This document shows positions 1 through 64,000 of a stretch of DNA of 64,000 bases, one piece after another (the first letter of the stretch is position 1; the number at the start of each line of letters is the position of its first letter). A model generated the notes under the pieces. It was not told the DNA's origin, ran no database searches, and saw only the letters and a list, made by a program, of their open reading frames with translations. The stretch is from Micromonospora trifolii (GTDB lineage Bacteria > Actinomycetota > Actinomycetes > Mycobacteriales > Micromonosporaceae): positions 62,001-126,000 of the forward strand of contig NZ_JAKKFD010000024.1 of the NCBI RefSeq assembly GCF_022229005.1, in the 5' to 3' direction. The translations under genes were made by a program, and so were the position numbers.

Positions 1-278
1 ACGACTCGCTCGGGCTCTGCGAGGACCTCGACGCGGCGATGGCCCGGCACGTGTCGTCGTACTCCGACGAGTGGCGCGACGTCCTGGACGACCCGGATCG
101 GCTGCGCCGCTACACCTCCTTCGTCAACGCCCCCGACGTACCCGACCCGTCGATCACCTTCACCCGGGAACGCGGCCAGCCGGTCCCCGCACGCGACCAG
201 TCCCCGACCGGAACCGAGCCGACCAATGGTCACCGTCGGCAACCGGTCACCCTCGGCCTACCGGAGGTACGGCGATGA
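1..278 (+). CDS. nirB: Nitrite reductase large subunit NirB, C-terminal end (partial)
   Basis: About 92 codons at the 3' end of a gene cut by the window edge; the frame is open from base 3. The residues DAAMARHVSSYSDEW followed by a Phe-Val-Asn segment resemble the extreme C-terminus of assimilatory NADH nitrite reductase large subunits, which reduce nitrite to ammonium with siroheme, a 4Fe-4S cluster and FAD. None of the catalytic domains lies in the window, so the call rests on this tail and on nirD directly downstream. The stop overlaps the nirD start (ATGA, 275-278), suggesting translational coupling. Confidence 0.8.
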   Translation, partial: DSLGLCEDLDAAMARHVSSYSDEWRDVLDDPDRLRRYTSFVNAPDVPDPSITFTRERGQPVPARDQSPTGTEPTNGHRRQPVTLGLPEVRR

Positions 279-622
279 CCCAGACCCTCACGCTGACCTG
301 GACCACCGTCTGCCTGCTCGACCGGTTGGAACCGGACCGGGGCGTCGCCGCCCTGGTCGACGGGGTGCAGATCGCCCTCTTCCGGACCGCCGACGAGCTG
401 TTCGCGATCGACAACCGCGACCCGGTCTCCGGGGCGTACGTGCTGTCCCGGGGCATCGTCGGCAGCCGTGGCGGAGTGCCGACGGTCGCCTCACCGCTGC
501 ACAAGCAGGTGTACGACCTGCGCAGCGGGCACTGCCTCGACCTGCCCGGGGTGGCCGTGGCCCGACACGACGCACGTTGCCGTAACGGGCTGGTCGAGGT
601 GCGGCTGCGACAGGAGGGTTGA
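275..622 (+). CDS. nirD: Nitrite reductase small subunit NirD
   Basis: A 115-residue protein with a Rieske-type fold, the small partner of NirB in cytoplasmic NADH-dependent nitrite reduction. The start ATG lies behind GGAGGT (263-268) and overlaps the nirB stop. In the motif VASPLHKQVYDL the cluster-ligand cysteines of true Rieske proteins are missing, as in the E. coli-type NirD, so it probably binds no iron-sulfur cluster. The stop is followed at once by the start of the HemD-fusion gene (TGATG), so the three genes read as one nitrite-assimilation operon. Confidence 0.9.
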   Translation: MTQTLTLTWTTVCLLDRLEPDRGVAALVDGVQIALFRTADELFAIDNRDPVSGAYVLSRGIVGSRGGVPTVASPLHKQVYDLRSGHCLDLPGVAVARHDARCRNGLVEVRLRQEG

Positions 623-1710
623 TGCGGGAAGAACTGGCGGGCTTCACCATCGGGGTGACCGCCGACCGGCGGCGCGACGAGTTGGCCGCGCTGCTCGAAC
701 GAAGGGGCGCCCGGGTGGTTCTCGCCCCGGCGCTGCGGATCGTGCCGCTGTCCGACGACACCGAGCTGCGCGAGGCGACCCGCGCCTGCCTCGACCAGCC
801 GCCGGACATCCTGATGGCCAACACCGGCATCGGCATGCGCGGCTGGTTGGAGGCGGCCGAGGGCTGGGGGCTGGCCGAGCCGCTGCGCTCCGTGCTGGCC
901 AGCTCGTACGTGGTGGCGCGCGGCCCGAAGGCACGCGGCGCGATCCGGGCGGCTGGGCTGCACGACCAGTGGTCGCCGGCCTCGGAGAGCTGCGACGAGG
1001 TGGTCGATCACCTGCGACGGCGCGGAGTCGCCGGGCAGGTGATCGCCATGCAGCTGCACGGCGAGCGGCAGCCCGAGTGCACGCTCGCGCTGGAGGCGGC
1101 GGGCGCCACTGTCATCGAGGTGCCTGTCTACCGTTGGGCGCCGCCGACCGACCCGGCGCCGCTGCACCGGCTGATCGACCTGATCGCCGGCCGGCTGGTG
1201 GACGCGGTGACGTTCACCTCGGCGCCGGCGGCCGAGGCGCTGCTACGGGCCGCCGGTGACCGCACCGACGCGGTGCTGTCGGCGTTGCGCAGCGACGTGC
1301 TGGCCAGCTGCGTCGGCGCGGTGACCGCCGAGCCGCTGTTGCGGCACGGGGTGCCGGTGAGCGCGCCCGGTCGGGCCCGGCTGGGCGCGCTGGTGCGGAC
1401 CATCGTCGACGAACTGCCCCGCCGGACCGTGACGTTCAAGGCCGGCGGGCACCTGCTCACGTTGCGCGGGCACGCCGCGGTGATCGACGGCGAGCTGCGG
1501 CCCCTCGCGCCCGCGCCGATGGCGGTGCTGCGGGCGCTGGCCCAGTCACCGGGTCGGGTGCTGTCCCGTACGGCGTTGCTGCGGACGCTGCCCCGGGGCG
1601 CGGACGAGCACGCCGTGGAGATGGCCGTCGCCCGGCTACGGGCCGGCCTGCGCGCGCCCCGCGTGGTGCAGACAGTGGTGAAGCGCGGCTACCGGCTCCG
1701 GGTCGACTGA
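622..1710 (+). CDS. Uroporphyrinogen-III synthase (HemD) fused to a winged-helix DNA-binding domain
   Basis: A 362-residue protein. Residues about 8-250 match the two-lobed HemD fold that closes hydroxymethylbilane to uroporphyrinogen III, the precursor of siroheme. Residues about 265-362 look like an OmpR/PhoB C-terminal winged helix (LAPAPMAVLRALAQ, then a terminal KRGYRLRV beta hairpin). The start ATG, one base past the nirD stop, has AGGAGGG upstream. HemD-plus-regulator fusions beside nirBD are known in actinomycetes. Siroheme is the NirB cofactor, so the fusion may coordinate cofactor supply with nirBD expression, or act only as a regulator. Whether the HemD half is catalytic is not visible here. 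Confidence 0.88.
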   Translation: MREELAGFTIGVTADRRRDELAALLERRGARVVLAPALRIVPLSDDTELREATRACLDQPPDILMANTGIGMRGWLEAAEGWGLAEPLRSVLASSYVVARGPKARGAIRAAGLHDQWSPASESCDEVVDHLRRRGVAGQVIAMQLHGERQPECTLALEAAGATVIEVPVYRWAPPTDPAPLHRLIDLIAGRLVDAVTFTSAPAAEALLRAAGDRTDAVLSALRSDVLASCVGAVTAEPLLRHGVPVSAPGRARLGALVRTIVDELPRRTVTFKAGGHLLTLRGHAAVIDGELRPLAPAPMAVLRALAQSPGRVLSRTALLRTLPRGADEHAVEMAVARLRAGLRAPRVVQTVVKRGYRLRVD

Positions 1711-1711
1711 C

Positions 1712-1749
1712 CGTGTCACGGCCGGCAGTCGTACGCCGGCCGTGACACG
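1712..1749. terminator. Bidirectional terminator hairpin between convergent operons
   Basis: A perfect 15-bp stem (1712-1726 with 1735-1749) and 8-nt loop fill the 44-bp gap between the HemD-fusion stop and the conservon GTPase stop. No T-run follows, which is usual for actinomycete terminators. It can work for both converging transcripts. Confidence 0.75.
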
Positions 1750-1754
1750 ACGGT

Positions 1755-2363
1755 TCAGCCGACCGGCGTCGGGAAGCCCCGCCCGTGCTCGGACTGGAGC
1801 CGGAGCATGGCGTGCTCGACCACAGTCACCAGCACCTGCTTGACCGAGTCCCGCTGCCGGGCGTCGGTCATCACCAGCGGCACCTGCGGCGAGATGGCCA
1901 GCGCTTCGCGGACCTCCTCGGCCTCGTACTGCGGTGCGCCGTCGAACTTGTTCAGCGCCACCACGTACGGCAGGTTGCGGTTCTCGAAGTAGTCCAGCGG
2001 GGCGAACGCGTCGGTGATCCGGCGGGTGTCCACCAGCACGGCGGCACCCACCGCCCCCCGAATGATCTCGTCCCACATGAACCAGAACCGAGTCTGACCC
2101 GGTGTACCGAAGAGGTACAGGATCAGGTCCTGGGCCATGGTGATCCGGCCGAAGTCCATGGCGACCGTGGTGGTCTCCTTGCCCGGCACCTTGGACGGAT
2201 CGTCGATGCCGACACCCGCCGCTGTCATCAACGCCTCGGTGGTCAGCGGTGTGATCTCGGAGATCGCCCCGACCAGTGTCGTCTTACCGACGCCGAAGCC
2301 GCCCGCGACGACGATCTTCGCGGAGACGATTCCCCGGCCCGGCCGCCCCCCCTGCGGGGTCAT
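1755..2363 (-). CDS. Conservon Ras-like GTPase (CvnD type)
   Basis: A 202-residue small GTPase of the MglA-like CvnD class, the last gene of a four-gene conservon. The P-loop GGFGVGKTTLVG is near residue 20, the switch/G3 region carries LFGTPGQTRFWFMW, and NKFD (about 135) is the guanine-specificity motif. CvnD proteins work with the kinase, Roadblock and DUF742 partners in a membrane-associated complex compared to G-protein-coupled receptors. The start ATG overlaps the preceding gene's stop (ATGA, 2360-2363). A GTG 13 codons in (VSAKIVVAGG) is an alternative start close to the usual family N-terminus. Confidence 0.93.
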   Translation of the reverse strand: MTPQGGRPGRGIVSAKIVVAGGFGVGKTTLVGAISEITPLTTEALMTAAGVGIDDPSKVPGKETTTVAMDFGRITMAQDLILYLFGTPGQTRFWFMWDEIIRGAVGAAVLVDTRRITDAFAPLDYFENRNLPYVVALNKFDGAPQYEAEEVREALAISPQVPLVMTDARQRDSVKQVLVTVVEHAMLRLQSEHGRGFPTPVG

Positions 2364-2725
2364 AGCCTGCGAAGTCCACTTAGCACCCTTCCAAGCAGTT
2401 CCATCCGCTCCTCGAACCCCTCGGCGGGAGCAGCAGTGTGTAACGTCAGCAGGCTCTCGGCCACCATGTCGGCGACCAATACCCGGGCGACGCCCAGCGG
2501 CATCCGGGTATACGCGGCGATCTCCGCCAGCGACTGTGCTCGGCCCTCACAGACCGTGGCGATGCGGTGCTTGTCGTGCCCGGCGAAGCGGGACTCGGCG
2601 ACCTGGGTGGGGGACGCGGTGAGGACGGCCTCGAGGGCGATGTCCTGCCGTGGCTCGGTACGCCCACGGGTGACCGCGTACGGACGCACCAGCGCGCCAC
2701 GCGGGTCAGCGCGTCGTTGGTCCAT
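2360..2725 (-). CDS. DUF742 conservon protein (CvnC type)
   Basis: A 121-residue DUF742 protein. It opens with a short basic segment containing LVRPYAVTRGR, which is typical of the family, followed by a winged-helix-like domain (LAEIAAYTRMPLGVARVLV). The start ATG has GAGGAGGT about 9 nt upstream. The gene lies between the Roadblock and GTPase genes, the fixed conservon order, and is translationally coupled to the GTPase. DUF742 proteins are thought to link the complex to DNA or to the GTPase; the exact role is not visible in the sequence. Confidence 0.92.
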   Translation of the reverse strand: MDQRRADPRGALVRPYAVTRGRTEPRQDIALEAVLTASPTQVAESRFAGHDKHRIATVCEGRAQSLAEIAAYTRMPLGVARVLVADMVAESLLTLHTAAPAEGFEERMELLGRVLSGLRRL

Positions 2726-2814
2726 TCCCGATCACCTCCTCGTCCCCTGCTGAGCCGGACTGTGCCGCCTCTCGTCCCTGGTCCGGCGCTCGGAACGAGC
2801 GCCGCCTTCCGGTG

Positions 2815-3222
2815 CTAAGAGCGCACCGCGTCGCGCGGCAGCGGCACCAGCGCGGCACCCACCCGCTCGACCAGCAGCGCCATCTCGTAGCCCACCTGGC
2901 CCACGTCGCAGCTGCGCGCGGCCAGCACGGCCATCGAGGAGCCGTCGCTGATCGACATCAGGAAGAGATACCCGCTGTCCATCTCGATGACTGTCTGCAA
3001 CACCCCGCCCGCACTGAACATCCGGGCCGCGCCCTCGGTCAGGCTCACCACCCCGGAGGTGATCGCGGCGAGCTGGTCCGCCCGGTCCCCCGGTAGATCC
3101 CGGGAGGACGCGAGCAGCAGCCCGTCGGCGGACACCGCCACCACGTGGGCGATTCCCGCCACGCTGTCGGCGAAGTTGGTGAGCAGCCAACCCATGTCCT
3201 GCATGGCAGCTGGCCTGTTCAT
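2815..3222 (-). CDS. Roadblock/LC7 protein (CvnB type)
   Basis: A 135-residue Roadblock/LC7 domain protein, second gene of the conservon. The central sheet-helix pattern (VSADGLLLASSRDL, then a hydrophobic strand ending GYLFLMSI) is typical. Such proteins act as GTPase-activating or scaffolding partners of MglA/CvnD GTPases. The ATG has AAGGAGA upstream and overlaps the kinase stop (3219-3222). The next gene begins 89 bp downstream, the only loose junction in this conservon. Confidence 0.93.
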   Translation of the reverse strand: MNRPAAMQDMGWLLTNFADSVAGIAHVVAVSADGLLLASSRDLPGDRADQLAAITSGVVSLTEGAARMFSAGGVLQTVIEMDSGYLFLMSISDGSSMAVLAARSCDVGQVGYEMALLVERVGAALVPLPRDAVRS

Positions 3223-6200
3223 CGGCTCTCCTTGGTCGAGGTGCTGTTCAGGTCCGTTCCGGCCGTCCGACCGCGCTGCACACCGCGGTGGTAGGCCGAC
3301 AGCAGACCACGTACTTCATCCGGGGTCCGCCGGCTGCGGTCCCGGCCGCTCTTCGGTTCGATGCCACCCGGCACGAGCTGTTGCTGCGGCACCCGCTTGG
3401 GCAGTCCGGAGCGGGTGGTCCCGGCGGGAGCCGGCTCGGCAGCCCGGCTGGCCCGGGACCAGCCTTCGTCAGCGGCCGTACGCCATGCCCCCGGGTCGGG
3501 GGCGGGTGCGGGTGCGGGGGCGGGGGCGGGGGCGGCCGGAGCCGTCCGACCGGCCGGGGGCGGAGCGTACGTCGGCGGCGCCGACGGCCGTGCCCCGAAC
3601 CCGTCCATCGTGGCGCCGAGGCCGTCGGCGCCCGGGGTGGCCGTCCCGTCGGTGCCGGAGCTGCCCGGGGTACGGGTCGGCAGCTTCGGTCGGGCCGGCG
3701 ACGCGGCCGGCACCGACCCGGCGCTCGGCTGGCCACCGTTGCCGGCTCGCAGGCCGGCGTCGGCCGCTGCCGTGGCGGTGGGCGCGGGCGGCTCGTCGAA
3801 GTTGGGCCGGGTGAAGATCGCGGTGGCGTCGTCGCCGTGCGACCGGAACCAGACCGCCTCCATCTCCCGGAAGATCGGAGCCTCGGCGGGGAAGTCGGGC
3901 CGGGTGCTGACCGGTGCGGCGGGCACCGACGGAGCGGCCGGCGGTGCCACAGCGCCCGGCCCGGCGACCGGCCCGACCGGGAGGCCCTGGGCGCCACGCC
4001 CATCCGCGGTGTCCGCGGCGTCCGGGGTGGAGCCGCGTCGGGGCAGCGGGTCGACGGTCGGGTAGGCCACTGTCGGGCTGCCCAGCGAGGCACTCGCGCC
4101 GTTGCTGTAGGCCGGCCGGGCCGGCGGGAGCGGGGCGGCGGGAGCCGGGGCGGCAGGTGCGGGTGGCATTGTCGAGCGCGGGCCGGTGTAGCCACCCGCC
4201 TGGACGGCCGGGGTGGTGTCCCGCGAGTCCAGCGGCGACTGCCACTGAGCGGGTGTCGGCGTGCTGGTCCGCCACTGGTCGGGCAGCGTGGCCGCCGAGG
4301 TGGCGGCACCGGCGAACTGCTCGGCGTGACCGGCCGGGGTGAGCGGCGCCTGCTCCACTGCCATCGGCTGACGCGGCCGGGTGAGCACCTGCTCGCGGCC
4401 CCGGTTGCTGGGCAGCACCACTGTGGCGGCGGGCAACGTCACCTGGGCGACGGTGCCGCCCTCGACGTTGCGGCGCAACTCCACCCGGATGCCGTAGCGG
4501 GAGGCGAGCCGACTCACCACTGCCAGACCCATCAGTCGGAACGCGGCGACGTCCACGCTCGGCGGGGCGGCCAGCCGCCGGTTGAGCGAGTCGAGCTGGT
4601 CGTCGGTGAGGCCGAGCCCGCGGTCCTCGATCTGGATCAGCACGTAGTCGCGGATCCGGCGACCGTCGGCGACCACAGTGGTGTTCGGCGGCGAGAACCG
4701 GGTGGCGTTGTCGAGCAGCTCGGCGACGAGGCGTACCACGTCGTTGACGGCGTTCGCGGCCACCGAGATGTCGGTGTCCACGGTGCCGAACTCGATGCGG
4801 TTGTACAGCTCAACCTCGGACTGGGCGGCGCGCAGCACGTCCACCACCAGCGCGTTGTCGTGACGCGGTGCGGCGGAGTCGGCGCCGGCCAGGACGAGCA
4901 GGTTCTCGTCGTTGCGGCGCATTCGGGTGGCCAGGTGGTCCAGCTCGAAGAGCTGCGCGAGCCGCTTCGGGTCCTCCTCGCCGCGCTCGATCGCGTCCAG
5001 CTCGCCGATCATCCGGTCGACCAGGGTCTGACTGCGGCGGGCCAGGTTGAGGAACATCGCCGAGACGCTGGTACGCAGTGCCGCCTGTTCGGCGGCGACC
5101 CGCACCGCCTCCCGGTGTACGACGTTGAAGGCCAGCGCCACCTGACCGACCTCGTCGCGGGTGTTGAGCTGGATGGGGTCCCGGACCTGGCGGACGATCT
5201 CGTCCACCCCGCCGTCACCCACGCTGCCCATGTTCTGCAGCCGCTGCACGGCGTCGGGCAGGTCGTGGTTGGCCACCGAGAGGGCGCCCTCACGCAGTCG
5301 GCGCAGCGAGTGGTTGAGCGAGCGGGCCAGCACCACGGCCAGCGACACGGCGATGATCAGGGTCAGCAGCACCAGGATCGACTCGACCACTGCCTGCCGG
5401 ATGACGTCCGAGCGGGCCTGGTCGGCCTGCTGGAGCAGTCGGTCCTGTAGTTGGATCTCGGCCCAGCGCATCAGGTCGTTCACCGCGCCGATGGCAGCGG
5501 TGGCGTCCTGCGCGGTGACCAGGGGGCGCTGCCCGACCGAGCGGGTGATGTCGGTGGCCACCCGGTCGGCCAGGCCGACCGCGTCGCCGGAGACGGTGCT
5601 GTCGACCAGCGCGCGCTGCACCGGGTCGGCGGCCAGCGAGAAGGCAACCAGGGCCTCCTGCTGGCCGGTCAACGTTGCCACGAAGGAGGAGAACTGCTCC
5701 GAGTCGAGCTGGCCGGCCGTCAGCGCGGTGAAGGCGACGGCCTCTTCCTCGGCGACGGAAGCCTTGGCGCGGGCGAAGGCGGCGACCGCGCGGCGGCTGT
5801 CCGACAGGCTCTCGTCGCCGGGCAGCTGGGCCAGGCCGTCACCGTACGACACCAGGTCGGTGAGGATGACTCCGTAGCGGAGCACCGCCTCGGCGACCGC
5901 CATCTGCCGGCGGTCCAGCACCTCCTGACGGGTGCTGTCCAGGGTGGCCAGGTGGTCGTCGATGGCGGCCAGCCGGTCCCGCAGGGCGGTCGGCACGTCG
6001 CCGATCCGGCCCCGCTCGGCGCGGTACTCGTCCACCTGCTGCTGCGTCTCGCGGACGCGCAGGTTGTACGCGTCGGCCGGCTGCTGCGGAGCGGCGAGGT
6101 AGGCGGCCGCGGCCATCCGTTCGGCCTGGAGGTCCTGGGTGAGGGCGCTGACGTCGACGGAGAGGGCCGTCAGTGACCGGGCCCGGGTGGCGTCGAACGC

Positions 6201-6377
6201 GCCCTCGCCGACGGAGATCAGGCGGACCGTGGCCAGCGCGATCACCGCCGCCACCGGGACGACAAGAATCAACGCCAACTTGGACCGGATCCGGGCGTCA
6301 CGCAGTCTCGGCATCCGTCGGCGCGCACGCCGACCGCTGTCGCCGAGCGCGGGCAGGGTCGTCGGTCCGGTGCTCAC
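3219..6377 (-). CDS. Conservon sensor histidine kinase with nitrate/nitrite-sensing (NIT) type region
   Basis: A 1,052-residue CvnA-type kinase. TM helices at about 29-50 and 329-350 enclose a helical extracellular sensor of NIT type. A HAMP linker follows, then a phosphoacceptor-like segment (LDHLATRMRRNDENLLVLAG) and an HATPase_c domain with N box LLDNATRFSPPN (about 552) and G region GLAVVSRLASRYG (about 615). The last 390 residues are Pro/Ala-rich and probably disordered. The GTG start is chosen because GGAGG lies 7 nt upstream; an in-frame ATG at 6422 is the main alternative. The sensor type suggests nitrate/nitrite as a ligand, which is notable beside nirBD, but many conservon kinases carry this region. 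Confidence 0.88.
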   Translation of the reverse strand: MSTGPTTLPALGDSGRRARRRMPRLRDARIRSKLALILVVPVAAVIALATVRLISVGEGAFDATRARSLTALSVDVSALTQDLQAERMAAAAYLAAPQQPADAYNLRVRETQQQVDEYRAERGRIGDVPTALRDRLAAIDDHLATLDSTRQEVLDRRQMAVAEAVLRYGVILTDLVSYGDGLAQLPGDESLSDSRRAVAAFARAKASVAEEEAVAFTALTAGQLDSEQFSSFVATLTGQQEALVAFSLAADPVQRALVDSTVSGDAVGLADRVATDITRSVGQRPLVTAQDATAAIGAVNDLMRWAEIQLQDRLLQQADQARSDVIRQAVVESILVLLTLIIAVSLAVVLARSLNHSLRRLREGALSVANHDLPDAVQRLQNMGSVGDGGVDEIVRQVRDPIQLNTRDEVGQVALAFNVVHREAVRVAAEQAALRTSVSAMFLNLARRSQTLVDRMIGELDAIERGEEDPKRLAQLFELDHLATRMRRNDENLLVLAGADSAAPRHDNALVVDVLRAAQSEVELYNRIEFGTVDTDISVAANAVNDVVRLVAELLDNATRFSPPNTTVVADGRRIRDYVLIQIEDRGLGLTDDQLDSLNRRLAAPPSVDVAAFRLMGLAVVSRLASRYGIRVELRRNVEGGTVAQVTLPAATVVLPSNRGREQVLTRPRQPMAVEQAPLTPAGHAEQFAGAATSAATLPDQWRTSTPTPAQWQSPLDSRDTTPAVQAGGYTGPRSTMPPAPAAPAPAAPLPPARPAYSNGASASLGSPTVAYPTVDPLPRRGSTPDAADTADGRGAQGLPVGPVAGPGAVAPPAAPSVPAAPVSTRPDFPAEAPIFREMEAVWFRSHGDDATAIFTRPNFDEPPAPTATAAADAGLRAGNGGQPSAGSVPAASPARPKLPTRTPGSSGTDGTATPGADGLGATMDGFGARPSAPPTYAPPPAGRTAPAAPAPAPAPAPAPDPGAWRTAADEGWSRASRAAEPAPAGTTRSGLPKRVPQQQLVPGGIEPKSGRDRSRRTPDEVRGLLSAYHRGVQRGRTAGTDLNSTSTKESR

Positions 6378-6821
6378 GACATCGCCTCCGTCGTTTCTTC
6401 CCCGCCTGAGCCGCCGAGCCATGCCGTAAGCGGAGGGGACCACGCGCGGCACGGCCGCGATTTCATCAGAGATGATCGTGTTTGGGAAGCCGCAGTGAGG
6501 TAGGAAACGGTCGGACGGAGCGCATCCCGTGTTCCGGGCAACTGATACCTTCATTTCCGCAAGCCCCTGAACAGGGCATGTAACTCCAGAGTGGTCACGC
6601 GTGTATGCAAAGTGAGCTTTTGCAAACATTGCGTTACCCCAGCATGTGGGATGGCCGTCCCGAAAATGCTGCCGGGGTCCGCGCTTGACCACAGCGCCGG
6701 CCATTGGCAAGGTTTTGCAGGCTTCGCGCACACCGTACGGCAGAGGAGATCCCGTCCTCCACTGAGGACGGATTAGCGGCGGTGACCGGGCAGCGCCCGC
6801 GCCCGCACCTGGAGGACTGAG
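6378..6821. other. Divergent intergenic region, conservon / solute-binding protein
   Basis: A gene-free stretch of 444 bp between divergent genes, visibly richer in A+T than its flanks. It must hold both promoters. An imperfect inverted repeat, GCAAAG (6607-6612) with CTTTTGC (6617-6623), could be an operator. A TTGACC at 6685-6690 is a possible -35 for the rightward gene, but the -10 is weak. No RNA gene was recognised. Confidence 0.4.
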
Positions 6822-8000
6822 TTGAGCCCCATCCGCTCCGCGACCATCGCGGCGCTCGCATCGGCCGTAGTGGCCACCACGCTCACCGGCTGCCAGTTTG
6901 GCGAGGCGGAACAGGACACGAGTCCGATCGTGATCGCTGCCGATCTCGAACTCTCCGGAGCCGCCGCCACGGTTGGCCGGACATACCAGCGAGCCCTCGA
7001 ACTCAAGGTCGAGCAGTTGAACTCCTCCGGAGCACTGAACGGCCGGAGGATCGACCTGAAGGTGAAGGACAACCGTTCCGACTCGGCCGAGTCACTTCGC
7101 AACATCGTCGACTTCAGCAGCGATTCGAAGGTCAGCGCCATCATCATGGGCGGCTGCAACGAATGCGCGGTCGGAGCGGTCGGGACCATCAACGAGAAGC
7201 GGATTCCCACCATTGCGCTAGCCGCTTCCGGCACGATCGCCGCGCCGGCCGCGGAACGGCGCTACGTGTTCAAGCTGGGCCCTAACGCCCCGGACAGCGC
7301 CGCCGCACTGACCACCGAACTGCGCCGCAACAACATCCGTAAGGTGGGGATGCTGGTCAGCGACGACGACTACGGCCAGGAGGGCGCGACCGCGCTCAAG
7401 AACGAGCTGGACAAGGTCAAGATCACGCTCCGACAGCAGCGGATCAAGACCACCGACACCGACGTCAGCCAGCAGGTCCAGCAGCTCGCATCGGGCAAGC
7501 CCGACGCGATGGTCTTCTGGACCCCGCCGGAGCAGGCCACACTGGCCGCCACCAGCGCCCAGCAGACCACCTTCCGTGGGTCGATCTACTTCGACGCGGG
7601 AGCGGCCGGGGACCTGTTCCTCGGCGCGGCCGCCAAGGCGACCGAGAAGGCCACGCTGATCTTCACCCAGACCATGGTGATCGACGACGTGATCGCGACC
7701 ACGCCGGCCAAGGCGGCGCGGCGGCAGTGGTTCCAGGACTACACGGCACGCTTCGGTGGCTACAACGGGTCCTCGTCGTTCGCCGCGGACGCCGTCCAGC
7801 TGATCGCCGACGCCGAACTGCGCGCCGGTGGTGAGATCGGCAAGGTGGACCGCAACGGCATCCGGGACGTGCTGGAGACGTCCCAGATGGACGGCCTCTC
7901 CGGCCCGATCCGCATGACGCCGGACAACCACAGCGGCCTGATGCCGCAGGCGCTCACCACGCTGGTCGCCCGCAACGGTCGCTGGCGGTTGGCGGGGTAA
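6822..8000 (+). CDS. ABC transporter substrate-binding lipoprotein, branched-chain amino-acid (LivK) type
   Basis: A 392-residue secreted lipoprotein. The signal peptide ends in the lipobox LTGC (about residues 22-25). A type-I periplasmic binding fold follows (IAADLELSGAAA at the start of the mature part; KVGMLVSDDDYGQEGA in the second lobe), as in leucine/amide-binding proteins. The TTG start is supported by GGAGG 6 nt upstream. No permease or ATPase genes adjoin, so it may be an orphan receptor or use distant transporter genes. Its divergence from a conservon sensor suggests a sensing role, but this is inference. Confidence 0.85.
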   Translation: MSPIRSATIAALASAVVATTLTGCQFGEAEQDTSPIVIAADLELSGAAATVGRTYQRALELKVEQLNSSGALNGRRIDLKVKDNRSDSAESLRNIVDFSSDSKVSAIIMGGCNECAVGAVGTINEKRIPTIALAASGTIAAPAAERRYVFKLGPNAPDSAAALTTELRRNNIRKVGMLVSDDDYGQEGATALKNELDKVKITLRQQRIKTTDTDVSQQVQQLASGKPDAMVFWTPPEQATLAATSAQQTTFRGSIYFDAGAAGDLFLGAAAKATEKATLIFTQTMVIDDVIATTPAKAARRQWFQDYTARFGGYNGSSSFAADAVQLIADAELRAGGEIGKVDRNGIRDVLETSQMDGLSGPIRMTPDNHSGLMPQALTTLVARNGRWRLAG

Positions 8001-8044
8001 CGCTCGGGCCTTTCGTCCGGCGGGGTTAGTCGGGGCGCCGGGTG

Positions 8045-8116
8045 GGGTGTGGCCTACCGTGCCCGGCTCCGGGCGGTCAGGCTTGATCCCTCCGCCGGGC
8101 ACGGTAGGCCACACCC
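8045..8116. repeat. Family A palindromic repeat, copy 1
   Basis: A 72-nt element: a perfect 23-bp inverted repeat (8045-8067 with 8094-8116) around a 26-nt loop (8068-8093) containing CAGGCTTGATCCCT. It lies in the gap between two convergent genes. A second copy at 18416-18487 has the same length and 25 of 26 loop bases, but a different, still paired, stem. It could help terminate both transcripts, but the conserved loop suggests more than a terminator. Confidence 0.85.
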
Positions 8117-8141
8117 TTTGCGCCAGCAGCGTCGACAAGAC

Positions 8142-8169
8142 GGGCCGGCCTCCCAGTGGGGGCCGGCCC
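8142..8169 (+). terminator. Terminator hairpin downstream of the solute-binding protein
   Basis: A 9-bp arm GGGCCGGCC (8142-8150) pairs with 8161-8169, extended inside by CCC/GGG with one bulge. The T-rich stretch TTCGCGTTTCTTG follows rightward. It lies between convergent genes and may also act on the leftward permease transcript. Confidence 0.65.
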
Positions 8170-8202
8170 TTCGCGTTTCTTGTGATTGTCTCTTCTGTTG
8201 GG

Positions 8203-9060
8203 TTAGCGGCTGCTGGTGGTTTCTCGTACCCAGGGGAGGGCGAACCGCTCGATCAGCAGGAGCGCCGAGTAGAGCAGGATGCTCACCAGCGCCACCAGCA
8301 TGATCGCCGCCCAGGCGGTGGCGGTGTCGCCGACGCCGGCGTACTGCGTGATGACGTAGCCGAGGCCGCTCTCGCCGGCCTGGAACTCACCGATCACCGC
8401 GCCGATCGCGGCCAGTGGCATGGCCACCTTGAGCCCGACGAAGATCTGCGGCAGCGCGGCCGGGAAGCGCACCTTGCGGAACGCCTGCCAGCGGGAGGCG
8501 TTCCAGGAGCGCACCAGTTCGGCCAGGTCGGCCGGCGTGGTGGTCAGCCCGGTCGCGGTGGAGAGCACGATCGGGAAGAAGCAGAGCAGGAACACCATGG
8601 TCAGGATCGGCTTCTGGCCCCAGCCGAGCGCCACCACGAGCAGCGGGCCCAGCGTGATCTTCGGCACCGCGTTCACAGCTACCAGCAGCGGAGTGAACAT
8701 CCGCTCCACAGTGCGGGAGCTGGCCAGGGAGAGCCCGATCAGCACACCGGCGGCCACCGACAGGGCGAACCCCGTCAGGATCTCCAACGTGGTGTCCCAG
8801 GTGTGCTCCAGCAGCTGCGCCGGCTTGTCGACGAACGCGGTGAGCACGTCGCCCGGTGGGGGCAGGGCTGCGGGGTGAACCAGCTCCAGCCGGGCGATCA
8901 GCCACCATGCCGCCAACGCGACCAGGATGCCGACCGCGGGCAGCACCGCCTCGGCCCCGGCCCGCAGACCGGCACCTGGACCCGTGCGCCCCACCTCGGG
9001 GCCGGCACTCGGCGGCGCGGGTTCCGCCACCGCCGGGTCCGCTGACCGGACGTCGGTCAT
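8203..9060 (-). CDS. ABC transporter permease, SsuC/TauC (nitrate/sulfonate/NMT1) type
   Basis: A 285-residue inner-membrane permease with about six TM segments and the cytoplasmic EAA-type loop (around LVRSWNASRWQAFRKVRFP) that docks the ATPase. It belongs to the family importing sulfonates, taurine, nitrate or pyrimidine thiamine precursors. The ATG start with GAGGAGG 6 nt upstream is preferred over a start 21 codons earlier. It follows the substrate-binding lipoprotein gene with a hairpin between them; the ATPase is divergent on the other side of that gene. Confidence 0.92.
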   Translation of the reverse strand: MTDVRSADPAVAEPAPPSAGPEVGRTGPGAGLRAGAEAVLPAVGILVALAAWWLIARLELVHPAALPPPGDVLTAFVDKPAQLLEHTWDTTLEILTGFALSVAAGVLIGLSLASSRTVERMFTPLLVAVNAVPKITLGPLLVVALGWGQKPILTMVFLLCFFPIVLSTATGLTTTPADLAELVRSWNASRWQAFRKVRFPAALPQIFVGLKVAMPLAAIGAVIGEFQAGESGLGYVITQYAGVGDTATAWAAIMLVALVSILLYSALLLIERFALPWVRETTSSR

Positions 9061-9108
9061 CTCTGTCCTCCTCGAAATCCCACGGCCCGCCGGGGGCCGA
9101 CGAGCGAC

Positions 9109-9146
9109 GGGGGTACGCCCCACCGGGATCGGCGGGACGTACCCCC
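9109..9146 (-). terminator. Intercistronic hairpin between binding protein and permease
   Basis: GGGGGTACG (9109-9117) pairs with CGTACCCCC (9138-9146), and further pairing is possible inside. It follows the binding-protein stop on the transcribed strand. Such hairpins often protect or partly terminate the binding-protein mRNA, so that more receptor than permease is made. Confidence 0.55.
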
Positions 9147-9163
9147 TGATGACGACCGGACGA

Positions 9164-10195
9164 TCAGGCCTTCGGCGCGAGGCTGAAGTCGATGATCTGC
9201 TCGGGGGTGATGTTCTGCTTCAGCGCGCCGGCGCCCTGCAGGATGGCGATGCTCTTGGCGACCCGACCGCTGTCCAGGGTGCCGATCGCGGTGCCGGTGT
9301 TGCCGGAACGGACGTACGCGGCCATCAGCTCCAGCTCGGCGGCGGCGGAGACCGGGTTGGTGGCGTCGACGTTCTTCTTCAGGATGTCGGCGGCCTCCTT
9401 GGAGTTCGCCAGGCTGTACTCGAGGCCCTTGAGCAGCGCCGCGGTGAACCGCTTCACCATCTCGGGCTTCTCCTTGGCGATCTTCGAGGAGGTGATCAGC
9501 ACGTTGCCGTAGAGGTCCTGCATCACGTTGCTGTACGGCAGCATGACGGCCTTCTTCTTGGCCACCGCCTCGATGGTCGGCTGACCGACGACGAACTGAC
9601 CGATGCCGTCGACCGAACCCGCGGCCAGCGTGCCGATCAGGTTCTGCGCCTCACCGTTGACCCAGGTCACCTTGGTCGCGTCCACACCGGCGAGCCGGGC
9701 GTACGTCGGGAAGAGGTTGCGGACCACGGAGCCGGGGGTGTCGGCGAGCTTCTTGCCCTCCAGGTCCTTCGGCGAGCTGATGTTCTTGCCCTCGACGGTG
9801 GCGATGCCCGCCATGGTGCGCTGCTGGATCGCGGCCACCGCGGTGAAATCCTTGGCCTGGCCGTTGCCGAGCTGGAGCAGACCGCCGGTGAGGTCGATCG
9901 GGCCGAAGTCGGCCTGGCCGCCGACGACGGTCTGGATCACGCCACCGGTGCCCTGGCCAGCCTTGATCTCGACGTCGAAGCCGGCTTCCTTGAAGAAGCC
10001 CTTGTCCTTCGCCACCCAGGCGTAGGAGTCACGGCCGAAGTTACCGAACGAGGTGAGGTAGGTCACCTTCTCCAGCGTCTTGCCGTCGCCGCCCTTGGCA
10101 TCGTCGGCCGAATCCGACCCGCTGCTGCAGGCGGAGACAAGGGCGAGGGCGGTGGCCAGCGCGGCCGTAGCGACCGTACGGGTCAGCCTTCTCAT
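9164..10195 (-). CDS. ABC transporter substrate-binding lipoprotein, NMT1/THI5-like
   Basis: A 343-residue lipoprotein. The signal peptide ends in VSAC (about residues 20-23), followed by a Ser/Gly/Asp-rich linker. The type-II periplasmic fold opens with VTYLTSFGNFGRDSYAWVAKD, as in NMT1/THI5-like and SsuA-like receptors. The family binds hydroxymethylpyrimidine precursors, alkanesulfonates, taurine or other small acids; the ligand cannot be read from the sequence. It is the first gene of the leftward unit (receptor, then permease) and diverges from the ATPase-oxidoreductase-cupin unit. No TPP riboswitch precedes it, despite the thi operon 6 kb away. Confidence 0.88.
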   Translation of the reverse strand: MRRLTRTVATAALATALALVSACSSGSDSADDAKGGDGKTLEKVTYLTSFGNFGRDSYAWVAKDKGFFKEAGFDVEIKAGQGTGGVIQTVVGGQADFGPIDLTGGLLQLGNGQAKDFTAVAAIQQRTMAGIATVEGKNISSPKDLEGKKLADTPGSVVRNLFPTYARLAGVDATKVTWVNGEAQNLIGTLAAGSVDGIGQFVVGQPTIEAVAKKKAVMLPYSNVMQDLYGNVLITSSKIAKEKPEMVKRFTAALLKGLEYSLANSKEAADILKKNVDATNPVSAAAELELMAAYVRSGNTGTAIGTLDSGRVAKSIAILQGAGALKQNITPEQIIDFSLAPKA

Positions 10196-10465
10196 CAGTG
10201 CACCATGTCCTTTCCGACCGGGGCCGGCAGGCCACCGGAGGGGGTTGTCGTGACGGGCCGGCAGGAGGGGTGGAAGCCGGGCGCCGCCGTCGTGAGGGGA
10301 CTCTTCGCGGGCACAGCGTACGAGAAACCCACAGTTGTGACGCCAGGCGTATCGGGTTGCGGAACGGATACAACCTGACGACCACCCCAGCCGGTGTCAT
10401 ACGTCAAGGGAGCAGTTAGCCTTTGTCGGATTCCTGACCGTCCACTCAGCGGAGGTACGCCGGAG

Positions 10466-11251
10466 ATGATCCGACTGACCGGGGTGTCCCGTACCTTCGA
10501 AGGCCGATCCGGCCGGGTGGAGGCGCTGCGCGGCATCGACCTCGACGTCGCCGAGGGCGAGTTCGTAGCCGTGCTCGGCCGGTCCGGCTGCGGCAAGTCC
10601 ACACTGCTGCGACTGATCGCCGGGCTGCTCCCGCTGAGCGCCGGTGAGATCACCGTCGCCGGTACGCCGATCGCCCGCCCCCGCCAGGACATCGCCATGC
10701 TGTTCCAGAAGCCGGCGCTGCTGCCCTGGCGCACCGTGCTGGACAACGTCCTGCTGCCGGTGGAGATCTTCGGCTGGAGCCGCGCCAAGCACCGGGAGCG
10801 GGCCCGGCAACTGCTCGACGTGGCCGGGTTGGCCGGCTTCGAGAAGCGGCTGCCGCACGAACTCTCCGGCGGCATGCAGCAGCGGGTGTCGCTGTGCCGG
10901 TCGTTGATCGGTGAGCCCCGGGTGATGCTGATGGACGAGCCGTTCTCCGCGCTGGACGCGCTCACCCGCGAGGAACTCTCCGGCGAACTCCAGCGGGTGC
11001 ACATGGAGAACAAGCCGACAATCGTCTTCGTCACCCACTCGATCGACGAGGCGGTGCTGCTCGCCGACCGGGTGGTCGTGCTGAGCCCCCGCCCCGGCCG
11101 GATCCGCAAGGTCGTCGACGTGACCATCCCCCGGCCCCGCACCCTGGGCCGCAACGCCCACCTGGCCGACGTCGCCCAGGTCAGCGCCGACCTGCACGAA
11201 CTGCTGATGGAACGCGAACAGCCGGCCACCGCCGGCGCGGAAGGACACTGA
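10466..11251 (+). CDS. ABC transporter ATP-binding protein, SsuB/TauB type
   Basis: A 261-residue cytoplasmic ATPase with Walker A GRSGCGKST (about 42), a Q-loop in LFQKPALLPW, signature LSGGMQQR, Walker B VMLMDEPFSALD and the switch His in VFVTHSIDEA. These features fit nitrate/sulfonate/taurine-type importers. The ATG has GGAGGT upstream. It heads a rightward unit with an LLM-class oxidoreductase and a cupin protein, and its partners (permease and receptor) are divergent. The shared intergenic region (10196-10465) probably coordinates both arms. Confidence 0.93.
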   Translation: MIRLTGVSRTFEGRSGRVEALRGIDLDVAEGEFVAVLGRSGCGKSTLLRLIAGLLPLSAGEITVAGTPIARPRQDIAMLFQKPALLPWRTVLDNVLLPVEIFGWSRAKHRERARQLLDVAGLAGFEKRLPHELSGGMQQRVSLCRSLIGEPRVMLMDEPFSALDALTREELSGELQRVHMENKPTIVFVTHSIDEAVLLADRVVVLSPRPGRIRKVVDVTIPRPRTLGRNAHLADVAQVSADLHELLMEREQPATAGAEGH

Positions 11252-11253
11252 CC

Positions 11254-12204
11254 ATGCGGGTGTCGGTCTTCACCGAGCCGAACCGTGGCGCCAGCTACGA
11301 CACCCAGCTCCGGTTCGCCCGACTGGTCGAGGCCTGCGGCTACGAGGGTTTCCTCCGCGCCGACCACTACCAGTCGATGGGCGCCGACCCGGGCCTGCCC
11401 GGCCCCACGGACGCCTGGCTGACCCTCGCCGCGCTGGCCCGGGAAACCGAGCGGATCCGACTCGGCACCCTGGTGACGTCTGCCACGTTCCGCCTGCCCG
11501 GCCCCCTCGCGGTGATGGTCGCGCAGGTCGACCAGATGAGCGGTGGCCGGGTCGACCTGGGCATCGGCGCCGGCTGGTACGAGCGCGAACACACCTCGTA
11601 CGGCATCCCGTTCCCGGCGGTCGGCGAGCGCTTCGACCGGTTGGCCGAGCAGCTTGAGGTGATCACCGGGTTGTGGGGAACCCCGTCCGGCGAGACCTAC
11701 AGCTTCACCGGCGACCACTACCGGCTGGTGGACGCGCCCGCCCTACCCAAGCCGGTGCAGGTGCCCGGCCCGCCGATCATCGTGGGCGGGCGCGGTCCCA
11801 AGCGCACCCCCGAACTGGCCGCCCGGTACGCCGACGAGTTCAACATGCCGTTCAAGTCCGTGGCGGCCACCGCCGAGGCGTACGACCGGGTGCGCGAGGC
11901 GTGTGAGCGCACCGGACGGACGGAGTCCGGGCGAGACCCGCTGGTGCTCTCCGCCGGGATCGTCGTCGCCATCGGCCGGACCGACGCGGAGGCCCAGCGT
12001 CGGGCCGCACCCCTGCACGAGAAGAGCGCGCTGCCACCGGAGGATCCAGTGGTCGGCTCCCCCGCGCAGCTCGCCCAGCGGATCGGTGAGTTCGCCGCGA
12101 TCGGCACCACCCGGGTCCACCTACGCCTGATCGACTTCGATGATCTCGATCACCTTGAGCTGATCGCCGCCGAGGTGCTGCCCCAACTGGACGGAGCACG
12201 ATGA
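11254..12204 (+). CDS. LLM-class flavin/F420-dependent oxidoreductase
   Basis: A 316-residue luciferase-like TIM-barrel oxidoreductase; the segment GGRVDLGIGAGWYEREH and the C-terminal QLAQRIGEFAAIGTTRVHL are typical. Members use F420 or FMN and often act on xenobiotics, sulfonates or secondary metabolites. In this actinomycete F420 is the likelier cofactor, but that is not proven here. It starts 2 bp after the ATPase stop and overlaps the cupin start (ATGA, 12201-12204). Co-transcription with an importer of the nitrate/sulfonate/NMT1 class suggests that it acts on the imported compound. Confidence 0.88.
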   Translation: MRVSVFTEPNRGASYDTQLRFARLVEACGYEGFLRADHYQSMGADPGLPGPTDAWLTLAALARETERIRLGTLVTSATFRLPGPLAVMVAQVDQMSGGRVDLGIGAGWYEREHTSYGIPFPAVGERFDRLAEQLEVITGLWGTPSGETYSFTGDHYRLVDAPALPKPVQVPGPPIIVGGRGPKRTPELAARYADEFNMPFKSVAATAEAYDRVREACERTGRTESGRDPLVLSAGIVVAIGRTDAEAQRRAAPLHEKSALPPEDPVVGSPAQLAQRIGEFAAIGTTRVHLRLIDFDDLDHLELIAAEVLPQLDGAR

Positions 12205-12509
12205 CCGACGTGATCGACGGAACCGAACTCGGACCGGTGGGTCAGGAGATCGTGTACGAGAACGACCGGGTCCGGGTCTGGCACATCCGCCTCGAACCGG
12301 GCGAGCGGCAGCCGCTGCACCGGCACGACCACCCCTACCTGGTGGTGGCGATCGAGGGCGCCAAGAACGTCGTACAGACCATCGACGGCACCCGGATCGA
12401 CGCCGACGAGCCCACCGGCGGAGTGGTCTACCGGGACCCGGGCGCGGTGCACATGCTGACCAATGTCGGGGATACGACTTACCTGGCCCGGCTGGTCGAA
12501 CTCAAGTAG
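12201..12509 (+). CDS. Small cupin-domain protein
   Basis: A 102-residue single-domain cupin. The metal-site motif LHRHDHPYL carries three His residues, and GAVHML supplies a likely fourth ligand. Small cupins of this kind act as dioxygenases, isomerases or ligand-binding accessory proteins; the reaction is not visible here. It is translationally coupled to the LLM oxidoreductase, so the two probably work on the same substrate. It is the last gene of the ATPase-led unit. Confidence 0.85.
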   Translation: MTDVIDGTELGPVGQEIVYENDRVRVWHIRLEPGERQPLHRHDHPYLVVAIEGAKNVVQTIDGTRIDADEPTGGVVYRDPGAVHMLTNVGDTTYLARLVELK

Positions 12510-12585
12510 ACCCGCCGATGGCCACCGGCGTGCCGCGCGGCGCGCCGGTGGCAATCGGGTGTACCGGGTGCGTAACGTGCCGGAC

Positions 12586-15500
12586 ATGGCCTTTCGGACC
12601 TGGGGCAGACTGCTGCTCACGGCGCTCGGGGTGAGCGTGCTGGCCGGAGCCGGCCAGCTCGGCGTCGCGTACGGTTTCGGCATCGTCCGCCTGACCGGCG
12701 CATTCACCGGTACGACAGTCAACCAGTGGCCGGCCCAGCTCGTCTGGGTGGGCTGGTTCGCCGCGAACGCAGCCGTCGCCGGCGCCGTCCTGACCGGACG
12801 CCTCGCTCGCCGCGACACTCCGGCGGCCGGCACCGGCCGGCAGTTGGCGGTCGGTGGTGCGGCAGCCCTCGGCGCCACAGTCATCGCCCCGCTCTGCATG
12901 CAGCCCGCCCGCGCCGCGGAGCTGATCTCCGTTGACCCGGTCTGGGCGGTGGGCATCTGCGCCATGGTCGGTGCGGTGATCGGGGCGGGGGCCGCGATCG
13001 CCGTCCTGTTCCGGCCCGAGCTGGGCTGGAACGTGGCGGCAGTGGCCGGCGCGGTCTGGCTGCTGGCGCTGATCTCCGTCCTGCCGTCGCTCGGCACTGT
13101 CGGCCCACTGCCGACAGTCCGGCTCGGCGTACTGGAGCCGAGCTGGCTCGACGACGCCGCCGCGCAACGGCTGGCGCTGCTCCTGCTCCCCATCGTGGCG
13201 CTGCTGGCCGGCGCGGCGACCGCCGGGCTGGCTCGCTGGCGGGGCCAGGCGCCACTGGTCAGCGGGGCCACCGGGGTGGCCGGTCCGGTGCTGGTGGCGT
13301 TCGCCTACCTGACCGCCGGTCCGGGCGACGCGGTGGACCGCTACCAGGCCGCCCCCTACTACGGCTCGTTGATCGCGATCCTCGCCGGAGCACTCGGCGC
13401 GGCCGCCGCCGCGCTGCTGCGCTGGCCGACGGGCACCCGTGCGACCGATCCGCAGGCCATCGAGCCCACCGCCATCCTGCGCCCGCTGCCCGCCGGCCCG
13501 GCGCTGCCCGGCGCGGCGAACGACCGGGACAGCACCGAGCGCACCGACACGGAGACGACAAACGCCGACCTGGCCACTGCGCAGCCCGGCGGCGTCGTTG
13601 CGGGTCCGTGGGCGGCGGGCGACCCCGATTCCGTACGCACCGTCCCGGCCCACTGGGACTGGCCGGAGACCACAGCGAGCGGACAGCACGGTCCGGCTCC
13701 CGCCACTGCTTCTCCCGCCGCCCCGACTCAGCCGGCGGCCTGGCTGACCGCGCCGACCGGTGAGTTCAGTGCCGCAGGGCAGACGCTCCCGCGCCACGAT
13801 GATGTCCCGGCCACGACCGAGCCCTCGGCCAGCACCGACGTCAGCAGGGTCACCGACGCCTCCGCGACCGGCACAACCGCCGGACGCGTCGACGCCGCGA
13901 CCCCAACGGGCGGCCGAGCGGCCGACGAGCTGACCGGCAGCACGGCGACGGGCACAAGCGGCAGCACGGCGACGGGCACGAGCGGCAGCACGGCGACCAG
14001 CGGCGGACCGACCGATGGGCGCACCACCCGCAAGCCCGCTGCCACACCGAGCAGCGCGGCTGCACCCGGTTCCGGCGCGACCAGCGCGGCCGCGACCAGC
14101 GCTCTGACCAGCTCGGACGCGCCCGTCCCCGCGACCGGCAGCACCGCCCGGACCAGCGCGGCCGCGACCCGGGCAGCCCGGACCAGCGCAGCCCCGACCA
14201 GCACGGGCAGCGGCAGCGAGGCGACCAGCACGGTCCCGACTGGCACGGACGCTCCCCGTCCCGCCGCCACAGGCACGAGCAGCAAGGGCACGAGCAGCAC
14301 GAGCACGGAGGCGACCAGCGCGGGCACGGCCGGCCAGGACACGCCCGGGGCGGCGCCGACGATCAAGCCGCGACGCAGCCGTAAGCCGAAGGCCAACCCG
14401 GAAGCCACAGCCTCCGACGCGACTGACGACACGTCCCCTGCCGGTTCGGCAACCACGAGCGAGACGCCCACGAGCGAGACGACCACCGACGCAACGCCCG
14501 CCCGCGAGACGACCACCGACGCAACGCCCGCCCGCGTGACGACCGCCGACGCGACGCCCGCCCGCGAGACGACCGCCGGCCGCGCCACGAAGGGCACCCG
14601 GCCGGGCAGGTCCGCCGACAGCACCGGCTCCGACGCGGCCACCGATACTCCGTCGTCCAGCCGGGGAAGCGTGGGTGAGCGGTCGAGCTCGACCTCCGAC
14701 GTCTCCTCGGCTGCTGCCTCCGGCACGGCAGCGGCAGCCCCGGCCACCGCTGCCGGTGCGAAGCGAGCACCCGCCACCCCCGTCACCGGTTCGAAGCGAA
14801 CGCCGGCCGCCTCGACGACCGCCGCAACCGGCGCGACGGAGGTGCCGGCCAGCCCGGAGCCCTCGACCACGGCAACCGACGCCACACAGACCTCGACCAC
14901 CGCGACACCAGCACCGACCACCGCGGCCGGCGCGACGCCAGCAGCGGCGGCGCCGACCACCGCGGCCGGCCAGGTTGGTGCGGAAGCCACAGCGCGCGTC
15001 CCGAAGGCCGGCACGGGCAGCAGGGCAGCACCGGCCGACGCGGCAAGTGATTCCGCAATCGCCGGGGCTCGTGGCACCGACAGCGGGCGCCCCGCCGCCG
15101 AGGACGTTCCCACCGCCGGGTTGTTCGGGGCCACCGCCGCCAGTGACCCGGACGCGGACCGGTGGACACCCGCGCCGTCGGCCTGGCCGGTCACCCCGAC
15201 GTGGACGGTGCCACCGCAGGCCTCCGAGCCGGAGGCGACCACGTCTGAGGGGTCGAGCAATCCCGACGAGCCGACCGGGCCGATGCCCAGGCCCCGGCAT
15301 CGGGCACCGTTGCCGGATTTGAGCCGGGCCGGCACCTGGAACGCATTCGACACCTCCCGGCGCCGCGGGTCGGCGGGATCGCAGGACAGCTCGACGGCAC
15401 GGACAGCGCCGGCCGATGCCAGCGAGACCACCACTCCGGCCGAACACCCGGCTCCGACGGAGTTCCCGGGCACGCTGGGCGCGCCCGCCGGCTCCGCCAC

Positions 15501-15843
15501 CACCACCAGCGCCACCGCCGACAGCGCCGCCACCACCAGCGCCACCGGCACCGGCGCCGGCGATCTGACGCCCGCTGACGCCGCGTCGGCAACTCCGACG
15601 ACCCCGAAGGTGGCGGAGCAGCCCTCCCGGCGAGGACGACTCGGCGGGCTGTTCCGCCGCAACCGGTCCCGGGCCGACGAGGAAAGCCCGAAGACGTCGG
15701 ACGCCGCCGAGCCGCTGGCGACCCAGGACGAGGAGTTCGTCGACTGGGTCGCCGGCCTGGGCAAGCCGGTGTCGGACAATGAGCCCGAGCAGGAGAACGG
15801 CCGCCGGTCGTTGCGCTCCACCGGTCGACACCACCGCGACTGA
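12586..15843 (+). CDS. Membrane protein with very long Thr/Ala/Ser-rich low-complexity tail
   Basis: About 1,085 residues. The first 280 form several TM helices (LLLTALGVSVLAGAGQLGVA at the start) resembling actinobacterial proteins of unknown function. From about 300 to 1,000 the chain is almost only Thr, Ala, Ser, Gly, Pro and Asp, with 24-bp repeats (13936-14007) and 30-bp repeats (14476-14580). It ends in a short basic/acidic segment with RRGRLGGLFRRNRSRADEE. The tail may be a disordered, possibly O-glycosylated region, on whichever side of the membrane it lies. The ATG lacks a good Shine-Dalgarno, so the start is uncertain by a few codons. No function is assigned. Confidence 0.75.
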   Translation: MAFRTWGRLLLTALGVSVLAGAGQLGVAYGFGIVRLTGAFTGTTVNQWPAQLVWVGWFAANAAVAGAVLTGRLARRDTPAAGTGRQLAVGGAAALGATVIAPLCMQPARAAELISVDPVWAVGICAMVGAVIGAGAAIAVLFRPELGWNVAAVAGAVWLLALISVLPSLGTVGPLPTVRLGVLEPSWLDDAAAQRLALLLLPIVALLAGAATAGLARWRGQAPLVSGATGVAGPVLVAFAYLTAGPGDAVDRYQAAPYYGSLIAILAGALGAAAAALLRWPTGTRATDPQAIEPTAILRPLPAGPALPGAANDRDSTERTDTETTNADLATAQPGGVVAGPWAAGDPDSVRTVPAHWDWPETTASGQHGPAPATASPAAPTQPAAWLTAPTGEFSAAGQTLPRHDDVPATTEPSASTDVSRVTDASATGTTAGRVDAATPTGGRAADELTGSTATGTSGSTATGTSGSTATSGGPTDGRTTRKPAATPSSAAAPGSGATSAAATSALTSSDAPVPATGSTARTSAAATRAARTSAAPTSTGSGSEATSTVPTGTDAPRPAATGTSSKGTSSTSTEATSAGTAGQDTPGAAPTIKPRRSRKPKANPEATASDATDDTSPAGSATTSETPTSETTTDATPARETTTDATPARVTTADATPARETTAGRATKGTRPGRSADSTGSDAATDTPSSSRGSVGERSSSTSDVSSAAASGTAAAAPATAAGAKRAPATPVTGSKRTPAASTTAATGATEVPASPEPSTTATDATQTSTTATPAPTTAAGATPAAAAPTTAAGQVGAEATARVPKAGTGSRAAPADAASDSAIAGARGTDSGRPAAEDVPTAGLFGATAASDPDADRWTPAPSAWPVTPTWTVPPQASEPEATTSEGSSNPDEPTGPMPRPRHRAPLPDLSRAGTWNAFDTSRRRGSAGSQDSSTARTAPADASETTTPAEHPAPTEFPGTLGAPAGSATTTSATADSAATTSATGTGAGDLTPADAASATPTTPKVAEQPSRRGRLGGLFRRNRSRADEESPKTSDAAEPLATQDEEFVDWVAGLGKPVSDNEPEQENGRRSLRSTGRHHRD
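13936..14007 (+). repeat. 24-bp coding tandem repeat
   Basis: Three near-identical 24-bp units (starting 13936, 13960, 13984), each encoding an eight-residue Gly/Ser/Thr/Ala unit of the low-complexity tail. Confidence 0.8.
14476..14580 (+). repeat. 30-bp coding tandem repeat
   Basis: About three and a half 30-bp units (starting 14476, 14506, 14536, 14566) encode variants of the ten-residue unit ETTTDATPAR. Units differ by a few substitutions (for example gagacg versus gtgacg), suggesting recent slippage or unequal exchange. Confidence 0.8.
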
Positions 15844-15883
15844 CCCACGGCGCAGCGCGCAGACGCACCGACCGGTCGCCGCT

Positions 15884-15960
15884 TGATCGACTCGGGTTCA
15901 TTGAAACCGGGCTGTCCCGAGCTGCCAGACACCCCGAGATCAAGGAACCCGAGTCGATCA
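15884..15960. repeat. Family B palindromic repeat, copy 1
   Basis: A 77-nt inverted repeat. The outer 16 bp are perfect (15884-15899 with 15945-15960, TGATCGACTCGGGTTC); the inner part is imperfect. It lies between two convergent genes (long-tailed membrane protein and thiC). A second 77-nt copy is at 28915-28991, also between convergent genes. It probably acts as a bidirectional terminator, but may be a mobile REP-like element. Confidence 0.85.
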
Positions 15961-15996
15961 TCCCGCGGGACGCCCCGGACTGACCCGCAGTGTGGG

Positions 15997-20092
<4,096 letters not shown>

Positions 20093-20102
<10 letters not shown>

Positions 20103-21250
20103 AGGTCCCCCTCCATCGTCGGTTCAGGTCCGCCTATGGCGACAGCGCCGAAGCGGTCAGCCCCGAAGGGCGCGAGCAGCGGGTCGGGTACGCCGCCGAG
20201 CACCAGGTCGGCGATCAGGTCGGCGGTGATCGGGGTGAGCACGATGCCGTGCCGGTGGTGCCCGGTGGCGGCCAGGACGTCCGGTCGGTCGGGCAGCGGT
20301 CCGAGGATCGGCGCGTTGTCCGGGGTGCCCGGGCGCAGTCCGGCGACCGCCTCGACCAGGTCGTACTCGGCCAGTTCGGGCAGCAGGTCGACCCCGGCGC
20401 GCAGCAGTCGCTGCACGGCACCGGCGGTGACAGTGGTGTCCGACCGCTCCTCGACCGTCGCGCCGAGCACCACCTCACCGTCGGCGCGGGGCACCAGGTA
20501 GACGTGCTCGCCGTCGGCGTACCCCCGGATCACGTGCCGGAAGCCCGGCGCGACGCCGTCGGGTGCGCGGAGCCGGAGGATCTGACCCTTCACCGGCCGC
20601 ACGGGCAGGCCGGTGAGCGCTGCGGCCCCGCAGCCGGCGGCGACCACTGTGACCGGTGCGTCCACGTCGGACAGAGAACGGACCGGCTGGGGCACGAGCA
20701 CCGCGCCGGCCCGCTGCGCGGCCGCGCGTAGCGCCGGCACCAGCAGCCGCGGGTCGACCTGGTGGTCGGTGGGAGCGAGCGCGCCGCCGCGCACCCGTGG
20801 GGCGAGCGCCGGTTCGCGGTCACGCAGTTCGCTGGGGCGCAGCGGCGTCACCGGCAGGCCCAACCCCTGCTGGTACGCCCACAGCCGACGCGCCTCGGCC
20901 AGGTCGTCGCCGGTGAGCCCGACCATCAGGGTGCCCTCGGTCCGGTAGCCGATCTCGACCCCGGTCGTCTCGGTCAGCTCGGCGGCGAACGCCGGCCAGC
21001 GGGCCGCGGACGCCAGCAGCAACCCGGTCAGCTCCCGCTCACCGAAGTACGCCTCGGCGACCGGGGAGAGCATGCCGGCGGCCACCGCCGACGCCCCCGA
21101 GCCGGGTGCCGGATCGTGCACCACCACCCGCAGCCCGCGCTCGGCGCAACGCCAGGCGATCGCCAGCCCGATCGGTCCCGCCCCCACCACTGCCACGTCC
21201 GGCCGGACCCGGTCGCTCGACGGCGGTGACGGGGACCGGCCGGTCAGCAC
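20093..21250 (-). CDS. thiO: Glycine oxidase ThiO
   Basis: A 385-residue FAD-dependent D-amino-acid-oxidase family enzyme that oxidises glycine to dehydroglycine for thiazole synthesis in aerobes. The dinucleotide-binding motif VAVVGAGPIGLAIAW is near residue 20. Further family segments are GSGASAVAAGMLSP and the C-terminal ATGHHRHGIVLTP, which closes the FAD site. The GTG start is inferred from overlap with the thiE stop; the first 15 residues (RSPSPPSSDR) are poorly conserved, so the true start could be slightly further in. It follows thiE with a 7-bp overlap. Confidence 0.93.
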
Positions 21251-21870
21251 GTCAGGGCCTCGATCAGCTCGGCGGTAGCCCGTGCCGGGTCGGCGGCGGT
21301 GGAGACGGCACCGACCACCGCCACCCCGTACGCCCCGGCGGCCCGCAGCGCCGGCACCCGGGCGGCGGTCACCCCGCCGATCGCGATGACCGGGACGTCG
21401 ACGGCGTCGACGACGGCGCGTACCCCGGCGGGCCCGATGGGGTCCGGCAGGCCGGTCTTGGTGCTGGTGGTGTGACACGGACCGACGCCGAGGTAGCTGG
21501 CGCCGGCGGCGACGGCCTCGTGCGCCGGGCCCGGTGCGCGGGCGGTGGCGCCCAGCACGCCGGTGGGGCCGAGCACCCGGCGGGCGGCGGCGACCGGCAG
21601 GTCGTCGGCGCCGACGTGGCCACCGGCGGCACCCGCCGCCAGCGCCACGTGCAGACGGTCGTTGACCAGGCAGGTCGCCTGGTACGACGCGCAGAGCGCG
21701 AGCACCCGCCGGGTCAGGTCGTACGCCTCGCGGTCGGTGGCGGAATCCTCGACCCGGACCTGCACCACCAGGTTGGCGTGGGCCACGGTGAGGGCGGCGC
21801 GAACCACTGCGAGTGGGTCGCGACCGGGTCGGGTGTCGGTGATGAGATGCAATCGCCCCAGGGACGGCAC
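21244..21870 (-). CDS. thiE: Thiamine-phosphate synthase ThiE
   Basis: A 208-residue TIM-barrel enzyme joining HMP-diphosphate and thiazole phosphate to thiamine phosphate. The conserved VNDR, the GPCHTTSTKTG loop that binds the pyrimidine pyrophosphate, and VIAIGGV are all present, so this is the canonical copy, unlike the diverged paralogue two genes on. The GTG start lies behind GGAGG (the 3' edge of the TPP riboswitch), so ligand binding can hide its ribosome binding site. It heads the seven-gene thi operon. Confidence 0.95.
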   Translation of the reverse strand: MPSLGRLHLITDTRPGRDPLAVVRAALTVAHANLVVQVRVEDSATDREAYDLTRRVLALCASYQATCLVNDRLHVALAAGAAGGHVGADDLPVAAARRVLGPTGVLGATARAPGPAHEAVAAGASYLGVGPCHTTSTKTGLPDPIGPAGVRAVVDAVDVPVIAIGGVTAARVPALRAAGAYGVAVVGAVSTAADPARATAELIEALTC

Positions 21871-21879
21871 GGCAACGCT

Positions 21880-21965
21880 CCTCCCTGCGCCGGCATTACC
21901 CGGATCAGGTTCAACGGTCGGGGGCTGTCAGCCCCCCTCTCAGCCCGGTACACCGGGCTCCCGTG
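21880..21965 (-). promoter_or_regulatory. TPP riboswitch (THI element)
   Basis: On the transcribed strand: CACGGGAGCCC, then GGGCTGAGAGG with a variable G/C-rich stem, then TTGAACCTGATCCGGGTAATG and GCGCAGGGAGG. CTGAGA and the ACCTGATC..GGTAAT..GC.CAGGGA blocks are the TPP-binding core. The 3' strand of P1 merges with the thiE Shine-Dalgarno, which favours translational control. It presumably shuts off the whole thi operon when thiamine diphosphate is abundant. Confidence 0.95.
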
Positions 21966-21980
21966 GGTTACTTGCGTGTC

Positions 21981-22009
21981 ACCGTACGACAGATCCGTCG
22001 GCCTGCCAA
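21981..22009 (-). promoter_or_regulatory. Promoter of the thi operon
   Basis: On the leftward strand TTGGCA (22004-22009), a 17-nt spacer and TACGGT (21981-21986) fit a vegetative sigma promoter. The predicted start near 21974 lies about 9 nt before the first base of the riboswitch aptamer, just where it should be. Confidence 0.65.
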
Positions 22010-22286
22010 GGCGCGGGGTCGGCAGTGGCCGGTGGGCCGGGCCGCACCAGAACGACCGAGATCCATGGGGCACTTCATACGGTCCTGTTCGGAATGTCGC
22101 CCCCCGTTGCAGAACCGTTACCCGTCCGCATCTTGCCCGACATCGAACCAGCCGAATTAATTTGTTCAGCGATTCGACAAAATGTCGGTGGGGGCACCCT
22201 GGCACGGTGTGACCACCGGCTCCATCAGGGACGGCCTTCGGCGAGCCGACTCCCGCGAGCTCTGTCACTACGACACAGGAGGCGGC
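22010..22286. other. Divergent intergenic region, thi operon / ThuA mosaic gene
   Basis: Together with the riboswitch and thi promoter (21871-22009) this makes a 416-bp gene-free stretch. The part near 22150-22185 is A/T-rich (GAATTAATTTGTTCAG) and is the likely site of the rightward promoter, but no clear -35/-10 pair stands out. No RNA gene was recognised. Confidence 0.4.
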
Positions 22287-25200
22287 GTGTCCCGTTCTCG
22301 TCGTGCCCGCGTACCCATCACCGCAACCCTGATCTCTCTGGCCATGGCCTCGACCACCCTGTTCGGCGCGCCCGCCCAGGCGGCCGCCCAGGTTCCCCCA
22401 CGGGATGCGAAAGCCGCAGCCCCGGTCAGCCAGGTGGCGCCGAAGGCGCCAAAGGCCGCAGCCGATCCCTTCTCCGTCCTCGTCTTCTCCAAGACCGCCG
22501 GCTTCCGGCACGACTCCATCCCCACCGGCGTCGCCGCCATCCAGCAGCTCGGCGTCGACAACGGATTCACTGTTGACAACTCCGAGGACGGTGCCGCATT
22601 CAACGACGCCAACCTGGCGAAGTACAAGGCGGTGATCTGGCTCTCCACCACCGGTGACGTGCTCAACGCCGACCAGCAGGCGGCGTTCGAGCGCTACGTG
22701 AAGGCCGGCGGCGGTTACGTCGGCATCCACGCCGCGTCGGACACCGAGTACAGCTGGGCCTGGTACGGCGACCTGGTCGGCGCGTACTTCGCCAACCACC
22801 CGCAGAACCAGCAGGCCACTGTCAAGGTGGAGGACCACGCCCACCCGTCCACCGCCGGTTTGCCGGACCGCTGGTCCCGGTTCGACGAGTGGTACAACTA
22901 CCAGAGCAACCCCCGGCCGGACGTGCACGTGCTGGCCAGCCTGGACGAGAAGAGCTACACCCCCGGTGCCGGCGCGATGGGTGCGGACCACCCGGTCGCC
23001 TGGTGTCAGGACTACGACGGTGGCCGATCCTGGTACACGGGCCTGGGGCACACCCGGGAGTCGTACGCCGAGCCCGAGTTCCTGTCCCACCTGCTCGGCG
23101 GCATCCGCACCGCGGCCGGCGTCGAGAACGCCGACTGCGGCGCCTCGAAGACCTCGAACTTCGAGAAGGTCACGCTGGACAGCAACACCAGCAACCCGAT
23201 GGAGTTGGACATCGCCCCCGACGGGCGGGTGTTCTACATCGAGCGCGACGGTCGCGTGCAGATCGTGAAGCCGGACACCGGCAACACCGTCACCGCCGTC
23301 GACCTGGACGTCTTCACCGGTAACGAGGACGGCCTCATCGGCATCCGGCTCGACCCGGACTTCGCCACCAACAACTGGGTGTACCTGTACTACGCCCCGA
23401 ACGACGGGGTCACCCGCAACCTGCTGTCCCGTTTCACGGTGACCGGGGACACAATCGACCTGGCCAGCGAGAAGCAGGTGCTGCGGGTCGACACCCAGCG
23501 CAACACCTGCTGCCACGCCGGCGGCAGCATGACCTTCGACGGCGACGGCAACCTCTACCTGGCCACCGGTGACAACACCAACCCGTTCGAGTCGAACTCG
23601 TACTCGCCGCTCGACGAGCGGTCGGGCCGCCAGGACTACGACGCGCAGCGCACCTCCGCCAACACCAACGACCTGCGCGGCAAGGTGATCCGGATCCACC
23701 CGGAGGACGACGGGACGTACACCGTTCCGGCGGGCAACCTCTTCGCGGCGGGCACCGAGAAGACCCGTCCCGAGATCTACGCGATGGGCTTCCGCAACCC
23801 GTTCCGGATCGGCACCGACCCGAAGACCAACACGCTGTACGTCGGCGACTACGGGCCGGACGCCAACACGGACAACCCGAACCGCGGCCCCCGCGGTCTG
23901 GTCGAGTGGAACATCGTCACGCCGGGCAACTACGGCTGGCCGTACTGCACCGGGACGAACGAGGCGTACAACGACTACACGTTCCCGTCCGGCCCGAGCG
24001 GCGCGAAGTTCGACTGCGCCGCGCCGGTGAACAACTCGCCGAACAACACCGGCCTGACCAACCTCCCGCCGGTGGTCCCCGCGACCGTCGACTACGGGTA
24101 CGCCGGTGACGCGCGTTACCCGGAGATCGGTGGCGGCGGCGCCCCGATGGGCGGCCCGGTCTACCGGTACGACGCCGACGTCAACTCCAACCGCAAGTGG
24201 CCGGCGTACTACGACGGCAAGGCTCTGCTCGGCGAGTGGAACCAGAACAAGATGTACACCATGCAGGTGACCCCCGACGGCAAGTCGTTGGTGGACATCA
24301 ACCAGTTGCTCACCGGCATGAGCATGATCCGGCCGATGGACTTCGAGTTCGGCCCGGACGGCGCGCTGTACCTGATCGAGTGGGGCAGCGGCTTCGGCGG
24401 CAACAACGACAACTCCGGCGTCTACCGGATCGACTACACCGCCGGTGACCGCGCGCCGATCGCGGCGGCGTCCGCCAACCCGACCTCGGGTCCGGCGCCG
24501 TTGACTGTCACCTTCTCCAGCGCCGGTTCCCGGGACCCGGACGGTGGCACGCTCACCTACGCGTGGACGTTCGGCGACGGGCAGACCTCGACCGAGGCCA
24601 ACCCGACCCACACGTACGCCACGGCGGGCAACTACACCGCCCAGCTCACCGTCACCAACCCCAAGGGTCGGACCGCGGTGGCCAACGTGCCGGTCACAGT
24701 GGGCAACACCGCTCCGACGGTCTCCATCGAGTTCCCACCGGACGGCGGCTTCTTCAACTGGGGTGACCAGGTCCGCTACTCGATCAAGGTGACCGACCCC
24801 GAGGACGGGCAGATCGACTGTGACCGGGTGCAGCTCCAGGTGCTGCTCGGCCACGACGAGCACGCCCACCCGCTGGAGCAGCACACCGGCTGCACCGGCA
24901 CCGTCCAGACGTCGCTCGCCTCCGGGCACGGCGCCGAGGCGAACGTCTTCGCGGTCTTCGAGGCGACCTACACCGACGAGGGTGGTGCCGGCGGCGCCGG
25001 TGCCCTGACCGGTCGGCAGATCGAGGTCCTCCAACCGAAGCAGAAGCAGGCCGAGTACTTCACCGCCACCGGGCGTGCCCCGGTGAGCACCGGTGGTGGA
25101 GACCCCGGCGTGCAGCGGGAGGCCGGCGCCGACACCGCCGGTGGCGGCCAGAGCATCGCCTTCATCGAGGATGGTGACTGGTGGTCGGTCGCTCCGGCGG

Positions 25201-28118
25201 ACCTGACCAACATCACCGAGATCCGCTTCCGGGCCGCCTCCGCCGCCGCTGGCGGTCGGATCGAGGTTCGCGCGGGTGCCGTTGACGGACCGGTGGTCGC
25301 CACGGCCGTCGTACCGTCGACCGGCGCGTGGCAGACGTACACGGACGTGAGCGCACCGGTCACCGGTGCCGCGAGCGGCTCGCTGTACTTCCTGGCCCGC
25401 GATCCGAACGGCGGAACGGGTTCGCTGTTCAACGTCAACTGGATGGACTTCGTCGGCCGCGGTGTCACCGAGAACGGGCCGCCGGTGGTCAGCGCCACTG
25501 CCACCCCGGCCACCGGCACCGCACCGGTCACCGTCGCGTTCGACGGCACGGCCACCGACGCCGAGGGCGACACCCCGTTGACGTACGCCTGGGACTTCGG
25601 TGACGGAGGCTCGGCGACCACACTGGACGCCAGCCACACCTACACCAGCCCGGGCACCTTCACGGCCACCCTCACGGTGACCGACAGCAAGGGTGCCAAG
25701 TCGTACGCCACGGTGCCGGTGCGGGTCGACGCGCCGGACACGTCCTGCTTCGGGGCGCGTTCGGACGACTTCAACGGCAACAGCCTCGACAAGGAGCGCT
25801 GGACCAGCGTCGTCCGGGAGAACCAGCTCTACTCGCTCAGTGGCGGCGCACTGCGGCTGCCCACCGGCGTGGGTGACCTCTACGGCGCTCGTAACGACGC
25901 CACCAACCTGGTGCTCCAGGCGGCCCCGACCGGCGCATGGGAGATGACCACCAAGGTCACCCTGCCGGTTACTGCCAACTACCAGCAGGCCGGCGTCCTG
26001 GTGTACGGCGACGACGACAACTACGCCAAGCTGGACCTGCTGTACAACGGCAGCCGGCGGGTGGAGTTCATCCGGGAGACTGCGGCCACGCCTCGCAACG
26101 AGGCCGCCGACGCCACCAACGCACCGGCGGGTGACACCGTGTACCTGCGGATCACCAGCGACGGGACGAACCTGACCGCGTCCGCCTCGGGCGACGGGCA
26201 GACCTTCACCCCGGTCGGCCGTTCGGCAGCGCTCGCCGGCATCACCAACCCGCGGATCGGGGTCTTCGCGCTCAACGGAGGCACCGAGGCGCCGGTTGTC
26301 GACGCCGCGTTCGACTCGTTCCAGGTCACGCCGGACGCTCCGGCCGGCCCGGTCGACCCGTCGGACGAGTTCACCGGCAGCACGTTGGACAAGTGCCGGT
26401 GGGACGCCGTGACGCGGGAGGACCCGAGCGGTTACCGGGTCACCGATGGCGCGCTGCGGATCGACGTGCCCAACGGTGACATCTACGGCACCGACAACAC
26501 CGGGCCGAAGAACTTCATCCTCCAGACCGCGCCGTCGGGCGACTGGACCCTGGAGACGAAGGTCGACGGCAGCCTGCTGAACGAGCAGTACCAGCAGGCC
26601 GGTCTGCTCGTGCAGGCGGACGACGACAACTATGTGAAGTTCGACTTCATCGCGGACAACCAGGCCGGCCAGGCGGTGACGCGGCGGATCGAGTTCCGCA
26701 GCGAGATCGCCGGGGTGGTCCAGAACCCGCAGCCCGAGGCGGGCAACCTGACCTCGGCGGTGTGGCACCTGCGGCTGGCCCGCACGGGCGACACGTTCAC
26801 CGCGTCGTACTCGGCCGACGGGACGACCTGGACCGCGTTGACCACGCTGACCAACAGCGCGGTCGGGGCAACCCCGAAGGTCGGGCTGTTCACCCTCGGC
26901 GCCAACCAGACGGCGTCGAAGACCGCCTCGTTCGACTACTTCCGGCTCAGCACGACTGTGGCCGACGAGACGGCGCCGGTGACCACAGCGGCGGTTTCCG
27001 GTACCCCGACCGACGGGTGGCACACCGGGCCGGTGACGATCACGCTCACCGGTGCCGACGAGGCCGGCGGTAGCGGGCTCGCCGGTACGGAGTACCAGCT
27101 GGACGGGGCCACCACCTGGACGGCGTACACCGCTCCGGTGGCGGTCAGCGGGGACGGCGAGCACGAGCTTCGGTTCCGCTCGACGGACAAGGCCGGCAAC
27201 GTGGAGGCGACCAAGACCGTCTCCGTCAAGATCGATGCCACAGCGCCGGTGACCTCGGCGACGTTCGCTCCGGCGAACGACGCCGGTTGGCACAACGGGA
27301 CCATCCCGGTCGTGCTGACGTCGACCGACGCAGGTTCCGGCGTCAAGACGGTCGAGTGGTCGCTGGACGGTGGCGCGTGGACGCCGTACTCGACGCCGGT
27401 CGAGGTGACCGGTGACGGGCAGCACGAGCTGCTGTTCCGTTCGACGGACAAGGCGGGCAACGTCGAGACGCTGAAGTCGGCGGTGCTGCGCATCGACGGC
27501 ACCAAGCCGACGCTGCTGGTGTCCGGGCTGGCCGACGGCCAGCTCTACGGCGACAGCCAGGACGTCCGGGTGGCCTGGCAGGCCGTCGACCCGACCTCGG
27601 GCATCGCGAGCGTGGTCGGTCAACTCGACGGCCAGGCGTACGCCAGCGGCACTCTGCAGGCCATGTACGACCTGTCCCTCGGCCTGCACGAGCTGACCGT
27701 GACCGCTACCGACAAGGCGGGCAACAAGACCACCTCGACGGTCCGGTTCTTCGTCACCACCTCGTTCCGGGACATGCAGAGTCTGCTGGACCGGTTCAAG
27801 GCGACGGGGCGGCTCTCGACCAAGGCGCACAAGCAGCTGTCGAACAAGCTCGACGCTGTTCGCGCGTCCGAGGCGGCCGGCGACGACAAGGCTGCCGTCC
27901 GGCAGCTGACCGCGTTCCGGACGCTCGCCAGCGACGCCACGCTGGTGCCCGAGGCGGAGGTCCGGGACGTCCTGATCCGGGACGCCGACGCCATGATCGT
28001 TCGGCTCGGCGGCGCGGCCAGCAAGGCCGGGGTCAAGGCGAACGACGGTGACCCGGTCAAGGGCACCGGGCGGCTCGGTGGCGACGCCACCCGGCTGGCA
28101 CCCGGTCGCCAGCTCTGA
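22287..28118 (+). CDS. Secreted multidomain mosaic: ThuA, glucose/sorbosone dehydrogenase propeller, PKD, CBM6-like, jelly-roll and Ig-like domains
   Basis: About 1,943 residues behind a signal peptide (cut near APAQA-AAQ, about 30). In order: ThuA-like domain (about 60-280; SKTAGFRHDSIPTG); sugar-dehydrogenase propeller (about 290-720; MGFRNPFRIG, DYGPDAN); PKD (725-805, TYAWTFGDG); Ig-like linker; CBM6-like (915-1060); PKD (1065-1150, TYAWDFGDG); two concanavalin-like DUF1349-type modules (1153-1350, 1355-1555); two OmpL47-like Ig repeats (1558-1738); Ig-like; and a C-terminal helical FIMAH-like segment (1827-1911). It probably binds and oxidises or processes cell-surface or plant sugars outside the cell. 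The GTG has AGGAGG only 4 nt upstream. No sortase motif or TM anchor is seen. Confidence 0.88.
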   Translation: MSRSRRARVPITATLISLAMASTTLFGAPAQAAAQVPPRDAKAAAPVSQVAPKAPKAAADPFSVLVFSKTAGFRHDSIPTGVAAIQQLGVDNGFTVDNSEDGAAFNDANLAKYKAVIWLSTTGDVLNADQQAAFERYVKAGGGYVGIHAASDTEYSWAWYGDLVGAYFANHPQNQQATVKVEDHAHPSTAGLPDRWSRFDEWYNYQSNPRPDVHVLASLDEKSYTPGAGAMGADHPVAWCQDYDGGRSWYTGLGHTRESYAEPEFLSHLLGGIRTAAGVENADCGASKTSNFEKVTLDSNTSNPMELDIAPDGRVFYIERDGRVQIVKPDTGNTVTAVDLDVFTGNEDGLIGIRLDPDFATNNWVYLYYAPNDGVTRNLLSRFTVTGDTIDLASEKQVLRVDTQRNTCCHAGGSMTFDGDGNLYLATGDNTNPFESNSYSPLDERSGRQDYDAQRTSANTNDLRGKVIRIHPEDDGTYTVPAGNLFAAGTEKTRPEIYAMGFRNPFRIGTDPKTNTLYVGDYGPDANTDNPNRGPRGLVEWNIVTPGNYGWPYCTGTNEAYNDYTFPSGPSGAKFDCAAPVNNSPNNTGLTNLPPVVPATVDYGYAGDARYPEIGGGGAPMGGPVYRYDADVNSNRKWPAYYDGKALLGEWNQNKMYTMQVTPDGKSLVDINQLLTGMSMIRPMDFEFGPDGALYLIEWGSGFGGNNDNSGVYRIDYTAGDRAPIAAASANPTSGPAPLTVTFSSAGSRDPDGGTLTYAWTFGDGQTSTEANPTHTYATAGNYTAQLTVTNPKGRTAVANVPVTVGNTAPTVSIEFPPDGGFFNWGDQVRYSIKVTDPEDGQIDCDRVQLQVLLGHDEHAHPLEQHTGCTGTVQTSLASGHGAEANVFAVFEATYTDEGGAGGAGALTGRQIEVLQPKQKQAEYFTATGRAPVSTGGGDPGVQREAGADTAGGGQSIAFIEDGDWWSVAPADLTNITEIRFRAASAAAGGRIEVRAGAVDGPVVATAVVPSTGAWQTYTDVSAPVTGAASGSLYFLARDPNGGTGSLFNVNWMDFVGRGVTENGPPVVSATATPATGTAPVTVAFDGTATDAEGDTPLTYAWDFGDGGSATTLDASHTYTSPGTFTATLTVTDSKGAKSYATVPVRVDAPDTSCFGARSDDFNGNSLDKERWTSVVRENQLYSLSGGALRLPTGVGDLYGARNDATNLVLQAAPTGAWEMTTKVTLPVTANYQQAGVLVYGDDDNYAKLDLLYNGSRRVEFIRETAATPRNEAADATNAPAGDTVYLRITSDGTNLTASASGDGQTFTPVGRSAALAGITNPRIGVFALNGGTEAPVVDAAFDSFQVTPDAPAGPVDPSDEFTGSTLDKCRWDAVTREDPSGYRVTDGALRIDVPNGDIYGTDNTGPKNFILQTAPSGDWTLETKVDGSLLNEQYQQAGLLVQADDDNYVKFDFIADNQAGQAVTRRIEFRSEIAGVVQNPQPEAGNLTSAVWHLRLARTGDTFTASYSADGTTWTALTTLTNSAVGATPKVGLFTLGANQTASKTASFDYFRLSTTVADETAPVTTAAVSGTPTDGWHTGPVTITLTGADEAGGSGLAGTEYQLDGATTWTAYTAPVAVSGDGEHELRFRSTDKAGNVEATKTVSVKIDATAPVTSATFAPANDAGWHNGTIPVVLTSTDAGSGVKTVEWSLDGGAWTPYSTPVEVTGDGQHELLFRSTDKAGNVETLKSAVLRIDGTKPTLLVSGLADGQLYGDSQDVRVAWQAVDPTSGIASVVGQLDGQAYASGTLQAMYDLSLGLHELTVTATDKAGNKTTSTVRFFVTTSFRDMQSLLDRFKATGRLSTKAHKQLSNKLDAVRASEAAGDDKAAVRQLTAFRTLASDATLVPEAEVRDVLIRDADAMIVRLGGAASKAGVKANDGDPVKGTGRLGGDATRLAPGRQL

Positions 28119-28124
28119 TCCGAC

Positions 28125-28164
28125 GAGGCCCCTCCCCGGCGCTGCGGCGTCGGGGAGGGGCCTC
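28125..28164 (+). terminator. Terminator of the ThuA mosaic gene
   Basis: A perfect 14-bp stem (28125-28138 with 28151-28164, GAGGCCCCTCCCCG arm) starts 6 bp after the stop codon, with a 12-nt loop. It separates the mosaic gene from the small surface protein gene downstream. Confidence 0.75.
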
Positions 28165-28189
28165 CCTCATCGGTAGGGAGGGGATGTCC

Positions 28190-28789
28190 GTGACGGGTAT
28201 CCGCAAGGTGTTGGCCGCCGTGTTCGTCGGGCTGGCCCTGACCTTGGCCGCCGCCGCCCCGGCGGCGGCGCAGGCCGCTCAAGCCGCCCCGGCGGCGCAG
28301 GCTGCTAAGGCCGCCCCGGCGGCGCAGGCTGCTAAGGCCGCCCCGGCGGCGCAGGCCGACAAGCTCAAACTCACTGTGGCCGGCGACGGGGCTCAGGGCG
28401 TCACCATCCAGGCCACCTACGCCGATGGCCGCCGGCTGGAGCAGGTGGTGCGGTTGGTTCTCACCGCCACCGGCCCGGACGGGCAGCGGGTCGGGCCGGT
28501 GCAGCTCGAACCGCAGCCCGAGGGGCAGGGTTTCTACAGCAGCGGCCCGGTGCTCTCCACCGGCACGTGGAAGGTGTCGGTCAACTCCCCCGCTCCGCTG
28601 CAGAGCAAGGCCACCGCCACTGTGCAGGCGAAGGCGGCGCAGTCACCGCCGGCGCCCAAGCCGGTCGCGGTGACCGAGCCGGCGGACGGCGGCGGAGCGG
28701 ACTGGTGGCCGTTCGCGGCGGCCGGTCTCGTGCTCGTCGCCGCGGCGATGGGGGTGGCCATGCTCTTCGGCCGCCGCCGCACCAGCTAG
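28190..28789 (+). CDS. Small secreted protein with Ala-rich repeats and C-terminal membrane anchor
   Basis: A 199-residue protein: signal peptide, then an Ala/Gln/Lys/Pro stretch made of 27-bp tandem repeats (28264-28344), a beta-rich extracytoplasmic domain of about 95 residues (KLKLTVAGDGAQGV onward; possibly CopC/YtkA-like), a Pro linker, and a TM helix with basic end FGRRRTS. The GTG at 28190 is preferred because GGGAGG lies 8 nt upstream; an ATG two codons earlier sits almost on that site. It follows the mosaic gene in the same direction but has its own upstream terminator. Function unknown. Confidence 0.78.
   Translation: MTGIRKVLAAVFVGLALTLAAAAPAAAQAAQAAPAAQAAKAAPAAQAAKAAPAAQADKLKLTVAGDGAQGVTIQATYADGRRLEQVVRLVLTATGPDGQRVGPVQLEPQPEGQGFYSSGPVLSTGTWKVSVNSPAPLQSKATATVQAKAAQSPPAPKPVAVTEPADGGGADWWPFAAAGLVLVAAAMGVAMLFGRRRTS
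28264..28344 (+). repeat. 27-bp coding tandem repeat
   Basis: Three 27-bp units (starting 28264, 28291, 28318) encode an AQAAKAAPA-like nine-residue unit just after the signal peptide; the second and third are nearly identical. Confidence 0.8.
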
Positions 28790-28841
28790 ACCGACCGGCG
28801 CACCAGCTAGACCGACCGGCGCACCGACTGGATAGACCGGC
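28779..28841 (+). repeat. 21-bp triplication across a stop codon
   Basis: Units starting at 28779, 28800 and 28821 share GCACCAGCTAGACCGACCGG; the first two are identical and the third is diverged. The first copy contains the stop codon of the surface protein gene. Confidence 0.75.
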
Positions 28842-28863
28842 GCTCCGGCGCCCATGCACAGGA

Positions 28864-28896
28864 CCGGGCCGGGCCGCGACGAGCGGCCCGGCCCGG
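28864..28896 (+). terminator. Terminator hairpin downstream of the small surface protein
   Basis: A perfect 14-bp G+C stem (28864-28877 with 28883-28896) and 5-nt loop GACGA. It is the likely terminator of the rightward transcript; a family B repeat follows 18 bp further on. Confidence 0.7.
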
Positions 28897-28914
28897 TGTC
28901 GTTCGATCGGCTGG

Positions 28915-28991
28915 TGATCGACTCGGCATCCTTGAAGTCGGGGCTTCCCGGACCGCAGGTCGCCCCGATTTCAAGGAACGCGAGTGGATCA
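28915..28991. repeat. Family B palindromic repeat, copy 2
   Basis: A 77-nt inverted repeat with 30-nt arms (28915-28944 with 28962-28991), almost fully paired, and a 17-nt loop. It shares TGATCGACTCGG, the TTGAA block and the CCCCGA..TCAAGGAAC..CGAGT core with copy 1 at 15884-15960. It lies between convergent genes. Confidence 0.85.
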
Positions 28992-29050
28992 TGCGTGGCG
29001 CACGACGCAGCGCACGACGCAGCGCACGCCCCGCGCACGCCTCGCCGCGC

Positions 29051-30004
29051 TCAGAGGACGGCGCGCAGCGCCGCCAGATCGTCGTCGCTGGGCTCCCAGA
29101 CGCCGGCGGCGGCGTTGGCACGCACCTGCTCGGGCGTGGTCGCACCGGCGATCACCGAAGTCACCGCCGGCTGGGCGGCCAGCCCGCCGATCGCCACCTG
29201 GAGCATCGTCAGACCCCGCTCGGCCGCGTACGCCTCGATGGCCTCGATGGTGTCCCAGTCGGCAGCGGCGAGCCGCTCCGCGTACCGGCCGCCGCCGGAG
29301 AGCCGACTGCCGGCCGGCGGCTGAGCCTCGCGCTTGTACTTGCCGGTGAGCAGACCGTTGGCGAGCGGGAAGAACGGCAGCATGCCAAGGCCGAACCGCT
29401 CACACGCCGGGATCACCTCGGCCTCCACCGAGCGCTCCAGCAGGCTGTAGTGGTTCTGCGCGCTGATGAAGCGGGACCGACCGTTGGACGACGCGACCCA
29501 GTCCGCGTCGGCGATCTGCCAGCCGGCGAAGTTGGAGTTGCCCAGGTAGCGCACCTTGCCGTCGCGGACCAGGTCGTCCAGGGCGGCGAGGGTCTCGTCG
29601 ATCGGGGTGCCCGGGTCGGGCTCGTGCATCTGGTACAGGTCGATGTGGTCGGTGCCGAGCCGGCGCAGCGACGCCTCCACAGCCCGGGCGATGTAGCGCC
29701 GCGCACCCCGCGCGCCGTAGTCCGGCCCGTTGAGGCCGTTCATGTCCATGCCGAATTTGGTGGCCACCACCACGTCGTCCCGGCGGCCCTTGAGCGCCTG
29801 CCCGAGCAGTTCCTCGGAGCTGCCCTGCGGCTCGCCGTAGATGTCGGCGGTGTCGAACAGGGTGATCCCGGCGTCCAGCGCGGCGTCCACCACCGCACGG
29901 GTGCCGTCGAGGTCGAGTTTGCGGCCGAAGTTGTTGCAGCCGATGCCGACCACGGACACCACGAGCCCGGAGTCGCCCAGCCGGCGATAGGTCATGTCAG
30001 TCAC
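29051..30004 (-). CDS. Aldo/keto reductase
   Basis: A 317-residue NADPH-dependent aldo/keto reductase of the Tas/YajO type. The catalytic tetrad is visible: Asp and Tyr in FDTADIYGE, Lys in VVATKFG, His in LYQMHEPD. A C-terminal SVIAGATTPEQV forms the cofactor-phosphate site. The substrate cannot be told from sequence. The GTG start has AGGGTGG 5 nt upstream; an ATG three codons later is an alternative. It lies between a family B repeat and the ABC-F gene, and is not obviously in an operon. Confidence 0.9.
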   Translation of the reverse strand: MTDMTYRRLGDSGLVVSVVGIGCNNFGRKLDLDGTRAVVDAALDAGITLFDTADIYGEPQGSSEELLGQALKGRRDDVVVATKFGMDMNGLNGPDYGARGARRYIARAVEASLRRLGTDHIDLYQMHEPDPGTPIDETLAALDDLVRDGKVRYLGNSNFAGWQIADADWVASSNGRSRFISAQNHYSLLERSVEAEVIPACERFGLGMLPFFPLANGLLTGKYKREAQPPAGSRLSGGGRYAERLAAADWDTIEAIEAYAAERGLTMLQVAIGGLAAQPAVTSVIAGATTPEQVRANAAAGVWEPSDDDLAALRAVL

Positions 30005-30049
30005 GAGATCCACCCTATGCCGGCCGGACGCACCGCCGCCGGGGACCGC

Positions 30050-31729
30050 TCACCCGACGTCCCAGACCGGTTCCGGGGTCTCCACCACCTCGCTGTCGCC
30101 CCGGAACAGCACGAACCGATCGAACGAGCGGGTGAACCACCGGTCGTGGGTGACCGCGATCACCGTACCCGCGAACGCGTCCAGGCCCGCTTCGAGCGCC
30201 TCCGCGCTGGCCAGGTCGAGGTTGTCGGTGGGCTCGTCGAGCAGCAGCAGGGTAGCCCCGGACAGCTCCAGCAGCAGCACCAGGAACCGGGCCTGCTGCC
30301 CGCCGGAGAGCGTGCCGAAGCGCTGGTCGCCCTGCGCCGCCAGCTCGTAGCGACTGAGCACACCCATCGCCGCGTGCCGGTCCATCCCGGTGCGGTGCTC
30401 GTCACCCCGCCAGAGGATCTCGACGAGCGTCTTCGACATCAGCTCCGGGCGGTCGTGGGTCTGGGAGAAGTGCCCGGGACGGACCCGGGCACCGAGGCGG
30501 GCCACGCCGTCGTGCGCCACCGGAGTGAGCGCGCCCGCGCCGTCGACCGGCCCGTTCGCCGGGTCCGGGTCGGTGCCGCCGCGGGCCAGCAGCCGCAGGA
30601 AGTGCGACTTGCCGGTGCCGTTGGCACCGAGCACCGCCACCCGGTCGCCGTACCAGATCTCCAGGTCGAAGGGGAATGTCAGGCCGTCGAGCTCCAGCTG
30701 CTCGCAGACGACCGCGCGCTTGCCGGTCCGCCCGCCGCTGAGCCGCATCCGGATGTCCTGGTCCTTCGGCGGTACGGGCGGCGGCCCGGCCTCCTCGAAC
30801 TTGCGCAGCCGGGTCTGCGCGGCCTGGTAACGCGAGGCCAAACCGTCGTTGTACGCGGCCTTCTGCTTGTACATCAGCACCAGCTCGCGCAGCTTCTGGT
30901 GCTCCTCGTCCCAGCGCCTACGCAGCTCGTCGAGGCGGGCGTGCCGAGCCACCCGAGCCTCGTGCCAGCTGGCGAAGCCGCCCGGGTGCACCCAGGCGCT
31001 GCCACCCTCGACGGCGACCACCCGGTCGGCGCTCTGAGCCAGCAGCTCGCGGTCGTGCGAGACGTAGAGCACCGACTTCGTCGACTCGCGCAGTCGCGCC
31101 TCCAGCCAGCGTTTGCCGGGCACGTCGAGGAAGTTGTCCGGTTCGTCGAGCAGCAACACCTCGTCCGGGCCGCGCAGCAGCAACTCCAGGGCGAAGCGCT
31201 TCTGCTGGCCGCCGGAGAGGGTACGCACCGGGCGGTCCCGGACGGCGTCCCATGGTTTGCCGAGCACGATGGTCGCGACGGTGTCGAAGAGCACCTCGGC
31301 GTCGTACCCGCCGGCCTCGCCCCAGGCGCCGAGCGCGTCGGCGTACGCCAGCTGGGCCTTGCCCGCGGCGTTGCTGAACTTGCCGTGGGCCTCGGCCGCC
31401 CGCATGGCCGCCTCGGTCTCGCCGAGCCGCCGGCCGGCGTCGCGCAGCGCCGGTGGGGCCAGCGACAACGCCAGGTCGGCGAGGGTCGACTCGTCGCCGA
31501 TCATGCCGATGAACTGGCGCATCACGCCCAGCCCACCGGCCCGCGCGACGACGCCGCTGCGCACCGGCAGGTCGCCGGCGACCATCCTCAGCAGCGTCGT
31601 CTTTCCCGCGCCGTTCGGCCCGACCAGGGCGACCTTGCTGCCCTCCCCGACCCGGAACGACACGTCGGCGAAGAGTTCCCGACCGTCGGGCAGGACGTGC
31701 CCGACCGCTGCCACATCCACATATCCCAC
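30050..31729 (-). CDS. ABC-F family ATPase
   Basis: A 559-residue soluble protein with two ABC domains and no TM segments. Domain 1 has GPNGAGKTT, LSGGQQKR and LLLDEPDNFLD; domain 2 has GANGTGKSH, LSGGQQAR and LLLDEPTDNLD. A charged linker of about 80 residues lies between them (KLRELVLMYKQKAAYNDG), the arm that reaches the ribosome in this family. ABC-F proteins act in translation, either as housekeeping factors or as ribosome protection against antibiotics; the subgroup cannot be fixed here. The start is a GTG with a weak upstream site, so it may be off by a few codons. Confidence 0.92.
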   Translation of the reverse strand: MGYVDVAAVGHVLPDGRELFADVSFRVGEGSKVALVGPNGAGKTTLLRMVAGDLPVRSGVVARAGGLGVMRQFIGMIGDESTLADLALSLAPPALRDAGRRLGETEAAMRAAEAHGKFSNAAGKAQLAYADALGAWGEAGGYDAEVLFDTVATIVLGKPWDAVRDRPVRTLSGGQQKRFALELLLRGPDEVLLLDEPDNFLDVPGKRWLEARLRESTKSVLYVSHDRELLAQSADRVVAVEGGSAWVHPGGFASWHEARVARHARLDELRRRWDEEHQKLRELVLMYKQKAAYNDGLASRYQAAQTRLRKFEEAGPPPVPPKDQDIRMRLSGGRTGKRAVVCEQLELDGLTFPFDLEIWYGDRVAVLGANGTGKSHFLRLLARGGTDPDPANGPVDGAGALTPVAHDGVARLGARVRPGHFSQTHDRPELMSKTLVEILWRGDEHRTGMDRHAAMGVLSRYELAAQGDQRFGTLSGGQQARFLVLLLELSGATLLLLDEPTDNLDLASAEALEAGLDAFAGTVIAVTHDRWFTRSFDRFVLFRGDSEVVETPEPVWDVG

Positions 31730-31770
31730 GCCGGGATCCTGCCCCAGTGAGGGTCGGGGGGTATATCCAA

Positions 31771-32376
31771 TTACCGGGTGACGCGCAGCACCCGGAAGCC
31801 CTTTTGGCTGGCGTACCGCTCGACCTGCCAGCTCTGCTCGGTGAGCCAGCGTTGCAGCGAGTCACCGCCGAGGTGCCGGGCGACAACCAACCAGCCGACG
31901 CCGTCCGGGGCGAGTCGAGGCAGCCAGCGCAGCAGCAGGTCGTGCAGGCCGTCCTTGCCGATCCGGATGGGCGGGTTCGACCAGAGCTGGGCGAAGCGGA
32001 CGCCGTCCGGAACGTCGTCCGGCGCGCTGACCCGGACCCGGTCCGCGGCGCCGATCCGGGCCGCGTTGGCGGCGGTCAGCTCGCGGGCCCGGGCGTTGAC
32101 GTCGACGGCCCAGATGGTGCTGGTGGGCGCGAGGTCGGCCAGCACGCAGCTGATCGGCCCGAAACCGCAGCCGAGGTCGAGCAGGTCGCCGGTAGTGTCG
32201 GCGTCGGGCAGCTCCGCCTTGCGCAGCAGCACCGCCGTGCCCGGGTCGAGCCGACTGGCGGAGAAGACCCCGCCGGCCGAGGTGAGTCGGTAGTCGCGGT
32301 CGGCGACGGAGAACTCGACCTCGCGCGTCGGGGCGTCGCTGGTCGGCTGAGCGGTGAAGTAGTGGTCGCCGGTCAC
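31771..32376 (-). CDS. Class I SAM-dependent methyltransferase, RsmC-like
   Basis: A 201-residue methyltransferase. Motif I is LLDLGCGFGPIS (about residue 65) and motif IV is SNPPIRIG (about 130), the NPP signature of N2-guanine and related RNA methyltransferases. It is close to the C-terminal half of RsmC (16S rRNA m2G1207), but actinobacterial single-domain forms may have other targets. The GTG start is chosen from the N-terminal HYFTAQP; Shine-Dalgarno support is weak. It diverges from the one-TM protein gene across 102 bp containing TAATAT, a good -10, on its strand. Confidence 0.85.
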   Translation of the reverse strand: MTGDHYFTAQPTSDAPTREVEFSVADRDYRLTSAGGVFSASRLDPGTAVLLRKAELPDADTTGDLLDLGCGFGPISCVLADLAPTSTIWAVDVNARARELTAANAARIGAADRVRVSAPDDVPDGVRFAQLWSNPPIRIGKDGLHDLLLRWLPRLAPDGVGWLVVARHLGGDSLQRWLTEQSWQVERYASQKGFRVLRVTR

Positions 32377-32436
32377 TCGGCAATTCTCGCACCGGTCCGG
32401 GGCGGACCTGACGCGGCCCACACGCACATTTCCCCG

Positions 32437-32442
32437 ATATTA
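32437..32442 (-). promoter_or_regulatory. Probable -10 of the methyltransferase gene
   Basis: TAATAT on the leftward strand, about 60 nt before the GTG start, in an otherwise G+C-rich gap. A matching -35 is not clear. Confidence 0.4.
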
Positions 32443-32465
32443 CCCCCTAAAGGGACATTGGCTCC

Positions 32466-32471
32466 TACTCT
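32466..32471 (+). promoter_or_regulatory. Probable -10 giving a leaderless rightward mRNA
   Basis: TACTCT ends 7 nt before the ATG at 32479 and the gene has no Shine-Dalgarno, so transcription may start at or next to the start codon. No convincing -35 accompanies it. Confidence 0.35.
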
Positions 32472-32478
32472 GGGCGAC

Positions 32479-33588
32479 ATGGTGTATCGGTACCAGTCCG
32501 ATGAGGACGCTTTCGAGGAGTACCCGGAGCCCGGGTCCGACCTGTCGGTGCTCGCCGCCGGTCCGCCCCCGCCGGCGGGGCCCTCTCCGTCGCGCTTCCC
32601 CACGCCGTCGCTGCCCCGGCCGAACCAGCTCTCGCTGGCCTCGTCGCAGCCCGCGCAGGCTCGCGCCGACGTGCAGCAGCTCGGGCCGGCCGCCCGCACC
32701 GATGCGCCGCAGCCACTCTCGACTCGCGCCGACATCCCGCCCGCCCCGCCGCGCAGCCAGATCTACACCTCGTCGACGCCGGTGGAGCCGCCCAGCCGGC
32801 GCGGCGGCGGCCGACTGTGGCAGGTGCTGATCGGCGGCGCAGCCGTCCTGGTGCTGCTCGCCCTCTGCGGCCTCGGCGCCTCCGCGCTGCTCACCAACCG
32901 CAACGAGCAGCCGCAGAGCAACCCGACGTACCAGCCGAACGCCGCCCCGACCTCGGCACCGGCGGAACGGCTGGCCCTGGACTCCCGGGACACCGACCAG
33001 GCCCCGCTCACCGCCAAGGAACTCTTCGCCGGCAAGGAGTTGAAGCTCACCGACGGCCAGCCGAGCTACCAGGTGCTCAAGACACAGTCCAGCGGCAGTT
33101 GCGCCGTCGCCGCCACCGACGAGGTCGCCGACCTGCTGGTCCGGCTCGGCTGCAACCAGGTCGTCCGGGCCACGCTGAGCACGCCCGACGGCAGCCACCT
33201 GGTCACCGCCGGTCTGTTCAACCTGACCGACAAGGTCAGCGCGGAACGAGCCCGAGACCGGCTCCGGCAACTGCTCGACGAGCGGCAGGGCCGTTTCCGT
33301 GGCCTCACCGCCGACGAGGGCGACGGCACCGATGTCCTGGCCAGCGCCCCCGCACGCGTCGGCTGGCAGGTTCGTGGCCACTATCTGGCGTACGCGCTGG
33401 TGGTTCGCAAGGACGGCGCGGCGGTCAAGGCGGGTGACGCCAAGGTCCGCGAGATCCTGTTCGACATGATCGAGCTGCACCTCAGCCGTGGCGTGCTGCA
33501 GAGCCGGGCCGACGGTGGCACCGCCGCGCAACCGACGGCGGCACCGACCGGCAGCAACGCCAACCAGGGTGACCTGCCGGGCAACTGA
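32479..33588 (+). CDS. Single-pass membrane protein of unknown function
   Basis: A 369-residue protein: a Pro/Ser-rich cytoplasmic N-terminal region (about 1-110), one TM helix (about 112-139, VLIGGAAVLVLLALCG), a short Thr/Pro linker and an extracytoplasmic domain of about 180 residues beginning LTAKELFAGKEL with two Cys residues (SGSCAVA, LGCNQV) that could form a disulfide. The tail is Ala/Thr/Gly-rich. No known catalytic motif is seen. The ATG starts MVYRYQSDEDAFEE and lacks a Shine-Dalgarno; a -10-like TACTCT just upstream hints at a leaderless mRNA. It converges on truA with only 12 bp between stops. Confidence 0.8.
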   Translation: MVYRYQSDEDAFEEYPEPGSDLSVLAAGPPPPAGPSPSRFPTPSLPRPNQLSLASSQPAQARADVQQLGPAARTDAPQPLSTRADIPPAPPRSQIYTSSTPVEPPSRRGGGRLWQVLIGGAAVLVLLALCGLGASALLTNRNEQPQSNPTYQPNAAPTSAPAERLALDSRDTDQAPLTAKELFAGKELKLTDGQPSYQVLKTQSSGSCAVAATDEVADLLVRLGCNQVVRATLSTPDGSHLVTAGLFNLTDKVSAERARDRLRQLLDERQGRFRGLTADEGDGTDVLASAPARVGWQVRGHYLAYALVVRKDGAAVKAGDAKVREILFDMIELHLSRGVLQSRADGGTAAQPTAAPTGSNANQGDLPGN

Positions 33589-33600
33589 CCCCGCGGGCGG

Positions 33601-34431
33601 TCAGCCCTCGACCGGGACCCGCAGCCGGCGGGTGAGGGTGGCGCGGTGGGCGTACTCGGCCGGATCCGCCGGGTAGCCGACCGCTACCAGGGTCAACCCG
33701 CGCGCGGGGGCAACTGTCACCTCGCTGGACCGCTCCCGCTGAGTGAGCAGAGTGCCCGGCCACTCCACCGGGCGGCGCCCGTCCCCGGCCACCAGCATGG
33801 CCCCCACCAGGCTGCGCACCATCGCCTGGCAGAACGCGTCGGCCTGCACGGTGGCCACCAGGATGCCGTCCGGGTCGCGACGCCAGTCCAGCCGGGTCAC
33901 CTCGCGCAGCGTTGTCGCGTGCTCCTTGCGCCGGCAGTACGCGGCGAAGTCGTGCTCCCCCACCAGCCCGTACGCGGCGGCGTTCAGCGCCGCCAGGTCC
34001 AACGGTTTCGGCCAGGCCAGCACCTCGTGACGGCGCAGCGGCTCGGCACCGAAGGGCGCGTCGGTGACCCGGTACTCGTAGCGCCGGAAGGTGGCCGAGA
34101 ACCGGGCGTCGAAGTCGGCCGGCACCTCGGTCATCGCCCGTACCCGCACGTCGGTGGGGAGCAGCCGGGCCAGGCGACGCAGCAGCCGTCCCTCGTGCTG
34201 CCGCCACACGTCCACGGGCAGGTCGAGGTGGCACACCTGCCCCGTGGCGTGCACGCCCGCGTCGGTGCGCCCGGCCACTGTCAGCCCGGTGGCCGTACCG
34301 GCGCCGAGGACCAGGTCCACTGTCTCGACGAGCACCCCCGCGACGGTGCGCCTGGTCGGCTGGGCCGCCCAGCCGGAGAAGTCGGTGCCGTCGTACGAGA
34401 CGTCCAGCCGCAGCCGGATCCGCTCGTCCAC
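33601..34431 (-). CDS. truA: tRNA pseudouridine(38-40) synthase TruA
   Basis: A 276-residue enzyme that converts uridines 38-40 of tRNA anticodon stems to pseudouridine. The catalytic Asp lies in GRTDAGVHA (about 60), and the N-terminal RLDVSYDGTDFSGW is typical. The GTG start has AGGAGG about 6 nt upstream and is preferred to an in-frame GTG 11 codons earlier that lies in the rplQ terminator. It is the last gene of the alpha-operon neighbourhood, the usual position for truA in actinomycetes. Confidence 0.95.
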   Translation of the reverse strand: MDERIRLRLDVSYDGTDFSGWAAQPTRRTVAGVLVETVDLVLGAGTATGLTVAGRTDAGVHATGQVCHLDLPVDVWRQHEGRLLRRLARLLPTDVRVRAMTEVPADFDARFSATFRRYEYRVTDAPFGAEPLRRHEVLAWPKPLDLAALNAAAYGLVGEHDFAAYCRRKEHATTLREVTRLDWRRDPDGILVATVQADAFCQAMVRSLVGAMLVAGDGRRPVEWPGTLLTQRERSSEVTVAPARGLTLVAVGYPADPAEYAHRATLTRRLRVPVEG

Positions 34432-34450
34432 CTCGTACCTCCTGTTACGG

Positions 34451-34488
34451 GTCGGGCCCGACACCCCCGATGGGGTGCCGGGCCCGAC
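34451..34488 (-). terminator. Terminator hairpin after rplQ
   Basis: A 17-bp stem with one G-T pair (arm GTCGGGCCCG plus ACACCCC) and a 4-nt loop follows the rplQ stop by 11 bp. It ends the alpha operon or reduces read-through into truA. Confidence 0.75.
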
Positions 34489-34499
34489 AATGCCCTTGA

Positions 34500-35057
34500 T
34501 CAGGCCTTGTTCTCGGTGGCCTCGTCGCTGTCCTCGCGGGCGGCGTCGGTGTCACCGGACGCCGACACCGGCGCCTCGGAGTCCTGGTCGGCCGGAGCCG
34601 ACTTCGGGGCCTCGTCGGCCGGGGCGAGCGCCTCGACCTTGTCCTGCTGCGCGGCCTTGCGGGCGGCGGTCTTCTTGTTCGCCTTCGGCTCGGCGACCTG
34701 AAGCTCCTCCACCAGCTCGATGATGGCCATCGGCGCGTTGTCACCCTTGCGCGGACCGGTCTTCACGATCCGGGTGTAACCGCCGGGGCGGTTGGAGTAC
34801 CGGGGCGCGATCTGGTCGAACAGGGCGTAGACCACGTCCTTGTCCTTGACGACACCCAGCACCCGACGCCGCGAGGCGAGGTCACCGCGCTTGGCCTTGG
34901 TGATGAGCTGCTCGGCCAGCGGGCGCAGCCGCCGGGCCTTCGTCTCGGTGGTCTGGATCTTCCCGTGCTGGAACAGCGCGGTCGCCAGGTTGGCCAGCAT
35001 CAGCCGCTCGTGCGAGGGGCTGCCGCCGAGGCGGGGGCCCTTGGTGGGCGTGGGCAT
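34500..35057 (-). CDS. rplQ: 50S ribosomal protein L17
   Basis: A 185-residue L17. The first 115 residues are the conserved fold ([39 protein letters not shown]). The remaining 70 are an Ala/Asp/Glu/Ser-rich acidic tail, longer than in E. coli but common in actinomycetes. L17 binds 23S rRNA near the tunnel exit. It follows rpoA by 34 bp, the standard pairing. Confidence 0.97.
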
Positions 35058-35091
35058 TTTTGGTGCTCCTCAGTTGTGGCGGCAGCGCGGA

Positions 35092-36114
35092 CTAGAGCTG
35101 CTCGGTCTCGCGGTAGTCGTCGGTGTCGTAGTCGGCCTCGCCGAAGGTGTCCACGACGTGCGCCGGGTCGAAGTTCGGAGCCGAGTCCTTCAGCCCGAGA
35201 CCCATCCCGGCGAGCTTCATCTTGACCTCGTCGATCGACTTCTGACCGAAGTTGCGAATGTCGAGGAGGTCGGCCTCGGTACGCCCGATGAGCTCACCAA
35301 CGGAGTTGATGCCCTCGCGCTTGAGGCAGTTGTAGGAGCGGACGGTGAGGTCCAGCTCCTCGATCGGCAGAGCGAGGTCCGCCGCCAGCTGGGCGTCCTG
35401 CGGGGACGGCCCGATGTCGATGCCCTCGGCGGTCTCGTCCAGCTCCCGGGCAAGCCCGAACAGCTCAACCAGCGTCGAACCAGCGGAGGCCAGCGCGGTA
35501 CGCGGACCCATCGACGGCTTGGTCTCGACGTCGATGATCAGCCGGTCGAAGTCGGTGCGCTGCTCGACACGGGTCGCCTCGACGCGGTAGGTCACCTTCA
35601 GCACCGGCGAGTAGATCGAGTCGACCGGGATCCGGCCGATCTCGGCGCCGGACTGCTTGTTCTGCGCCGCCGTCACGTAGCCCCGGCCCCGCTCGACGGT
35701 CAGCTCCATGTCGAGCCGGCCCTTGCCGTTCAGGGTGGCGAGCTTGAGATCCGGGTTGTGCACCGAGACGCCGGCCGGGGGCTGGATGTCGCCCGCGGTC
35801 ACGTCGCCCGGGCCCTGCTTACGCAGGTACATGCTGACCGGCTCGTCGTGCTCGGAGCTGACGCACAGCTCCTTGATGTTCATGACGAGCTCGACCACGT
35901 CCTCCTTGACACCGGGGATCGTGGTGAACTCGTGCAGCACACCGTCGATCTTGATCGAGGTGACGGCCGCGCCCGGGATCGACGACAGCAGCGTGCGCCG
36001 CAGCGAGTTACCCAGGGTGTAGCCGAAGCCCGGCTCCAGCGGCTCGATGGCGAACCGGGACCGGGTCTCGTTGATCGACTCCTCGGAGAGGGAGGGTCGC
36101 TGGCTGATGAGCAT
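35092..36114 (-). CDS. rpoA: DNA-directed RNA polymerase alpha subunit
   Basis: A 340-residue alpha subunit. The N-terminal dimerisation domain ([23 protein letters not shown]) is followed, after a flexible linker, by the C-terminal domain (about 255-315, [26 protein letters not shown]) that contacts UP elements and activators. Its length and domain content are normal. It is separated from rpsD by 98 bp holding a strong UUCG hairpin, so its expression may be adjusted relative to the ribosomal proteins. Confidence 0.98.
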
Positions 36115-36170
36115 CTTTTCTCTTCTCTTCCGGGGCGCCCGCTATTTGACGCCCACGACACAAACTGTTC

Positions 36171-36200
36171 CGGTGGCCCGCCCCGAAGGGCGGGCCACCG
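36171..36200 (-). terminator. UUCG-loop hairpin between rpsD and rpoA
   Basis: A perfect 13-bp stem (36171-36183 with 36188-36200) closed on the transcribed strand as C(UUCG)G, a hyper-stable tetraloop. It begins 12 bp after the rpsD stop. It may be a partial terminator or an mRNA stabiliser. Confidence 0.7.
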
Positions 36201-36212
36201 AACGAGCTCGGA

Positions 36213-36839
36213 CTACTTGGAGTAGAGCTCGACGATCAACTGCTCCTGGACCTGCGTGTCGATGACCTGCCGGGCCGGGAGGGAGTGCACGAGCACCTTC
36301 ATCTGGCTCGGGATGGCCTCAAGCCACGCCGGAACCGTCCTCGAGCCGGCCTGAGCCTGCGCGACGATGAACGGGGTGAGCTCCTTGCTCTTGCCCCGAA
36401 CCTCGATGATGTCGTGCTCCTTGACGCGGTACGACGGGATGTCGACCTTCTTGCCGTTCACCGTGAAGTGACCGTGCTTGACCAGCTGGCGGGCCATGTC
36501 CCGCGAGTGGGCGTAGCCGGCCCGGTAAACGACGTTGTCCAGCCGCGACTCGAGGATCTGCAGGAGGACCTCACCGGTCTTCGCCTGCTTGCCAACGGCT
36601 TCCTCGTAGTAACCGCGGAACTGCTTCTCCAGCACGCCGTAAACCCGACGGGCCTTCTGCTTCTCACGGAGCTGGAGCAGGTACTCCGTCTCCTTGGTGC
36701 GGCCGCGGCCGTGCTGCCCGGGCGGGAACGGCCGGGACTCGAACGGGCACTTCGGACCATCGCACTTGCTGCCCTTGAGGAACAGCTTCATCTTCTCCCG
36801 CCGGCAACGGCGGCAGTCTGCACCGGTGTAACGAGCCAT
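36213..36839 (-). CDS. rpsD: 30S ribosomal protein S4 (zinc-binding form)
   Basis: A 208-residue S4, a primary 16S rRNA binder and assembly initiator. The N-terminal cysteines (CRRCRREKMKLF and KCDGPKC) form the zinc site of the C+ form. The S4 RNA-binding domain follows (LDNVVYRAGYAHSRDMARQL). In many bacteria S4 represses its own operon. It lies 13 bp after rpsK in the alpha operon. Confidence 0.98.
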   Translation of the reverse strand: MARYTGADCRRCRREKMKLFLKGSKCDGPKCPFESRPFPPGQHGRGRTKETEYLLQLREKQKARRVYGVLEKQFRGYYEEAVGKQAKTGEVLLQILESRLDNVVYRAGYAHSRDMARQLVKHGHFTVNGKKVDIPSYRVKEHDIIEVRGKSKELTPFIVAQAQAGSRTVPAWLEAIPSQMKVLVHSLPARQVIDTQVQEQLIVELYSK

Positions 36840-36852
36840 CTCTCTCTACCTC

Positions 36853-37260
36853 TCAGACCCGGCGACGCTTCGGCGGACGGCACCCGTTGTGCGGCTGCGG
36901 GGTGACGTCGGCGATCTGGCCGACCTCGAGGCCCACGGCCTGCAGCGAACGGATGGCGGTTTCCCGGCCGGAGCCGGGGCCCTTGACGAACACGTCGACC
37001 TTGCGCATGCCGTGCTCCATGGCGCGACGCGCGGCAGCCTCGGCGGCCAGCTGCGCAGCGAACGGAGTCGACTTGCGGGAGCCCTTGAAGCCCACCTGGC
37101 CAGCGGAGGCCCAGGAGATGACCGCACCGGTCGGGTCCGTGATGGACACGATGGTGTTGTTGAACGTGCTCTTGATGTGCGCCTGCCCGTGGGCGACGTT
37201 TTTGCGTTCCTTGCGCCGGACCTTCTTTACAGCGGCTCCGGCACGAGCCTTCGGTGGCAT
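36853..37260 (-). CDS. rpsK: 30S ribosomal protein S11
   Basis: A 135-residue S11, a platform protein near the 3' end of 16S rRNA. A short basic N-terminus ([14 protein letters not shown]) is followed by the family core [15 protein letters not shown] and by [15 protein letters not shown]. It ends in the typical [13 protein letters not shown]. It lies between rpsM and rpsD, the normal order. Confidence 0.98.
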
Positions 37261-37347
37261 AAGTCTGTGCGCTCCTAGTTGACTTTCCGGATCGGGTTGC
37301 GGCCTGACCCACCTCAGCGGCGGCCGACCCCGTCATCCGGTCAAGAA

Positions 37348-37728
37348 CTACTTCTTGCCGGGCTTCTTCTTGCCGGCGACGGTCCGCTTCGGGCCCTTGC
37401 GGGTCCGGGCGTTGGTCTTGGTCCGCTGGCCACGCACGGGCAGGCCCCGGCGGTGCCGGATGCCGGCGTAGCAGCCGATCTCAACCTTGCGGCGGATGTC
37501 AGCGGCGACCTCGCGGCGCAGGTCGCCTTCAACCTTGTAGTTGCCCTCGATGTGGTCGCGGAGCTGCACGAGCTCCTCGTCCGTGAGGTCCCGAGCGCGC
37601 TTGTCCGGCGAGATGCCGGTAGCGGCGAGTGTCTCCAGGGCGCGGGTGCGACCGACCCCGAAGATGTAGGTGAGCGCGATCTCCAACCGCTTTTCGCGGG
37701 GGAGATCCACGCCGACTAGACGTGCCAT
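37348..37728 (-). CDS. rpsM: 30S ribosomal protein S13
   Basis: A 126-residue S13 at the head of the 30S subunit, contacting P-site tRNA and bridge B1. The start [14 protein letters not shown] and the [20 protein letters not shown] tail that reaches the P site are typical. It follows rpmJ after a 267-bp gap, the widest within this operon, which holds a small hairpin. Confidence 0.98.
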
Positions 37729-37965
37729 GTGCGGGCGTACTCCTCGTGATGTGTGGCGGAGGTGTGGACCCGTCCCACCCCGCTACCGGCCGTCCCGTCT
37801 TTCCGACGCGGTGAGCGCCGGCGACCGGGATCGGTCGCTGCCCGAGCGGGCCCCGGCCTCCGACCGGGGGTCAGCCACGCAGAGGTACGACTGGCGTACC
37901 GCTCGCGGCTGGGACGAGCATGTGTGATTTGTGTGTCGCTGGGGATCCGCCTGGACCAACGCCAC

Positions 37966-37985
37966 CCGGCCGGTGTTACGGCCGG
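37966..37985 (-). other. Small hairpin after rpmJ
   Basis: A 7-bp stem CCGGCCG/CGGCCGG (37966-37972 with 37979-37985) starts 10 bp after the rpmJ stop, in the 267-bp gap before rpsM. It may be a partial terminator. The rest of the gap shows no recognisable gene. Confidence 0.45.
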
Positions 37986-37995
37986 ACGGGCTGAG

Positions 37996-38109
37996 TCAGC
38001 CCTGGCGCTGCTTGTGGCGCGGGTCGCTGCAGATGACCATGACCCGGCCGTGCCGGCGGATAACCCGGCACTTCTGGCAGATCCTCTTGACGCTCGGCTT
38101 GACCTTCAC
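37996..38109 (-). CDS. rpmJ: 50S ribosomal protein L36 (zinc-binding form)
   Basis: A 37-residue protein read on the leftward strand from a GTG with AAGG upstream: it begins [20 protein letters not shown] and ends DPRHKQRQG. The C-x2-C...C...H pattern is the zinc ribbon of the C+ type. It packs against 23S rRNA in the large subunit. It lies between infA and rpsM, as in most actinomycetes. Confidence 0.97.
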
Positions 38110-38200
38110 GGTTGCCTTACTTCCCATCTGGCCCGGGGACGCGCTCTGCGTGACACCGGACGTCGAAGACGGACACGGGACTTCCCGGCCGCCGTCAGGA

Positions 38201-38422
38201 CTACTTGTAGCGGTAGACGATGCGCCCGCGGGTCAGGTCGTACGGCGAAAGTTCGACGACGACCCGGTCCTCCGGAAGGATGCGGATGTAGTGCTGCCGC
38301 ATCTTGCCGCTGATGTGAGCCAACACCTTGTGGCCGTTCGCGAGCTCCACCCGGAACATGGCGTTCGGCAGGGGCTCGATGACCCGACCCTCGATCTCAA
38401 TGGCTCCGTCTTTTTTCGGCAT
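38201..38422 (-). CDS. infA: Translation initiation factor IF-1
   Basis: A 73-residue OB-fold factor that occupies the ribosomal A site during initiation. [20 protein letters not shown] and GRIVYRYK at the end are typical. GGAGG lies only 2 nt before the ATG, a tight spacing. It heads the infA-rpmJ-rpsM-rpsK-rpsD-rpoA-rplQ operon; a 321-bp gap upstream should hold its promoter. Confidence 0.98.
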
Positions 38423-38743
38423 GTCCTCCGCTGTCCTGACGTCGATTGCTCCGGGCGGCCCACAACGTCTTACACGGAAATCTGATCAGAATCAGAAGCC
38501 CGCGCCAGCCGCGGCTCCAGCTCCCACCGAAGCGCAGGGTGGGCATGCCGGAGTGGACGCTGTGCGCCGATCTGAAAGTGTACGCCGGCCTGCGGTCCCC
38601 CGCCAAACCGACCACCCACCAACCCGCGCGCCGCCCCATCCGACCCCACCGCCAGCCCTGTTGATCATGAAGTTGTTGTCACGACACGCCGGAACGGGCG
38701 GCAACATCTTCATGATCAACGGGCCGGGTGGGGGTGGAGCGGA
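38423..38743. other. Upstream region of infA
   Basis: A 321-bp gap with no gene. Near 38450-38500 on the leftward strand a TGTAAG and the 10-bp palindrome TCTGATCAGA (38480-38489) suggest a promoter/operator, but no full consensus is seen. The left copy of family C (38660-38720) lies at its far end. Confidence 0.4.
38660..38720. repeat. Family C palindromic repeat, copy 1
   Basis: 21-nt arms GTTGATCATGAAG... (38660-38680) and ...CTTCATGATCAAC (38700-38720), 19 of 21 paired, around a 19-nt centre with GACACGCCGG. Copy 2 (39348-39407) is in the opposite orientation, on the other side of the DUF1707 gene. Confidence 0.8.
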
Positions 38744-39307
38744 TCAGGGGGTTGGGGGTTGGTCGTCCGTTTTGCTGTCGCGCTTTGCCTGCTTGCGCTC
38801 TCGGCGGCGTTGGCGCTTGACGGCCTGGCGCTGGGGCTCCTTCCCGGCCAGCCCGGTGACCGTGCGGACCATCAGCACCGCGCCCCACGGCCCCGCCACC
38901 CAGGCCGGCCAGAAGTAGAGCAGGTCCTGAGTGAGCAGCGACGTCACCGCCCAGATGGTCACCACGATGGCGATCACCCGCAGGTACGGGAACCACACAT
39001 CAGCCAGCCAGCGGGCGGTGACGCCCCCGGTGGGGGCCGGACCAAGCTGGTCGCCCAACTGGCTCACCGTCGACCCGGCGGCCGGCGCCAGGCCCGACCG
39101 CTGCGCTGGGGTCACCGGCGGCAGGTCCGTGAGTAGGGCCTCAAGGTCGGCGTACGTGCGTGCCGCGTAGGCCCGCTGCAACCGCTCGTCGTACTCGTGC
39201 AGATCCAGTCGACCCTCGTCGAGGGCGACCCGCAACCGGTCGGCCACCGCCGCACGGTCCGAGTCCGCGGCTCGCATCCCGTCGCGCCCGTCCATGCCGG
39301 CAAGCAT
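38744..39307 (-). CDS. DUF1707 membrane protein
   Basis: A 187-residue protein. The N-terminal DUF1707 segment (RAADSDRAAVADRLRVALDE, LHEYDERLQRAYAARTYADL, LLTDLP) is followed by a linker and two TM helices (IAIVVTIWAVTSLL; YFWPAWVAGPWGAVLM) and a basic cytoplasmic tail. DUF1707 is found almost only in actinobacteria, often on small regulatory or envelope proteins; the function is unknown. The start could be either of two ATGs four codons apart. It interrupts the usual map-infA junction and is flanked by inverted family C repeats. Confidence 0.82.
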   Translation of the reverse strand: MLAGMDGRDGMRAADSDRAAVADRLRVALDEGRLDLHEYDERLQRAYAARTYADLEALLTDLPPVTPAQRSGLAPAAGSTVSQLGDQLGPAPTGGVTARWLADVWFPYLRVIAIVVTIWAVTSLLTQDLLYFWPAWVAGPWGAVLMVRTVTGLAGKEPQRQAVKRQRRRERKQAKRDSKTDDQPPTP

Positions 39308-39347
39308 GCCACCGTCGCGCCACTCCCGCCCCACCCCCGACCACCGG

Positions 39348-39407
39348 TCGATCATGAAGTTGTTGCCCGCCTCGCCGGCGTGTCAGAGCAATAACTTCAT
39401 GATCAGC
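39348..39407. repeat. Family C palindromic repeat, copy 2
   Basis: Arms TCGATCATGAAGTTGTTG and the facing AATAACTTCATGATCA (ending about 39407), with a centre that on the other strand reads GACACGCCGG as in copy 1. It lies in the 115-bp gap between map and the DUF1707 gene. Confidence 0.8.
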
Positions 39408-39422
39408 GGAGGGCCCGGGGGG

Positions 39423-40274
39423 TTACGGGGTCTTCGTGGCTGCGGGTTGGCGGGCGGTTACCAGGTCGCCCAGGCGGGCGCGGCCACCGTCGAACGCGGT
39501 GAGCACCCAGACGCCGTCGGGCAGCAGCGCCATCGAGTGCTCGACGTGCGCGGCCACCGAGCCGTCCCGGGTGACGACCGTCCACCCGTCGGCCAACTCG
39601 ACACTACGCGGGGACGCCATGGTGATCATCGGCTCGATGGCCAGGGCCATTCCGGGAACCAGTCGCGGACCCTTGCCCGGCCGACCGTGGTTGAGCACGT
39701 GCGGGTCCTGGTGCATCTCGGTGCCGATGCCGTGCCCGCCGTAGCCGTCGACGATGCCGTACCGGCCGCCCTTGCGGACAGCGGTCTCCACCGCGTGCGA
39801 GATGTCGGTCAGTCGACCCTTGCCGCTGGCCGCGCCACGCGCCGCGGCGGCGATGCCGGCCCACATCGCGTCCTCGGCGACCTCGGCCATCTTCAGCAGT
39901 GCCGGGTCGACGTCACCGACGCCGACCGTGATCGCGGAGTCGCCGTGCCAGCCGTCCAGCACCGCGCCGCAGTCGATGGAGATCAGGTCACCGGCCTGGA
40001 GAACCTGCTTCGGCGACGGGATGGCGTGCACGATCTGCTCGTTGACTGAGGAGCAGATCGACGCCGGGAAACCGTGGTAGCCCTTGAACGACGGAACGCC
40101 ACCCGCCTCGCGGATGGTCGACTCGGCGATGGCGTCCAGATCGGCGGTGCTCACACCGGGGGCGACAGCCTCCCGCATCCGGCGCAGGGCCTCGGCCACC
40201 ACCAGCCCGGCGGCCCGCATCTTCTCGATCTGGTCAGGGGTCTTCAGCTGGATGTCCAGCTGGGGACGACGCAT
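39423..40274 (-). CDS. map: Methionine aminopeptidase, type I
   Basis: A 283-residue dinuclear metallopeptidase removing N-terminal Met from new proteins. Metal ligands are visible in DCGAVLDGWHGDSA (two Asp), GHGIGTEMHQDPHV (His) and the two Glu in MALAIEPMI and the VEHS region. The ATG (MRRPQLDIQLK) has AAGGT about 10 nt upstream and is preferred over an in-frame start 12 codons earlier. It follows adk, as expected. Confidence 0.96.
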   Translation of the reverse strand: MRRPQLDIQLKTPDQIEKMRAAGLVVAEALRRMREAVAPGVSTADLDAIAESTIREAGGVPSFKGYHGFPASICSSVNEQIVHAIPSPKQVLQAGDLISIDCGAVLDGWHGDSAITVGVGDVDPALLKMAEVAEDAMWAGIAAAARGAASGKGRLTDISHAVETAVRKGGRYGIVDGYGGHGIGTEMHQDPHVLNHGRPGKGPRLVPGMALAIEPMITMASPRSVELADGWTVVTRDGSVAAHVEHSMALLPDGVWVLTAFDGGRARLGDLVTARQPAATKTP

Positions 40275-40361
40275 GGAGCGGTTACCTTTCGTTGCCGAAC
40301 AGCGGGGCACATAACGCGTACCCCGCTGTTCGCACTCTATCCGCCGTGGCCCGGCCGGACC

Positions 40362-41015
40362 TCAGCCGCCGTACGACCGCAACGCGTCGATGGCCCGGGT
40401 GGTGACGTCCTCCACCGGCCCGGTGGCGTCGATCCCGACCAGCTTGCCCTGGGCGCCGTAGTAGTCGACCAGGGGTGCGGTCTTCTCGCTGTACTCACGA
40501 AGCCGCGTGGCGATCGTCTCCGGCTTGTCGTCGTCGCGCTGGAACAGCTCGGCGCCGCACCGGTCACAGATGCCGGGCCGGGTGGTGGCGTCGAACTCGA
40601 CGTGCCAGATCTTGCCGCAGCCCCGGCAGGTACGCCTGCCGGAGAGCCGCCGGATCACCTCGTCGTCGTCGACGACCAGCTCCAGGACCAGATCCAGGGC
40701 GGTGCCCAGATCGGCCAGGAGCTTGTCCAGAGCGGCCGCCTGCGGAGTGGTCCGCGGGAAGCCGTCGAGCAGGAAACCCTCGCTGGCGTCGGGCTCGGCC
40801 AGCCGGTCCCGGACCATGTTGATGGTGACCTCGTCCGGAACCAGCTCGCCCGCGTCCATGTACCGCTTCGCCTCGACACCGAGCGGCGTGCCCTGGGTGA
40901 CGTTCGACCGGAAGATGTCTCCGGTCGAAATCTTCGGCACCGAGAGGTGCGCGGCGATGAACTCGGCCTGCGTGCCCTTGCCCGCGCCCGGCGGGCCAAC
41001 CAGAACGAGTCTCAT
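40362..41015 (-). CDS. adk: Adenylate kinase
   Basis: A 217-residue nucleotide kinase (AMP + ATP = 2 ADP). P-loop [10 protein letters not shown] is at the start. The lid domain carries a four-Cys zinc site ([18 protein letters not shown]), giving the long, metal-stabilised form. The ATG directly follows the secY stop, so the two are tightly coupled. Confidence 0.97.
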
Positions 41016-42344
41016 CTACCGCAGGAACCCTTCGTAGTTCCGCTGCATGAGTTGGCTCTCGATCTGCTTCACGGTCTCCAGACCGACGCCGACCATGATG
41101 AGCACAGCGGTGCCGCCGAACGGGAAGTTCTGGTACTGCTGGTTGTCCAGCCAGATGAAGAAGAAGTTCGGCAGGATCGAGATGACGCCGAGGTAGAGCG
41201 CGCCCGGCAGGGTGATCCGGCTGAGGATGAAGTCCAGGTAGTCGGCGGTCGGCTTGCCCGGGCGGATGCCCGGCACGAACCCGCCGTACTTCTTCATGTT
41301 GTCCGCGACCTCGGTCGGGTTGAACGTGATCGAGACGTAGAAGTACGTGAAGAAGATGATCAGCAGGAAGTAGACCGCGATGTAGATCGGGCTGCTCGGG
41401 TTGACCAGGTTGTTCTGGATCCACGACTGGGTCTTGCCCGGGTCGGTCTGGTCGAAGAACTGCAGCGCCAACTGCGGCAGGTAGAGCAGCGACGAGCCGA
41501 AGATGACCGGGATCACACCCGCCTGGTTGACCTTGAGCGGGATGTAGGTCGAGGTGCCGCCGTACATCCGCCGGCCGATCATCCGCTTGGCGTACTGCAC
41601 CGGGATCCGGCGCTGCGCCTGCTCGATGAAGGTGACAGCGGTGATGACCACCAGGACCAGCGCGATGACCAGGGCGAACATGTCCCAGCCCTTGCTGGTC
41701 TTGATCTGCCAGCCCTCGCTGGGCAGCCGCGCCGCGATCGAGGTGAAGATCAGGACGGACATGCCGTTGCCGACGCCGCGGTCGGTGATCAGCTCACCGA
41801 GCCACATGACCATGCCGGTGCCGGCGGTCATCGTCATCACCAGGATGGTCAGGGTCAGCCAGTCCGGGATGCCGGTGCCGGTGGGGATGATCGGGAACTG
41901 GTCGCACTTGTTCTGGAACAGCTGACCCGAGCGGGCCAGCGCCACGAACGCCGAGGCCTGCAGCACACCGAGACCGAGGGTCAGGTAGCGCGTGTACTGG
42001 GTGATCTTCGCCTGACCTGCCTGGCCCTCCTTGCGGAGCTGCTCCAGGCGGGGGATCACGACGGTCAGCAGCTGCAGGATGATCGACGCGGTGATGTAGG
42101 GCATGATGCCCAGCGCGAAGACCGAGAGCTGTAGCAGCGCTCCGCCGGAGAAGAGGTTGAGAAGGTTCACCACCCCGGTGGTGTCACCCTGGATGGTGTC
42201 GAGGCACTTCTGCACGTTGCCGTACGAGACGCCCGGGCTGGGGAGCGTTGCACCCAGCCGGTAGACCGCGATGATGCCTACTGTGAACAGCAGCTTCTTG
42301 CGCAGGTCAGGCGTACGGAACGCACTGAGAAAGGCGGACAGCAA
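41016..42344 (-). CDS. secY: Preprotein translocase subunit SecY
   Basis: A 442-residue protein-conducting channel subunit with ten TM helices, plug and lateral gate. Family motifs include RLGATLPSPGV, TASIILQLLTVVIP and GIRPGKPTADYLD. The start is a TTG with AGGAGG 6 nt upstream, giving MLSAFLSAFRTPDLRKK. An ATG 36 codons upstream would add an unlikely basic stretch. It heads the secY-adk-map unit, separated from rplO by a terminator and a probable promoter. Confidence 0.95.
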   Translation of the reverse strand: MLSAFLSAFRTPDLRKKLLFTVGIIAVYRLGATLPSPGVSYGNVQKCLDTIQGDTTGVVNLLNLFSGGALLQLSVFALGIMPYITASIILQLLTVVIPRLEQLRKEGQAGQAKITQYTRYLTLGLGVLQASAFVALARSGQLFQNKCDQFPIIPTGTGIPDWLTLTILVMTMTAGTGMVMWLGELITDRGVGNGMSVLIFTSIAARLPSEGWQIKTSKGWDMFALVIALVLVVITAVTFIEQAQRRIPVQYAKRMIGRRMYGGTSTYIPLKVNQAGVIPVIFGSSLLYLPQLALQFFDQTDPGKTQSWIQNNLVNPSSPIYIAVYFLLIIFFTYFYVSITFNPTEVADNMKKYGGFVPGIRPGKPTADYLDFILSRITLPGALYLGVISILPNFFFIWLDNQQYQNFPFGGTAVLIMVGVGLETVKQIESQLMQRNYEGFLR

Positions 42345-42424
42345 CTTCTTCCTCCTGCGCGAGGCGGGCCGCCGGTGATCCCTGGCGGGTCGGGGTGGAT
42401 CACGGGCGAGTGCCCGCAATCCAT

Positions 42425-42440
42425 GGCTGGGATGGGACTC
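42425..42440 (-). promoter_or_regulatory. Possible promoter of secY-adk-map
   Basis: TAGAGT, a typical actinomycete -10, reads leftward within GGCTGTTAGAGTCCC about 85 nt before the secY TTG, in the gap after the rplO terminator. The -35 is poor, so this is only a candidate. Confidence 0.35.
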
Positions 42441-42522
42441 TAACAGCCTCACCCCGGTCCGGGCAGATGCGCCCGACTACATAAATCGATTCCGATGTTA
42501 CCGGGCGCTCAGGCCCCAGGCA

Positions 42523-42569
42523 GACCATGGCGCCCGCCAGTTGCTCTCAACTGGACGGGCGCCATGGTC
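42523..42569 (-). terminator. Terminator after rplO
   Basis: A long hairpin: outer 14 bp (42523-42536 with 42556-42569), inner 7 bp CCAGTTG/CAACTGG, one bulged A and a 4-nt loop, starting 8 bp after the rplO stop. It ends the spc operon before secY. Confidence 0.8.
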
Positions 42570-42576
42570 GTACGCC

Positions 42577-43020
42577 TTACAGCTCGGTGACGGAGCCACC
42601 GGCGGCAGCGATCTTCTCCTTGGCCGACGCACTGAACGCGTGCGCGGACACCTGGAGCGCCACACCGCCGAGGTCCCCGGTGCCGAGGACCTTGACCGGG
42701 TGACCCTTGCGGACCGCGCCGGACTCAACGAGCTCCAGCGGGCCGACCTGACCACCATTCGGGAACAGCTCAGCGAGTCGGTCCAGGTTGACCACCTGGA
42801 AGACCACCTTGAACTTGTTCTTGAAGCCCTTCATCTTTGGCAGGCGCATGTGGATGGGCATCTGCCCACCCTCGAACGCCGCCGAGATGTTCTTGCGGGC
42901 CTTGGAGCCCTTGGTACCGCGACCAGCGGTCTTGCCCTTGGAACCCTCACCGCGACCCACACGGGTCTTCGCGGTCTTGGAACCGGGCGCCGGGCGCAGG
43001 TGATGCACCTTGATCGTCAT
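42577..43020 (-). CDS. rplO: 50S ribosomal protein L15
   Basis: A 147-residue L15, a late-assembling core protein of the large subunit. The Gly/Arg/Lys-rich N-terminal arm ([23 protein letters not shown]) threads into 23S rRNA; the globular C-terminus ends [16 protein letters not shown]. It overlaps the rpmD stop by one base and is the last gene of the spc operon. Confidence 0.98.
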
Positions 43021-43202
43021 TACTCGACCTCCTCGACCTTCACGAGGTGGCTCACAGTGAAGATCATGCCGCGGATCTCGGGCCGGTCCTCCTTGACCAC
43101 CACGTCGTTGATCCGCTTGAGACCGAGCGAACGCAGCGACTCACGCTGGTTGTGCTTGGTCCCGATACCGGACCGGAGCTGGGTGACCTTCAGGCGTGCC
43201 AT
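43020..43202 (-). CDS. rpmD: 50S ribosomal protein L30
   Basis: A 60-residue L30 with the typical [24 protein letters not shown] start and a VSHLVKVEE end. It binds 23S and 5S rRNA regions of the large subunit. Its start overlaps the rpsE stop and its stop overlaps the rplO start by one base each. Confidence 0.97.
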
Positions 43203-43816
43203 CAGCGCGCCACCCCCGCACGCGACGCCAGCATGGCGGCCGGCGCGACGTCCTCCACCGGCAGACCACGACGCGCCGCGACCTGCTCGGGGGACTCAAG
43301 CCCCTTCAGGGCCGCCACGGTGGCGTGCACGATGTTGATCGGGTTCGACGAACCGAGGCTCTTGGAGAGCACGTCGTGGATCCCAGCGCACTCCAGCACG
43401 GCACGCACCGGTCCACCGGCGATGACACCCGTACCGGCCGAGGCCGGCTTGAGCAGCACCACACCAGCGGCGTCCTCACCCGTCACCGGGTGCGGGATCG
43501 ACTGACCGATCCGCGGAACCTTGAAGAAGTGCTTCTTGGCCTCCTCGACACCCTTGGCGATGGCCGCGGGCACCTCCTTGGCCTTTCCGTAGCCCACGCC
43601 GACCGTGCCGTCGCCGTCGCCCACGATCACGAGGGCGGTGAAGCTGAAGCGACGACCACCCTTCACGACCTTGGCGACGCGGTTGATCGCGACGACCCGC
43701 TCAAGGTGCGGGGTCTTCTCGACGGGCGCGTTTCCGCGGCCGCCCTCACGGCGGTTGTCGCGGCGACCACCCTCGTTGCCACCGGACCCGCCGCCACGGC
43801 GCTGTTGACCTGGCAT
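43202..43816 (-). CDS. rpsE: 30S ribosomal protein S5
   Basis: A 204-residue S5, at the mRNA entry channel and important for decoding fidelity. The dsRNA-binding-like domain ([20 protein letters not shown]) and the C-terminal domain ([20 protein letters not shown]) are normal. An N-terminal Gly/Arg/Asn-rich extension of about 35 residues, longer than in E. coli, is disordered and typical of actinomycetes. Confidence 0.97.
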
Positions 43817-43849
43817 CAGCAGCCTTCCTTCTCTCTCGTGACGGGGTTG

Positions 43850-44239
43850 TTAGAACTCGAGCCCGGCTTCGCGGGCGGCGTCGGCAAGCGCGGCGACTCG
43901 CCCCGCGTACCGGTTGCCGCCGCGGTCGAAGACGACCTTGGAGACGCCGGCGGCCTTGGCCCGCTCGGCGAGCAGCGCGCCCACCTTGCCAGCCAGGGCG
44001 CTCTTGTCGCCCTCCGCACCGCGCAGCGAGGCGTCCAGGGTCGACGCCGACGCCAGGGTGTGACCCTTGGTGTCGTCGACGACCTGGGCGACCATGTGCC
44101 GCAGCGAACGGGTGACGACCAGGCGCGGACGCTCGGCCGTACCGCTGACGTTCTTGCGGACGCGGAAGTGTCGACGCGCACGCCCAACGGCGCGCTTGGC
44201 GGCGACACCGCGGCGGCGCTTGAGCAGCGTGGCGCTCAC
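43850..44239 (-). CDS. rplR: 50S ribosomal protein L18
   Basis: A 129-residue L18, which with L5 and L25 carries 5S rRNA. A basic N-terminus ([20 protein letters not shown]) precedes the core ([40 protein letters not shown]). It overlaps the end of rplF by four bases. Confidence 0.97.
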
Positions 44240-44778
44240 TTCTTACCTGCCTTTCCGGCCTTGCGGCGGATGACCTCGCCCTGGTACTTGACGCCCTTGC
44301 CCTTGTAGGGCTCCGGCGGGCGGATCTTCCGGATGTTGGCGGCGACCTCACCGACCTGCTGCTTGTCGATGCCAGCCACGTGGAACAGGGTCGGCCGCTC
44401 CACCGTGAAGGTGATGCCCGCCGGGGCGGGGACGACCACCGGGTGCGAGAACCCGAGTGCGAACTCGAGGTCCGAACCCTTGGCGGTGACCCGGTAACCG
44501 GTGCCGGCGATCTCCAGGCTCTTGCGGTAGCCCTCGGTGACCCCGACGATCATGTTGGCAACCAGCGTACGGCTCAGGCCGTGGAGTTCCTTGGCCTTGC
44601 GCTCGTCGTTCGGCCGGTTGACGCTCAGCTGCCCATCCTCGGCCCGCTCGACCGTGATCGGCTCGGCGAGGGTGTGCTGGAGCTGGCCCTTGGGGCCCTT
44701 GACCTTGACGGTCTGCCCGTCGATCGTGATGTCGACGCCGGCTGGCACCGGGATCGACTTACGTCCAATTCGCGACAT
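44236..44778 (-). CDS. rplF: 50S ribosomal protein L6
   Basis: A 180-residue L6 near the factor-binding site. It starts [17 protein letters not shown] and ends with the usual [20 protein letters not shown]. Two similar alpha/beta domains are recognisable. The ATG at 44778 fits the family N-terminus; an upstream in-frame ATG would add 17 unrelated residues. It lies 16 bp after rpsH. Confidence 0.98.
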
Positions 44779-44794
44779 TTCTACCTGTCTCCCG

Positions 44795-45202
44795 TTACCA
44801 GACGAAGGCGAGGACTTCCCCGCCAACACTCCGCTTGCGGGCCTGCCGGTCGGTCAGCAGCCCCTGGGACGTCGAAATGATCGCCACGCCCAGCCCACCG
44901 AGCACCCGCGGGAGCCCGTCCGACTTGGCGTACACCCGGAGACCGGGCTTGGACACGCGCTTGATGCCGGCCAGGCTCCGCTCGCGGTTCTGGCCGTACT
45001 TCAGCTCGACGACCAGTCGCTTGCCGACGGCGCCCTCCTCGGGCTCCTCGACCGACCAGGTGGCGATGTAACCCTCGGCCTTCAGGACCTCGGCGATGTT
45101 CGCCTTGATCTTGGAGTAGGGCATCTTCACCTGATCGTGGTACGCCTGGTTGGCGTTACGCAGACGCGTGAGCATGTCTGCGATCGGGTCGGTCATCGTC
45201 AT
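44795..45202 (-). CDS. rpsH: 30S ribosomal protein S8
   Basis: A 135-residue S8, a primary binder of 16S helix 21 and, in E. coli, the repressor of the spc operon through an rplE-region mRNA site. [19 protein letters not shown] and the closing [22 protein letters not shown] are typical. Two ATGs two codons apart can serve; the first is taken. It is separated from rpsN by 116 bp with two hairpins. Confidence 0.97.
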
Positions 45203-45220
45203 GGATTTCGTCAGCCTTTC

Positions 45221-45306
45221 TCGCCGGGGTTCCCGGGGCATCAGCCCCGGGCCTACGGCGAAGAGCAATACCTAATCGGTGCAGGAGTTCCCGGCCGACG
45301 GCCGGG
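45221..45306 (-). other. Paired hairpins between rpsN and rpsH
   Basis: Two perfect hairpins: CCCGGGGC/GCCCCGGG (45232-45239 with 45244-45251), nested in an outer TCGCCG/CGGCGA pair, and CCCGGCC/GGCCGGG (45290-45296 with 45300-45306). They lie in the only sizeable gap inside the spc operon. They could be a regulatory site for S8 or mRNA processing signals. Confidence 0.5.
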
Positions 45307-45318
45307 ACGCGGTCGCCC

Positions 45319-45504
45319 TTACCAGGAAGCCTTGGACACGCCCGGCAGCTCACCGCGGTGAGCCATCTCCCGGATGCAGACCCGGCAGAGCCCGAACTTG
45401 CGGTAGACCGCCTTCGGACGCCCGCACCGCTGGCAGCGGGTGTACGCGCGAACCGAGAACTTCGGCTTCGCGGCCGCCTTGATGATCAGCGCCTTCTTGG
45501 CCAT
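45319..45504 (-). CDS. rpsN: 30S ribosomal protein S14, zinc-binding (type Z)
   Basis: A 61-residue S14 of the short zinc type: the C-x2-C pairs [20 protein letters not shown] form the metal site, and it ends [10 protein letters not shown]. It sits in the 30S head near the P site. The zinc-dependent form in the spc operon suggests that a zinc-free paralogue may be encoded elsewhere, as in other actinomycetes. It follows rplE directly. Confidence 0.98.
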
Positions 45505-45505
45505 C

Positions 45506-46072
45506 TCAGTTCTCCTTGAACGGGAAGCCCAGGAGCTTGAGCAGCGCCCGGCCCTCGTCGTCGGTCGTGGCGGTCGTGACCACCGTGATGTCCATGCCCC
45601 GCTGGCGATCGATCCGGTCCTGGTCGATCTCGTGGAACACCGACTGCTCGGTCAGACCGAACGTGTAGTTGCCGTGCCCGTCCAGCTTGCGCCCGTCCAG
45701 ACCGCGGAAGTCGCGGATACGCGGAAGCGCGATGGAGAGCAGCCGGTCCATGAACTCCCACATCCGGTCGCCGCGAAGGGTCACCTTCGCGCCGATCGGC
45801 ATGCCCTCGCGCAGCTTGAACTGCGCGATGGACTTGGTCGCCCGCCGCACCTGCGGCTTCTGGCCGGTGATCGTGGCGAGGTCGCGGACCGCGCCGTCGA
45901 TCAGCTTGGCGTCGCGAGCAGCCTCGCCGACACCCATGTTGACGACGATCTTGACCAGCCGCGGCACCTGCATGGGGTTGCCGTAGCTGCGCTGCTCACG
46001 CAGCTGGGCCACGATCTCGTTGCGGTACCGCTCCTTGAGGCGCGGCAGGGTCTTTTCGGTAGCCGTGGTCAT
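45506..46072 (-). CDS. rplE: 50S ribosomal protein L5
   Basis: A 188-residue L5, which binds 5S rRNA and forms the central protuberance bridge. The core segments [21 protein letters not shown] and [21 protein letters not shown] are typical. The ATG at 46072 has AAGGA 6 nt upstream; a GTG one codon earlier is possible. It overlaps the rplX stop by one base. Confidence 0.97.
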
Positions 46073-46392
46073 CACAGGTCCTTACCGGTGCTACGCGCGA
46101 TGCGGACCTTCTGGCCGTTGTCGTCGATCCGGTAACCGACGCGGGTCGGCTTGCCGTCGGAGTCCAGGACCTGCACGTTCGAGACGTGGATCGGGGCCTC
46201 CTGAGTGACGATGCCGCCGGTCTTGGCGCCACGCTGGGTGGTGCTGATGCGGGTGTGCTTCTTGACCCGGTTCACGCCCTCGACAAGGACCTTGTCCTGC
46301 CGCGGGTAGGCCTGAATGACCTTGCCCTTGGCACCCTTGTCCTTGCCGGCGATGACGACGACCGTGTCGCCCTTCTTGACCTTCACGGTCAC
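46072..46392 (-). CDS. rplX: 50S ribosomal protein L24
   Basis: A 106-residue L24, an assembly initiator with a KOW motif ([22 protein letters not shown]) near the N-terminus. The first GTG overlaps the rplN stop (GTGA); a second GTG two codons later has better spacing to GGAGGT and could be the true start. The rest of the protein is normal. Confidence 0.95.
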
Positions 46393-46757
46393 AACACCTC
46401 CGGCGCGAGGGAAATAATCTTCATGAACCGCTTGTCCCGCAGCTCCCGGCCCACCGGGCCGAAGATACGGGTTCCACGCGGGTCCCCGCCGTCCTTGATG
46501 ATGACGGCGGCGTTCTCGTCGAAGCGGATGTACGAGCCGTCCGGACGCCGCCTCTCCTTGGCCGTGCGAACGACGACAGCCTTGACGACGTCGCCCTTCT
46601 TCACACCGGCACCCGGGATGGCGTCCTTGACCGTGGCCACGATGACGTCGCCGATACTCGCGTAGCGCCGACCCGAGCCACCGAGAACCCGGATGCACAG
46701 GATCTCCCGAGCACCCGTGTTGTCGGCGACGCGCAGTCGCGACTCCTGCTGAATCAC
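46389..46757 (-). CDS. rplN: 50S ribosomal protein L14
   Basis: A 122-residue L14, first gene of the spc operon. It begins [20 protein letters not shown] and has the conserved [24 protein letters not shown]. It sits at the subunit interface and contacts S-subunit bridge regions. A UACG-loop hairpin lies in the 97-bp gap that separates it from rpsQ. Confidence 0.98.
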
Positions 46758-46781
46758 GTCTATCTCCTATGTCTGCCGGTT

Positions 46782-46805
46782 CTCCGGCCGCCGTAGCGGC
46801 CGGAG
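46782..46805 (-). other. UACG-loop hairpin between rpsQ and rplN
   Basis: A perfect 10-bp stem (46782-46791 with 46796-46805), closed as C(UACG)G on the transcribed strand. It marks the S10/spc operon junction, perhaps as a partial terminator or processing site. Confidence 0.65.
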
Positions 46806-46854
46806 CCTGGCGGAACCAACGCCCGACGCAACGCCGGGCGAGCTCGAGCCTTCG

Positions 46855-47133
46855 CTACTTGGCCTTTTCCAGGATCTCCACGATCCGCCAACGCTTGGTG
46901 GCGCTCAGCGGCCGGGTCTCCATGATGAGAACCCGGTCACCGGTGCCAGCGGCGTTCTGCTCGTCGTGCACCTTCAGCTTGGCCGTACGGCGCATGATCT
47001 TGCCGTACAACGCGTGCCGAACCCGGTCCTCGACCTCGACCACGACGGTCTTGTCCATCTTGTCGCTGATCACCAGGCCCTCGCGGACCTTGCGGCGCGA
47101 CCGCGCGGCGGCGGTGGCGGTCTCTTCGGTCAT
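46855..47133 (-). CDS. rpsQ: 30S ribosomal protein S17
   Basis: A 92-residue S17, a primary 16S binder with an OB fold. After a short Ala-rich N-terminus, [32 protein letters not shown] is the typical core (read in parts). It overlaps the rpmC stop by four bases and is the last gene of the S10 group. Confidence 0.97.
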
Positions 47134-47366
47134 GATGCAGTCACCTCAGTCGGCGCGGCCGAGAGCCCCAGCTCACGCTCACGCATGATCGTGTAGATCC
47201 GGGCAATCTCCCGACGGATGACCTGCAACCGCCGGTTGTTGTCCAGCTGCCCGGTTGCGGCCTGCACGCGGAGGTTGAACAGCTCCGCCTTGGCCTCCCG
47301 CAGCTTCGTGACCAGCTCCTCTTCGGAGAGCTCACGCAGCTCGGTCGCCTTAACGCCCGCTGCCAT
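47130..47366 (-). CDS. rpmC: 50S ribosomal protein L29
   Basis: A 78-residue L29 at the polypeptide exit. Two helices ([39 protein letters not shown]) form the helical hairpin of the family. The ATG overlaps the rplP stop by one base (TGATG) and the stop overlaps rpsQ. Confidence 0.97.
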
Positions 47367-47791
47367 CAGGATTCACCCACTTCGCGCGTAACAATGCGGC
47401 ACTTCATCGGGAGCTTGTGGATCGCGCGACGCATAGCCTCTCGCGCGGTCTGCTCGTTGGGGAAGGACATCTCGAAGAGAACCCGCCCCGGCTTGACGTT
47501 GGCGACCCACCACTCGGGCGAACCCTTACCGGAACCCATCCGGGTCTCGGCAGGCTTCTTGGTGAGGGCCTGGTCCGGGAAGATCGTGATCCAGACCTTG
47601 CCACCACGCTTGATGTGGCGAGTCATCGCGATACGTGCCGACTCGATCTGCCGGTTCGTCACGTACGCCGGCTCGAGAGCCTGGATCCCGAACTCGCCGA
47701 ACACCACCCGGTTACCACCCTTGGACGCGCCACTGCGGTCCGGGTGGTGCGGCTTGCGGAAGCCCTTCGGGGGCTTGCGCGGCATCAGCAT
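47366..47791 (-). CDS. rplP: 50S ribosomal protein L16
   Basis: A 141-residue L16, needed for A-site tRNA placement in the large subunit. It starts [20 protein letters not shown] and carries the conserved [19 protein letters not shown] loop near the peptidyl-transferase centre. It begins 3 bp after rpsC. Confidence 0.98.
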
Positions 47792-47794
47792 CTG

Positions 47795-48664
47795 TCAGCC
47801 CTCCTGCTGCGTTTCTGCCGGAGCAGCAGTGGCGGCGACAGCTGCGCTGTCGACCGGCTCGCCGCTCGGCGTCTCGGCCTGCTGCGCGATGGTGGTCGCA
47901 GCAGCCCGACCGGCCTCGGTGCCACCAGCCGTGGTGCCGGACGAACCCGACCGGCCACGGCGCGGACGCTCGGGACGGTCGCCGCGCTCACCACGACGCG
48001 GGCGGGACGGACCGGCCTCGGCCGGAGCCTCCCGGCCCGGGACGGCGTCGCCCTTGTAGATCCAGACCTTCACACCGATCCGACCGAACGTCGTACGGGC
48101 CTCGAAGAAGCCGTACTCGATGTTGGCCCGCAGCGTGTGCAGCGGAACCCGGCCCTCACGGTAGAACTCGGTCCGGCTCATCTCGGCGCCGCCGAGGCGA
48201 CCCGAGACCTGAACCCGGATGCCCTTGCAGACCGGGTTCTTCATCGCCGACTGCATGGCCTTGCGCATCGCCCGACGGAAGCTGACCCGGCTGGACAACT
48301 GCTCGGCCACGCCCTGCGCGACCAGCTGAGCGTCCGACTCGGGGTTCTTCACCTCGATGATGTTCAGCTGAACCTGCTTGCCGGTGAGCTTCTCAAGCTC
48401 GCCGCGGATCCGGTCGGCCTCCGCACCCTTACGGCCGATGACGATGCCCGGCCGGGCGGTGTGGATGTCGACCCGAACCCGGTCGCGGGTGCGCTCGATG
48501 TCGACCTTGGAAATCCCGGCACGCTCGAGGCCCTTGGACATCATGCGGCGGATCTTGACATCCTCGCCGATGTAGTCCTTGTAGAGCTTGTCCGCGAACC
48601 AGCGGGACTTCCAGTCGGTCGAGATGCCGAGCCGGAACCCAGTGGGGTGAACCTTCTGACCCAT
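47795..48664 (-). CDS. rpsC: 30S ribosomal protein S3
   Basis: A 289-residue S3, forming part of the mRNA entry tunnel and helicase. The N-terminal part begins [23 protein letters not shown] domain follows ([20 protein letters not shown]), and the C-terminal domain runs to about 215. The remaining 70 residues are an Arg/Gly/Pro- and Ala-rich tail ([17 protein letters not shown]), longer than in E. coli. It overlaps the rplV stop by one base. Confidence 0.98.
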
Positions 48665-49122
48665 TACTCGGCGTCCTCCGTCTTGCTCTGCGCTTCGGCC
48701 GGTGCGGCCTCCGTGGCCGGGGCGGCCTTCTTCGCCGCGGCCTTCCTCGGCGCTGCCGGCGCGACCGCTTCGACCGCCACAGTGATGTGGCAGGTGCGCT
48801 TGCGGATTCGGTACGCCCGACCCTGCGCCCGCGGCTGGAACCGCTTCATCGTCGGGCCCTCGTCCACGAAGGCCTCGCTGACGAGCAGCGCGTCGGGGTC
48901 CAGCCGCTCGTTGTTCTCCGCGTTGGCGATCGCGCTAGCGAGCACCTTGTACACCTGCTCGCTCGCAGCCTGCGGCGCGAACTGCAGCACCGTGAGCGCC
49001 TCCTTCGCGGGCAGGCCGCGGACGAGGTTGACCACCCGGCGCGCCTTCATCGGCGAGATGCGCACGTGCCGCGCAACCGCCCGCGCGCCCGGAAGCACCG
49101 GAGCGTCGCCCTTTCCTGGCAT
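48664..49122 (-). CDS. rplV: 50S ribosomal protein L22
   Basis: A 152-residue L22. The core (residues about 10-115, [21 protein letters not shown]) carries the long beta hairpin lining the exit tunnel, a macrolide-sensitive site. The last 35 residues form an Ala/Lys/Glu-rich tail ([15 protein letters not shown]) not found in E. coli but common in actinomycetes. Confidence 0.97.
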
Positions 49123-49163
49123 CGCTGTAACCCCTTGTTCCCTCTATCCGTATGCCCGCGGCG

Positions 49164-49445
49164 TCAGCGCCGACGGCTCTTCCGGTCGTCCTTCTCGTGA
49201 CCCTTGAACGTGCGGGTCAGCGCGAACTCGCCGAGCTTGTGCCCGACCATCGCCTCGGTCACGAACACCGGGACGTGCTTGCGTCCGTCATGCACGGCGA
49301 TCGTGTGCCCCAGCATCTCGGGGATGATCGTCGAGCGCCGCGACCAGGTCTTGATCACGTTCTTGGAGCCCTTGTCGTTCTGAACTTCCACCTTCTTGAG
49401 CAGGTGGTCGTCTACGAACGGGCCCTTCTTCAGGCTGCGAGGCAT
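49164..49445 (-). CDS. rpsS: 30S ribosomal protein S19
   Basis: A 93-residue S19 of the 30S head, with S13 near the A site. It begins [19 protein letters not shown]; the conserved [16 protein letters not shown] is near the end. Spacing to rplB is 12 bp. Confidence 0.98.
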
Positions 49446-49457
49446 GTCTTATCTCCC

Positions 49458-50297
49458 TCAGCCGCGCTTACGCGTGGCGTAGCGGCGGCGGACGATCAGC
49501 CGGTCACTCGGCTGGCCCTTACGGCGGGTGCGGCCCTCGGGCTTACCCTGCGGGTTGACCGGGTGGCGACCACCGGAGGTCTTACCCTCACCACCACCGT
49601 GCGGGTGGTCGACCGGGTTCATGGCGACACCACGGACGGTCGGGCGCTTGCCCTTCCACCGCATCCGGCCGGCCTTGCCCCAGTTGATGTTCGACTGGTC
49701 GGCGTTGCCGATCTCGCCGACGCTGGCGCGGCAGCGCACGTCCACCCGCCGGATCTCGCCGGACGGCATACGAAGGGTCGCGTACGCGCCCTCGCGGCCG
49801 AGCAGCTGGATGCCGACGCCGGCGGAACGGGCCAGCTTGGCCCCGCCACCCGGACGCAGCTCCACGTTGTGGATCGTCGTACCGACCGGGATGTTGCGCA
49901 GCGGCAGGTTGTTACCCGGCTTGATGTCGGCGCCCGGACCGGACTCGACGCGGTCGCCCTGCTTCATGTCCTTCGGCGCGAGGATGTACCGCTTCTCGCC
50001 GTCGGCGTAGTGCAGCAGCGCGATGCGCGCAGTGCGGTTCGGGTCGTACTCGATGTGAGCGACCTTCGCCGGCACGCCGTCCTTGTCGACCCGCTTGAAG
50101 TCGATCAGACGGTACTGACGCTTGTGACCGCCACCGTGGTGCCGCGTGGTGATCCGGCCGTGGGCGTTACGCCCGCCCTTCTTCGGCAACGGAGCCAGCA
50201 GCGACTTTTCCGGCGTGGACCGGGTGATCTCGGCGAAGTCAGCGACACTCGAGCCACGTCGGCCCGGCGTCGTCGGCTTGTACTTACGGATAGCCAT
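49458..50297 (-). CDS. rplB: 50S ribosomal protein L2
   Basis: A 279-residue L2, required for subunit joining and peptidyl transfer. The C-terminal [13 protein letters not shown], with the His next to the peptidyl-transferase centre, is intact, as is the RNA-binding core [17 protein letters not shown]. Its length is normal. It lies between rplW and rpsS. Confidence 0.99.
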
Positions 50298-50309
50298 TGT
50301 CTACACCCC

Positions 50310-50612
50310 TCAGCTGACCGGGCCGCCGAAGGCCTCGATGCGGTCACCGTCAGCCAGCTTCACGATCGCCCGCTTGGTCGCCTTGCGCTGACCGAAACCG
50401 GTCTTGGTGCGCTTGCGCTTACCCTGGCGGTTGAGCGTGTTGACCGTCAGGACGCGGACGTTGAAGATCTGCTGGATAGCGATCTTGATCTCGGTCTTGT
50501 TCGCGTCCGGGTGCACCAGGAAGGTGTACCAGTTCCGGTTCAGCTCGCTGTAGCTCTTCTCCGAGACGACCGGCGCCACGATGATGTCGCGCGGGTCGGC
50601 GATCGTGCTCAC
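50310..50612 (-). CDS. rplW: 50S ribosomal protein L23
   Basis: A 100-residue L23 at the tunnel exit, the docking site for trigger factor and [23 protein letters not shown] opens the fold and the basic loop [20 protein letters not shown] reaches the rRNA. Its start overlaps the rplD stop by four bases. Confidence 0.97.
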
Positions 50613-51259
50613 TTGCCACCCTCCTCGGTGGTCTCGGCGGGCACGCCCAGGAACTCGTCCAGGGCGTCCTTGGTGAAGACCACGTCGTCGGCCACCAGCA
50701 CGTCGTACGTGTTCAGCTGGCCGGACTCGATCAGGTGCACCCGCGACTCGTTGCGCAGCGACACCCAGTTCAGCTCGTCGGTGCTGCTCAGCACGACCAG
50801 GACCCGACGGGCCTCGGTGAGCTTGGTCAGCGTGGCCAGAGCGGCCTTGGTCGACGGCTTCTCGCCCGAGACGAACGCCTCGACGACGTGCACCTGCCCG
50901 GCGCGGGCCCGGTCGGAGAGGGCACCCCGCAGAGCGGCGGCCTTCATCTTCTTCGGGGTCCGCTGGCTGTAGTCGCGCGGCACGGGACCGTGCACGACGC
51001 CACCGCCGGCGAACTGCGGCGCGCGGATCGAGCCCTGACGGGCGCGACCGGTGCCCTTCTGCTTGTACGGCTTCTTGCCGCCACCAGCGACCTCGGCGCG
51101 GGTCTTGGTCTTGTGCGTGCCCTGTCGGGCCGCCGCAAGCTGGGCCACCACGACCTGGTGCATCAGCGCGACGTTGGCCTGCACGTCGAAGATGTCCGCC
51201 GGCAGCTCGACGGAGCTGCTGGTGGTGCCTTCGACGGTGCGCACGTCAACGGTGGTCAC
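50609..51259 (-). CDS. rplD: 50S ribosomal protein L4
   Basis: A 216-residue L4. The extended tunnel loop is visible ([20 protein letters not shown]), the site of macrolide-resistance mutations in other species; it looks wild type. In E. coli L4 represses the S10 operon by leader binding and termination; the leader here has its own conserved element. It overlaps rplC by four bases (GTGA start). Confidence 0.98.
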
Positions 51260-51921
51260 TTGGCCGCACCGCCCTTCTTCACCTTGATCTTGGCCGCGGT
51301 ACGGACCAGAACAAGCGCGCCCTTGGGACCAGGAATGGCACCCCGGACGAGCAGCAGGTTGTTCTCGGTGTCGACCGCCTGGACGGTGAGGTTCTGCACG
51401 GTGTACCGAACGCCACCCATACGGCCGGCCATCCGGGTGCCCTTGAAGACACGACCCGGAGTGGCGCAGGCGCCGATGGCACCGGGCGAGCGGTGCTTGC
51501 GCTCGACGCCGTGCCCGGCGCCCAGGCCGTGGAAGCCGTGCCGCTTCATCGGGCCGGCGTAGCCCTTGCCCTTGGTCTTGCCGGTGACGTCGATGGTGAC
51601 GCCGGCCGGGAACTCCTCGACAGTGACTTCCTGGCCGAGCGAGTATTCCCCAGCGTCAGTGGTGCGCAGCTCGACGATGTGCCGGCGCGGCGCCACGTCC
51701 GCCTTGGCGTAGTGCCCGCTGGTCGGCTTCTTGACCTTGCGCGGGTCGATGGTGCCGTACGCGAGCTGGACCGCGGAGTAACCGTCCTTCTCGGCGCTAC
51801 GAACCTGGCTGATGACGCACGGGCCGGCCTCGACCACGGTCACGGGAACAACACGGTTGTTCTCCCAGACCTGGGTCATGCCGAGCTTGGCGCCCAGGAT
51901 CCCCTTGACTTGCCTGTCCAT
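51256..51921 (-). CDS. rplC: 50S ribosomal protein L3
   Basis: A 221-residue L3, an assembly initiator. It begins with the typical [20 protein letters not shown]. The central extension with [16 protein letters not shown] reaches the peptidyl-transferase centre. It lies 11 bp after rpsJ. Confidence 0.98.
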
Positions 51922-51932
51922 TTGTCCGGTCC

Positions 51933-52241
51933 CTACAGCTTGATCTCGATGTCGACGCCAGCCGGCAGGTCGAGGCGCATGAGCGAGTCGACCGTCTTCG
52001 GGGTCGGGTCGATGATGTCGATCAGCCGCTTGTGCGTGCGCATCTCGAAGTGCTCGCGCGAGTCCTTGTACTTGTGCGGCGAGCGGATAACGCAGAAACG
52101 GTTGATCTCCGTGGGCAGCGGCACCGGGCCCGCGACCTGCGCCCCGGTGCGCGTCACCGTCTCGACGATCTTCCGAGCCGAGGAGTCGACGACCTCGTGG
52201 TCATAGGCCTTGAGCCGGATGCGGATCTTCTGTCCCGCCAT
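51933..52241 (-). CDS. rpsJ: 30S ribosomal protein S10
   Basis: A 102-residue S10, ribosomal head protein and (with NusB) an antitermination factor. It begins [19 protein letters not shown] and ends [11 protein letters not shown]. The ATG at 52241 with AAGGA upstream gives the standard length. It is the first gene of the S10 operon, after a 350-bp leader region that follows tuf. Confidence 0.98.
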
Positions 52242-52319
52242 GGTGGCTTCTGTTCCTTCTCTCGATGCCGCTGTGTTGCGGGCGCCTGTACCGGCTGGCA
52301 CAGGCCCACTTCGCCGACC

Positions 52320-52339
52320 CCCGCGGTCGGGCGTGTCGC
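52320..52339 (-). promoter_or_regulatory. Conserved leader element, S10 copy
   Basis: Read leftward, GCGACACGCCCGACCGCGGG, about 80 nt before the rpsJ start. Its 3' part can pair with following bases as CCGACC-GCGGG-GGTCGG. The same 20 nt occur in the str leader at 57129-57148. Confidence 0.6.
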
Positions 52340-52436
52340 GCCCTCGGGCCGAGCTCCGCCCCTAGGTACCGGAGTGGTGCTGACCGCACGGGGGGTCAAG
52401 GCGCCGATCGCATTACCGCGACCTGAACGCCGTGCG

Positions 52437-52469
52437 AGGGTGGTTGGCGACTGGGCCGCCAACCACCCT
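52437..52469 (-). terminator. Hairpin downstream of tuf
   Basis: A perfect 13-bp stem (52437-52449 with 52457-52469, arm AGGGTGGTTGGCG) and 7-nt loop, about 120 bp after the tuf stop. It probably ends the str operon, or attenuates read-through into S10. Confidence 0.7.
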
Positions 52470-52591
52470 ACGCTCGACTGCCTCGCCACCCGGAGGTTCA
52501 GCGAATGCCGAACACAGGCGACGAACTGTCGTTACGCAACCTGACTAGTATGCCGCACGACCGGCGGCGGGTCTAATCGGGGTTACCTAGT

Positions 52592-53785
52592 TCACTTGTT
52601 AATCTTGGTGACGAACCCGGCGCCGACGGTGCGGCCACCCTCGCGGATCGCGAACTTGAGGTTCTCCTCCATGGCGATGGGCTGGATCAGCTTCACCGAC
52701 ATGGACGTGTTGTCACCCGGCATGACCATCTCGGTGCCCTCGGGGAGGGTGACGACACCGGTGACGTCAGTGGTCCGGAAGTAGAACTGCGGGCGGTAGT
52801 TCTGGAAGAACGGGGTGTGACGGCCACCCTCCTCCTTGGAGAGGATGTAGACCGTCGCCTCGAACTCCGTGTGCGGGGTGTTCGAGCCCGGCTTCACGAC
52901 GACCATGCCGCGCTCGACCTCGTCGCGCTTGGTACCACGCAGCAGCAGGCCGACGTTCTCGCCTGCGCGGGCGTCGTCCAGGGTCTTCCGGAACATCTCG
53001 ATCGCGGTGACCTTGGTCTTGAAGCTCTTCTCCTTGATACCGACGAGCTCAACATCCTCGTTCGGCAGGAGAACGCCGCGCTCCACGCGACCGGTGACGA
53101 CGGTGCCACGACCGGTGATCGTGAAGACGTCCTCAACCGGCATCAGGAACGGCTTGTCAACCTCGCGCTCCGGCTGCGGGATCGAGGTGTCGACAGCGGT
53201 CATCAGGTCCAGCAGCTTGCCGGTCCACTCGGGGTCACCCTCGAGGGCCTTCAGCGCCGAAACCCGAACGACCGGCAGGTCGTCACCCGGGTACTCCTGC
53301 GAGGAGAGCAGCTCACGGACCTCGAGCTCGACGAGCTCCAGGAGCTCCTCGTCATCGACCATGTCGCTCTTGTTGAGCGCCACGACGATGTACGGCACAC
53401 CGACCTGACGGGCCAGCAGCACGTGCTCGCGGGTCTGCGGCATCGGGCCGTCGGTCGCCGCGACCACCAGGATCGCGCCGTCCATCTGCGCGGCACCGGT
53501 GATCATGTTCTTGATGTAGTCGGCGTGCCCAGGGCAGTCGACGTGCGCGTAGTGCCGCGACTCGGTCTGGTACTCGACGTGCGCGATCGAGATCGTGATG
53601 CCGCGGGCCTTCTCCTCCGGCGCCTTGTCGATCTCGTCGAACGGCGTGTAGGGGTTCAGGTCCGGGTACTGGTCGTGCAGGACCTTGGTGATGGCCGCCG
53701 TCAGCGTCGTCTTACCGTGGTCGATGTGACCAATGGTGCCGATGTTGACGTGCGGCTTAGTCCGCTCGAACTTAGCCTTCGCCAC
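52592..53785 (-). CDS. tuf: Translation elongation factor Tu
   Basis: A 397-residue EF-Tu that delivers aminoacyl-tRNA to the ribosome. The GTPase motifs [17 protein letters not shown] and NKSD are intact, followed by the two beta-barrel domains ([13 protein letters not shown]; ..[11 protein letters not shown] at the end). The GTG start has AGGAGG upstream. It is the last gene of the str operon, 212 bp after fusA, so it may also have its own promoter. Confidence 0.99.
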
Positions 53786-53936
53786 TGGTGTCCTCCTGTG
53801 GACTTCTTGGTTCGTACGCCCGGCGCGCCGGTCGGCGCTTAGGACTCTGTCGACAGCCTTTCCGGCCTGAAGGCCGGAGAGCCTTTGTGGGTTCTGCGGC
53901 GATGAAGCCTACAGGCCCGGTCTCACGCGATCCGAT

Positions 53937-53979
53937 CGTGGTGGTCGCGGGCGGGTGAAACCTCCCGCGACCAACCACG
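53937..53979 (-). terminator. Hairpin between fusA and tuf
   Basis: GGTCGCGGG (53943-53951) pairs with CCCGCGACC (53964-53972), extended outward by CGTGGT/ACCACG with one bulge. It starts about 18 bp after the fusA stop. A second small hairpin (TCCGGCC/GGCCGGA, around 53863-53880) lies nearer tuf. These suggest regulated read-through or processing before tuf. Confidence 0.6.
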
Positions 53980-53997
53980 AATCACCTGCTCAGGGCG

Positions 53998-56094
<2,097 letters not shown>

Positions 56095-56134
56095 TTCAAT
56101 CCCTACTTATCGTCGTCTCGACTCAACTGGTGGC

Positions 56135-56162
56135 GGTTCCGGCGCCCGGAGGCGCCGGAACC
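56135..56162 (-). other. UCCG-loop hairpin between rpsG and fusA
   Basis: A perfect 12-bp stem (56135-56146 with 56151-56162), closed as C(UCCG)G on the transcribed strand, 6 bp after the rpsG stop. It may lower or stabilise expression across the junction. Confidence 0.65.
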
Positions 56163-56168
56163 AGGGTG

Positions 56169-56639
56169 TTACCAGCGGTAGTGCGCGAAGGCCTTGTTCG
56201 ACTCGGCCATCTTGTGCGTGTCCTCGCGCCGCTTGACGGCGGCACCGAGGCCGTTGCTCGCGTCCAGCAGCTCGTTCATCAGCCGCTCGACCATGGTCTT
56301 CTCGCGCCGGGCGCGGGAGTACGTGACCAGCCAGCGCAGGCCCAGGGTGGTCGCCCGGGTCGGACGAACCTCGACCGGAACCTGGTAGGTGGCGCCACCG
56401 ACACGACGGCTGCGCACCTCGAGGGTCGGCTTGACGTTGTCCATCGCCCGCTTGAGGGTGACGACCGGGTCGGTGCCGGACTTCTCGCGGCAGCCCTCGA
56501 GGGCCGCGTAAACGATGGACTCGGCGAGCTGACGCTTGCCGCGGAGCAGGATCTTGTTCACGAGCTGGGTGACCAGCGGCGAGTTGTACACCGGGTCAGC
56601 GACCAGTGGCCGCCGCGGAGCGGGTCCCTTACGCGGCAT
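56169..56639 (-). CDS. rpsG: 30S ribosomal protein S7
   Basis: A 156-residue S7, the primary binder of the 3' domain of 16S rRNA and, in E. coli, repressor of the str operon. It begins [20 protein letters not shown] and ends [11 protein letters not shown]. The ATG lies one base after the rpsL stop region; upstream in-frame codons belong to rpsL sequence. Confidence 0.98.
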
Positions 56640-56640
56640 G

Positions 56641-57015
56641 TCAGCTCTTCTCCTTCTTCGCGCCGTAACGGCTGCGCGCCTGCTTGCGGTTGCGGACACC
56701 CTGGGTGTCCAGCGAGCCGCGAACGATCTTGTAACGCACGCCGGGGAGGTCCTTCACCCGACCACCGCGAACGAGCACGATCGAGTGCTCCTGCAGGTTG
56801 TGACCGACGCCGGGGATGTAGGCGGTCACCTCGATCTGGCTGCTGAGCTTCACGCGAGCGACCTTGCGCAGCGCCGAGTTCGGCTTCTTCGGGGTGGTGG
56901 TGTACACGCGAGTGCACACGCCGCGCCGCTGAGGGGAACCCTTCAGCGCCGGGGTCTTGGTCTTGGTCGTCTTCGCCTGGCGGCCCTTTCGGACCAGCTG
57001 CTGGATCGTGGGCAC
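56641..57015 (-). CDS. rpsL: 30S ribosomal protein S12
   Basis: A 124-residue S12, the decoding-centre accuracy protein. It begins [20 protein letters not shown]. Lys43 and Lys88, the usual sites of streptomycin-resistance mutations, are both Lys here ([17 protein letters not shown]), so the allele looks streptomycin sensitive. The GTG start lies behind GGGAGCGGAG. It heads the str operon after a leader of about 290 nt. Confidence 0.98.
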
Positions 57016-57128
57016 CGGGTTTCTCCGCTCCCTTCGGCCGCATCGCGGCCGCGCCGTCTGCTCGTTAGCCGGCCTGATGACCGGCTCTCCTACATTCCGA
57101 CCAGGGTCGCCTTGCGGAGACCCCGGCA

Positions 57129-57148
57129 CCCGCGGTCGGGCGTGTCGC
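57129..57148 (-). promoter_or_regulatory. Conserved leader element, str copy
   Basis: The identical 20-nt element found before rpsJ (52320-52339), here about 115-135 nt upstream of rpsL in the transcribed leader. Confidence 0.6.
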
Positions 57149-57280
57149 CCTCGTCACGGCCCAGTTGCGACGCTTTCGCGTGCGTACCGGGTTTGGTCAC
57201 CGGCGCGCGGGTCGCCCCGCCCCGGATCTTTGGCTTGTCGTGCCGCCGTCCGTAAGCCGGAAACAGCGCACGCACGAGTT

Positions 57281-57298
57281 GCCCGGGCATGCCCGGGC
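57281..57298. promoter_or_regulatory. 18-bp perfect palindrome at the str transcript start
   Basis: GCCCGGGCATGCCCGGGC, perfectly self-complementary, begins about 4 nt after the predicted transcription start. It could be an operator or a 5' hairpin. Confidence 0.5.
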
Positions 57299-57308
57299 AC
57301 AAGGGGAA

Positions 57309-57337
57309 AGAGTACCTACCACAACCGCCCAGGTCAA
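57309..57337 (-). promoter_or_regulatory. Promoter of the str operon
   Basis: Read leftward: TTGACC (57332-57337), 17-nt spacer, TACTCT (57309-57314), close to the vegetative actinomycete consensus. Transcription should start near 57302, giving a leader of about 287 nt before rpsL. Confidence 0.7.
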
Positions 57338-57521
57338 AACGGAATGGCCCGGCGACCGTCTCACAACCGCCAGCCGGATCTCGTCCTGCCCCGTCGCCCG
57401 CGATGGGCACCTACGAATACAAGTGTACCGGCTTCCCCGCGGAAGCACCCATCGCCCCCGGCGTGACCGGAAGCCTTCCGGGGAAAGCCCCGTCAGGTGC
57501 CGAAGTTATCGGTGATCACCC

Positions 57522-58532
57522 TCACGTCAGTGTGAGAAGGAGGGCCAGAGCCAGGCCCAGCAGGCTGAGCAGTGCCCCCGCCGCGCCGCAGCTGACCCCG
57601 GCCATCGCCAGCCCGCGGCCGGTGAACTGGACCGCGGAGGGCGCGGTCGGCCGCCGGATCTGCCGCCGGCCGAGCAGCCCGATGACGATCGCCGCCCCGC
57701 CGGCCAGCACACCCAGCGCGGCGAACGCCCCGGAGGCCCAGGCCCCGCCGTCGTTCTTGAAGGCCACTCCGAAGCAGATCACCAGCAGTGAGACCAGGAC
57801 CGACGCGATCCCCGCCACCAGCGCCCCGATGGCCAGCCCGGAGGTGACCGGTGCCACGTCCAGGTGCACGACGCCGAACGGCGTACCCGAAACCGACTCC
57901 ACCCGCTTCGGCGGCCGCCGCTGGTCGTCGGTCGGCGGCGGCGGTACCGAACGCCCCGGCGTGCCACCCCACCCGGGGCCGTGCCCCGGCGGTGGCGGAC
58001 CCCAGCCGGGCGGTGCCCCGGGCCCGGACGACGGCGAACCCCAGCCGTACGGCGCAGCCGGAACGGACGAGGGCGGACCCCACCCAGGCGGCACACCCGG
58101 CCCAGACGAGGGCGGACCCCACCCAGGCGGCACACCCGGCCCAGACGAGGGAGGACCCCACCCAGGCGGCACACCCGGCCCGGAGGGCGACGGACCCCAG
58201 CCGTACGGCACTCCCGAACCAGCCGCCGGCGGGCCCCATCCAGGCGGCACACCCGGCCCGGAGGCCGGCGGGCCCCAGCCGTGCGGCGTCGAGGTCGGTG
58301 CGCTGGAGACCGGGTACGGCTGCCCGGAGCCGGACGCCTCGGTCGTGCCCCAGCCGTTCGCACCCCAACCGGGAGGCGGTGCCGCGGGGGGCGGCGGGCT
58401 CGGTGTGGACACCGGTGGGTGTGGCTCGCCGCTCGGACCGGGTCGCGCCCAGTCGCTCGGCTCGGATGGCGGAACCGGCGGGTCCGGCGGGCCGGCCGGT
58501 TCGTCCGCAGGGGGCCGCGCGGGTTCCGTCAC
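57522..58532 (-). CDS. Pro/Gly/Trp-repeat protein with C-terminal DUF4190-type membrane domain
   Basis: A 336-residue protein. The first 210 residues are Pro/Gly/Trp-rich with GWGPP units, partly from 39-bp tandem repeats. From about 220 there are three TM helices (LAIGALVAGIASVLVSLLVI; AIVIGLLGRRQ; the closing LLSLLGLALALLLTL) resembling DUF4190. The GTG start (VTEPARPPADEP) has AGGAGG 5 nt upstream and is preferred to an in-frame start 47 codons earlier. It lies after the small membrane-protein gene. The function is unknown; cytoplasmic proline-rich arms often bind partner proteins. Confidence 0.82.
   Translation of the reverse strand: MTEPARPPADEPAGPPDPPVPPSEPSDWARPGPSGEPHPPVSTPSPPPPAAPPPGWGANGWGTTEASGSGQPYPVSSAPTSTPHGWGPPASGPGVPPGWGPPAAGSGVPYGWGPSPSGPGVPPGWGPPSSGPGVPPGWGPPSSGPGVPPGWGPPSSVPAAPYGWGSPSSGPGAPPGWGPPPPGHGPGWGGTPGRSVPPPPTDDQRRPPKRVESVSGTPFGVVHLDVAPVTSGLAIGALVAGIASVLVSLLVICFGVAFKNDGGAWASGAFAALGVLAGGAAIVIGLLGRRQIRRPTAPSAVQFTGRGLAMAGVSCGAAGALLSLLGLALALLLTLT
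58066..58182 (-). repeat. 39-bp coding tandem repeat
   Basis: Three near-identical 39-bp units (starting 58066, 58105, 58144) encode the 13-residue unit GVPPGWGPPSSGP. Diverged units extend from about 57970 to 58290. Confidence 0.85.
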
Positions 58533-58632
58533 GAGGTCCTCCTGTCGAAAGGCCGCCACCGCCACATGGCGGACACCGGCCAGGCTACCGCCGCGAGCGT
58601 CGCCGCCCGCGCCGGGCGGGGCCACCGGCGGC

Positions 58633-59001
58633 TCAGTCCATGTTCGCCGGGTAGTCGTGGCCGAACGGGGCACCGGCCAACCGGACCACCCCGATGACCA
58701 CAGCGGCCACCACGCTGACCGCGACCAGCACCAGGCCGGTCCAGGCCATCCACTCCCCCCGTCGCAGCCAGACGCCGCCGGTCAGGAAACCCCCCGAGGC
58801 GTACGCCTCCCGGCGCGCCTGCCGGGCCAGTTGCAGGGCCACCGTGGCGGGCACCACGCCACCGATGAACAGCCCGGTCAGCATGCCGAGCAGGCCCAGC
58901 GCGAAGACCGCCCGTGCCTTCGTGGCGCGGGCCGGGTCCGGGTCCAGCGGGTGGCGTACGCCCTGCTGGGCGACGGACACCTGCCCGGGTGCTGTCGTCA
59001 T
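58633..59001 (-). CDS. Small two-TM membrane protein, DUF4190-like
   Basis: A 122-residue protein: polar N-terminus (about 1-28), TM helix (AVFALGLLGMLTGLFIGGVV), a basic loop QLARQARREAYASGG, and a second TM (AWTGLVLVAVSVVAAVV). It resembles the short DUF4190-type proteins and may relate to the larger neighbour downstream (101 bp). The role is unknown. It starts 45 bp from the rpoC terminator. Confidence 0.75.
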   Translation of the reverse strand: MTTAPGQVSVAQQGVRHPLDPDPARATKARAVFALGLLGMLTGLFIGGVVPATVALQLARQARREAYASGGFLTGGVWLRRGEWMAWTGLVLVAVSVVAAVVIGVVRLAGAPFGHDYPANMD

Positions 59002-59045
59002 CCCCCCATCATGCCGAACCCGGCCCAGGGGTGGGTGGGCACGGA

Positions 59046-59085
59046 CACGACGAGGCCCCCGGCTTTCACCGGGGGCCTCGTCGTG
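59046..59085 (-). terminator. Terminator of rpoBC
   Basis: A perfect 17-bp stem (59046-59062 with 59069-59085) with a 6-nt loop begins about 10 bp after the rpoC stop. No T-run; typical of actinomycete terminators. Confidence 0.85.
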
Positions 59086-59095
59086 TGACTGGTGC

Positions 59096-62983
<3,888 letters not shown>

Positions 62984-63063
62984 TATGTCCCCTATGTCGT
63001 CGTCTGTACTGCTAATTCTCGGGTGGGGTCGGGGGCCGGCGAGCCGGCCCCCGACCGCTCACC

Positions 63064-64000
<937 letters not shown>

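Follow-up and report, generated by a model that had tools for sequence, protein, structure and literature searches.

The window, the whole 64,000-nucleotide stretch analyzed here, contains two 72-nucleotide hairpin elements. A periplasmic binding protein gene (6822–8000, plus strand) ends 44 nucleotides before the first element, copy 1 (8045–8116), beyond which lies a convergent ABC transporter permease gene (8203–9123, minus strand). Copy 1 consists of a 23-nucleotide left arm (8045–8067), a near-constant 26-nucleotide loop (8068–8093), and a 23-nucleotide right arm (8094–8116), all on the plus strand, and its loop carries the tip GTCA-GGCT-TGAT (8076–8087), which is common to the main loop variants seen. 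Copy 2 (18416–18487, plus strand) likewise comprises a 23-nucleotide left arm (18416–18438), a near-constant 26-nucleotide loop (18439–18464) with the tip GTCA-GGCT-TGAT (18447–18458), and a 23-nucleotide right arm (18465–18487). It is bordered by the 5′ foot TTGGTTGCGGTTG (18402–18414, plus strand), a type of foot also found adjoining many other copies, and by the 3′ foot TGACGTAGGGAC (18488–18499, plus strand), of which a form close to TGACGTGGTC is the more frequent by eye. Copy 2 is not intergenic, a point absent from the earlier note on this DNA. It lies in frame within the 3′ end of thiE (18389–19129, minus strand; TMP-TENI domain match) and encodes part of the C-terminal tail, and its 5′ foot doubles as thiE codons on the minus strand. 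The start of the thiD ORF (17607–18392, minus strand) overlaps the thiE stop.

The earlier note had described two 72-nucleotide elements with 23-nucleotide inverted arms and nearly identical loops, and this description holds. The arms of copy 1 pair at 23 of 23 positions and those of copy 2 at 22 of 23 including one T-G, the leftover position being A·C. The loops are identical at 25 of 26 bases, with CCCTCC in copy 1 and CCCTGC in copy 2 as the sole difference. The 17-mer GGTCAGGCTTGATCCCT, allowing up to three mismatches, has two matches in the window against a shuffle mean of 0.14 (n = 100; one shuffle with at least two). RNA fold z-scores against shuffles are −8.7 (copy 1) and −7.4 (copy 2) on the plus strand, and −8.8 and −6.2, respectively, on the minus strand. 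The claim that the element is not a plain terminator is also borne out, as copies occur within two coding genes, the T tract of an intrinsic terminator is absent (only TTT 3′ of copy 1 and a single T 3′ of copy 2), and copy 1 has a terminator-like hairpin of its own beside it. This GC-rich hairpin, separate from the element, was placed by eye at 8142–8169 (plus strand), downstream of copy 1, and at 8156–8174 by an automatic terminator scan, which is limited to loops of 3–8 nucleotides and so cannot report a hairpin with a 26-nucleotide loop but reports the neighboring one.

Copies across genomes and their sites

In the source genome, 12 copies occupy 12 places, eight in forward and four in reverse orientation. 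The 17-mer gave 12 genome-wide matches at up to two mismatches (11 exact and one with a single mismatch) and none for the reversed control, and all 12 copies are ungapped hairpins around TCCGGGCGGTCAGGCTTGATCCCT, one of them carrying a single base change. Thus, the further copies expected by the earlier note do exist, and the loop does not vary freely, since its 26 nucleotides are off by at most one or two bases in the 12 copies. At least one 17-mer match at up to two mismatches was found in 33 of 37 genomes of a Micromonospora sample. The covariance-model search of Micromonosporaceae suggested in that note, using a model built from 36 diverse copies, matched 126 of 250 genomes and 19 of 44 genera, leaving about half of the family sample without any match; in a phylum sample the same model matched 2 of 296 genomes, both of Micromonospora. 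These two large searches used stricter filters, by which weak matches are lost. In a class sample, the 17-mer at up to three mismatches matched 20 of 394 genomes, with exact loops in Micromonospora genomes and in genomes G206 and G265. The other 15 genomes had three-mismatch matches only, compared with seven genomes with a reversed-control match, and most of these 15 are probably noise. One exact loop also occurs in G037, a genome from another family. Among the matches listed, the named genera include Micromonospora, Verrucosispora, Actinoplanes, Plantactinospora, Hamadaea, and Catenuloplanes, together with Trueperella bonasi; Trueperella has seven covariance-model matches, the weakest with an E-value of 8.4e-4.

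The highest copy number among the genomes listed is 27 distinct copies (G521), while the 29 matches in G557 include both strands of some places. G206 has 16 copies, and four of its contigs (C4, C6, C11, and C20) all end within about 100 bases of elements. Given these contig ends, short-read assemblies may under-count the element. A search of phages and viral contigs gave no element match. A plasmid origin was considered and rejected, the one match being 27 nucleotides in a Methylomonas helicase gene and probably due to chance. Rfam gave no match at gathering score in the window between 7900 and 18700, and at E-values up to 1 the matches overlapping the 12 own-genome loci were to microRNA families, all below gathering scores. 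Among the literature matches listed, no description of the element was found, and the tip 13-mer led only to unrelated animal work.

The fetched loci comprise 405 copy records in 97 groups with different flanks, and the addition of more loci gives 425 records in 102 groups; copy records count some places twice or more through overlapping loci, and the groups are defined by shared flanking words, so diverged orthologues may be split between them. A gene-context caller, which is crude and missed thiE, classified 67 of the 97 groups, placed seven inside predicted genes, and left 23 as incomplete. The 67 classified groups divide into 26 convergent, 26 tandem sense, 12 tandem antisense, and three divergent contexts. 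Intergenic copies are mostly located just 3′ of genes, with a median distance from the upstream stop of 27 nucleotides in tandem sense and 34.5 nucleotides in convergent contexts. The 5′ foot on the loop strand contains 6% A and 29% T and the flanks are A-poor and G/T-rich, as opposed to the balanced composition of 288 control 3′ regions (A 13.6%, T 13.9%).

Copies within reading frames recur in thiE and midA. In thiE, the element peptide is in frame at 27 of 39 loci, one of which (L234) uses a different frame from the others, and the element is absent at seven (L273, L274, and L285–L289); at the remaining five, the frame was not found (L223 and L291) or ended early (L226, L230, and L235). In L213, L215, L218, L220, and L221, the full thiE copy directly follows a truncated tandem duplication of the element's 5′ portion. 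Of 17 midA locus records, 15 have the copy within an open frame, in either orientation; L018/L046 and L047/L086 are the same places counted twice. A stricter and conservative coding test, which misses the sense midA copy, retained 6 of the 97 groups as coding, thiE and midA again among them.

The site of copy 1 differs between relatives. By eye, the hairpin is present in 19 of the best 30 orthologous loci, including one cut by a contig end and one with a decayed loop, and the other 11 are without it or retain arm remnants only. At thiE, the element occurs in all of the best 30 loci, but these were ranked with a query that contained the element. In L273 and L274, it is cleanly absent from thiE with the same junction and a retained 5′ foot, which looks like deletion of the palindrome between short repeats rather than an original empty site. 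Grouped copies also occur. In G521, 12 convergent (inverted) pairs were fetched, with starts 84–225 bp apart and apparently unrelated flanks, and a search in one relative recovered only one flank. G518 has two pairs about 200 bp apart, G206 has tandem arrays with members 115–163 bp apart, and in the other genomes listed most copies look single. No clear target duplication was seen by eye in the flanks, including those of the G521 pairs. By eye, the G521 pairs mostly enclose a third long palindrome of other sequence (L375–L379 and L381–L383). In two genomes, a gene for a short, likely secreted protein (L051, 1792–2439; L138, 1534–2172) lies between elements about 1.1–1.3 kb apart, and the L051 form of this gene has no Pfam match. 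A transposase between paired copies was rejected as a candidate, as none was recognized on reading the ORFs of the 1.1–1.3 kb pairs.

Stem, tip, and folded strand

From base to apex, the element has a long outer helix of unrestricted sequence (about 22–28 bp), a small internal loop, and a helix of 3 bp; above these, GGCT forms a tetraloop closed by the 4-bp helix of the tip. The feet are weak, approximating TGGTTGCGGT at the 5′ side and TGACGTGGTC at the 3′ side. The 26-nucleotide loop is therefore itself structured rather than one open loop. In other lineages, the tip GTCAGGCTTGAT is kept while the surrounding letters change in a paired fashion, and the 3-bp helix occurs as GGG/CCC, GAG/CTC, AAG/CTT, or AGG/CCT (pairing by eye). 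The same 22 loop nucleotides are found in Trueperella, G206, G265, and G037 on stems unlike those of Micromonospora. The tip helix also shows a paired swap from GTCA..TGAT to GTGA..TCAT (C-G to G-C) in three copies, two from Trueperella and one from G265, and no single-side form is present among the 425 copy records, a total in which some places recur; the GTGA-GGCT-TCAT tip is outside the reach of the loop search patterns used. Both tips coexist in Trueperella bonasi and in G265 (L440, L445, and L447), two genomes of different families.

Pairing of the stem was assessed among paralogues and among orthologues. In 36 diverse copies (39 chosen, with L061, L138, and L163 removed for broken stems), selected by a rule of at least 15 paired positions that itself favors high pairing, 94.4% of stem cells are paired and both sides have changed at 23 of 24 stem pairs. 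The selection left out other registers, stems under 15, and copies more than 82% like one already kept, and the pairing rule also applies to the 102-group set (at least 17 positions for the 97-group set). The statistical test of covariation proposed in the earlier note gave a score of 0.825 for these copies, compared with 0.207 when shuffled (0 of 500) and 0.10–0.18 when slid. Among the orthologues at the site of copy 1 (17 rows, 16 distinct; L205 and L282 left out of 19 for gaps), 96.0% of positions are paired with double changes at 12 of 22 pairs, counts that are inflated by three register-shifted rows. Their covariation score is 0.330 against 0.089 when shuffled (0 of 500), and the number of further pair types does not stand out (48 of 500 shuffles). 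Arms lacking compensatory change, which that note had named as evidence against its reading, are thus not what is found in either set.

Two orthologues at this site with decayed loops, L199 and L282, retain 20 of 22 and 22 of 22 Watson-Crick pairs, respectively, making it less likely that the loop is the sole reason for the stem to stay paired. Template-switch correction can keep hairpin stems paired through mutation, according to PMC8794818. The earlier reading of selection on a folded molecule with a loop-recognizing partner stands for the copies, the compensatory change, the near-invariant loop, and the distinction from a plain terminator, but selection is not the sole route to paired stems. 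No loop-recognizing partner was found, with Y1_Tnp as the transposase tested.

Non-Watson-Crick pairs in the stem are unevenly distributed between the strands. When each of the 102 locus groups (from 425 copy records) is represented by a single copy, the loop strand shows 82 C·A or C·T pairs and 19 G·T or G·A pairs. The direction is the same whether the context is tandem sense (22:6), tandem antisense (10:4), or convergent (10:1), and one-sided changes relative to the group consensus go the same way (28 vs. 4 in nine groups). An earlier, hand-recomputed count of 61 A·C and 23 G·T is superseded by the 97- and 102-group counts. Among the one-sided changes, T-to-C substitutions outnumber A-to-G substitutions five to one, a pattern that would not be accounted for by avoidance of G alone, although these numbers are small. 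G·U and G·A are the mismatches best tolerated by a folded strand. Since these are the commoner mismatches on the complement of the loop strand (in the orientation used here), the asymmetry suggests that the complement is the constrained fold, and the 82:19 bias favors a constraint acting on one strand. However, a G·T pair is constant in the tip of the loop strand and corresponds to A·C on the complement, which runs counter to the strand suggested by the stem mismatches. A strand-specific mutation bias may also explain the asymmetry. A hand count by replication strand in seven single-contig genomes, with the origin assumed at base 1, gave 40 against 34.

Origin of the element and comparison with known repeats

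The reading we favor, at a probability of roughly 0.6, is that the element belongs to a family of palindromic DNA elements, mobile but non-autonomous and without coding capacity, whose folded strand would be recognized by its tip. It draws on the 12 dispersed copies, the roughly 100 flank groups, the covariation and the paired double change of the tip, the pairs in G521 and G518, the arrays in G206, presence and absence at the site of copy 1, midA copies in both orientations, and the strand-biased mismatches. The copies have different flanks, are present or absent at a given site, form inverted pairs in G521, and keep their pairing and a near-fixed tip; from this we infer an enzyme, a strand, and an insertion chemistry. 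A putative enzyme encoded by the host or by the element would recognize the tip of a folded single strand and copy or insert that strand, which is probably the complementary one to the loop strand, and stems would drift within each lineage because only pairing would matter. Several observations count against this reading, namely the lack of a clear target duplication, the deletion-like thiE absences, the lack of a linked transposase (Y1_Tnp tested), the low copy number, the persistence of old copies at orthologous sites, the pairing in copies with decayed loops, the tip G·T opposite to the stem-mismatch strand, and the pairing threshold in the choice of copies.

The element could instead be a structured RNA, a hairpin that acts in transcripts and whose tip is read by a protein or RNA, for example in protection or decay of mRNA 3′-ends. 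The tip, with a bulged short helix beneath a tetraloop, has a form common among protein-binding hairpins, and copies would spread yet be retained for such a role. Covariation in stem and tip is consistent with this, as are the 82:19 excess of mismatches that would be G-U or G-A in RNA of one strand, the many copies just 3′ of a gene, and the 26 sense against 12 antisense tandem groups with only 3 of 67 divergent, the 26 convergent groups being uninformative on orientation. However, in tandem gene pairs the mismatches mostly favor the strand that is antisense to the gene upstream, copies lie in the midA and thiE frames, and no Rfam match was obtained. Within 60 nucleotides of the hairpin, 77 copies share no strongly conserved sequence and no promoter-like one, and an independent small RNA was rejected for lack of such a conserved promoter-like flank. 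A shared regulon was likewise rejected, as the genes preceding the 12 own-genome copies have no evident common function as judged from their sequences. We regard the RNA explanation as unlikely.

Less probable still is that these are ordinary 3′-end hairpins derived from few ancestors and maintained by template switching, with loops conserved only because the copies are young. This agrees with the 3′ location, with the capacity of template switching to maintain hairpins as described in PMC8794818, and with L282, in which a badly decayed loop accompanies a 22 of 22 stem. It fits poorly with a loop whose conservation between distant lineages (Trueperella, G206, G265, and G037) greatly exceeds that of the stem, the missing T tract, the terminator-like hairpin beside copy 1, the in-frame coding copies, and the strand-biased mismatches, which template switching, as we understand it, does not predict.

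Repetitive extragenic palindromes (REPs) are the closest comparison in architecture. In PMC3733652, where the word "actinobacteria" is absent from the main text, REPs are described as short extragenic palindromes occurring singly, as inverted dimers, or in clusters, with some intragenic units, a stem of 5–13 bp, a loop of 2–20 nucleotides, and a GTAG or CGTC terminal tag; their copy number is usually above 100 according to PMC2817692. The element resembles REPs, REPINs, and BIMEs in occurring as extragenic palindromes that are single, in inverted dimers, or in clusters, with occasional intragenic units, and the 12 convergent pairs in G521 are arranged like REPINs and may move as one unit. In contrast to these REP ranges, its stem is about 22–28 bp, its loop is a structured, near-constant 26 nucleotides, and it has at most 27 copies in the genomes listed. 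The GTAG consensus is absent, and the CGTC tag is partly present in that CGTCGTGG or TGACGTGG frequently serves as the 3′ foot. That the element is a REP or REPIN moved by a Y1 (HUH) RAYT transposase is very improbable, despite the shared extragenic palindromes, inverted dimers, and clusters (PMC3733652). Y1_Tnp (PF01797) was found in 7 of 27 genomes tested, including at least five that bear the element (G000, G002, G006, G028, and G062), but it was absent from seven other element-bearing genomes (G003, G004, G005, G030, G037, G206 with its 16 copies, and G265) and present in G009, where no element copy was found. Furthermore, the 10 fetched Y1_Tnp loci contain no element core. Because stem size, loop size, and the RAYT link all fail, the element is not a REP.

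In addition, an integron attC-like recombination site read as a folded single strand would account for the location 3′ of genes, the variable paired stem, the favored strand, and the G206 arrays, yet it is the least credible of the alternatives, as the core boxes of attC lie at the hairpin base, the constant part here is the tip, and the 115–163 bp array spacing leaves little room for cassette genes.

The mobile palindromic family favored here has partial counterparts elsewhere. Like the Rickettsia palindromic elements (RPEs), the element occurs in frame within unrelated protein genes (midA and thiE). According to PMC10969869, an RPE spans about 150 bp, and in R. conorii almost half of them lie within ORFs, whereas the element is coding, by a conservative count, in 6 of 97 groups and its conserved part is the tip. 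The element is REP/REPIN-like in architecture and also RPE-like, yet is not classed as either. Sponge mitochondrial RHE and fungal double hairpins likewise appear mobile and lack coding capacity; however, PMC2800124 reports conserved stems with substitutions in the loops for the sponge RHE, the reverse of the conserved loop and variable stem seen here. With regard to MITE features, no consistent target duplication was seen by eye, and the 1.1–1.3 kb pairs flank a gene not recognized as a transposase. Protein-binding RNA hairpins such as the MS2 operator and the IRE combine a bulge, about 5 bp, and a small invariant loop above a lower stem that evolves freely. The element shares this layout, but its loop is GGCT, its copies are dispersed, and no protein is known to bind it.

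We tentatively suggest that the element could represent a separate class of selfish DNA in bacteria, in which the sole inherited sequence signal is a 12-nucleotide folded tip (or its paired variant) read by an enzyme on one strand, with the rest constrained only to pair, and which may have crossed between distant actinomycete families. If so, a nucleic-acid parasite can survive the loss of nearly its whole sequence, reduced to a shape and a 12-nucleotide tip, and ordinary repeat finders would miss it. It would also point to an unrecognized actinomycete hairpin-reading enzyme, a possible genome-editing tool. The approximately 100 locus groups and their strand-biased mismatches would form a natural test set for selection against template switching in stem pairing.

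Other palindromes were also seen. Those at 38646–38734 and 39325–39429 of the window are imperfect with GATCATGAAGTTGTTG-type arms and apparently belong to another palindromic repeat family. A further palindrome at 15877–15967 has TGATCGACTCGGGTT-like arms, and similar ones were seen by eye in L197, which is without copy 1, and between the paired copies of L050.
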